From positions 1 to 36,864 of the forward strand of contig JAFUDC010000157.1 of NCBI GenBank assembly GCA_017459345.1: a DNA stretch of 36,864 nucleotides. The letters run 5' to 3'. Under the pieces are notes generated by a model, which did not search any database, was not told the DNA's origin, and saw only the letters and a list, made by a program, of their open reading frames with translations. Made by a program: the position numbers and the translations under genes. The stretch's first letter is position 1; every line of letters starts with the position of its first letter. This DNA is from Eubacterium sp. Lineage in GTDB: Bacteria > Bacillota > Clostridia > Lachnospirales > Lachnospiraceae. Positions 1-36,864 of this stretch are shown piece by piece.

Positions 1-1151
1 CCGGAGTTGATCATGGTTCCGGCTGCCTCGGTATAGGCCTCGGTCATGTTCTCAATTTCTTTTCCATCTTTGGCGATAACCTGGATGATGGGGATATTAA
101 ACTTGGTTGCAAACTCAAAGTCACGGTCATCATGGGCCGGAACGCACATGATGGCACCTGTACCGTAATCGGCCAGTACATAGTCAGACAGCCAGATTGG
201 TACTTTTGCCCCATTCAGCGGGTTGATGGCATAGGATCCGGTAAATACGCCGGTCTTCTCCTTGTCCTGGAGACGGTCCACGTTGGACCGCATGCTGGAG
301 TCAAAGATATACTTATCTACGGCCTCTCTGGTCTCATCGGTAGCCAGGCTGGCGGCCAGGGCATGCTCAGGTGCCAGAACCATAAAGGTGGCTCCGTGGA
401 GAGTGTCCGGTCTGGTAGTGTAGACGGTAATCTTCTCATCACTTCCGTCAATGGGGAAATCAACCTCCGCACCGTAGCTCTTGCCGATCCAGTCGGTCTG
501 CATCTTTTTAACCTTTTCCGGCCAGTCCAGCTTGTCAAGGTCATTAAGCAGCCGGTCTGCATATTTGGTGATTTTAAGCATCCACTGCTTTAAGTTCTTC
601 TTGGTCACGGGAGAGCCGCAGCGCTCACAGACACCGTTGACAACCTCCTCGTTGGCCAGGCCGGTCTTGCAGGAGGGACACCAGTTGATGGGCATCTCCT
701 TCTCATAGGCCAGACCTTCCTTGAACATTTTCACAAAAATCCACTGGGTCCACTTATAGAATGCAGGATCCGTGGTATTTACCTCCATATCCCAGTCATA
801 GATAGCTGCAATCTGGTTGATCTGTCTCTTGATATTCTTAATATTCTCCGCAGTTGTGATGCTCGGATGGGTTCCCATCTTGATGGCATAGTTTTCTGCC
901 GGCAGACCGAAGGCATCCCATCCCATGGGATGGATCAGATAGTAGCCCTGAAGCATCTTATAGCGGCTCCAGACATCACTGATCACATAGCCCCTCCAGT
1001 GACCCACATGCAGGCCGCTGCCGGATGGGTAGGGGAACATATCCAGACAGTAATACTTGGGTTTCTTACCGTCATTTACATTGACGGGATGCTCCTCCCA
1101 TCTTTTGCGCCATTTTTCCTCGACTGCTCTATGATTGTATGCTTGCGCCAT
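1..1151 (-). CDS. leuS: leucyl-tRNA synthetase, N-terminal part (truncated by window edge)
   Basis: Class I aminoacyl-tRNA synthetase that charges tRNA-Leu in the cytoplasm. The reading frame stays open from the ATG at 1149-1151 to the left edge, giving about 383 residues of a protein usually near 800; the C-terminal half is outside the window. The N-terminus reads MAQAYNHRAVEEKWRKRW, followed by the nucleotide-binding stretch YPSGSGLHVGHWRGY, whose HVGH is the HIGH signature of LeuRS. A zinc-type cysteine cluster and the start of the CP1 editing insertion follow. The ribosome binding site AGGAGG lies inside the last codons of the upstream L,D-transpeptidase gene, only 4 bases separate the two genes, and they are probably co-transcribed. 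No T-box leader is visible before it. Identification is secure. Confidence 0.95.
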   Translation of the reverse strand, partial: MAQAYNHRAVEEKWRKRWEEHPVNVNDGKKPKYYCLDMFPYPSGSGLHVGHWRGYVISDVWSRYKMLQGYYLIHPMGWDAFGLPAENYAIKMGTHPSITTAENIKNIKRQINQIAAIYDWDMEVNTTDPAFYKWTQWIFVKMFKEGLAYEKEMPINWCPSCKTGLANEEVVNGVCERCGSPVTKKNLKQWMLKITKYADRLLNDLDKLDWPEKVKKMQTDWIGKSYGAEVDFPIDGSDEKITVYTTRPDTLHGATFMVLAPEHALAASLATDETREAVDKYIFDSSMRSNVDRLQDKEKTGVFTGSYAINPLNGAKVPIWLSDYVLADYGTGAIMCVPAHDDRDFEFATKFNIPIIQVIAKDGKEIENMTEAYTEAAGTMINS

Positions 1152-1155
1152 TGTT

Positions 1156-2052
1156 CTAATCCTCCTGAGTCGTATTTGTTGTCTTTTGGGTCTCGGTAGT
1201 CTTCTCTGTCTCTGTCGTCTTCTCTGTACTTTTTGTCTTCTTCTTCGGCTTCTTACCCACCGTATAGGTGACCGTCAGAGACCTGGTAAGCAAGGTTTTA
1301 GGATCCGTCACCGTATAAGTGAGTTTGTACTTGCCGGGTTTCTTCACTTTGACCTTACCGGATACCTTCACGTTCTTGAGCAGGTCTTTTTGGGAAGTAA
1401 TCTTGGAAGAAACCGTGATATTCTTCAAAGGATCAAAAGATGCACCATATGCCAGCTTTTTCGATGCCTTCTTCTTAAAGCTGATGGTAGGACGGAAAGG
1501 GTTAGCCGGATCAGGGTCTGTGGGATCCCAGCCGGTTGTTCCGGAAACCTTCAGCAGCTTTCGCCCCGGAGTTTTCAGCTTTCTCGACTCACCAATCACA
1601 ACACGGGTGCCAACTCTGCAGTGGTCATATATCCACTTGGCGTCGGTTACTGCCAGGCGGATACATCCGGCGGAAGCCTGCTGGCCCAGCTTATTATATT
1701 CCTTATAGGAGAGCGAAGTCTTGCTTGTCCGGTAATAATATACCGAATGGAAGAGATAATGCCCGTGGATTCTTGTGGCATATTGTCCGTAAACACCGCC
1801 GTAGAGAGTCTGCCATCTGTACTTTGCCGTGGTATTGTAGCTGCCGCTTAAGGTTGCATAATTCCTTCCTGTGGAACAGTACATGGCTTTGACCAGCCTG
1901 CCCTTCTGGTTTACTACATTGACAATATTGGTTCTGCGGTTAACATAAATCGTATATCCGCCGGCAGCCTTCACCTGTCCTCCCTTACCGGTGGGTAAAA
2001 GAAAAACAAGCAGCATTAGCACTGCTGCCAGGATAAATCTCCTGTTCTTCAT
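1156..2052 (-). CDS. secreted L,D-transpeptidase (YkuD fold) with Ig-like C-terminal domain
   Basis: Predicted cell-wall enzyme of 298 residues that would form 3-3 peptidoglycan crosslinks or attach proteins to the wall. Residues 1-29 are a Sec signal peptide (basic start, Leu/Val-rich core, cleavage near VKA-AG). The YkuD domain spans about 32-155, with His102 in LFHSVYYY and the active-site segment QASAGCIRL, catalytic Cys130. The usual SHGC is SAGC here; the catalytic Cys and following Arg are kept. Residues about 185-265 look like a bacterial Ig-like beta domain with repeated KVKKPGKYKLTYTVTD-type strands. The tail is a low-complexity Lys/Thr/Glu linker (KKKTKSTEKTTETEKT), typical of wall-spanning proteins. 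It starts from its own promoter and is followed 4 bases later by leuS, an odd functional pairing. Confidence 0.88.
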   Translation of the reverse strand: MKNRRFILAAVLMLLVFLLPTGKGGQVKAAGGYTIYVNRRTNIVNVVNQKGRLVKAMYCSTGRNYATLSGSYNTTAKYRWQTLYGGVYGQYATRIHGHYLFHSVYYYRTSKTSLSYKEYNKLGQQASAGCIRLAVTDAKWIYDHCRVGTRVVIGESRKLKTPGRKLLKVSGTTGWDPTDPDPANPFRPTISFKKKASKKLAYGASFDPLKNITVSSKITSQKDLLKNVKVSGKVKVKKPGKYKLTYTVTDPKTLLTRSLTVTYTVGKKPKKKTKSTEKTTETEKTTETQKTTNTTQED

Positions 2053-2106
2053 ACATTTCCTTTCTTAAACATATACAAAGCAGCTTCTATCAGTTACCTT
2101 CTTCTT

Positions 2107-2134
2107 ATTATATTGTTTTTCCTGCATTTGTAAA
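2107..2134 (-). promoter_or_regulatory. sigma-A-type promoter of the L,D-transpeptidase gene
   Basis: Read on the minus strand, -35 TTTACA (2129-2134) and -10 TATAAT (2107-2112) are separated by 16 bases. The start codon of the transpeptidase lies about 55 bases downstream. The match to the vegetative consensus is close. Confidence 0.7.
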
Positions 2135-2183
2135 GAAAAAATATTAAAGCACCCCATAGAAAATGCCATGAAATGAGCTTTCG

Positions 2184-2212
2184 TTGCGTTCGCTGTCGAA
2201 TTATGTTATACT
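2184..2212 (+). promoter_or_regulatory. sigma-A-type promoter of the penicillin-binding protein gene
   Basis: -35 TTGCGT (2184-2189), 17-base spacer, -10 TATACT (2207-2212). Divergent from the transpeptidase promoter. The spacer contains TGTCGAA at 2194-2200, an exact match to the Spo0A-box core, discussed under findings. The transcript would have a leader of roughly 100 bases before the ATG at 2319. Confidence 0.65.
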
Positions 2213-2222
2213 CTGAGAGATA

Positions 2223-2259
2223 TGATCTGCAGGATAATTCCGTACACCCTGCCGGATCA
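2223..2259 (+). other. possible leader hairpin of the PBP transcript
   Basis: TGATC-GCAGG on the left pairs with CCTGC-GATCA on the right (5 + 5 base pairs with a small internal loop and a loop of about 14 bases). It lies at the start of the predicted leader. No known riboswitch class is recognised and it may be incidental. Confidence 0.3.
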
Positions 2260-2318
2260 GAAGCCTGCCGTCAAAGCTGCAGGTACAGTCACAATCAGAT
2301 GAAAACTGAGGATATGCC

Positions 2319-5024
2319 ATGATCTACAACGAACAGACGATACAAAAGCGAAGATCTTCCCTGCGCAGCAGAAAAAAAAGAATACGTTCCACAGCTGCAG
2401 TCACCGTATTAAGATTGCTGCTGATGTTTTTCATACTTGGCTTCGCCATCTGCGGCGGCTTCCTCTACGGGTCCTTCCGGGGGATTATCTCCAGTATTCC
2501 CAGGGATTATAATATCAAGCCCAAGTATTCCGCAACCATCATCTATGATGATCAGGACAAGGAGGTCCAGCTGCTGAGCGATTATTCTTCCAACCGGATT
2601 CCGGTTTCCTACGAACAGCTGCCGGATAATCTCAAGAACGCCTTCATCGCCATCGAAGATGAGCGTTTTTATGAACATAACGGGGTGGATTTCCGTGGAA
2701 TCGCCAGGGCCCTGATCAACGACATCACCCACAGGGGATCCCGTCAGGGTGCCAGCACTATCACCCAGCAGCTGATCAAGAATAATGTATTCGATGTGGG
2801 GGGCGAGACCAACCAGATTGCCAGAATCGTTCGAAAGGTCCAGGAACAGGCTCTGGCCCTGAGAACCGAGCAGTTAAACACTAAGAATACGATTCTTACC
2901 GACTACCTCAATACCATCAATCTGGGCAAGGGTACCCTGGGTGTCCAGTCCGCAGCAAAGTACTACTTCAATAAGCCTGTAGATAAGCTGTCCCTGTCGG
3001 AGTGCGCCGTTCTTGCAGGAATCACCAAGAATCCTTCCATCTTAAACCCGGTGGATCATCCCGAGGATAATAATGTCCGCCGGGAACTGATCTTAGGGAA
3101 GATGTTTGAACTGGGCTTTATCTCAGACGAGGAGTACACGGCTGCTCTGGAGGATGATGTCTACACCCGGATTTCCAAGACCAACACCCAGCAGACGAAG
3201 AATTCCGTATATTCCTACTTTACCGATGCCCTGATCACACAGGTTGTGTCCGATCTGCAGGATCAGCAAGGCTGCAGTCAGGCCCAGGCTTACAATCTTC
3301 TCTACCGGGGCGGTCTCCGCATCCACTCCACCCAGTCCAGCTCCATGCAGAAGGCTGCAGACTCCATCATCAATGACAAGGAGAATTATCCGGTGGATAC
3401 CAAGTATTCCATGGATTATGAACTCAGGGTTCTGCATCCGGATGGCAGCGAAGACATCTATACGGAAAAGGACGTCAAAAAGTATTTTATCAAAAAGAAA
3501 AAAGACAGTGATTATACCACACTGTACTCCAGCAAAAAGGAGCTCGAAAAGGCAGCCAAAACCTTCTCCTCCCATAAGGTGAAGGAAGATGATGTCATCG
3601 AATTCGAGAGCGTTCACTACACTCTGGAACCCCAGGTATCCTACTCCCTGATCGACCAGTCCAGCGGCCAGATCAAGGTTCTGGTAGGGGGAAGAGGAAA
3701 GAAGAATGATGACCTGGCTCTTAACCGGGCCACTGCCTTCGAGCGGCAGCCGGGTTCAACCTTCAAGATTCTTTCTACCTACGCACCGGCTCTTGATACC
3801 GGCGGCATGACTCTGGCCACGGTATTTGACGATGCACCCTATAAGTATGAAAGCGGAAAATCCGTACATAACTTTGAAAAGAATCGATATCGAGGTCTCA
3901 TCACCATCCGGGAGGCCATTCGGGATTCCAACAACATCGTTGCCGTAAAAGCCCTGACTGAGCTGACCCCCCAGGTGGGCTATGATTTTCTGATCAAGCT
4001 GGGCTTCACCACTCTGGTACAAAACCGGGCAGGAAAGGACGGCGGCATGGAAAGTGATGTCAACCAGGCACTCTCTCTGGGCGGTATCACGGATGGCGTG
4101 GATAATGTGGAGCTGACTGCGGCCTACGCAGCCATCGCCAATAAAGGAGAATACAACCGCCCCGTTCTCTACACCACCGTGGAAGACAGCAATGGCAAGA
4201 TTCTTCTTAAAAACAAGACGGAAAGTCAGCAGGTGATGAAAGAGTCCACGGCCTGGCTGCTCACCAATGCCATGGAAGATGTGATTAAGGAGGGAACCGG
4301 AGAGGAAGCCCAGCTTAATTCCAGCATGGCAGTGGCAGGAAAGACAGGAACGACCTCCAACAACTATGACTACTGGTTCTGCGGATTCACACCTTATTAT
4401 ACTGCTTCCATCTGGACCGGTTATGATTACAACACTTCCTTCGAGAACGATGCGGATTACCATAAGGTGATCTGGGCTAAGATTATGGACAGGATCATCC
4501 AGGATGAGGAACTTTCGATTCGCAGCTTTGATTCCTGCGATGATATAGAGATGGCAACCATCTGTACCAAATCCGGAAAACTTCCGGTGGCAAACATTTG
4601 CTCCCATGACCCGGAGAAATCCATGGAAAAAAGCGAGTACTTTGCTTCCGGCACCGTCCCGAAAGAGCGCTGCGAGAATCATATTTCCATGACAATCTGC
4701 AGCGAAACCAACATGGCAGCCGGCAAGTACTGTCCCAAGAATCTGGTTTCCACAAAGATTTACCGTGTCCGTCCCAAGGGTTCCTCCGGACAGACAGACG
4801 ACAGTCCCTACCTGCTTCCTGCGGGCTTTTCCAGGAAAAAATGTACTCTTCACACCGAAGCCTGGTTGGAGGAGCAGAAAAAGATTGAAGAGGAAAAGAA
4901 AAAGAAGGAGGCATTGGAAAAGAAAAAAAATAAAGAAAAGAATAAGTCCAATGATGACAAGACCAGCAACCAGCCTGATCCTGACTATACTTTTCCTGAT
5001 TTCAGCAAGATTTTTAATCCGTAA
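2319..5024 (+). CDS. class A penicillin-binding protein (PBP1a-type transglycosylase/transpeptidase)
   Basis: Bifunctional peptidoglycan synthase of 901 residues, anchored in the membrane with its catalytic domains outside. A basic N-terminus is followed by a transmembrane helix at about 27-50. The GT51 glycosyltransferase domain has catalytic Glu113 in AIEDERFYEH and the motif GASTITQQLIKN (145-156). The transpeptidase domain carries the three penicillin-binding motifs: S480-T-F-K in QPGSTFKIL, S537-N-N in RDSNNIV, and K675-T-G-T in AGKTGTTS. Between the two lies a Lys-rich segment around 380-430. The tail after about 840 is a highly charged Lys/Glu stretch ending in a Pro-rich segment. The ATG at 2319 has GAGG about 7 bases upstream. 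It is a single-gene unit with its own promoter and a terminator directly after the stop. Confidence 0.95.
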   Translation: MIYNEQTIQKRRSSLRSRKKRIRSTAAVTVLRLLLMFFILGFAICGGFLYGSFRGIISSIPRDYNIKPKYSATIIYDDQDKEVQLLSDYSSNRIPVSYEQLPDNLKNAFIAIEDERFYEHNGVDFRGIARALINDITHRGSRQGASTITQQLIKNNVFDVGGETNQIARIVRKVQEQALALRTEQLNTKNTILTDYLNTINLGKGTLGVQSAAKYYFNKPVDKLSLSECAVLAGITKNPSILNPVDHPEDNNVRRELILGKMFELGFISDEEYTAALEDDVYTRISKTNTQQTKNSVYSYFTDALITQVVSDLQDQQGCSQAQAYNLLYRGGLRIHSTQSSSMQKAADSIINDKENYPVDTKYSMDYELRVLHPDGSEDIYTEKDVKKYFIKKKKDSDYTTLYSSKKELEKAAKTFSSHKVKEDDVIEFESVHYTLEPQVSYSLIDQSSGQIKVLVGGRGKKNDDLALNRATAFERQPGSTFKILSTYAPALDTGGMTLATVFDDAPYKYESGKSVHNFEKNRYRGLITIREAIRDSNNIVAVKALTELTPQVGYDFLIKLGFTTLVQNRAGKDGGMESDVNQALSLGGITDGVDNVELTAAYAAIANKGEYNRPVLYTTVEDSNGKILLKNKTESQQVMKESTAWLLTNAMEDVIKEGTGEEAQLNSSMAVAGKTGTTSNNYDYWFCGFTPYYTASIWTGYDYNTSFENDADYHKVIWAKIMDRIIQDEELSIRSFDSCDDIEMATICTKSGKLPVANICSHDPEKSMEKSEYFASGTVPKERCENHISMTICSETNMAAGKYCPKNLVSTKIYRVRPKGSSGQTDDSPYLLPAGFSRKKCTLHTEAWLEEQKKIEEEKKKKEALEKKKNKEKNKSNDDKTSNQPDPDYTFPDFSKIFNP

Positions 5025-5035
5025 TTAAGAAAAAG

Positions 5036-5072
5036 CAGGTGGTATTTCCGCTCAACCCGGAAATACCACCTG
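5036..5072. terminator. intrinsic terminator between converging genes
   Basis: Perfect 15-bp stem (5036-5050 pairs with 5058-5072) with a 7-base loop, just after the PBP stop codon. On the minus strand the stem is followed by GCTTTTTCTTAATT, so it is best placed as the terminator of the DUF3783-like gene coming from the right; it can also stop PBP transcripts although the plus-strand T-tract is weak. Confidence 0.8.
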
Positions 5073-5118
5073 AAATGTTATTATGCCCCTTTTTAGCCCG
5101 ATGGATGAGCTGCCCATG

Positions 5119-5547
5119 TCATTCTTTCATCCTGGCAAAGGCTGCCCTTTCTTCGGACAGCTGCCCATACAGTGTCATGGAATCCCATACCGCATTATAC
5201 TCTGTCAGCATAGCCTTAAGAGGGATGCCCGCTAGACCGGACTCGCGAAAGACTTTAAGAATCTGGTTCAGTCTCGGCCCGGTAAAACCGCCGAAAACCA
5301 TCATGGGCTCATCAAAGGGATTTCTGCCAGCCTCACTGATCTCTGCATTCTCCACAGAAGCTTTCTTTGTGCCGTTTATGTACGGAGCCTTTTGCTCCCT
5401 GGTGCCATAGGCCAGAAAACCCACCGGAACGGTATATTCCTCAGCCGGCACCAGCTTAAGCTCAATATTATGCTCCTGACAGATACTCTGATACAGGTCC
5501 AAAACCGGCTGCCGGCTGATATTATACAGTAAAATTGTTTCTTTCAT
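5119..5547 (-). CDS. DUF3783-like protein of unknown function
   Basis: Small cytoplasmic protein of 142 residues with no signal peptide or membrane segment. The central part reads EPMMVFGGFTGPRLNQIL followed by GIPLKAMLTEYNAVWDS, which I recognise from memory as the pattern of the DUF3783 family, found in Clostridia and without a known function. The N-terminal 60 residues form an alpha/beta-like segment (ETILLYNISRQPVLDLY). The start ATG has GGGGAGG 5 bases upstream. It lies downstream of spoVAE but has its own good promoter, so it need not be a sporulation gene. The family assignment was not checked by search. Confidence 0.75.
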   Translation of the reverse strand: MKETILLYNISRQPVLDLYQSICQEHNIELKLVPAEEYTVPVGFLAYGTREQKAPYINGTKKASVENAEISEAGRNPFDEPMMVFGGFTGPRLNQILKVFRESGLAGIPLKAMLTEYNAVWDSMTLYGQLSEERAAFARMKE

Positions 5548-5585
5548 ATGTCCTCCCCATGATTGAAATGTGTTTTTATTTCCCC

Positions 5586-5615
5586 ATTATATCACAGAGC
5601 CGGATGATTCATCAA
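5586..5615 (-). promoter_or_regulatory. sigma-A-type promoter of the DUF3783-like gene
   Basis: Minus-strand -35 TTGATG (5610-5615), 18-base spacer, -10 TATAAT (5586-5591), with TGA directly before the -10. It sits in the 80-base gap after spoVAE. Confidence 0.65.
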
Positions 5616-5627
5616 TGTGATTTAATT

Positions 5628-5984
5628 CTACTTCTTCATCCTGGGCTGAAAGACCAGAGCCGCCAGATAGGAAAAGACCAGGGCTGCAGATGTGCCTGCT
5701 GCACCGGCTTTCAGACCGCCCTTAAAAAGTCCGATGAAGCCTTCTGCATCCACAGCTTCCATCACCCCTCTTACCAGATTGTATCCGAAGCCGGACAGGG
5801 GCACGCTGGCTCCGCAGCCTGCCCAGGCAATCAGCGGCTCATAAAGCCCCAGGCCCCCCAGAATCACTCCGGAAAGAACCAGCAGAACCATAACTCTTCC
5901 CGGCATCAGCCTGGTATGATCCAGAAAGAACTGCACCAGACTGCAAATAAGACCTCCTACGATAAATGCTTTGATATAAATCAT
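5628..5984 (-). CDS. spoVAE: stage V sporulation protein AE (SpoVAE/SpoVAEb)
   Basis: Membrane component of the SpoVA channel that moves dipicolinic acid into the forespore and releases it at germination. The protein of 118 residues is very hydrophobic, with about three to four membrane segments, and carries the family-typical ASVPLSGFGYNLVRGVMEAV. I place the start at the ATG at 5982-5984, which overlaps the spoVAD stop as ATGA and has AAAGGAG 8 bases upstream; a frame-open ATG at 6005 inside spoVAD would add seven residues but has a weaker case. It is translationally coupled to spoVAD. Unlike in Bacillus, spoVAC is not next to this pair. Confidence 0.93.
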   Translation of the reverse strand: MIYIKAFIVGGLICSLVQFFLDHTRLMPGRVMVLLVLSGVILGGLGLYEPLIAWAGCGASVPLSGFGYNLVRGVMEAVDAEGFIGLFKGGLKAGAAGTSAALVFSYLAALVFQPRMKK

Positions 5985-7087
5985 TGCTGACTCCTTTCCA
6001 GCCACACGGCATGGGCGATACCGGGTATGGTCTCACCCTCGTTGGCAGTAACCTGGGATAACAAGGCTCCGGTGGGAACAAAGAGAACTCTCTTCCACTC
6101 CCCTCTCCACAATTTGGGCAGTATGAGAGCAGACAGAACCAGAGCAGAGCAGGCACAGCCGGAGCCACCGGCATGGGTATCCTGCTTATCACTGTCATAG
6201 ATTTCCATCCCGCAGTCCATATGAACACCACTGATATCCATATGATTGTCCGCAAGTAAGGAAATCAGCAGATCCTTTCCCACCTCACCCAGATCCCCCG
6301 TGGCGATGCAGTCAAAATCTTCCGGTTCCATCTGAAAATCCTGCAGAGCCTGGTAAATGGTATCAGCTGCAGCAGGGGCCATACAAGCCCCCATATTATA
6401 GACATCAGACATACCGTAATCCTTGATTACTCCGGTGGTGCAGCCTTTAATCAGTATATAAGACTTTTCAGTTTCTGATTTAGTTTTTTCTCCATTCCCG
6501 GCCCCTGGTACCCGTCCTTTTCCCGCTTCATTCTTTCTGCGGTTTTTATCGGATATAACAGTTCCCAGCACATAAGCCCCGGCCCCCGTCACAGTCCAGG
6601 TGGCACTTTTGGGCCGCTGATTTCCATAACCCAGGGGAAAACGGAACTCCTTCTCTGCGCTGGCAAAGTGACTGGAACAGGCCGCAAGGGCATGGTCCGC
6701 ATAGCCGGCATGAACAGCCATGGCCGCAGCCGAGATGGCCGCCCCGGAGCTTGCGCAGGCCCCATATACCCCGTAAAAAGGAATCTGGAGGCTGCGCATG
6801 GCAAAGGAGGAAGATATCATCTGTCCAAGAAGATCTCCGCTGAAGGCCAGCCGGATATCTTCCATGGACAAACCTGCTTTTCTTATGGCAATCTCGCCGG
6901 CCTCTCTTAAAAACTGACTCTCACCAGCTTCCCAGTTGGCCTGCCCGTACATTGGATCCTCAACCAGCAAATCCATCTTTTCTCCCAGAGGCCCTTCTCC
7001 CTCTTTCTTTCCGGCCACAGAGGAAGCTGCCAGCAGGCAGACCGGCTTTTTGAAGCGGATGCTCTGTTTTCCTGCCATATAATCCAT
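5981..7087 (-). CDS. spoVAD: stage V sporulation protein AD (SpoVAD)
   Basis: Dipicolinic-acid-binding, thiolase-fold subunit of the SpoVA channel, 368 residues against about 338 in Bacillus. The thiolase-like core shows GVYGACASSGAAISAAAMA (Cys111 at the position of the thiolase nucleophile), FPLGYGNQRPKSATWTVTG, and a C-terminal DTHAGGSGCACSALVLSA. The extra length is largely a Lys/Gly/Glu-rich insertion at residues about 181-208, interrupting the core between VISD and ILIKGCTTG. The start ATG at 7087 has AAAGGTGG 9 bases upstream; a second ATG four codons in is possible. The ribosome binding site is buried in a hairpin and a sigma-G-like promoter lies just upstream, see separate entries. 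It is followed by overlapping spoVAE. Confidence 0.95.
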   Translation of the reverse strand: MDYMAGKQSIRFKKPVCLLAASSVAGKKEGEGPLGEKMDLLVEDPMYGQANWEAGESQFLREAGEIAIRKAGLSMEDIRLAFSGDLLGQMISSSFAMRSLQIPFYGVYGACASSGAAISAAAMAVHAGYADHALAACSSHFASAEKEFRFPLGYGNQRPKSATWTVTGAGAYVLGTVISDKNRRKNEAGKGRVPGAGNGEKTKSETEKSYILIKGCTTGVIKDYGMSDVYNMGACMAPAAADTIYQALQDFQMEPEDFDCIATGDLGEVGKDLLISLLADNHMDISGVHMDCGMEIYDSDKQDTHAGGSGCACSALVLSALILPKLWRGEWKRVLFVPTGALLSQVTANEGETIPGIAHAVWLERSQQ

Positions 7088-7129
7088 AAAAAAATACCAC
7101 CTTTCGATTACTCATCAAAAGGTAGTATT
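7088..7129 (-). terminator. terminator-like hairpin covering the spoVAD ribosome binding site
   Basis: On the minus strand, GAATACTACCTTT pairs with AAAGGTGGTATT (7118-7129 with 7093-7104, one mismatch) around a loop of about 13 bases, followed at once by a run of seven T. It has the form of a weak intrinsic terminator for the pilus-like operon that ends at 7203. Its 3' arm is the AAAGGTGG Shine-Dalgarno sequence of spoVAD, so readthrough RNA would have that site paired. Confidence 0.5.
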
Positions 7130-7152
7130 CTCAACATGTCTGTTTTTTATGT
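7123..7152 (-). promoter_or_regulatory. candidate sigma-G (forespore) promoter of spoVAD-spoVAE
   Basis: Minus-strand -35 ACATA (7148-7152), 18-base spacer, -10 AATACTA (7123-7129). This matches the Bacillus sigma-G pattern gnATR / cATnnTA at all but the flanking first base of each element. SpoVA genes are known to be sigma-G controlled. The -10 lies in the 5' arm of the terminator-like hairpin, so RNA started here would lack that arm and leave the spoVAD ribosome binding site free. Confidence 0.4.
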
Positions 7153-7202
7153 AACTGATGCTCTTTTTTGGTTCTCTTTAACAATCGTCTCTGAGAATAA
7201 TT

Positions 7203-7547
7203 CTACTCCTGGCATATCTCAGCCAGTTTTGCCTTCTGGCTAAGTATCTCCGTGAGATAGGAGTCATAATCCGCCTCTGCCTTCCTGCGTAAAAGCTCGG
7301 TAAGCTCAGAAGCCGGTTCAAAAAGCGGTGTCAGCGCCAGGTTGCCGAGGACTCCTTTCAATGCATGGGCAGCCTCGAAAGCCCCGTCCAGATCCTTAGC
7401 TGCCAGTGAAGTCTCCAGCTTCTCAAATCCGCCATCGGCAAGTGCCATTTTGATCATGCGGAAATAGAAATCTTCATTATTCAGGCATCTTCCCAGCCCT
7501 TCCTCGGTATTTACCCCAATTCTCTTTAAAGCATCGATCGTTAACAT
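7203..7547 (-). CDS. stand-alone HPt (histidine phosphotransfer) domain protein
   Basis: Helical protein of 114 residues with the HPt motif AAHALKGVLGNLAL, whose His is the expected phosphoryl acceptor. Such domains relay phosphoryl groups between response-regulator and kinase modules. The frame is open further upstream, but ATG 7545-7547 is preceded by AAAGGGGGG at good spacing and gives a natural N-terminus (MLTIDALKRIGVNTEEG), so the longer version overlapping pilT is rejected. It is the last gene of the pilus-like operon, 73 bases after pilT. No kinase or receiver gene is nearby, so its partner is unknown. Confidence 0.82.
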   Translation of the reverse strand: MLTIDALKRIGVNTEEGLGRCLNNEDFYFRMIKMALADGGFEKLETSLAAKDLDGAFEAAHALKGVLGNLALTPLFEPASELTELLRRKAEADYDSYLTEILSQKAKLAEICQE

Positions 7548-7620
7548 GGTATACCCCCCTTTATCATAAACCTCTATCGTGGATAATATGCGATCATCTA
7601 TCAAAGATTCCCGGCTTGTC

Positions 7621-8676
7621 TCAACCCAGGCGCTTGACCATGGTCTCATAATTTACAGAAGATATCAGTGCAGTGTCTCGGCTGATCCTGCCCTCTCTGT
7701 AGAGCTTCAGCAAGCTTCCGTCCATGGTGCACATGCCGTCAGCAGCACCGGCCTGCATGGCGGACTCCAGCTGATGGAGCTTATCCTCCCGGATCATGTT
7801 CTGGATAGCTACGGTAGATTTCATAATCTCGAACACCGGCAGCTGTCCGCCATCAACAGAAGGAACCAGCTGCTGACAAACCACTCCCTTTAGAATCTGA
7901 GCCAGCTGGATTTTTACCTGCTTCTGCTGGTTTGCAGGGAAGACATCAAGTATGCGGTTGATGGTGTTGGCGGCACTGCTGGTATGGAGTGTAGATAAAA
8001 GAAGCACACCGGTCTCCGCAGCTGTGAGAGCTGCTGAGATGGTATCATAGTCTCTCATCTCGCCAAGAAGGATGACATCGGGGCTTTCTCTGAGAGCCGA
8101 CCGGAGTGAATCCAGGTAACCCGGGGTATCGATTGAAATCTCCCTCTGGGTTACGATAGCCTTGTCATGTCTGTGTATGTACTCGATGGGGTCCTCCATG
8201 GTGATGATATGGCAGTCTCTGCTCCGGTTAATCCGGTCAATCATACAGGCCAGGGTAGTGGACTTTCCGGTACCGGCGGACCCGGTGATAAGAACAAGGC
8301 CTTTCTTGTTCTCTGACAGAGACAGGACGCTGTCCGGAATCCCCAGCTTAACCGGATCCGGCAGCCCGAAGTGAATCACACGGATTACTGCTGCCAGGGA
8401 ACCGCGCTGCCTGAAAATGTTCACTCGGAATCGGCCCATTCGGGAGAGGGCAAAAGAGAAGTCATCATCGATTCCCCGGTCAACATTAGCCCGGTCTCTC
8501 TTGCTTATTTCATAAATGGAATCCACCAGTACCATGATATCATCCGGCAGCAGCCGGTCAGATTCCATCCTGTGCTGATGCCCGTCACACTTAAATGTGA
8601 CAGGAAGACCGGCGATCAGAAAGATGTCCGCCGCATCCAGCTCTATCGCTTTTTCTAATATTTCCTGGATTGTCAT
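7621..8676 (-). CDS. pilT: PilT-type type IV pilus ATPase
   Basis: Cytoplasmic hexameric secretion ATPase of 351 residues, the size of PilT, which in other bacteria powers pilus retraction. Walker A is GSAGTGKS (132-139), the Asp box is MEDPIEYIH (160-168), Walker B is DVILLGEMRD (200-209) and the His box is LLLSTLHTSSAANT (225-238). The C-terminal AIQNMIRE corresponds to the AIRNLIRE motif needed for retraction in PilT and absent in PilB. The ATG has AAAGGA 8 bases upstream. It lies in an operon with a PilC/GspF platform protein and small pilin-like proteins. No extension ATPase PilB is in the window, so this enzyme may be the only motor of the system or PilB is encoded elsewhere. Confidence 0.92.
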   Translation of the reverse strand: MTIQEILEKAIELDAADIFLIAGLPVTFKCDGHQHRMESDRLLPDDIMVLVDSIYEISKRDRANVDRGIDDDFSFALSRMGRFRVNIFRQRGSLAAVIRVIHFGLPDPVKLGIPDSVLSLSENKKGLVLITGSAGTGKSTTLACMIDRINRSRDCHIITMEDPIEYIHRHDKAIVTQREISIDTPGYLDSLRSALRESPDVILLGEMRDYDTISAALTAAETGVLLLSTLHTSSAANTINRILDVFPANQQKQVKIQLAQILKGVVCQQLVPSVDGGQLPVFEIMKSTVAIQNMIREDKLHQLESAMQAGAADGMCTMDGSLLKLYREGRISRDTALISSVNYETMVKRLG

Positions 8677-8696
8677 TGATCCATTCCTTTCTTAAA

Positions 8697-9092
8697 CTAC
8701 TGCCACAGATTGCCGATATCCATATCCTGACTCCACTCCTTTTCCTGCTTCCAGGAAACGATGCGGCAGTGATTGTTTTCAATTGCTATGCCGACCAGCA
8801 GCTTTGAACCATCCTGCTCAAATGTCTTCCAGATTACCCCGTTTTCATCCTTGCTGGTACCCAGCAGGTCTCTCGTCTGATTATTGACCAGTGCATCCTC
8901 TGCTTCCGCCAGGAAAGCCTGCCCTTCCCGTTCCAGTGCGTAGCGGGTTTTTACTGTATCCGCATACTTTTCCGCCAGGTGCATATCAGCCCGGGCAGTG
9001 GTGAATGTCAGGATGGACAGGGTAGTCAGGCAGATACTGATGATCGTGAGCAGGAGAGTCAGCGGTCCCAGCTTAATGGGTATCTGATTCAT
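8697..9092 (-). CDS. small membrane-anchored pilin-like protein (unrecognised)
   Basis: Protein of 131 residues, not recognised by name. A hydrophobic helix covers about residues 8-32 (LGPLTLLLTIISICLTTLSI), followed by an amphipathic helical stretch with basic and acidic residues and a short mixed C-terminal domain ending in SQDMDIGNLWQ. This one-helix-plus-small-domain plan is that of minor pilins, but no class III Gly/Glu leader-peptidase site is seen. ATG overlaps the stop of the upstream gene as ATGA, and GGAGG lies 7 bases upstream. It sits between two other pilin-like genes and pilT. Confidence 0.75.
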   Translation of the reverse strand: MNQIPIKLGPLTLLLTIISICLTTLSILTFTTARADMHLAEKYADTVKTRYALEREGQAFLAEAEDALVNNQTRDLLGTSKDENGVIWKTFEQDGSKLLVGIAIENNHCRIVSWKQEKEWSQDMDIGNLWQ

Positions 9093-9550
9093 TCTCCCAC
9101 CTCCTTAACATATACTCCTGTATCCAGAACATAAAGAGGCTCATCGAGTCCTTCATAGATAACCTTGATGGTGCTTTCCACATAATCGCCGGCCCGGACA
9201 GATGATCCTGCCGTCGTCCAACTCACCAGTACCATATAGTGTCCCTCCGGATCGGGAGACATGTTCTCATCGTATCGGGCCACCAGTCCGGGAGACATGC
9301 CTTCCTCCAGGCGCCTTGCATTATCCGCCTGATTAAGAAGAGTTTCCAGTTTATCAAGACTGTCGGAGGCCGATACCGCCTCCGCCGCGTTCTCCGCCAG
9401 GCAGACGGCATTATTCAGCCTTCTTGCCCGGACAGTCTGCCTCCTTCCGGCTCCGAATACATTGGTCAGAACCATGATAATGGCCATAAAGACCACGATC
9501 AGGAGAATGGTCTCCAGGTAGAATGCCGTAATATGCTGATTCTTCTTCAT
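9089..9550 (-). CDS. pilin-like membrane-anchored protein (unrecognised)
   Basis: Protein of 153 residues with one N-terminal hydrophobic segment at about 8-33 (ITAFYLETILLIVVFMAIIM). The FYLETILLIVVF stretch with its Glu resembles the FTLIEVLVVI start of type IV pilins, although the preceding Gly of a normal prepilin peptidase site is not obvious. The rest is a helical region then a beta-rich domain (HYMVLVSWTT, STIKVIYEG). The start is chosen as the ATG whose first base is shared with the upstream stop (TGATG); a GTG one codon earlier is an alternative. Overlapping ends with both neighbours indicate tight coupling. Confidence 0.75.
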   Translation of the reverse strand: MKKNQHITAFYLETILLIVVFMAIIMVLTNVFGAGRRQTVRARRLNNAVCLAENAAEAVSASDSLDKLETLLNQADNARRLEEGMSPGLVARYDENMSPDPEGHYMVLVSWTTAGSSVRAGDYVESTIKVIYEGLDEPLYVLDTGVYVKEVGE

Positions 9551-10017
9551 CACTCACCGCCCCCTCTGCTTCTAAGATGGAGCAGCACCTGTCCGGCATC
9601 TGTCCTGATATCCAAAAGTCCCCTCTCGAGTTCTTTCATCTCAAATGTCTTTGTTTCGCCTATGATATTGGCATGATCCGGAGCCAGGGCGGCGTCTTCC
9701 GGGCCATAATCCTCTAACAGCTTATCATCCTTACGATAAATGCGCAGGGCGTAGCCGCTTGCTCCATCGTGGATGACCAGGGTCTGACCGTACTCACTGT
9801 CCTGGATCTGTACCGCCTTCTCCTGGTCATAGCCCCTGAGTACTGTTGATAAATAGGAAATCAGAGCCCTGCTCTTCATATTATCATTCTGCCCGGAAAC
9901 AGTGTTGCGGTAATTCTGAGCTCCGAACACCACCAGCAGGAAAAAGCCGGCCAGAAACAGGGCTGCGATCCCTATCGTATAAAGCCCCAGAGGGGATTGT
10001 CCTTCACGCTTCACCAT
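9550..10017 (-). CDS. membrane-anchored protein, possibly DUF4860 family
   Basis: Protein of 155 residues. A short basic N-terminus precedes a hydrophobic segment at about 11-33 (LYTIGIAALFLAGFFLLVVF), then an extracellular-type domain with beta strands (GQTLVIHDG, GYALRIYRKDD) and a C-terminal DAGQVLLHLRS strand. I recall DUF4860 as a family with this layout in Lachnospiraceae pilus-like operons, but this is from memory. GGGGGG lies 5 bases before the ATG. It overlaps the following gene by one base. Confidence 0.72.
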   Translation of the reverse strand: MVKREGQSPLGLYTIGIAALFLAGFFLLVVFGAQNYRNTVSGQNDNMKSRALISYLSTVLRGYDQEKAVQIQDSEYGQTLVIHDGASGYALRIYRKDDKLLEDYGPEDAALAPDHANIIGETKTFEMKELERGLLDIRTDAGQVLLHLRSRGGGE

Positions 10018-10029
10018 GTGTCCCCCCTC

Positions 10030-10344
10030 TTACTTGGCAATTACCTTCACTGTAGGCGGAAGATTGGAGGCAAACGCCTCATATCTTACATAGTAGTCCC
10101 TGGTATTGACCTGCAGGCCGTAGTTGTCCTCCAGGTAGCTCAGACTTTCGGGATAAACTCCCTCCACGACATAGCACTGGAGCGCGCTCCGCTCCACTGC
10201 AGCCTCAATAGCAGCGGCCCCCTCGTCACTCAGGTCTCTTCCCGGATCCTTGCCCGAGAAGAAACTGATCACCACCAGAGCCACCAGCAGAACAATCAGT
10301 CCGATAATCCATATATTCTTTTTCGATGCAGTATCTGAATACAT
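10030..10344 (-). CDS. small membrane-anchored protein of the pilus-like operon
   Basis: Protein of 104 residues, not assigned to a named family. It has a short cytoplasmic start, a hydrophobic helix at about 11-29 (IWIIGLIVLLVALVVISFF), then a helix-rich domain with AIEAAVERSALQCYVVEGVYP, a pattern like the N-terminal helix and following turn of small pseudopilins (many residues aligned with a pilin ...QCYxxEGxYP segment). GGAGAA lies 6 bases before the ATG. It lies directly downstream of the pilC-like gene and may be the main filament or a pseudopilin subunit. Confidence 0.75.
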   Translation of the reverse strand: MYSDTASKKNIWIIGLIVLLVALVVISFFSGKDPGRDLSDEGAAAIEAAVERSALQCYVVEGVYPESLSYLEDNYGLQVNTRDYYVRYEAFASNLPPTVKVIAK

Positions 10345-10364
10345 GTTAATTCTCCAACTAAAAA

Positions 10365-11411
10365 CTAAATCACTGAATTCATCATGCCGATAAGCGGCAG
10401 CATCACACTTAAGAGCGACAGCCCAACCGTGAACATAAGCACACCGGAAAGGAGCGGATCGATGATTCCCACCAGCTGATCCACCTCATGAATGCAGTTC
10501 TCTTCCAGAAGCTCTGTCAGTCTTTTCAGTACATTCTCCATGTTTCCGCTTCGTTCCCCGGCCAGGAGCATCCTGCCGTATACCGGTTCAAAGAGGTCCT
10601 CATCATAAGCCGCCTGGGCAATGCTGTGTCCTTCCTCCATATGTACCACACATTTTTTCAGCTTGTCCTCCACAGGTTCACAGGCAGTCATGGGTATGCT
10701 GTCCAGAACCGCCTCATCCTGCATCTTTCCGCTTGCCAGGAATGTGGCCATGGCAGAGGTAAAACGGAACATGCCGTGGCTCTCCAGGATGGAGGCACAG
10801 AGTTTATTCTTCCGCAGAACTTTCTCTACTGAGGCCCGCCTTCCGTGCGTCCACATATATAAGCCAGCCAGCAGGGCTGCTGCCAGTACCACCATGATGA
10901 TCAGGGCCAGCCAGCAGAAGCCGTAGGCCCAGCGCACATAGCTGTAGGTAGATGAGGAAAGACTTCCGGTCAGATTATTATATACATCAGTAAATGCCGG
11001 AAGCACCATCACCAGCATTACTGCCAGCACCGCGATAATCAATACCAGCATGGCCGCCGGATAGGTTACGGCATTGCGCAGCTTTTCAGAAATGGTCTTC
11101 TGGTCAGCGTAATATCTGGACAGCTGAAAAAGCACATCCTCCAGCCGGCCGGAGCTTTCTCCCACCTCAACCATCTGAAGGGCATATTCGGGGAAAATCC
11201 CGCTCTCCTTCATGGCTATGGAAAGTCCATATCCCATATCCGTCTGCTCTTTCATCACTTTAAGCCCCTCTTCCAGGATACCCCCGGAAGCATGCTTACC
11301 GCTTTGCAGCAGTTCAATGGCCTCATCTGTCTGTATGCCTGCCTGCACCATCATGGCCATGCTCTCGCAGAATGCACTGACGCCCAGATGATCCAATTCG
11401 TGTTTGCTCAT
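10365..11411 (-). CDS. pilC: PilC/GspF-type inner-membrane platform protein
   Basis: Polytopic membrane protein of 348 residues on which the type IV pilus or type II secretion ATPase acts. Two homologous GspF domains are visible: the first with LQMVEVGESSGRLEDVLFQLS and the second with RMLLAGERSGNMENVLKRL, each containing the family motif GExSGxLexxL. Three hydrophobic segments follow the usual pattern: about 118-138, 160-185 and 318-345. Length is typical to slightly short. GGAGGGTGA precedes the ATG. It is the second gene of the operon, after the transglutaminase lipoprotein, and is followed by small pilin-like genes and pilT. Confidence 0.9.
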   Translation of the reverse strand: MSKHELDHLGVSAFCESMAMMVQAGIQTDEAIELLQSGKHASGGILEEGLKVMKEQTDMGYGLSIAMKESGIFPEYALQMVEVGESSGRLEDVLFQLSRYYADQKTISEKLRNAVTYPAAMLVLIIAVLAVMLVMVLPAFTDVYNNLTGSLSSSTYSYVRWAYGFCWLALIIMVVLAAALLAGLYMWTHGRRASVEKVLRKNKLCASILESHGMFRFTSAMATFLASGKMQDEAVLDSIPMTACEPVEDKLKKCVVHMEEGHSIAQAAYDEDLFEPVYGRMLLAGERSGNMENVLKRLTELLEENCIHEVDQLVGIIDPLLSGVLMFTVGLSLLSVMLPLIGMMNSVI

Positions 11412-11429
11412 ACTTTCACCCTCCGCTAT

Positions 11430-12431
11430 CTAATAACAATACACGTCCGTGTAATTACTGCCGTCACCGATAAAATCACCGTCTGCCCCGTTAGCCGCGA
11501 AGGTCAGGTCCAGACGGTTCCAGTCATCTCCTGTCACCTCATAATCTACAGTGACCCAGCCTGTCTCCTCTGTGTAGAACATGTTCCAGGCATGGTAGAG
11601 GTCGTTGGGGGATACATAGCCGAAAATCACCTTGGTCGGAATTCCCTGACTTCGAAGCATGGCTGCTGCCAGAGAAGCATAATCAAAGCATATCCCCTTC
11701 CCGCTGCTTAAGGTCTCATCAGGATCCGGCAGGTAGCCCACCTTAACATCCTTGGCCTTCTCCTTATCATAGGACACATTGTCACAGACATAGTCATAGA
11801 TCTCATGGACAACCCCAAGGGCATCCTCAGACCGGGAGGCAAGCTTCTGCGCCACCTTGACACAGGCGTCATCCGGGCCATAGCTTACATACTCGCTGGG
11901 CCTTATAAATGGCTGAAACTGGTCTTTTATCGTGACATCGCAGGATGTGGAAAAAAGCTCTGCATACTTGCTGTCGATGACATTCTCCATGATACGGAAC
12001 CGGTAGGATCCGTCGCCGCACTGGAGCGGATAGAAGCAGGGGGTGCCATCCCCCTTCAGGTCATAATTATAGGTGGAATCATCCATGAGAACCTGAAACT
12101 TCAGCCGCTGGTCTGAGACAGCCGACACACCCACATAGCCCTGGTCTGCGGCAGACAGGTCAATACTTGCCGTGCTGTCTCCTTCAGCCTTGTCGGAGTG
12201 GAACTTTGTCAGGGCCAGATCCGGTGCCTGATAGGGATTCTCAACCTTCTTCTCTGAATCCTCTGATTTATCTGCCTTGGCATCCTGGCTCATCTCCTGG
12301 CTTCCGGCCTTAAGGGTCTCCTCCGGAGTCCCGGCCTGAGGAGCGGAATCCTCTTTCCCGCATCCTGTAAGACACAGAAGAAGCAAGATGATCAGCACAG
12401 GCAGAAGGCGTATAGGTTTTGTCGAACGCAA
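11430..12431 (-). CDS. transglutaminase-like lipoprotein
   Basis: Predicted lipoprotein of 333 residues: hydrophobic signal with lipobox LTGC, acylated Cys24, then a Ser/Glu/Lys-rich linker to about residue 70. Residues about 85-185 form a beta-rich domain. A transglutaminase-like papain-fold core follows, with Cys248 in GKGICFDYASLAAAML, His280 in YHAWNMFY and Asp296 in WVTVDYE as a likely catalytic triad. Such proteins can be proteases or crosslinking enzymes at the cell surface. The start codon is TTG (12429-12431), supported by GAGGTG 7 bases upstream and by the good signal peptide. It is the first gene of the pilus-like operon and has its own promoter, so a role in processing or anchoring surface filaments is a reasonable guess. 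Confidence 0.85.
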   Translation of the reverse strand: MRSTKPIRLLPVLIILLLLCLTGCGKEDSAPQAGTPEETLKAGSQEMSQDAKADKSEDSEKKVENPYQAPDLALTKFHSDKAEGDSTASIDLSAADQGYVGVSAVSDQRLKFQVLMDDSTYNYDLKGDGTPCFYPLQCGDGSYRFRIMENVIDSKYAELFSTSCDVTIKDQFQPFIRPSEYVSYGPDDACVKVAQKLASRSEDALGVVHEIYDYVCDNVSYDKEKAKDVKVGYLPDPDETLSSGKGICFDYASLAAAMLRSQGIPTKVIFGYVSPNDLYHAWNMFYTEETGWVTVDYEVTGDDWNRLDLTFAANGADGDFIGDGSNYTDVYCY

Positions 12432-12480
12432 AATCCGTCACCTCTTAATTCCTTTAAAATTCGTCTCTGCAGACAATTTC

Positions 12481-12509
12481 AATATACCATAGGCATATCA
12501 AAAAAACAA
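12481..12509 (-). promoter_or_regulatory. promoter of the transglutaminase-pilC-pilT operon
   Basis: Minus-strand -35 TTGTTT (12504-12509), 17-base spacer, -10 TATATT (12481-12486), about 50 bases before the TTG start. It lies in the 134-base gap after truA. Confidence 0.55.
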
Positions 12510-12565
12510 CAAAAGCTTCATAGATATTATTCCCTCAAAAATAAAAGAATATCCTCTGAAATCAG

Positions 12566-13303
12566 TCAATAATCCACCTTCATCAGACATAATCCCTGGG
12601 GGGGAGCTGTCGGTCCGGCCAGCTTCCGGTCTCTTGCCTCAAGAATCTCCATCACCTTCTCAGGCGCAATCTTTCCCCTGCCCACTTCAAGTAAGGTTCC
12701 TGTCAGGATCCGCACCATATTCTGGAGGAAGCCTGTTCCATGATAATTAAAGTAGATAAAGCCACCCTTTCGGACGATCTCTATCCGGTCCACTATCCGG
12801 ACTGTGGACTTCTTCATATGAGAATTGCCGCAGAAGCTTTTATAATCATGCTTTCCCTCCAGATAGGCTGCTGCCTGTCTCATCCGGTCGACATCAGGAT
12901 GATAATCAAGCATTGTCACATATTTTCTCTGGAAAACCGGCTTAACCGGCCCGTCAAAGCAGGTGTAGCAGTAGAGCTTGCCCACAGCCTTGTAGCGGGC
13001 ATGAAAACGGTCTGATGCCTCTCTGACTTCCTTTACAGCGATATCATCCGGAAGATAGCGGTTCATATAATCCCGGATCTCTTCCGGTTCCATCTCCGTT
13101 TCCATCACCGCATTGGCCACCATGGCCCTGGCATGAACACCGGCATCGGTTCTTCCGGCCCCGATCACATCGATAAAGCTGCCGCACATTCTTGTCAGCA
13201 CCTGTTCCAGCTTACCCTGGATGGTATCCCTGTCCGGCTGATGCTCCCAGCCGTAATATCTGCTTCCATCATAGGCGATTGTCAATTTATAATTCTTTTT
13301 CAT
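12566..13303 (-). CDS. truA: tRNA pseudouridine(38-40) synthase TruA
   Basis: Modifies uridines 38-40 in the anticodon stem of many tRNAs. The product is 245 residues, the normal TruA size. The catalytic Asp53 is in GAGRTDAGVHARA; the N-terminal YKLTIAYDGSRYYGWEHQ and the C-terminal GTGFLQNMVRILTGTLLEVG are family hallmarks. I use the ATG at 13301-13303 (AGAGGAAAGA upstream); a TTG six codons earlier is less likely because it would place the start within that ribosome binding site. It is apparently a single gene, followed by the promoter of the pilus-like operon and preceded by a long AT-rich intergenic region. Confidence 0.95.
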   Translation of the reverse strand: MKKNYKLTIAYDGSRYYGWEHQPDRDTIQGKLEQVLTRMCGSFIDVIGAGRTDAGVHARAMVANAVMETEMEPEEIRDYMNRYLPDDIAVKEVREASDRFHARYKAVGKLYCYTCFDGPVKPVFQRKYVTMLDYHPDVDRMRQAAAYLEGKHDYKSFCGNSHMKKSTVRIVDRIEIVRKGGFIYFNYHGTGFLQNMVRILTGTLLEVGRGKIAPEKVMEILEARDRKLAGPTAPPQGLCLMKVDY

Positions 13304-13420
13304 CTGCTCTTTCCTCTGCAAGCACCAGCTTTTTTCTAATTAAGTTTATTCACATTGTAACTCATCAAACCACATATCGATTACGCTGTTCTAAGCAGTC
13401 AGCTCACATTAATAGTGATA

Positions 13421-13438
13421 GATTTTTTCGAAAAAATC
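13421..13438. repeat. 18-bp perfect palindrome
   Basis: GATTTTTTCGAAAAAATC reads the same on both strands. It lies about 120 bases upstream of truA and could be an operator for a dimeric regulator. It is too AT-rich and loop-free to be a normal terminator. Confidence 0.6.
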
Positions 13439-13709
13439 AAGTTCAGAATATTTTTTTCTCCATGCCTCTTTCCAACCCCCCGTTTACTATTGAATAAAAA
13501 AACTGTCGGGATTCTTTCAGTCATCTGCTTCATCTTAAGTTCTATTTTGTCTATTCACATCATATAAATATAATTATCTGAAAATAAATGTTATTTTTCA
13601 TCTTTAAAAGACAATTATTTGGGTAAAAAAAAGTGTTATTTCCAAGTAAGACAGATTAATACTTCTTAACCACAATCTTTAGTTGTGGTATTATGGAATT
13701 CTTGTTGTT

Positions 13710-13737
13710 TTTACAAATTTCTTTCGAATGTTACAAT
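13710..13737 (+). promoter_or_regulatory. strong sigma-A-type promoter of the membrane protein gene
   Basis: -35 TTTACA (13710-13715), 16-base spacer, -10 TACAAT (13732-13737). The predicted leader of about 70 bases begins with a stable hairpin and ends with AAGGAGGAG before the start codon. Confidence 0.65.
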
Positions 13738-13748
13738 ATCCCTATCAT

Positions 13749-13771
13749 TAAGCACATGGGAAACGTGCTTA
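13749..13771 (+). other. 5'-terminal leader hairpin
   Basis: TAAGCAC pairs with GTGCTTA around a 9-base loop (7 base pairs). It falls within a few bases of the predicted transcription start. Stem-loops at the extreme 5' end are known to protect mRNAs from decay, so it may stabilise this transcript. Confidence 0.45.
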
Positions 13772-13813
13772 GGACATATAATTATATTCATACATGTATA
13801 AGGAGGAGTTGTT

Positions 13814-14725
13814 ATGAGTATTATTAATTTAATTGCTGCTTTTGGCGGCGGTCTCTTTGCAGCTGCTATCGGTGGTGTTCCGGCATTTATCTTTACCGGT
13901 GTTTTCTCCATCGTTGGTGCTGTAGCTGGTATGTGTGGTGCTGCTGATGCATCCAACATCCTTGTTAACTATTTCGCTTTTGGTTCTTTCTTTGGACCGC
14001 ACATTTCCTTCGCAGGCGCTGTTGCTGCTGCAGCATACGCTAAGAAGAAAGGCATCCTTGAGAACGGTGCTGATATCGTTACTCCACTTGCCGGACTGAA
14101 CGCTCCTGACGTTCTCTTAGTTGGTGGTGTATTTGGTGTTATCGGTTACTTATTCAAAGAATTAGTAATTGCTAATCTCTTTGCAGGAACCATCTCCCCA
14201 CGTCTTGTAACAGACGCACCCGGAATCACAGTATTCTGTTCCGCTCTGTTAGTTCGTGCTATCTTCGGTGGCGCAAGATTTAAGACATCTGATAACGTAA
14301 TCAGCAGTGGCAACGTTCTTTCCACCACAATCGTTATCGGTGCTGGATATTCCTTAGTAGTTGCTGGTATCTACACTGGCGCTGTTGCAGCTGGTGTTCC
14401 GGTTGAAGCATTTGGCGGATTATATCATGTAGTAATCTTCGGTCTTGCTGCTATCGGTTTAACATTCGCTACAATGGGTCATGCATTCTTCGGATGCCAC
14501 CATATCGTAATTATCGCAGCTGAGGCTACAGTTCAGTCTTATGCTCGTATGGGTAACCTTTTCGCATCTCTGATCATCGGTGTGATCTTCGGTACAATCG
14601 CCGCTATCATCGCTGATATCGAGGGTAACACAATCAACTGTGGTACAGATTCCCATATTGATAACCCTGCATGCGCTATCTTCATCATGACATTTGTTGT
14701 TAATGCTTGTTTCCCGGCAGCTTAA
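13814..14725 (+). CDS. multi-pass membrane protein of unknown function, likely highly expressed
   Basis: Protein of 303 residues that I do not recognise by name. It is almost entirely hydrophobic with about eight to nine membrane segments rich in Gly and Ala. Near-repeated Gly-rich openings (FGGGLFAAAIGGVPAFIF, VGGVFGVIGYLF) and several His in or near membrane segments stand out: His63 in FFGPHISFAG, His205, His223 and His229-230 in MGHAFFGCHHIV, plus Cys276, His281 and Cys287 in the last loop. This suggests a permease, perhaps for a metal or small solute, but that is inference. Codon choice is strongly biased (GTT, GCT, GGT, ATC, few rare codons), unlike the neighbours and typical of abundant proteins. 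The ribosome binding site AAGGAGGAG, the promoter, the leader hairpin and a strong terminator make a single-gene unit. Confidence 0.88.
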   Translation: MSIINLIAAFGGGLFAAAIGGVPAFIFTGVFSIVGAVAGMCGAADASNILVNYFAFGSFFGPHISFAGAVAAAAYAKKKGILENGADIVTPLAGLNAPDVLLVGGVFGVIGYLFKELVIANLFAGTISPRLVTDAPGITVFCSALLVRAIFGGARFKTSDNVISSGNVLSTTIVIGAGYSLVVAGIYTGAVAAGVPVEAFGGLYHVVIFGLAAIGLTFATMGHAFFGCHHIVIIAAEATVQSYARMGNLFASLIIGVIFGTIAAIIADIEGNTINCGTDSHIDNPACAIFIMTFVVNACFPAA

Positions 14726-14775
14726 TTTAATCGATTATAATTAAGCAATATTTAAGCATTAGAAGATAATAATTC

Positions 14776-14804
14776 GAGGCTCTCGATAGAGAGCCTCTTT
14801 TTTT
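14776..14804 (+). terminator. strong intrinsic terminator
   Basis: Perfect 9-bp stem GAGGCTCTC/GAGAGCCTC with a GATA loop, followed by seven T. It lies 50 bases after the membrane protein stop. The T-run reaches the last codon of the converging phosphoesterase gene at 14803. Confidence 0.92.
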
Positions 14805-15252
14805 ATATCACTATCTTCTCCACTTTGTACTTTCCATCCTCCACTGTCATCACTGCGCAGGTCTTCTCTCCTCCAAATCGGCTTAGGGAACAGGAGCCGG
14901 GATTCAGCCAAAGTCTCCCCTTACTGATTTCTTCTTTAAACCGGTGAGTATGTCCGTATATGATCACGTCAGCCCGGATCAGGTCTCTGCCCACATCCTT
15001 CTTATTATGTACCATCAGAAAGCGCAGGCCTTCCAGCTCAAACATAAGCTTATCTTTCAGCCTGACTGCCCAGCTGCCATCACAATTCCCCCTGACCACA
15101 TACAGTCTGCCCAGGAAACGGATATGATCCAGGAGGGATTCTGATGTGACATCACCGGCATGGAAGATGCAGTCGCATTCCTTTAAAATATCTATCACCC
15201 TCTGATCCAGTATATCGTGGGTATCTGATATGATTCCAATACGTACAGACAT
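14803..15252 (-). CDS. YfcE/MJ0936-type metallophosphoesterase
   Basis: Cytoplasmic metal-dependent phosphodiesterase of 149 residues, of the small YfcE-like family (calcineurin-like fold). The metal-binding motifs are in order: ISDTHD (Asp10, His12), FHAGDV, RGNCD, a His in MVHNKK and GHTHRF, then NPGSCSLSRFG near the end. Substrates in vivo are not known for most members. The start ATG has AAGAGG 7 bases upstream. It is a single gene, convergent with the membrane protein gene and divergent from the HD-domain gene. Confidence 0.9.
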   Translation of the reverse strand: MSVRIGIISDTHDILDQRVIDILKECDCIFHAGDVTSESLLDHIRFLGRLYVVRGNCDGSWAVRLKDKLMFELEGLRFLMVHNKKDVGRDLIRADVIIYGHTHRFKEEISKGRLWLNPGSCSLSRFGGEKTCAVMTVEDGKYKVEKIVI

Positions 15253-15338
15253 GAATTAACCTCTTTTTCCCTGGGATTTGTAAGTCAGATACCATCTCAG
15301 TCAGGCAATGTATTACAGACACTTTTTCCATAATCCGC

Positions 15339-15367
15339 TTGATTTTTTCAAATTCATATATTAAGAT
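15339..15367 (+). promoter_or_regulatory. possible promoter of the HD-domain gene
   Basis: TTGATT (15339-15344), 17-base spacer, TAAGAT (15362-15367) about 40 bases before the start codon. The -10 is a four-of-six match only. Confidence 0.35.
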
Positions 15368-15404
15368 ATGGACATTAATACAGGAAGGGTGAATCAGACA
15401 AGCT

Positions 15405-15866
15405 ATGAATTATATGGACATTGTGTTATTGCACGGCAGCGATATCCTGGCATCCGAGCATATGCAGGAGGAGAAAAACTATATGCAGCATGGTTCCATC
15501 AGCGTTTATGCACATTCTGTCAACGTGGCCTGTACCTGTCTGATGATAAGCAGAAAGCTTCCCCTTGCCATGGATGAGAGATCCTTGGTCCGCGGGGCCC
15601 TGCTTCATGATTATTTTCTCTATGACTGGCATGACCCGGACCCTTCCCACAGACTCCATGGCTTCTATCATCCGGGAAAGGCCCTTAATAATGCTCTCAA
15701 AGACTTTCAATTAAATGATATCGAAAAAGACATGATTGTCAAGCATATGTTTCCCTTAACCCTTGTCCCGCCGAAATACAGGGAGAGCATCCTGATCTGT
15801 ATCGCTGATAAGCTTTGTGCTCTATGTGAAACCGGATCCCTGCCCTTTCTTTGCTTTCAGGATTAA
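15405..15866 (+). CDS. HD-domain putative phosphohydrolase
   Basis: Soluble protein of 153 residues with the metal-binding pattern of HD hydrolases: His37 in SVYAHSVNVA, His68-Asp69 in GALLHDYFLYDW, His89 in GFYHPG, His114 in VKHMFP and Asp135 in CIADKLCAL. HD enzymes cleave nucleotides, cyclic dinucleotides or other phosphoesters; the substrate cannot be told from the sequence. Two in-frame ATGs are close (15405 and 15414); the first has only a distant AGGAAGG, so the start is uncertain by three codons. The stop codon overlaps the 3' end of the opposite-strand spoVAC by 4 bases, with no terminator between. Confidence 0.85.
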   Translation: MNYMDIVLLHGSDILASEHMQEEKNYMQHGSISVYAHSVNVACTCLMISRKLPLAMDERSLVRGALLHDYFLYDWHDPDPSHRLHGFYHPGKALNNALKDFQLNDIEKDMIVKHMFPLTLVPPKYRESILICIADKLCALCETGSLPFLCFQD

Positions 15867-16318
15867 AGAAACATTTTCATCAGCCAATAAAGCAGGCCTA
15901 TAAGCCAGCTGGAGAGAAGGCCATATAAGATGACCGGACCTGCAATGGTAAAGATTTTTACGCCAATGCCGTAAACCTGGCCTTCCTTCTGATACTCGAT
16001 TGCAGCGGAAGCTACCGAGTTGGCAAAACCGGTAACCGGTACCAGGGTTCCGGCTCCGCACCATCTGGCCAGTTTGCCGTAAAGCTGAAAGCCGGTCAGA
16101 ATCACACTGAGCAGGATAAGGCATATGCTCGTGGCAATGGCTGCATTCTCCTGGCTTAATTCCAGCCTGGACAGGCATATCTGCCGGATCAGCTCGCCCA
16201 GCAGACATATTAATCCCCCCGAAACAAAGGCACGCCGGCAGTTCTTTAAGCTGCTGAAGCTTGGAGTAGCCTTCTTCACTCGATCTGCATATTCCTCATT
16301 TGTCGGTTCTCTTCTCAT
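15863..16318 (-). CDS. spoVAC: stage V sporulation protein AC (SpoVAC)
   Basis: Integral membrane subunit of the SpoVA dipicolinate channel, reported to be mechanosensitive in Bacillus. The product of 151 residues has a basic/acidic N-terminus and about four membrane segments. Family-typical stretches are GTLVPVTGFANSVASAAIE, KEGQVYGIGVKIFTIAGPV and ILYGLLSSWLIGLLY. GAGGTAAGAAG precedes the ATG. It follows spoVAB by 26 bases as the last gene of the sigF-spoVA run. spoVAD is not downstream as is usual; a converging HD-domain gene overlaps its end by 4 bases. Confidence 0.95.
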   Translation of the reverse strand: MRREPTNEEYADRVKKATPSFSSLKNCRRAFVSGGLICLLGELIRQICLSRLELSQENAAIATSICLILLSVILTGFQLYGKLARWCGAGTLVPVTGFANSVASAAIEYQKEGQVYGIGVKIFTIAGPVILYGLLSSWLIGLLYWLMKMFL

Positions 16319-16344
16319 CTTCTTACCTCATTATAACTCTTTTA

Positions 16345-16785
16345 TCAGCGAAACATAACCATCTGCAGCAGACTCCCTGCACATTTTCCAAGGGCAAAGG
16401 CAAAGACGAACCAGGGAAAGCCTTTGCGCATCTTAAGCCGTCTGGAAAGAATAGGAATAACATTGACTACTTCGGCCAGGGCACCTGCAAGGCATCCGAT
16501 AAATATACCCCCGAAGAGGGCTGTTATGTCAAGCAGGGCAGTAGATATCCGATAAGGGAGGATGGACAGGTCCGGCTGCCAGACAGAAACCAGATTCATG
16601 AGGATAAGCCCCAAGGCAAGACTGTTTTCATAAGTAACCACATAATCTGCAGTTCTGGTGACAGATGCCAGTCTTGGGATAATCCCAATCAGGGAAATAA
16701 AGGCAAAGAATCCTCCCGCCACGGCAAAGCCGGCAGCCAGAGCCGTCCAGGAAAGAAATAGTCTACTCATGATCCATATCCACAT
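16345..16785 (-). CDS. spoVAB: stage V sporulation protein AB (SpoVAB)
   Basis: Small hydrophobic protein of the SpoVA channel operon, 146 residues with about four membrane segments. It matches SpoVAB by GGFFAFISLIGIIPRLA near the start and EVVNVIPILSRRLKM in the second half. The start is taken as the ATG at 16783-16785, which has GGAGGAG 4 bases upstream and overlaps the end of spoVAA by 23 bases; the ATG at 16770 (MSRLFLSW) matches the Bacillus N-terminus better but lacks a well-placed ribosome binding site. A start further upstream is not supported. Confidence 0.9.
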   Translation of the reverse strand: MWIWIMSRLFLSWTALAAGFAVAGGFFAFISLIGIIPRLASVTRTADYVVTYENSLALGLILMNLVSVWQPDLSILPYRISTALLDITALFGGIFIGCLAGALAEVVNVIPILSRRLKMRKGFPWFVFAFALGKCAGSLLQMVMFR

Positions 16786-17407
16786 CAAGCTCCTCCCCGT
16801 TTCTCTCTGCATCCAGGACAAATGTCTGGTTTAAGTCCCTCTCATAAAGCCTCATCTGTACCTGAATCGGTGTGGGTTCATCTGCCACCTTTCCTCCCGG
16901 AATGTGATTGAAGAACAGGAATATGCCCACAGTAAGCCCTACAGAGTAGAAGAAAGCCATAAATGTCGGCCCGCTAACTTCCGTTCCGGTAAATATCCTG
17001 TAGTAATTCTGAAAGATTCGGATCAGTTCTACATCATAGTTGTATTCCATGATAGAAACTCCGGATCCCAGAAAACAGGTCAGACAGATAAAAAGAATCC
17101 GCAGATTTCTTACATGGGGAGATACTTCCATGTCCGGAGGCTTATAACAGACTACCAGGTCCCGGGCTCCGATACTGCGCACTTCACTACCGGGGACCCT
17201 CTCCCTGATTGCCCGGATCAGGACCAGCACAGAGATAAAAGCCCTGCCCTTATCCTTCTTTGCAAATGTATGGATATGGAGATCCCTGATCATCTCTTCC
17301 AGCTCTCTGTCTCCGCAGTATACTGATGCCACATCCCCGATATGAACTTGATGGCTGCGCAGATAGCTGGCTTCCTCTGCTTTCAGATAGATTATCGAGC
17401 CTGTCAT
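16763..17407 (-). CDS. spoVAA: stage V sporulation protein AA (SpoVAA)
   Basis: Membrane-linked SpoVA protein of 214 residues, similar to Bacillus SpoVAA in size and plan. The N-terminal soluble domain of about 95 residues begins with IYLKAEEASYLRSHQVHIGD, followed by two membrane segments at about 102-121 and 148-168 and a short charged tail. SpoVAA and SpoVAB are absent from many Clostridium species but present here. AAAGGG lies 9 bases before the ATG. The gene is separated from sigF by 120 bases that hold a terminator and a sigma-G-like promoter, so spoVAA-AB-AC can be expressed apart from sigF. Confidence 0.92.
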   Translation of the reverse strand: MTGSIIYLKAEEASYLRSHQVHIGDVASVYCGDRELEEMIRDLHIHTFAKKDKGRAFISVLVLIRAIRERVPGSEVRSIGARDLVVCYKPPDMEVSPHVRNLRILFICLTCFLGSGVSIMEYNYDVELIRIFQNYYRIFTGTEVSGPTFMAFFYSVGLTVGIFLFFNHIPGGKVADEPTPIQVQMRLYERDLNQTFVLDAERNGEELDVDMDHE

Positions 17408-17443
17408 TTACGCATTTCCCTTTCCATTTTTTACACTTTCCCA

Positions 17444-17471
17444 AAAAAGAGGAGGAAACATTCCTCTTTTT
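17444..17471 (-). terminator. intrinsic terminator between sigF and spoVAA
   Basis: On the minus strand AAAAAGAGGA pairs with TCCTCTTTTT (10 base pairs, 8-base loop) and the T-run continues to six. It ends the spoIIAA-spoIIAB-sigF transcript, and is also within the leader of the transcript from the sigma-G-like promoter just upstream. Confidence 0.8.
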
Positions 17472-17482
17472 GAGTATGCAGA

Positions 17483-17511
17483 TAGTATGTACTTTTGAGC
17501 CCGGTTTATAC
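17483..17511 (-). promoter_or_regulatory. candidate sigma-G (forespore) promoter of spoVAA-AB-AC
   Basis: Minus-strand -35 GTATA (17507-17511), 17-base spacer, -10 CATACTA (17483-17489). The -10 is a perfect match to the Bacillus sigma-G consensus and the -35 fits gnATR. Location between sigF and spoVAA and the known sigma-G control of spoVA support it. Confidence 0.6.
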
Positions 17512-17527
17512 ATGAGCTGTCTAAAAT

Positions 17528-18250
17528 CTACCGTCTCCTGTCTGCTTCCCTCAGCTTTTTCAGTATTTTTTTCTCCATCCTCGACACCTGTACCTGGGAT
17601 ATTCCCATTTCCCCTGCGAGAACTGTCTGGGTTTTCCCCTGAAAATATCGCTGCCTGATCAGGGATTGCTCTTCTGCTGTCAATGTCGACAGGAGCTGGT
17701 CCAGATAAAGACGCCTTTCCATATGACCTATTTCATCATGGCTGCTAACCAGTCTGTCCTCCAGACAGATTTCATCCCCGTCTCCCTGATAGATTACCTG
17801 ATGCAGGGATCGAACCTCCTGGCCGGATTCCATTGCCATCAGAATATCTTCGCGGCTCAGATTCAGGCTGCGGGACAGCTCGTCAATAGTTGGCTCCTCC
17901 AGGTCTTCCTTCTTGCAGCGCTCTTTCTCCTTATATATTCTGTAAGAGATTTCCTTCAGAGTCCGGCTCACTTTCATGATCCCGTCATCCCTTATATATC
18001 TTCTGATTTCCCCCATGATCAATGGAACGGCATAGGTGGACAGTCGTACTTCCCTGTCAAAATCAAAGTTGTCGATACATTTGAGCAGTCCGATAGTTCC
18101 AATCTGGAAGAGATCATCAAGGTCGTATCCTCTTCCCTGAAAACGCCTGGCCACACTCCAGATAAGTCCGGCATTCTCCTCCACCAGCTGGCTGCGTGCT
18201 TTGCTGCTTCCTTCTTTAGCCTGTCTGATTAATTCACAGGTCCGCTCCAC
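17528..18250 (-). CDS. sigF: RNA polymerase sporulation sigma factor SigF
   Basis: Forespore-specific sigma factor of 240 residues. Region 2 reads YDLDDLFQIGTIGLLKCIDN with the DNA-melting part TYAVPLIMGEIRRYIRDDG; region 3 is around 110-150; region 4.2 ends with the helix-turn-helix TVLAGEMGISQVQVSRMEK. Assignment to SigF rather than SigG rests on its place directly after spoIIAB. The start is GTG, overlapping the spoIIAB TAG by one base (TAGTG), with a G-rich site GGGGGG upstream. In known systems SpoIIAB holds this factor inactive until SpoIIAA releases it. A terminator follows. Confidence 0.96.
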   Translation of the reverse strand: MERTCELIRQAKEGSSKARSQLVEENAGLIWSVARRFQGRGYDLDDLFQIGTIGLLKCIDNFDFDREVRLSTYAVPLIMGEIRRYIRDDGIMKVSRTLKEISYRIYKEKERCKKEDLEEPTIDELSRSLNLSREDILMAMESGQEVRSLHQVIYQGDGDEICLEDRLVSSHDEIGHMERRLYLDQLLSTLTAEEQSLIRQRYFQGKTQTVLAGEMGISQVQVSRMEKKILKKLREADRRR

Positions 18251-18711
18251 TATCTGCCCCCCATCCTTTTGGTCAGATATACCCTGGTCCCTCGGCCTGG
18301 TTCGCTGATAACTTCAAGATGATCGGAGAAGGCTTCCATAAAGGTAAACCCCATCCCTGACCTTTCCCCGCTGGTATCCGTTGTATAGAGGGGTTCCATG
18401 GATTTTTCGATATCCCTGATTCCGATTCCAAAATCTGTCACGACAACTTTTACCCTTGATTCATCGCGGCTTAGTTCCATCTCAATGTCTCCCTCTGACT
18501 CCGGATAGGCATGCAGGATAGCATTGGTCACTGCCTCTGACACAGCGGTTTTAAAATCCATAAGTTCCTCCAGAGTAGGGTCGGAGACTGCTGCATATGC
18601 CGCTGCCAGCGTCCGGCCGATGCTCTCATTTTCAGGGATACTTAGAAAAGTTAACCGCACAGTATTATGATTCACGGGCTTAGCTCTGGATCCTGTATCT
18701 TCCGCGCTCAT
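18250..18711 (-). CDS. spoIIAB: anti-sigma-F factor/kinase SpoIIAB
   Basis: GHKL-fold serine kinase of 153 residues that binds SigF and phosphorylates SpoIIAA. The ATP-site boxes are visible: N box SEAVTNAILHAYPE, G1 VTDFGIGIRD and G2 SGERSGMGFTFMEAF. It is about ten residues longer than Bacillus SpoIIAB, all at the N-terminus. ATG overlaps the spoIIAA stop as ATGA, which supports this start, although an internal GTG 12 codons later would give the Bacillus-like length. Confidence 0.96.
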   Translation of the reverse strand: MSAEDTGSRAKPVNHNTVRLTFLSIPENESIGRTLAAAYAAVSDPTLEELMDFKTAVSEAVTNAILHAYPESEGDIEMELSRDESRVKVVVTDFGIGIRDIEKSMEPLYTTDTSGERSGMGFTFMEAFSDHLEVISEPGRGTRVYLTKRMGGR

Positions 18712-19043
18712 TCATAGACCTCCTTCATCTCTTCTATCGTATTCAGTATGATAACATGGCTCAAAATCCCGGACATTTCCCACATCCTGCTGATGATGTG
18801 GTTCCCGCCAAAAAGAAAAACTCTGCCGCTTACTATCTCCATCTCCCTGACCCTTCCCAGGATAAGTCCGATTCCTGAGCTGTCCATAAAACTGGTCTCC
18901 GAAAAATCAAATATAATATCTCTGATCAGAGAACGCATAAATTCCATCTCCATCTCTTTCCTGACCTTCTCCGCCTGATAGTGATCAATCTCACGGGGCA
19001 GCCGGACCACCAGACACTGGTGCTTAACATGACAATATCCCAT
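18708..19043 (-). CDS. spoIIAA: anti-sigma-F factor antagonist SpoIIAA
   Basis: STAS-domain protein of 111 residues that, when unphosphorylated, displaces SigF from SpoIIAB. The phosphorylation site motif FMDSSGIGLILGR (52-64) has the conserved Ser56. Length matches the family. The ATG has a near-perfect AGGAGG with 8-base spacing. It is the first gene of the run spoIIAA-spoIIAB-sigF; no clear sigma-H promoter could be placed upstream, but a large hairpin lies at 19097-19143. Confidence 0.96.
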   Translation of the reverse strand: MGYCHVKHQCLVVRLPREIDHYQAEKVRKEMEMEFMRSLIRDIIFDFSETSFMDSSGIGLILGRVREMEIVSGRVFLFGGNHIISRMWEMSGILSHVIILNTIEEMKEVYE

Positions 19044-19096
19044 CTTGAATACCTCCTCTCCAAAACAGGTAGTTTTTTTGACTAATGTTGTCGGAT

Positions 19097-19143
19097 GCCC
19101 GATCTTGTACCTCTCTTGCTTTGCAATCGAGACAAGATCCGGC
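19097..19143 (-). other. large hairpin upstream of spoIIAA
   Basis: On the minus strand GCCGGATCTTGT pairs with ACAAGATCGGGC (11 of 12 positions), and inside it CTC/GAG and TTGC/GCAA pair around an AAA loop. No T-run follows on either strand, so it is not a standard terminator. It lies 54 bases before the spoIIAA ATG and after the terminator of the upstream gene. Confidence 0.5.
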
Positions 19144-19175
19144 TCCTTTGTACCGTAATGGTATCAAAGACAAAA

Positions 19176-19208
19176 AAATAAGTCCGACATAATCTGTCGA
19201 ACTTATTT
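19176..19208 (-). terminator. terminator of the zinc-ribbon/TPR gene
   Basis: On the minus strand a 14-bp stem with a single mismatch (19195-19208 with 19176-19189, 5-base loop) is followed by TTTTTTT. It lies 10 bases after the stop codon of the upstream gene and separates it from spoIIAA. Confidence 0.85.
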
Positions 19209-19217
19209 CGATTTTAA

Positions 19218-20714
19218 TTATTCTTCCGAATCGTCTGCGTCACCGCCATCATCGCTGTCCCCTGAATCATCTGAATCCTGGGAGCTTTCTGTATCGCTGC
19301 CCCCGTTCTTATGCTTGGCTGCTTCCTCGATGGCATCCTTCTTCTGCAGGTCAAGACCATAATTGGCCGCCTTGCGGATCAGATCCTCATCACCGGAATT
19401 GTTGATGATATCATAGAGGTACGGATAGGCAGTATCTGTATCTCCCAGACGCTTATAACACATGGCAATCAGGTAGAGGGTCTCATAGCTCTTCTCATAC
19501 TTGTAGGAAGCTTCCAGGTCCTTCTTGGCTTCCTCATACTTGTAGGTATCATAGAGAGCCTGGCCGCTCTCATAGAGCTGGGCAGCAGCTCTTGGAGATG
19601 CATTATCCTTCATGGTCTTATAAATCTGTTTGGATGTTTTTGACGGGAGAGAATCTGCATCAATCTTGGAGAGTTCTCCGGCGCACTTCTCATAATCACT
19701 CTGCTCGTATGCCTGGAGAGCCTTCAGGAGACTGTCGTACATGCTGTCCTCTCCATCAGATCCTTCATAAACCTTAAGGCTCTTATTCAGGGACTTGTTC
19801 TTCTTCTCCAGGGAGGCTTTATCATCCTGAAGCTGGGCAATCTCCCCATCCTTCTTGTTGACGGTCTCCTTGTACTCTTTCTTCAGGTTGTTGTAATCCA
19901 CACTGACACCGGCTCTGACACTGGGAATAACCAGCACGAACATGACAATGACACCGATGGCAAGACCAATAAGCATATATACAAACTGCTTCCAGGTCTC
20001 CTTATTGGGATCTTCATAGTGGTCTACCGGCCTCACGTTCCTCAGATTGTCATTATCCTTGGATCTGATCTCTGTCGGAATCTTATCCAGAGATGGAGCC
20101 TTGCCCTCGCCGATCTCAATCAGATAACGGCGGGCTGTGGTATTGTAATTATCCACCGCCAAGGCATTATTCAAATCATTCTTAGCCTCTTCCTTATCTC
20201 CGGCACGCATGTGCAGGAGAGCAAAAAGCAGATGCCCCCTCACAAAATTCGGGGTGAGACTTAAAACCTTCTTGATCTGGATCATAGCCAGATCATCGCT
20301 GCCCTGCTTGGCATAAGAAAGAGCCAGGTTGAACTTCTTGGCAGTCTCATTGATTTCCTCAAAGATTGCAGGATGTTCATCCATCTCCTTAATGTAAAGG
20401 TTAGCCGCGTTCTCCTCCACGTTGTTCAGCCTGGAGCTGATCTGCCACTGGATATAGGCCTTGCCCTTCTCACCCATCTCATTATAGACCAGACCGAGGA
20501 GATTGCGGGCATCCTTATGTGCTTTGTTATAGGTTAATGCCTTTTTAAGCTGTATGATTGCACCGCTCAGATCCCTCATCTGTACCTTCTCAAGACCGAT
20601 GTTGTAGTGATAATTAGCGGTATTATGCGCTTTGGCAATATGCTTGTTGTTAAAACCGCAGCCGGTGCAGAATCCATCCGCACCTACATTACGGCCACAT
20701 CTTATGCATTTCAT
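19218..20714 (-). CDS. membrane-anchored zinc-ribbon and TPR protein
   Basis: Protein of 498 residues with a clear layered plan. Residues 1-20 are a zinc ribbon (Cys3, Cys6, Cys16, Cys19 in MKCIRCGRNV and FCTGCG). About 30-200 are tetratricopeptide-type helical repeats (NIGLEKVQMRDLSGAIIQL, FNLALSYAKQGSDDLAM). One membrane helix spans about 244-265, followed by a coiled coil at 273-316 and a second set of helical repeats at about 330-470. The tail is a Ser/Asp/Glu run. The cytosolic and external repeat domains on one helix suggest a scaffold across the membrane. The start is the ATG with AGGAGG 6 bases upstream, so the upstream ten residues of the open frame are left out. Function is unknown. 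It is preceded 39 bases upstream by a 49-residue protein gene. Confidence 0.88.
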   Translation of the reverse strand: MKCIRCGRNVGADGFCTGCGFNNKHIAKAHNTANYHYNIGLEKVQMRDLSGAIIQLKKALTYNKAHKDARNLLGLVYNEMGEKGKAYIQWQISSRLNNVEENAANLYIKEMDEHPAIFEEINETAKKFNLALSYAKQGSDDLAMIQIKKVLSLTPNFVRGHLLFALLHMRAGDKEEAKNDLNNALAVDNYNTTARRYLIEIGEGKAPSLDKIPTEIRSKDNDNLRNVRPVDHYEDPNKETWKQFVYMLIGLAIGVIVMFVLVIPSVRAGVSVDYNNLKKEYKETVNKKDGEIAQLQDDKASLEKKNKSLNKSLKVYEGSDGEDSMYDSLLKALQAYEQSDYEKCAGELSKIDADSLPSKTSKQIYKTMKDNASPRAAAQLYESGQALYDTYKYEEAKKDLEASYKYEKSYETLYLIAMCYKRLGDTDTAYPYLYDIINNSGDEDLIRKAANYGLDLQKKDAIEEAAKHKNGGSDTESSQDSDDSGDSDDGGDADDSEE

Positions 20715-20753
20715 ATATTTCCTCCTGTATCGCGGAATACTCACAAGCTTCAG

Positions 20754-20903
20754 CTACTCTTTCTTATCCTGGTCCAGCTCCTTGATCATCTCTTCCACAA
20801 GATCCGTAATATCCTTAACATCTTCCTCGAAAAGATCTGTCTCACCTACATCAACACCGACAGCAGGTTTAAACTTCTTAAGTTCAAGATTAAAATCTAT
20901 CAT
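20754..20903 (-). CDS. small acidic protein, 49 residues
   Basis: Short gene with a strong ribosome binding site (AGAGGAGG, 8 bases before the ATG), a promoter-like sequence just upstream and normal codon use. The product starts MIDFNLELKKFKPAVGVDVG and continues with Asp/Glu-rich helical sequence (DLFEEDVKDITDLVEEMI) ending in DKKE. It has no membrane segment and matches no family I know. It is followed 39 bases later by the zinc-ribbon/TPR gene and probably shares its transcript. Confidence 0.75.
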   Translation of the reverse strand: MIDFNLELKKFKPAVGVDVGETDLFEEDVKDITDLVEEMIKELDQDKKE

Positions 20904-20936
20904 AAAACGGTCCTCCTCTGACTCATATTCACTCTT

Positions 20937-20965
20937 ATAATAACTATTATTGATGGAAAAATCAA
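20937..20965 (-). promoter_or_regulatory. promoter of the small acidic protein and zinc-ribbon/TPR genes
   Basis: Minus-strand -35 TTGATT (20960-20965), 17-base spacer, -10 TATTAT (20937-20942), 33 bases before the ATG, in the gap after valS. Confidence 0.5.
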
Positions 20966-20992
20966 TCTTATTCTTGAAATAATGGTGTCTTC

Positions 20993-23632
20993 CTAGCGAA
21001 GCTGACTAAGCCGCTCTGCCACCTGCTGAGCCATGGCAGTATATCTGGCCAGCTTCTCCTTCTCTTCTTCCACCTTTGCGGCTGGTGCCTTACTGATAAA
21101 CTTCTCATTGTTCAGCATGCCATTTGCCCGCTTAATCTCTCCTGCCAGACGTTTTTCCTCTTTCTCAAGCCGTGCAATCTCCTTCTCCACATCCACAAGG
21201 TCTGCAAAAGGAATATAGATGACTGCATCCGGAATTACAGTTGACACCGCATCCTCAGCAATACCGGCCTTATCTGCCTGTACATAAACCTCGCTGGCAT
21301 AGCCCAGGGTAGCAAAGAATACCTTGGAATGCTCAAATACTGTGCGAATCTCTTCCTTCCCGGAAACTACATATACTGTGGCCTTGCGGCTGGGCGGAAC
21401 ATTCATATCCGCACGCATGTTTCGGATATTTCTTACTGCAGTCTTAATAATCTCAACTTCATTTTCCTCGGAGCTGAAATTATACTCCGGTCTGTATACC
21501 GGCCAGTCGGAAACCATGATGGATTCCTCTTCATCCTGCATGCTGCAGAAGATCTCCTCTGTAATAAATGGCATGTAGGGATGGAGAAGCTTTAAGGCTG
21601 TAATCAGGACAGTCTTTAAGGTATAGAGGGCTGCTGCCTTGGTCTGGTCCTCGTCATTGTAGAGACGTGGCTTAACCATCTCAATATACCAGTCACAGAA
21701 CTCTTCCCAGATAAAGTCATAGAGCTTGGCCACTGCGATACCCAGATCATAGTTCTCCATGTTCTCTGTGACCTCTGCTGTCAGGGTATTAGCCTTGGAC
21801 AGAATCCACTTATCAGCCGGGGTGAGGTCAGACAGAGTAACACCGGAAAGGTCTGCTTTTTCTATATTCATCAACATGAAACGGGATGCGTTCCATACCT
21901 TATTGGCAAAATTACGGCTGGCAAGAATCTTCTTCTCAGAGAAGCGCATGTCATTACCCGGAGCATTTCCCGTTACAAGGGTAAGACGAAGAGCGTCGGC
22001 ACCGTACTGATCGATCACTTCAAGAGGATCGATGCCATTACCCAGGGACTTGCTCATCTTCCGTCCCAGCTCGTCCCGAACCAGCCCGTGAATGAGAACA
22101 TCTGCAAAAGGAGACTTGCCGGTATGCTCATAGCCGGAGAATACCATACGGATTACCCAGAAGAAAATGATGTCGTATCCCGTTACCAGCACACTGGTGG
22201 GATAGAAGTAGTCAAGATCCTCCGTCTGCTCGGGCCATCCCAGGGTGGAAAACGGCCACAGGGCGCTTGAAAACCAGGTATCCAGCGTGTCCTCATCCTG
22301 ACGAAGATGACTGCATCCACACTTGGGGCAAACCTCCGGCATGGTCTTGCTTACCGTAATCTCCCCGCATTCATCACAATAATATGCCGGTATGCGGTGA
22401 CCCCACCAGAGCTGTCTGGAGATACACCAGTCACGGATATTCTCAAGCCAGTGGAGATAGGTTCGGTCAAAGTGAGCCGGCACGAAGCGGAGCTCACCAT
22501 TCTTTACCGCCTCTATGGCCGGCCTGGCCAGCTCTTCCATCTTAACAAACCACTGCTTCTTAACCATGGGCTCCACCGTAGTGTGGCAGCGGTCATGGGT
22601 TCCTACATTATGATTATGAGCTTCGATGCGGACCAGATAGCCTTCGCTTTCAAGCTGCTTTACGATTTCCTCCCTGGCCTCGTAGCGGTCCATGCCGGCA
22701 AATCTTCCGCCGTTTTCGTTGATGGTGCCATCATCGTTCATGATATTGATTTCCGGCAGGTTATGACGCTTTCCGACCTCAAAGTCATTGGGGTCGTGAG
22801 CCGGTGTGATCTTTACAGCGCCAGTTCCGAACTCCTTATCTACATAGGTATCTGCCACAATCGGAATCTCTCTGTTCATGATCGGGAGAAGGAGCTTCTT
22901 ACCAATCAGATCCCTGTACCTCTCGTCCTCGGGATGAACTGCCACTGCAGTATCTCCCAGCATGGTTTCCGGACGGGTAGTGGCAATCTCTATACACTGG
23001 TCTGTTCCTATAATAGGATAATTGATATGCCAGAAATGTCCGGCCTGATCCTCGTACTCTACCTCTGCATCAGAGATGGATGTCTGGCAGACCGGGCACC
23101 AGTTGATAATGCGGGATCCCCGGTAAATGTATCCCTTATCATGGAGACGGATGAATACCTCCTCTACCGCCCTGGAGCAGCCCTCATCCAGGGTGAACCG
23201 CTCTCTGTCCCAGTCTGCGGAAGATCCCAGCTTCTTTAACTGGCTGACGATACGTCCGCCGTATTCTTCCTTCCACTCCCAGGTTCTTTTCAGGAAGCCT
23301 TCTCTTCCCAGGTCATCCTTCTCAATGCCTTCTTCTTTTAATTTATTGATAACCTTCACTTCTGTGGCAATGCTGGCATGGTCAGTCCCCGGCTGCCACA
23401 GGGCGTTATAGCCCTGCATACGCTTAAAGCGGATCAGGATATCCTGCAGGGTATTATCCAGGGCATGGCCCATGTGAAGCTGTCCGGTTATATTAGGCGG
23501 CGGCATTACAATCGTGAAGGGCTTTCTGCTTCGGTCAACCTCTGCATGAAAGTACTTCTTATCCATCCACTTCTGATAGAGCCTGTCCTCAATCTCTGCA
23601 GGATTATAGGTTTTATTCATCTCTGTCGCCAT
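20993..23632 (-). CDS. valS: valyl-tRNA synthetase
   Basis: Class I synthetase of 879 residues that charges tRNA-Val and edits mischarged Thr. The HIGH signature is in [15 protein letters not shown] (53-56), the editing domain has [11 protein letters not shown], a zinc-type CDECGE...CPKCGC cluster lies near 419-440, and KMSKS is at 525-529. The C-terminus from about 810 is a coiled-coil arm ([18 protein letters not shown]). AGGAGG lies 10 bases before the ATG. Unusually no T-box leader precedes it: only 42 bases separate it from the helical-repeat gene upstream, so it seems to be read from the long operon described below. Confidence 0.97.
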
Positions 23633-23674
23633 TTGTTTATGTCCTCCTCTATAAAATATTACTGATTTCTTTTT

Positions 23675-24556
23675 TCAGAATCCCGTCACAGGATTTATCG
23701 GCAGATTTGTTACCAGCAGGTTCTCATCCATATACAATTCTTTTCGGAAATCTTTCCGAAGCTGTCTGATAAACTGCTTTTTAAGCTGCTCTGCTTCCTC
23801 TGGCCGTTCATGCTCCTTTAAGAAGGAGATCCTTCTCTGCCTGGCAGCATCTCCTGTATTCATATAGGCATCCCGAATTCCGGCATAGCTGTTCTCAAAA
23901 GATTCCAGCACCACTTCAGAGATAGCAAAGCCTGCAATCTCCTCCCGGGCTGCCGGGACACCTTCCGACATGGCCACGATGCAGTAATAATAGAACAGGG
24001 ATTCCTCCGCCCCATTATACTGATAAGCCTTCAGAAAATCTACCTTAGCATCCTCGAAACGGAACAATCTGGCTTTAGCCACCGCCATGTTATGGTGCAC
24101 AGCCCCCTGGACCTCTGACTCCAGAGTCTCAAACTTCAATGATTCTTTGTAGTAAAAGGCAGCCATGGCACTCCGCCCCGCCTCAAGATACATGTCTCCA
24201 ATCCATTTGCACTGCATAGGATAGGGGGTATTTTTTAATTCCCTGTATTCATCCAGGATTCTTCGGATATCCTCCTCGGAATAATAGTTCCCCTCCCGGA
24301 AAAGAGCAGCAAAGTACTTCATCTGATCTCTGTTGGGATCTGTGAGTCTTATCAGCTGCCGGTAAAGCTTGTCAAGCTTCAGCTCATCCCGGATATAGAC
24401 CGCAAGGCCTTCCTCCGGAAGTGTATATAGATAACAGAGCATATGACTGCTCAGGTAATAGCATAATTCCTCATAGGAAAAGATACTTACTCCGGTTTCC
24501 GGAAACCGGTAGGGCCTGGATGCGACCTGACCTGTGCAAACTATCGACTCTTTCAT
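23675..24556 (-). CDS. helical-repeat protein of unknown function
   Basis: Cytoplasmic protein of 293 residues, not recognised. The middle (about 110-230) has TPR-like helical pairs: KWIGDMYLEAGRSAMAAFYY, HHNMAVAKARLFRFEDAKVD and SLFYYYCIVAMSEGV. The first 60 residues, with FSYEELCYYLSSHMLCYL, are distinct. No signal peptide or membrane segment is seen. The start has GGGAGATT 6 bases upstream. It lies 14 bases after the actin/Hsp70-fold gene and 42 bases before valS, and probably works with the two preceding genes. Confidence 0.82.
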   Translation of the reverse strand: MKESIVCTGQVASRPYRFPETGVSIFSYEELCYYLSSHMLCYLYTLPEEGLAVYIRDELKLDKLYRQLIRLTDPNRDQMKYFAALFREGNYYSEEDIRRILDEYRELKNTPYPMQCKWIGDMYLEAGRSAMAAFYYKESLKFETLESEVQGAVHHNMAVAKARLFRFEDAKVDFLKAYQYNGAEESLFYYYCIVAMSEGVPAAREEIAGFAISEVVLESFENSYAGIRDAYMNTGDAARQRRISFLKEHERPEEAEQLKKQFIRQLRKDFRKELYMDENLLVTNLPINPVTGF

Positions 24557-24570
24557 GTCACTAATCTCCC

Positions 24571-25674
24571 TTACGTAATTAATTGAAAAGGAAAAATCGT
24601 CACTTTCCCAGTCGCAGGAAACATGGATCCGAATCCCATATCCGTGATCAGGATCACTCCTGCTGCCTGGGAGGTGAATTCAACCTTGATCCGCAGCCTG
24701 GTAGTTTTAGGCGGCCTGCCCGGCAGGTCCCGGATCTCGCAGGCTGAACACTCTATCTCATTCTCCCTGGAGTTGTGAAAAAAGAACTCAACCTTCTGAC
24801 TCTTATCCATGATGATATCCAGACTGCCTGAGGTATTATACCACTCTTTCCCGATACTGGTAATGGGAACATAGTGGGCTTTTCCGGATTCCTGTGTGAT
24901 CACGCCGATTGTGTGAGAAACCATCTCCGGCCCCTCCATCAGCAGCATTCCATCCTCAATCAGTGCCAGCTCGCCCATTCCCAGAAGGCAGGCTCCATTG
25001 GCATAAAGATTCTGTCCGAGAAAAACTCTTCTCCCTGCGCACATGTAGGTCAGACTCCTCTTCATCCAGCTGCCCTCAAAGCCCTGACCGGTGAGATAGA
25101 TGATATGGGCAGGCTTCCTGACCAGGAACTGCTTCATCATCTTGCTGAAGTTCTGATCAAGTTCCGGATCTCCTTCCTGTATACCGAACTCTTCGGTGTC
25201 AATCTCCTTAAGTATTGCCCGGTAAGCCCTCTGTCTGGCCCGGCGGATCTGCTCCACAAAGATATAAGTAAGCCTGCCTTCCGAGAAATCCAGGAGAAGG
25301 GTATTCCGGTCCCAGACAGACCGCTCCTGATGGAAGACATATTCTGCAAATGCTCTGAATCTGGTGATAATGCTGGTGGCATGAATCTCCTGGAAATCTT
25401 CCGGCAGCTGCTCCTCAAGAGTTTTTCTATTCTCCTGATCCACCCCTTCAAGGGAAATATTCACCTCGTCAAAATCCTCCCAGGTCCGGTTGGCGGACTC
25501 CATATACTGGCGGATTTTAGCCATCCCGCTTGCAATGTATTCTTTTTGTTCATCCGGCTCCAGAGGAAAGATTTCTTCCATCATCTCCCCCTGTCCTTCA
25601 TCGAAAAGAGAAAACTGTGCCGATGTTCTTCCCAGATCGATACCGGCAAATTGTCTGGTTTTGAGTTGTTCCAT
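24571..25674 (-). CDS. actin/Hsp70-fold (ASKHA) protein of unknown function, possibly DUF5716
   Basis: Protein of 367 residues with the sequence marks of an actin-like ATPase fold: phosphate-1 loop FAGIDLGRTSAQFSLF (9-24), a phosphate-2-like strand NTLLLDFSEGRLTYIFV (124-140) and an adenosine-site-like IIYLTGQGFEGSWM (191-204). Phosphate-2 has DFSEGR where active Hsp70s have DLGGGT, so ATP hydrolysis may be weak or lost. From about 240 on it is beta-rich (GVITQESGKAHYVPITS, LRIKVEFTSQAAGVILITD), reminiscent of an Hsp70 substrate-binding segment. I recall adjacent Clostridial families DUF5716/DUF5717 with this look, unverified. The ATG at 25672-25674 has AAGAGG 6 bases upstream; a TTG two codons earlier is rejected. 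It lies between the 1170-residue protein and the helical-repeat gene. Confidence 0.8.
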   Translation of the reverse strand: MEQLKTRQFAGIDLGRTSAQFSLFDEGQGEMMEEIFPLEPDEQKEYIASGMAKIRQYMESANRTWEDFDEVNISLEGVDQENRKTLEEQLPEDFQEIHATSIITRFRAFAEYVFHQERSVWDRNTLLLDFSEGRLTYIFVEQIRRARQRAYRAILKEIDTEEFGIQEGDPELDQNFSKMMKQFLVRKPAHIIYLTGQGFEGSWMKRSLTYMCAGRRVFLGQNLYANGACLLGMGELALIEDGMLLMEGPEMVSHTIGVITQESGKAHYVPITSIGKEWYNTSGSLDIIMDKSQKVEFFFHNSRENEIECSACEIRDLPGRPPKTTRLRIKVEFTSQAAGVILITDMGFGSMFPATGKVTIFPFQLIT

Positions 25675-25696
25675 AAGCAACCTCTTATTCTTTCCG

Positions 25697-28600
25697 TCAC
25701 AGGATCGTCATAAACTGATCCGTAAAAAATGATTTGAGCAGATATTCATCAAGTCCGTCCGCTTCCTCCACTTTCTCCTCCAGATAGTTGAGTTCAAAGA
25801 AACGGCTGTCTTCTCCTTCATATTCAAAAGTTTCAAAGTGTATATCTTCCTCATTCTTCACCGGCTCACCATCAGCCTCCATCCGGTAGTTCACGTGATC
25901 ATCCTGATAAAAATGCAAAGATGTCACATACATACCCGGCAGGATCTCGAGAAGATGCCTCTCTCTGGCTTCTCCCTTTTCTCCGTCAATCTCATAATAG
26001 AGACATACGCTCTTACCGGGACTGCCATGATAGGTGAGGAAGGTCCTCTCGCTGTAATCCGTGGGGAAGGTCAGCCAGTCGGCGTAAACCTGATAAACCG
26101 GCAGATAGAATTCTTCAAGAAGGAATTCATCAACGATGGTCTCCACCGTACCGTGAACCCGCTCATGCCAGTCCTTCTTTTCGGCAAAATAGTACAGGAA
26201 ACGAATCTTGGTTCTTTTATCTCTGATCTTTCCTTTGACTATCTCCTCCCCGATAATCTGATGAATCCTATCTGACAGGACAAGGTCTCCCGTAAGCTCC
26301 CTGTCAGAAATGTATTCCAGATAATCTCCCACCAGGGAATCGGAAGACGCATTCTGATAGAAAGATTCAAATACCGGGAAGACATCTTCAGTATTACTGC
26401 CTGTGAAGATTGACTGAGTCAGGATCTTTTTTTCAAAGTCTGTAGTGGGAAGCTGAAACTTCCCGGCTCTCTCCCATATGGTAAGGAGGTCAATCAGCTC
26501 GCCATCAAAGTGGTTCATCAGATAGGAAAGTGTATCCCGATTATATTTTTTATTGACAAAAGCGGTATAAGCCAGAGACAGGGTGGTCTCATCCATCTTG
26601 CCATCATAATATGATACGCCAAAACTGGCCAGCCTCAGCCTCTTGGCAGCTCCCATAATGCTTGAACCATAGAGTTCAATTCCGAAATATGCATGCTCGA
26701 TCATGCCAACTTCCATATAGTAATCCATCAGGGTTTTGCGGAAGGAAGGGGAGATATTGGAATAATCCGTTTTCTCCAGCCACCTGGCAAGTTCCTTCTT
26801 CTCCTGATGATTCTCATAATAAACCAGAAGCTTCTCCAAAGCTCTTCTGCGCATATAAGGCTGGTAATCCTGGTTAAAGGCAATCCTCTGCAGAACAGGG
26901 AGCACATTCCTGGTCACGGGCTCATCCACCTTATCCGATAAGGTCTGGAGTATCATCTTATTTGCAATATTTTTATATATCCACTCTTCCGGAAGCTGGG
27001 ACAGGGTCAGGAAAGGATTCAGCTCATAGGCAATACCTTTCACATAACGCTGCTCAGCAGAATCCACAAAGTAGATAACTGTCCTGTTATTAATGATTTT
27101 CACATAACAGCTGCCCCCTGATAAGGGTACATAGGTCTCCTCCCCGGTTTCCGGGCTTACGATATATACTCCGATCATATGAGGATTCCTGCAGATAATC
27201 CTGCGGTAAAACAGGACATCACATACAGCCTTGGCATTCTCCGGCTTTAATAGGATCTCCTTCTGGAAGAAGGTATAGAGGAATGCCAGATGTTCATTCA
27301 TACGCCCCTTCAGAAGCTGTTCTTCCACAAATGGGACCATCTTGGAATAGTAGGCGCCATAAACCTCCGCGTAAGCTTCCTTATTCTTCAGAATATTGGT
27401 ATATAAATAGGCCTTCTCCAGAGAGTCAAGGCTGTTGCTGTAGGTAAAATAGATCAGCACCCTCTGGGGAATCTCCTCATACTGGCTGAAGTCCATGCTT
27501 CGGATAAAGAATTCATTGAGGCCGACAATCTTTAAGTTGGACAAAACGGCATGGTAAAAATACTCATGATACTCTTTTCCCACACGGTTACCCTTGATCA
27601 GCAGGGAACAGATTACCTGGAGGAAGAGTTCATCAGGCTCCACTTTATAAAGCTTCTCCGCAATGTAGAAGATAGACCGGCTGTAAAACTTTAGCTTTAA
27701 AGCCAGGCGGGCAAACTGATAAGCTAAGGACATGGAAACAAATCCGTAGCGGACTCCCCAGCGGAAGACACTGATCTCAAAGGGGCCTGCCTCCTCCATA
27801 TAATTGGGGTTCTCATTCAAAATCTCACAGGCTTCAAAATACAGCAGACAGCTGTTATTACCTGCCTGAAAAAGCTGCTTTATGGTATCATACTGCAGTC
27901 TTTTATTATAAACATACTCTCTGTCAAGATAAATCAGCATCCAGAGAGCCTCTGCTTTTCGGTCAGAATTCTCATAGAATCTGCGGATGGCTGTCACTGC
28001 TTCTCCAATAGCCTCCGGAGTCCGGTTGGCCATGGCCTTAAGATACAGCAGATAATGGGCTCCCAGGGGAGAAAAGGGGGTCTGCCTGTCATATTCAATC
28101 AGCTCGTTTAAGAGATCCTTGGCTTCATCGGCAGACTCTTCCATCAGCAGCAGATGCGTCAGGTAGAGCTTCCACTTCATATCTCCCGTCAGAAAGATGA
28201 GATCATCCAGGACAAGATGAGACTCCTGGGAGAAATCTTCAAACCCTATGCTTCCGGTTCTGAAGTAAAGATAGTTGTGCATAAGCTCAGCCTTCTGCCT
28301 CTTGACCCGAAACTCCTTTTCTCTTTCTCTTTTTTCGACATCACCGGCTCCCCACCAGTCTACCGGAATCAGGATATCCTGCCGGATGGTAGAAATATGA
28401 ATGATGTCATTACCGATGGCCGGAATACGGTTTCTCCTGATCTCAAGAACAAACTTTCCATCCTGAAAATCTTCACTGTTAAAGCGGTCTGCAGATAGCC
28501 GGACCTGCTTCTTCTCACTGTAGATACGGCCTTCGATATATCCGGGTTCAGACAGGGTAAGCTGCAAGGAGGCGGAGTCAGTTCCGGCAGCAAGAGTTAT

Positions 28601-29209
28601 GCCCTCTTCTTCGGTCACAAGCTCTGTCATCTCCTTATAGCCTGAAGCAGTCAGGAATTCTTCCAGGATCAGCTGCCTTGACCTGCTCTTCATCAGGCTG
28701 TGATACATGGCCTTCTGTTCCGGTTCCCCTTTGAGAAAGACTTCGGCAAAGTTCGGCAGGAAGAAAAGCTCTCTGGCCTCCTGAGGATTCTTCCTGTACA
28801 GGTCTGCAAATTCAGTCATATCCCTGATCAGGCCCATGGAGGTGGAGGCACAGTTTTTCACAACTCTGATCCTGTAAGGGATATTGAATTCGCCCCCATT
28901 GGTAAGAATGGCAAAATCTCCCTCAAATTCACTGCCTGCGGTAGCCAGCTTTCCTTTAAAATAATATACGATCTCCTGCTTCAATCCGGATATCTTCGGC
29001 TGTTCAATCCCAATTTTATCATTGGTGGAATAGACATATCCATTTACAGGCACCTGGTTCTCGCTTGACACAACAAATGAACCGCGGTACACTTTCCCTT
29101 CCTCAATCTCCAGATCCAGATTATCTGTGGAGATCTGTACCTTCGGGCGTTTCATGATATTATAATCTTTTTCCTGTGCTTTATTATCTTTCACCTTATA
29201 TACCACCAA
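25697..29209 (-). CDS. very large helical-repeat protein of unknown function, possibly DUF5717
   Basis: Cytoplasmic protein of up to 1170 residues with no signal peptide or membrane helix. Residues about 20-120 and 205-290 are two beta-sandwich-like domains (LEIEEGKVYRGSFVVSSEN; SLQLTLSEPGYIEGRIYSEK). The bulk from about 300 to 1020 is alpha-helical solenoid, with Tyr-rich helices such as HYLLYLKAMANRTPEAIGEA and ERAGKFQLPTTDF. The last 120 residues return to beta structure. The N-terminus is uncertain: the open frame begins at a TTG (29209), with a GTG at 29194 preceded by GGTGG and an ATG 18 codons in as alternatives. It starts 7 bases after the protease gene and is followed 22 bases later by the actin/Hsp70-fold gene. 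A scaffold or chaperone-like role is only a guess. Confidence 0.82.
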   Translation of the reverse strand: MVVYKVKDNKAQEKDYNIMKRPKVQISTDNLDLEIEEGKVYRGSFVVSSENQVPVNGYVYSTNDKIGIEQPKISGLKQEIVYYFKGKLATAGSEFEGDFAILTNGGEFNIPYRIRVVKNCASTSMGLIRDMTEFADLYRKNPQEARELFFLPNFAEVFLKGEPEQKAMYHSLMKSRSRQLILEEFLTASGYKEMTELVTEEEGITLAAGTDSASLQLTLSEPGYIEGRIYSEKKQVRLSADRFNSEDFQDGKFVLEIRRNRIPAIGNDIIHISTIRQDILIPVDWWGAGDVEKREREKEFRVKRQKAELMHNYLYFRTGSIGFEDFSQESHLVLDDLIFLTGDMKWKLYLTHLLLMEESADEAKDLLNELIEYDRQTPFSPLGAHYLLYLKAMANRTPEAIGEAVTAIRRFYENSDRKAEALWMLIYLDREYVYNKRLQYDTIKQLFQAGNNSCLLYFEACEILNENPNYMEEAGPFEISVFRWGVRYGFVSMSLAYQFARLALKLKFYSRSIFYIAEKLYKVEPDELFLQVICSLLIKGNRVGKEYHEYFYHAVLSNLKIVGLNEFFIRSMDFSQYEEIPQRVLIYFTYSNSLDSLEKAYLYTNILKNKEAYAEVYGAYYSKMVPFVEEQLLKGRMNEHLAFLYTFFQKEILLKPENAKAVCDVLFYRRIICRNPHMIGVYIVSPETGEETYVPLSGGSCYVKIINNRTVIYFVDSAEQRYVKGIAYELNPFLTLSQLPEEWIYKNIANKMILQTLSDKVDEPVTRNVLPVLQRIAFNQDYQPYMRRRALEKLLVYYENHQEKKELARWLEKTDYSNISPSFRKTLMDYYMEVGMIEHAYFGIELYGSSIMGAAKRLRLASFGVSYYDGKMDETTLSLAYTAFVNKKYNRDTLSYLMNHFDGELIDLLTIWERAGKFQLPTTDFEKKILTQSIFTGSNTEDVFPVFESFYQNASSDSLVGDYLEYISDRELTGDLVLSDRIHQIIGEEIVKGKIRDKRTKIRFLYYFAEKKDWHERVHGTVETIVDEFLLEEFYLPVYQVYADWLTFPTDYSERTFLTYHGSPGKSVCLYYEIDGEKGEARERHLLEILPGMYVTSLHFYQDDHVNYRMEADGEPVKNEEDIHFETFEYEGEDSRFFELNYLEEKVEEADGLDEYLLKSFFTDQFMTIL

Positions 29210-29216
29210 TCTGTCT

Positions 29217-31376
29217 TTATCTCATCCTGACCTTTTTTACGGAGGACCAGGCAGAGTAATTATTCTTCTTTCCGCTGCTGTTTACAGCTCTGACCTGATA
29301 ATAGCAATACTTATATCGAAGGTGTTTAATCTGTACTTTCGGCTTGACTGACCTGATTTTCCTGGCCTTTGTCATCTTCCTTGCGGAAGACAGGCGGATC
29401 TCATAGCCGGTTGCTTTTCTGCTCTTCTTCCAGCTTATAGATAAACTGCTCATGGACTTCTTTTTCGCCGTCAGTTTGCTGACCGGCTTCATGCAGAGCA
29501 GTTCTTTCTCATTGCTCCCCTCGCCATAGATACCATATCTGCCCGCCTTGACCATGTAGGTGTAGCTTTTGCCACCGGTTACATGCCTGTCTGTATAACT
29601 TCTTTTTCCGGATGGGACAGTTGCGATCTTATGATATGCTCCGTCCCCTTTTTTCCGGTATATAGTATAATTATTTGCTTTCTTAGTTTTTTTCCATCTG
29701 ATTTCAAGGCCATCTTTGACGTTTTTAACCTTAGACAGCCTGACCTTACCCACAACCGGCTTTACCGTCTGACCGGGGTAGCGGATTCCTCCGGAAAAAA
29801 GCCTGCTCATATCCGGGCAGCCCCAGCCAAAGTAATTATCCTTACCCTTGCTTCCAAGATCTACTGCCAGGGACTTCAGCTGGTTAACCACACCTTTCAC
29901 CGAGAGATTCTTCTGCATCATCTTGATATAGCAGACAGCTGCCGTCACATGGGGAGCAGCCATGGAAGTTCCTGTCATATAATAATATGTTCTTCCTTTT
30001 GGCCCGGCACTGATGACATCTGTACCCGGCGCCGCAAAATCAATGGTGCTGCCATAGTTTGAGTAATGTACATATTTCCCTTTTTCAGTATCATAATAGC
30101 CGCCTCTGCTATTATCCTCATTGATTGCACCTACCGTAATGGGAATGTCTGTATTGGCGGGATAAACTTTTTTCACATTAGTTCCACTGTTTCCTGCGGC
30201 CACACAGATGGGAATCCCCAGATAGTAGGATGTCTTTATCACATCATCAAAGATTGCCGTATATCCTCTTGGAATATTCTCGATACCCATGCTCATATTG
30301 ATCACGGACACTTTATTCTTAATTGCATAGCGAAGGGCATTCCTGATGGCAAATGTATTGCCCTTCCCGGAGGAATTCACCACCTTAAGCATGACAATCT
30401 GCACATTATCGGGGGTGGCATCTGCAATTATGCCTGCCACATGGCTTCCATGGCCCTCCGAGTCTGAGATATTCCTGGTGTTGGACCCCACAAAACTCCT
30501 GCTCAAAGAGGAAATGCGTCCTCCTGCGAACATGGGATGAGATGTGTTGACTCCGGAATCAATAACCGCGGCAGTAATCTTATCATGATAACCGTAGTAG
30601 GGCGCCTGGGTCTTCAGGTAATCCATACCCATATACCTGCTGCCCCAGGATAAACATTTGCCCGGATCGGGAGTACTTCCACCGAGCTCCCCCTGGGTAG
30701 ATTCCATCACATCCCCGGCGTAGAATATCTGGTCAACAAAACACCGGCTGCTTCCATAGCTTTTGCTGGCTGCCTCGTAAGCTTTCTTTGTTTCTTCCTC
30801 TGTTTCAAACCGGAGGATGCTTTCATGATCCTCCATATTATAAATAATACTTGATGCCAAATAGGCATCTTCCGGAACGATATCTTCGATGATCAATGTC
30901 CTGGTCTGATAAGGTGCAGTTACTGTGTAATCTCCCGTGGACTCCTCCTCCACCTCATAGATGGTATTCTCTTCCTTTTCTTCCAGAAAGCTTTCCACAG
31001 AAGAACCGGAGGCAAGAATCTGCTCTGCCTCTGCCTGATTCACCTTAAACTCCCGGGTGAAGCTGTCTTCCTTCCCATCTATCATGACCATGGCGGAATC
31101 CGGATCAATGGTCATACTGGCAAAATAATCCTCCTCCCAGTTTTCGGCCATAGCTGCGGAAAGCTCCTCATAATCGGAAACTTCAGACACTTCTGCTTCC
31201 TCCCGGCTCGGGGACCGTGAATCCTGTCTGCCGGTGTTCACAGCAGTTTGTTCTTCCTGATTCTGCCCGCCCGTTCCTGCTGCATATACAGCTGCCGGGC
31301 TGCAGGCCAGCAGGCATATTAAAACTGCTGTATAGAGAAACTGCTGCCAAATGCTATGTATGTTATTAATATTCAT
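29217..31376 (-). CDS. secreted subtilisin-like serine protease (S8) with fibronectin-type repeats
   Basis: Extracellular protease of 719 residues. A signal peptide covers about 1-33; LLAC at 22-25 could also act as a lipobox. A propeptide-like acidic region runs to about 240. The S8 catalytic residues are Asp273 in AAVIDSGVNTSHP, His309 in SEGHGSHVAGI, the oxyanion Asn396 in VAAGNSGTN and Ser471 in GTSMAAPHVTAA. After about 545 come two fibronectin type III-like beta domains (VKDGLEIRWKKTKKANNYTI; SMSSLSISWKKSRKATGYEI) with a very basic composition, suited to binding the cell wall. GGAGG lies 6 bases before the ATG. The first 11 bases overlap the end of dus, and the 1170-residue gene follows after 7 bases. 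Confidence 0.93.
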   Translation of the reverse strand: MNINNIHSIWQQFLYTAVLICLLACSPAAVYAAGTGGQNQEEQTAVNTGRQDSRSPSREEAEVSEVSDYEELSAAMAENWEEDYFASMTIDPDSAMVMIDGKEDSFTREFKVNQAEAEQILASGSSVESFLEEKEENTIYEVEEESTGDYTVTAPYQTRTLIIEDIVPEDAYLASSIIYNMEDHESILRFETEEETKKAYEAASKSYGSSRCFVDQIFYAGDVMESTQGELGGSTPDPGKCLSWGSRYMGMDYLKTQAPYYGYHDKITAAVIDSGVNTSHPMFAGGRISSLSRSFVGSNTRNISDSEGHGSHVAGIIADATPDNVQIVMLKVVNSSGKGNTFAIRNALRYAIKNKVSVINMSMGIENIPRGYTAIFDDVIKTSYYLGIPICVAAGNSGTNVKKVYPANTDIPITVGAINEDNSRGGYYDTEKGKYVHYSNYGSTIDFAAPGTDVISAGPKGRTYYYMTGTSMAAPHVTAAVCYIKMMQKNLSVKGVVNQLKSLAVDLGSKGKDNYFGWGCPDMSRLFSGGIRYPGQTVKPVVGKVRLSKVKNVKDGLEIRWKKTKKANNYTIYRKKGDGAYHKIATVPSGKRSYTDRHVTGGKSYTYMVKAGRYGIYGEGSNEKELLCMKPVSKLTAKKKSMSSLSISWKKSRKATGYEIRLSSARKMTKARKIRSVKPKVQIKHLRYKYCYYQVRAVNSSGKKNNYSAWSSVKKVRMR

Positions 31377-32376
31377 TCTCTGCCTCCGACAAAAACCATT
31401 CGTCTACTATCTGTCTATATTCCTGCAAGTGTACCGACTTTCTGATCTTTTTTCCGGTTTTTTTCGCCTCAGGGAATTCCAGAAGCAGATAAGACCATAT
31501 TTCTTTCATCTTATACAGGGCATTCCTGTCTCCGGACATGATTTCTTCATATCCGTCTGCCAGCTCATCATGAAAGCCCTTAAGCCGCAGGATATCCTTA
31601 CGGCTCCCAGTCTGTATCATCTCCGCAAGCTGTGGATTGGCAATCAGGCCCCTTGCGAGCATGATGCCATCCGGTTCACATCTTCCGGGTGATCTTTCCA
31701 CAGCCACCTGGCCGCCCGAGGGCTCTGCCTCCCGGTATCCTGTATGATCAGTCAGCTTTTCCACATCCGCTCCGGTAAAGATGTCTCCGTTGTAAACCAC
31801 CGGGTGGAGGCTGGCCTTAAGTGCATCCCGGAAATCTGCCATGCGGACGGCCCCCTTGTAGAGGTCCTTCTGTACCCTGGCATGGATAATCACCTCAGAG
31901 AAGGGAAACTGATTATAGATTTCAATCAGCCTTCTGATCTCACAGCCATCCTCCACACCCAGGCGGGTTTTCACAGAAATCTTCTCCGGCAGTCCTTCCC
32001 CGGCCTTGAAGATTGCCTCAAAAAAGCGGCACAGAGTATCCGGATCTTTCAGGAAGCCGCTGCCCTTGCCCTTTTTAACCACTGTTGGAGAGGGACAGCC
32101 CAGATTGAGATTCATCTCGTCATAGCCAAGATCCGCAATACGGCGGCCCATCAATATAAAATCATCTGCTCTGCTGGTAAGGATCTGAGGTACGACAGGA
32201 AGTCCCCTGTTATGATCCGGAAGAATTTCACTCTTCTCCCTGGTCTTAAAGCCCTTCCCCTTACCCAGGGTCAGGAAGGGAGTAAAGTATTTGTCAATAC
32301 CCGGATACCAATGACTGTGAGCCCTCCGCCAGATATAGCTGGTAATGCCCTCCATGGGGGCTGCATAAAGTATCAT
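31366..32376 (-). CDS. tRNA-dihydrouridine synthase family protein
   Basis: FMN-dependent enzyme of 336 residues that reduces uridines in the tRNA D-loop. The barrel start YAAPMEGIT and the active-site loop MNLNLGCPSPTVVKKGKGSG (Cys94) are typical, as are EKISVKTRLG and VIIHARVQKDLYKG. An insertion rich in Gly, Glu and Arg at about 212-236 (YREAEPSGGQVAVERSPGR) interrupts the region before DGIMLARGLIANPQL and looks unlike the family average. AAGGAG lies 8 bases before the ATG. It heads the long minus-strand run through the protease to valS. It does not resolve cleanly to DusA, B or C. Confidence 0.9.
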   Translation of the reverse strand: MILYAAPMEGITSYIWRRAHSHWYPGIDKYFTPFLTLGKGKGFKTREKSEILPDHNRGLPVVPQILTSRADDFILMGRRIADLGYDEMNLNLGCPSPTVVKKGKGSGFLKDPDTLCRFFEAIFKAGEGLPEKISVKTRLGVEDGCEIRRLIEIYNQFPFSEVIIHARVQKDLYKGAVRMADFRDALKASLHPVVYNGDIFTGADVEKLTDHTGYREAEPSGGQVAVERSPGRCEPDGIMLARGLIANPQLAEMIQTGSRKDILRLKGFHDELADGYEEIMSGDRNALYKMKEIWSYLLLEFPEAKKTGKKIRKSVHLQEYRQIVDEWFLSEAENEY

Positions 32377-32447
32377 ACCTGCTGCTCCTTATTCATGCAG
32401 TTTTTATATCATCTCGGATGTCCGATTGATTTTACCCTAATACTACT

Positions 32448-32476
32448 ATTATACAGATACTTCTATAAAAAGTCCA
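32448..32476 (-). promoter_or_regulatory. promoter of the dus-protease-valS run
   Basis: Minus-strand -35 TGGACT (32471-32476), 17-base spacer, -10 TATAAT (32448-32453), about 70 bases before the dus ATG. The -35 lies within the outer arm of the purC terminator hairpin. Confidence 0.5.
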
Positions 32477-32526
32477 TTAAAAAGAAGCTGCCATTCTCTT
32501 TTGACAGCTTCTTTTTAATGGACTTT
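32469..32526 (-). terminator. terminator of nth-purC with a 22-bp perfect stem
   Basis: The arms 32469-32490 and 32505-32526 are perfect inverted copies of each other, with a 14-base loop. On the minus strand the stem is followed by TTTTTAT. It begins within the purC stop codon. A nested version, ending at the inner T-run, may be the actual terminator. Confidence 0.85.
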
Positions 32527-33406
32527 ACAATGTTGACTTAAATTCCTCTCCTGTCAGCTTAAAATAGGCCTCTTTATACTTCTCCACAGTCTTATCAATC
32601 ACTTCCTGAGGCAGGTCATAGCCGCTGTCAGGGTTCGCCTTCAGCCAGTCTCTGACAAACTGCTTATCATAGGAAGGCTGTCCTTTACCTGCTTCATATC
32701 CATCAAGGGGCCAGAAGCGGGAGCTGTCCGGAGTCAGCATCTCATCACCGAGCACAACATTACCCTCTTCATCCAGACCGAACTCAAACTTGGTATCTGC
32801 AATGATGATGCCTCTGCTCAGGGCATAGTCTGCACACTTTCTGTAAAGAGCCAGAGTTTTGTCCCTGAGTTCTTCTGCATAATGCTGGCCCTTACCGGGA
32901 TAGATGGCTTCCAGAATCTCCACTGTCTTCTCAAATGAGACATTCTCATCATGGTCACCTAAGTCTGCCTTGGTAGAAGGGGTGTAGATTGCTTCCGGAA
33001 GCTTCTCAGATTCCTTAAGTCCTTCAGGAAGACGAATACCGCAGACAGTTCCGTTCTCCTTGTAGCTTGCCCAGCCGCTGCCGGTAATATAACCGCGGAC
33101 GATGCACTCTATAGGGAGCATCTCAAGCTTTCTGCACATGGTGGATCTCCCGGCAAATTTTTCATTCTGGAAGAATTCCGGCATATCCTTCACATCGGTG
33201 GAAATCAGATGGTTGGGAAGGATATCACTGGTATAATCAAACCAGAATCTGGACATCTGGGTAAGGATAGCCCCCTTATCTGTGATCGTATTCTTAAGAA
33301 TCACGTCAAAGGCAGAGATCCTGTCTGTCGCTACCAGAATCAGACTGTCACCGATATCATAAATCTCTCGTACTTTTCCTTCTTTAATCGGAGTAAATTC
33401 TTTCAT
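32525..33406 (-). CDS. purC: SAICAR synthase (phosphoribosylaminoimidazole-succinocarboxamide synthase)
   Basis: Purine biosynthesis enzyme of 293 residues that joins aspartate to CAIR with ATP. Its length fits the longer type of the family. The N-terminus has KEGKVREIYDIGDSLILVAT then DRISAFDVIL, followed by RKLEMLPIECIVRGYITGSG and, near 190-225, GIIIADTKFEFGLDE and LGDEMLTPDSSRFW, which are family signatures. AAGGGGAA lies 6 bases before the ATG. It follows nth by 22 bases and ends in a strong terminator. No other purine gene is in the window, so purC is apart from a pur operon here. Confidence 0.97.
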   Translation of the reverse strand: MKEFTPIKEGKVREIYDIGDSLILVATDRISAFDVILKNTITDKGAILTQMSRFWFDYTSDILPNHLISTDVKDMPEFFQNEKFAGRSTMCRKLEMLPIECIVRGYITGSGWASYKENGTVCGIRLPEGLKESEKLPEAIYTPSTKADLGDHDENVSFEKTVEILEAIYPGKGQHYAEELRDKTLALYRKCADYALSRGIIIADTKFEFGLDEEGNVVLGDEMLTPDSSRFWPLDGYEAGKGQPSYDKQFVRDWLKANPDSGYDLPQEVIDKTVEKYKEAYFKLTGEEFKSTL

Positions 33407-33428
33407 GTAAATTCCCCTTTTCTATATT

Positions 33429-34073
33429 TTAATCTTCAGCAGACTGCTTTTCCCTGCAAATGTCACTTAAGCAGCACCTGTCGCAGTAAGGCCTGGTTCT
33501 TGCAGTGCAGACGGCTCTCCCGTGATACACCAGCCGGTGGCAGAACTCATTCCCCTCTTGGGGTGGAATAATCTTCCAAAGCGCCATCTCCACTTTTTTG
33601 GGATCCTTTATTCCGTCCACCAGGCCGATTCGGTTGGTCAGGCGGATGCAGTGGGTATCTGTGACGATGGCCGGCTGTCCGAATACATCTCCCATGATGA
33701 GATTAGCACTCTTTCTGCCGACACCGGGCAGCCGCATCAGCTCATCAAATGTATCGGGAACCTTGCAGTCATACTCATCTCGAAGCATCCTCATACATTT
33801 ACTGATGTCCCTGGCTTTGGACTTACCCAGACCGCAGGGACGGACGATGGCCTCGATATCCTCAGGCTCGGCAAGGGCCAGTTCCTCAATCCCCGGATAT
33901 TTTGCAAAGAGGTCCTTTACGATGACATTCACTCTCTCATCCGTACACTGGGCTGCAAGACGCACGCTGACCAGCAGCTTCCATGCTTCATTATAATCCA
34001 GGGTACAATCCGCATCCGGATATTCCTTTTTCAGCCTGTCTATCACAAGCAGAGCCAGTTCCTTCTTATCCAT
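33429..34073 (-). CDS. nth: endonuclease III (DNA glycosylase/AP lyase)
   Basis: Base-excision repair enzyme of 214 residues that removes oxidised pyrimidines and nicks AP sites. The helix-hairpin-helix LPGVGRKSANLIMG contains the catalytic Lys121, and Asp139 in VTDTHCIRLTNRIG is the second catalytic residue. A [4Fe-4S] cluster is formed by Cys189, Cys197, Cys200 and Cys206, with the usual 7-2-5 spacing. AGGAGG lies 6 bases before the ATG. It is followed by purC in the same transcript. Confidence 0.97.
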   Translation of the reverse strand: MDKKELALLVIDRLKKEYPDADCTLDYNEAWKLLVSVRLAAQCTDERVNVIVKDLFAKYPGIEELALAEPEDIEAIVRPCGLGKSKARDISKCMRMLRDEYDCKVPDTFDELMRLPGVGRKSANLIMGDVFGQPAIVTDTHCIRLTNRIGLVDGIKDPKKVEMALWKIIPPQEGNEFCHRLVYHGRAVCTARTRPYCDRCCLSDICREKQSAED

Positions 34074-34290
34074 CCATTCCTCCTGAGTTTTTTACTACCC
34101 CCTTCCCACAAGAAAAAGGAGCATTCTTAATCGATTGGAACAAAATATACATTTATATGTTATATAAAATGTCAATTATACATCTTATAGTTACTGTTGT
34201 GACTATATTATATTTATTCTCTTTATAGTATCTTAATATATATAATGCGCAATTTAATATTCCACTATCACAAAAGAGAAAGGAAGTCCA
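34074..34290. other. AT-rich divergent regulatory region
   Basis: The 217-base gap between nth (minus) and the HTH gene (plus) is very AT-rich. On the minus strand it has a perfect -35 TTGACA (34170-34175), with TATATT about 20 bases downstream as an imperfect -10, likely serving nth. On the plus strand TATAAT at 34241-34246 is a good -10 for the HTH gene but its -35 is poor. No coding frame is seen. Confidence 0.5.
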
Positions 34291-34509
34291 ATGATCGTAT
34301 ATACTCCATTCTGGGAAACTCTGCAGCAATCCGGCGAGACGACATATACACTGATCAATAATTATAAAATATCCAGCGCAACAATCCACAAACTGCGCAG
34401 GAATTACCCGATCACCACGACAACGATCAATGATCTGTGCCGCATATTACACTGCGGTGTTAACCAGATATTGCGATACGTCCCCTCTGAGGAGGATCAG
34501 ACCCTGTAA
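34291..34509 (+). CDS. small HTH (Xre/Cro-like) transcriptional regulator
   Basis: Protein of 72 residues made almost only of a helix-turn-helix domain. The pattern TTYTLINNYKISSATIHKLR followed by TTTTINDLCRILHCGVNQIL fits the five-helix Cro/Xre fold of the short YozG-like type. No effector domain is present. AGAAAGGAA precedes the ATG at a spacing of about 5-6. It stands alone between nth and atpC; its target is unknown, perhaps its own AT-rich upstream region. Confidence 0.88.
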   Translation: MIVYTPFWETLQQSGETTYTLINNYKISSATIHKLRRNYPITTTTINDLCRILHCGVNQILRYVPSEEDQTL

Positions 34510-34515
34510 TTCACA

Positions 34516-34536
34516 ATTGCCGGCATAGCCGGCAAT
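34516..34536. terminator. possible bidirectional terminator hairpin
   Basis: Perfect 9-bp stem ATTGCCGGC/GCCGGCAAT with an ATA loop, between the 3' ends of the HTH gene and atpC. Neither strand has a T-run after it, so termination strength is uncertain. Confidence 0.5.
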
Positions 34537-34547
34537 AATATAAGCAA

Positions 34548-34952
34548 TTACATCCTGGCGACACTCTCCCGGATCAGGGCCCGCTTAAGGGCCAGCTCCG
34601 CCCGCTTCATATCCATGTCGCCTCCGGCTTCAATCCGGCGCTTTGCCCGGATGGCTGCCTCTTTCGCCCGGTTTACATCAATCTCCTCCGGCCACTCCGC
34701 AGTCTCAGCCAGGATAGTCACCTTCTCCTGGCTGATTTCTACAAAGCCTGCGTGGAGGGCTGCTGTGCGCTGGGTATTCTCATCCTCTGATATGGTCAGA
34801 ACACCCGGGGCGAGAATCTGGGTCATGGGAATATGCCCGGCATAAACCCCCACATCTCCTTCTGTGGTGGTATACTCTACCATATACACATCATTACTGT
34901 AGAAGATCTTATCCGGTGAGATAATCTCCAGTTTAAATAATCTCTCTGCCAT
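34548..34952 (-). CDS. atpC: ATP synthase F1 subunit epsilon
   Basis: Small regulatory subunit of the F1 sector, 134 residues. The N-terminal beta domain has KLEIISPDKIFYSNDVYMVE and GDVGVYAGHIPMTQILAPGV; the C-terminal two-helix domain is rich in Ala/Arg (AKEAAIRAKRRIEAGGD). It is the last gene of the atp operon, 8 bases after atpD. Confidence 0.96.
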   Translation of the reverse strand: MAERLFKLEIISPDKIFYSNDVYMVEYTTTEGDVGVYAGHIPMTQILAPGVLTISEDENTQRTAALHAGFVEISQEKVTILAETAEWPEEIDVNRAKEAAIRAKRRIEAGGDMDMKRAELALKRALIRESVARM

Positions 34953-34960
34953 GAGCTCAC

Positions 34961-36355
<1,395 letters not shown>

Positions 36356-36381
36356 TTAACTCCTTTAAAAATTTAAAAATA

Positions 36382-36864
36382 TTAATTCAACGCCTCCGCG
36401 CCGGATATAATCTCTGTCAGTTCCTGGGTGATTGCCCCCTGTCTTGCCCTGTTGTAGGCAAGGGACAGGGTGGAGATCATCTCCTCCGCATTGCTGGTGG
36501 CGGAATCCATGGCCTGCATCCTGGCTCCGTTCTCACTGGCCACCGCTTCGATAAAGGCACCGTAGATGGTGCTGTTGATATACTTGGGGATGATCATGTC
36601 CAGGGATTCCTCGGCTTCCGGCTCATAATTCATGGGCGCCTCCTTCTCCCCGGCTGCCTCCTGACCGGCAGACTCGACATCCACCGGCAGCAGCTTCTCC
36701 AGCTGAGGGATGTGGGATACCGTGTTCTTAAAACTGGTATAGGCAAGATAAATCTCTCCGATCTGGCCGGCCCGGTAGGCCTTAAGGACCTTCTCCCCGA
36801 CTTCGGCAGCGTCAGCAAAGAGGGGCTCATTGATCATATCGGAATCATCAGCCACGATTCTATA
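36382..36864 (-). CDS. atpG: ATP synthase F1 subunit gamma, C-terminal part (truncated by window edge)
   Basis: Rotor shaft subunit of F1. About 161 residues of a protein usually near 290 are in the window; the reading frame stays open to the right edge (first visible residues YRIVADDSDMIN), so any internal start is not the true one. The C-terminal helix motif IEAVASENGARMQAMDSATS, then NAEEMISTLSLAYNRARQGA ending in QELTEIISGAEAL, is the family signature. A short Glu/Ala-rich insertion is seen around AGQEAAGEKEAPMNYEPEAE. It is followed by atpD after 29 bases. Confidence 0.97.
   Translation of the reverse strand, partial: YRIVADDSDMINEPLFADAAEVGEKVLKAYRAGQIGEIYLAYTSFKNTVSHIPQLEKLLPVDVESAGQEAAGEKEAPMNYEPEAEESLDMIIPKYINSTIYGAFIEAVASENGARMQAMDSATSNAEEMISTLSLAYNRARQGAITQELTEIISGAEALN

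Follow-up and report, generated by a model that had tools for sequence, protein, structure and literature searches.

The DUF5716 and DUF5717 protein families, whose Pfam descriptions give no function, are encoded with a TPR protein in a short operon that is a core feature of the Lachnospiraceae. The DUF5716 protein is a divergent, lidless Hsp70 that appears to have lost its ATPase machinery, and the operon is orthologous to a larger locus of other families of the same order that codes for several Hsp70s. We consider it probable (at roughly 0.6) that the operon is the retained, ATPase-free core of this order-specific multi-Hsp70 locus, with the dead Hsp70, the TPR protein and a giant DUF5717 protein working as an ATP-independent holdase or scaffold.

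The operon and its distribution in the Lachnospiraceae

The window, i.e. the whole stretch of 36,864 nucleotides that was analysed, carries three adjacent minus-strand genes that a sequence-only reading had singled out as a module; we call their products D, A and T. D (25697..29209, 1170 residues as an ORF with a TTG start) belongs to DUF5717, with matches to PF18984 (5e-206, 686.7 bits) and PF18983 (2e-51, 175.6 bits), both against a curated cut-off of 25. A (24571..25674) belongs to DUF5716 (PF18980, 1e-74, 251.7 bits against a cut-off of 34.7); it has 367 residues from its ATG, and the ORF tool gives 369 for the longest reading, from a TTG at 25680. Pfam confirms the two families named in the sequence-only reading, with these matches all above the curated cut-offs. 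T (23675..24556) is a TPR protein of 293 residues in which a conserved N-terminal region precedes the repeats. The sizes and spacing of the three ORFs are as that reading had given them, with gaps of 22 bases between D and A and 14 between A and T. The gene order, all on the minus strand, is dus, S8 peptidase, D, A, T and valS. The last (20993..23632, minus) serves as a flanking landmark outside the system and also follows the locus in two loci of sister families (L250 and L262).

The S8 peptidase directly upstream of D (29217-31376, minus) is a subtilase with an fn3 domain and, by eye, a signal-peptide-like start. We rejected it as a module member; it probably lies outside, as the upstream gene varies over 41 loci (described below) and other genera have a different neighbour there. 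On the other side of valS, a further TPR protein detected by Pfam (19218-20744, minus), with a zinc-ribbon-like start and a membrane span by eye, precedes three short genes (17528-19043, minus) that by eye resemble a SpoIIAA/AB/SigF-type set of anti-sigma antagonist, anti-sigma kinase and sigma factor. The cluster of this TPR protein is present in 7 of the 41 loci, window included.

Among 150 Lachnospiraceae genomes, one per genus, PF18980 was found in 145 genera, as a single match except in two. It is present in 123 of the 126 genomes that have a completeness of 90% or more and a contamination of 5% or less. None of 14 control genomes matched. PF18984 was found in 147 genomes of the same draw, a few times in several pieces, and both families are missing solely in two genomes (G029 and G091). 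A phylum sample gave PF18980 in 5 of 398 genomes and a class sample gave PF18984 above cut-off in 10 of 291, all of them Lachnospiraceae; both samples include few other members of the order. In an order-wide search, 59 of 116 genomes matched PF18980; Lachnospiraceae account for 11 of them and 13 other families for 48. In the samples searched, the relatives outside Lachnospiraceae come solely from other families of the same order. The lone DUF5717 match outside the order (G265; 8e-5, under cut-off) sits in what by eye is an HD-domain-like protein, and we regard it as a chance match.

Gene order was mapped with a crude ORF caller at 41 loci, the window and 40 other genera, picked among the matching genomes so that the most divergent ones were covered. 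All 41 have D, and in 40 of them A and T come next, as separate genes or fused. At the remaining locus (L060) the ORF caller took a shadow ORF over A, and PF18980 marks A there. In five loci A and T form one ORF, each half of which matches its own profile. A named genome collection gave 571 confirmed stretches; in the best 80 of them D was found 79 times, A 80, T 79 and a fourth gene, C, 75 times. All 78 of these loci that have D, A and T carry them in this order on one strand, with median gaps of 21 (D-A), 19 (A-T) and 18 (T-C) bases. The conserved neighbourhood that the sequence-only reading had expected is therefore present and cannot be put down to chance, and the D-A-T operon is a core feature of the family. 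The three-gene module as first described holds for D, A and T, but often continues with C.

C is a coiled-coil, membrane-hairpin gene, with two hydrophobic stretches in the middle of the protein in the member examined. All 75 members exceed a crude hydrophobicity threshold, and 13 were aligned. The C profile (A6) is narrow; it detects C in 64 of the 150 Lachnospiraceae genera and has no match in the window's own genome. The same threshold is passed by D in 5 of 79 loci, by T in 0 of 79 and by A in 21 of 80. For A these passes most likely reflect buried strands, because A is modelled as a folded two-domain protein.

A degenerate Hsp70 and its solenoid partners

A is a divergent lidless Hsp70 composed of a nucleotide-binding domain (NBD; residues 6-247 approximately) and an SBD-beta (approximately 250-367), an assignment computed from profile comparison, a predicted model and fold matches. 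In hhalign, DUF5716 matches the Hsp70 profile PF00012 at 95.5% (E 1.5e-8) over 388 columns that cover the NBD and SBD-beta, versus 11.0% over 97 columns for MreB. A profile of the family (A1) also matches DnaK (4rtf) at E 2.5e-4, in two colinear stretches. The model of A shows a folded two-domain protein, an actin-type NBD followed by a beta-sandwich SBD, and its Foldseek matches include RAC chains. The sequence-only reading had spoken of an actin/Hsp70 fold and proposed a fold check; the predicted structure does have an Hsp70 core, and the fold is specifically that of Hsp70 and not of actin or MreB, given the SBD-beta after the NBD and the hhalign values. Membership in the actin, MreB or ROK families was rejected on the profile comparison, despite the likeness of the NBD alone to all three folds. 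The best NCBIfam match of the window's A is to the ROK regulator NagC (E 5e-4, residues 8-84), far under cut-off.

Some searches count against the assignment. None of 26 single DUF5716 members matched PF00012 at E 0.1, and in the family loci the Hsp70 profile detects just two of the A proteins, with E-values of 1e-4 and 3e-4. A narrower profile (A3) had no PDB match, and phmmer searches with the window's A and with a DUF5716-like protein of a sister family (b of L250) gave no significant match.

The Hsp70 ATPase residues K70, E171, T199 and D201 (E. coli numbering) are kept in 0, 2, 2 and 0, respectively, of 95 aligned DUF5716 rows, counts that hang on the alignment of very divergent rows. The altered phosphate-2 loop reported in the sequence-only reading is present: DFSEGR, residues 129-134 of A (25273..25290, minus), aligns with this loop of Hsp70s and replaces its GGGT. 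To judge from the sequences, most phosphate-binding and catalytic residues are gone, and the family is a descendant of Hsp70 that we do not class as a working Hsp70 ATPase. It also has no alpha-helical lid (SBD-alpha), as the aligned protein stops shortly past SBD-beta. The window's A has decayed one step further, as an internal piece of the NBD found in most relatives (the IPT...WyfGeeA stretch) is missing from it.

D begins with two Ig domains of the PapD/MSP/ASH-like type (residues 23-118 and 195-289), followed by TPR-like helical repeats, in agreement with the beta domains and helical solenoid noticed at the outset. Past the first repeats come a beta insert, a second helical stretch and C-terminal beta strands. 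The AF2 model has a pLDDT of 82.3 and a pTM of 0.57; the fold assignment comes from VIA-align rows, which barely test the residues past 289. Because residues 1-18 have pLDDT values below 50, the true start is probably the ATG at 29155, which gives 1152 residues. Read directly, a purine-rich stretch precedes this ATG.

T alone has weak TPR matches in Pfam (7e-4, under cut-off). With its family profile, PDB matches to TPR proteins begin at E 2e-6, in line with the helical-repeat protein noticed for the third gene. A search for T paralogues in 15 genomes gave one weak extra match (E 0.008). A TPR protein of 1095 residues in the window's genome, matched by the T profile at 5e-11, was considered as a paralogue and set aside as a general TPR match.

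Multi-Hsp70 loci of sister families

Outside the Lachnospiraceae, genomes often have two ORFs of about 500-560 residues that match PF18980. We analysed the loci of 20 of the 48 genomes, from 9 families. Their genes run in the order D, Hsp70 a, X, Hsp70 b, Hsp70 c, Hsp70 d, T and sometimes C. D mostly consists of two genes; it is a single gene in L256 and takes a form of 1006 residues in L261 and L262. The others are approximately 558 (a), 279-645 (X), 472-542 (b, the DUF5716-like protein), approximately 545 (c) and 690-735 (d) residues long. Over the 20 loci, D was found in 16, a in 16, X in 18, b in 19, c in 19, d in 16, T in 16 and C in 3, the two pieces of d in L250 being left out of the count for d and T being in two ORFs there. 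The full set from D to T is present in 14 loci of 6 families; the incomplete loci are L251, L254, L260, L265 and L268, of which some lie at a contig end or are broken by other ORFs.

X is a GrpE protein in the three scanned of the 18 (PF01025 at 1.4e-14, 1.2e-10 and 5.4e-12), and in three scanned d proteins a VWA domain lies behind SBD-beta. The b proteins differ in their Pfam matches: that of L249 exceeds the cut-offs of both PF18980 and PF00012 and matches DnaK at 4e-10 across most of its length, that of L250 passes PF18980 alone, and that of L262 stays under both cut-offs. The catalytic residues that were checked are intact in c (19/19), d (16/16) and a (16/17, the 17th row being a piece of d from L250 that was mislabelled by the script). 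In contrast, b keeps K70, T199 and D201 in none of its 19 rows, and D201 is an arginine in all 19. The median number of residues after SBD-beta is 12 in a, 16 in b and 24 in c, versus 149.5 in Hsp70 controls, which by sequence leaves a, b and c no room for an alpha lid. These loci thus appear to code for three catalytically intact lidless Hsp70s and a GrpE around a DUF5716-type Hsp70 predicted to be already dead.

Flanking genes and trees connect the short and the full loci. In two Lachnospiraceae loci (L056 and L060) the order is a divergent aminotransferase gene, D, A, T, C and valS; in L262, from another family, it is the same aminotransferase, D, a, X, b, c, d, T, C and valS. In L250, valS comes after C, and in the window T adjoins valS. 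Over the 41 family loci, valS lies at most five genes downstream in 12 and a divergent aminotransferase is next upstream in 13; of the 20 sister loci, 2 have valS, 1 the aminotransferase and only 1 both landmarks. In the trees, b and DUF5716 fall on one side of a branch with support 100, and DUF5716 joins b of L250 with support 98 and 100, although long-branch attraction between the dead proteins may have contributed to this. These computations show that the short and full loci are orthologous.

Hsp70 types a, c and d and X are absent from all 41 family loci, and none is among the Hsp70 matches of the window's genome. This genome has DnaK and two further Hsp70s; for the latter two, the eight top BLAST matches within the set used for comparison were non-cluster Hsp70s, and we rejected them as copies of a, c or d. 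They are encoded in one region (L269, C29), with 566 and 622 residues, the first directly behind the 1095-residue TPR protein, and represent a separate Hsp70 neighbourhood. What the Lachnospiraceae retain is most likely the core of a multi-Hsp70 system without its ATPases. At the 41 loci and in the window's genome, the simplest account is that a, X, c and d were lost, a direction that we infer.

The opposite direction, with a short D-A-T-C operon as the ancestor into which sister families inserted three Hsp70s and GrpE, appears unlikely. C and the flanking genes are common to short and full loci and fit either direction, and the trees have no outgroup. However, the full set occurs in 14 loci of 6 other families, and DUF5716 nests beside b of a genome (G836, family f210) that still holds a, c, GrpE and d, the last in two frames. 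Insertion would also require two events, as b has extra genes to either side, and a dead Hsp70 with the features of b is most easily derived from a set of active partners.

Proposed role of the complex

If the operon is the retained core of the larger locus, A would offer an open SBD-beta free of ATP control and T would probably bind A directly. D would be a giant scaffold that contributes its Ig domains and solenoid, and in the many relatives that have C, this protein would provide a membrane tether. A client could thereby meet several surfaces able to bind peptides or strands, namely SBD-beta, the PapD-like Ig domains and the TPR groove. The sister-family version of the locus also encodes a GrpE-type exchange factor and a, c and d, three lidless Hsp70s with intact catalytic residues. 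According to PMC7083937, peptide binding and release are much faster in a lidless DnaK, and the full locus may therefore act through several fast, weak Hsp70s at once. The Lachnospiraceae remnant would probably act without ATP, as a holdase or scaffold. The earlier suggestion of a chaperone or scaffold complex was right in flavour. In a broader and more tentative form, the families of the order may share one partly membrane-tethered machine, with three working lidless Hsp70s, a dead one, a DUF5717 scaffold and its own GrpE, which the Lachnospiraceae would run without the ATPase subunits as an ATP-free chaperone core in nearly all genera.

Among the closest known parallels is Ssz1 of the eukaryotic RAC, like A a lidless NBD plus SBD-beta Hsp70 outside the ATP cycle. 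In the part of PMC7083937 available, Ssz1 has no ATP cycle, depends on a stable partner and binds ATP without hydrolysing it. Unlike A, it acts on ribosomes and has a J-domain protein as its partner. Most phosphate-binding residues are lost from DUF5716, and its genomic partners are DUF5717 and a TPR protein; no J-domain protein was found among the seven window proteins and ten cluster proteins of L249 and L262 that were scanned. As in Ssz1 and Hsp110, which act on other Hsp70s, the complex could regulate the housekeeping DnaK rather than be a holdase of its own. In its favour, the genome of the window has DnaK and two other Hsp70s. Against it, the scan of D, A, T and their window neighbours found neither a J-domain gene nor one for an exchange factor, and the three module proteins are acidic (median pI values of 5.1-5.2 in the named-collection loci), with no sign of a ribosome-binding surface. 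We find this regulation of DnaK rather unlikely. A purely structural, cytoskeleton-like scaffold or filament would suit the giant Ig/solenoid protein with its ASH/MSP-like domains and the membrane coiled-coil partner of many relatives. This idea, raised in part by the sequence-only reading as well, is improbable, as A has an Hsp70-type SBD-beta and is related most closely to Hsp70s rather than to MreB; none of the results on the locus supports filaments.

The sister locus resembles DnaK-GrpE systems in its intact Hsp70 ATPase residues and GrpE-family protein. It differs from them in its giant DUF5717 partner and in having up to four Hsp70 paralogues, all without an alpha lid (d has a VWA domain in its place). 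Its GrpE, at 279-645 residues, mostly exceeds the usual length by far, and the cluster proteins scanned include no J-domain gene. A role in conflict or defence is suggested by two systems that combine Hsp70-like, GrpE, TPR or VWA parts. In the accessible text of PMC7159879, GAP1-N2 GTPase systems, defined by the GTPase and GAP1, co-encode Hsp70, GrpE and TPR proteins in Firmicutes and have FNIII proteins fused to DnaJ or TPR; in that of PMC11090510, CnuD of CoCoNuT joins a degenerate Hsp70-like NBD/SBD unit with helical repeats. CnuD, however, belongs to McrBC-type restriction operons, unlike the near-universal D-A-T operon. No Pfam families of the GTPase or GAP1 components, and no McrB or McrC, were found in the window and sister cluster proteins scanned, and the ten proteins of L249 and L262 include no GTPase or nuclease family. 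A defence or mobile system is very improbable and was rejected, as the operon occurs in nearly every genus, mostly with one match each, in a conserved order and partly in a conserved place.

Relative to the Pfam entries, the relation of DUF5716 to Hsp70s and the multi-Hsp70 locus are new. Literature searches covered Lachnospiraceae signature proteins, lidless or degenerate bacterial Hsp70s, multi-Hsp70 operons and Hsp70-GrpE-VWA clusters. No description of the D-A-T or multi-Hsp70 locus was found in the searchable literature, outside which most subscription papers lie; DUF5716 or DUF5717 is named there in one cancer study, by its title. The nearest papers, as far as their accessible parts go, are PMC7159879, PMC11090510 and PMC11019930. 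If our interpretation is correct, a common gut family has a core lineage-specific complex, undescribed in the literature searched, that is built on a dead Hsp70, and the sister locus represents a new use of Hsp70s, with several lidless paralogues and a private exchange factor on one scaffold. It also provides a concrete hypothesis for gene families of unassigned function present in ~97% of the sampled Lachnospiraceae genera.

The intact and stripped loci would then form a natural experiment that shows which contribution of an Hsp70 is independent of its ATP cycle. In the locus L250, from genome G836 of another family of the order, two overlapping frames make up d, T is spread over two ORFs and GrpE is short; it is possibly a half-way stage of the reduction, or an assembly error.
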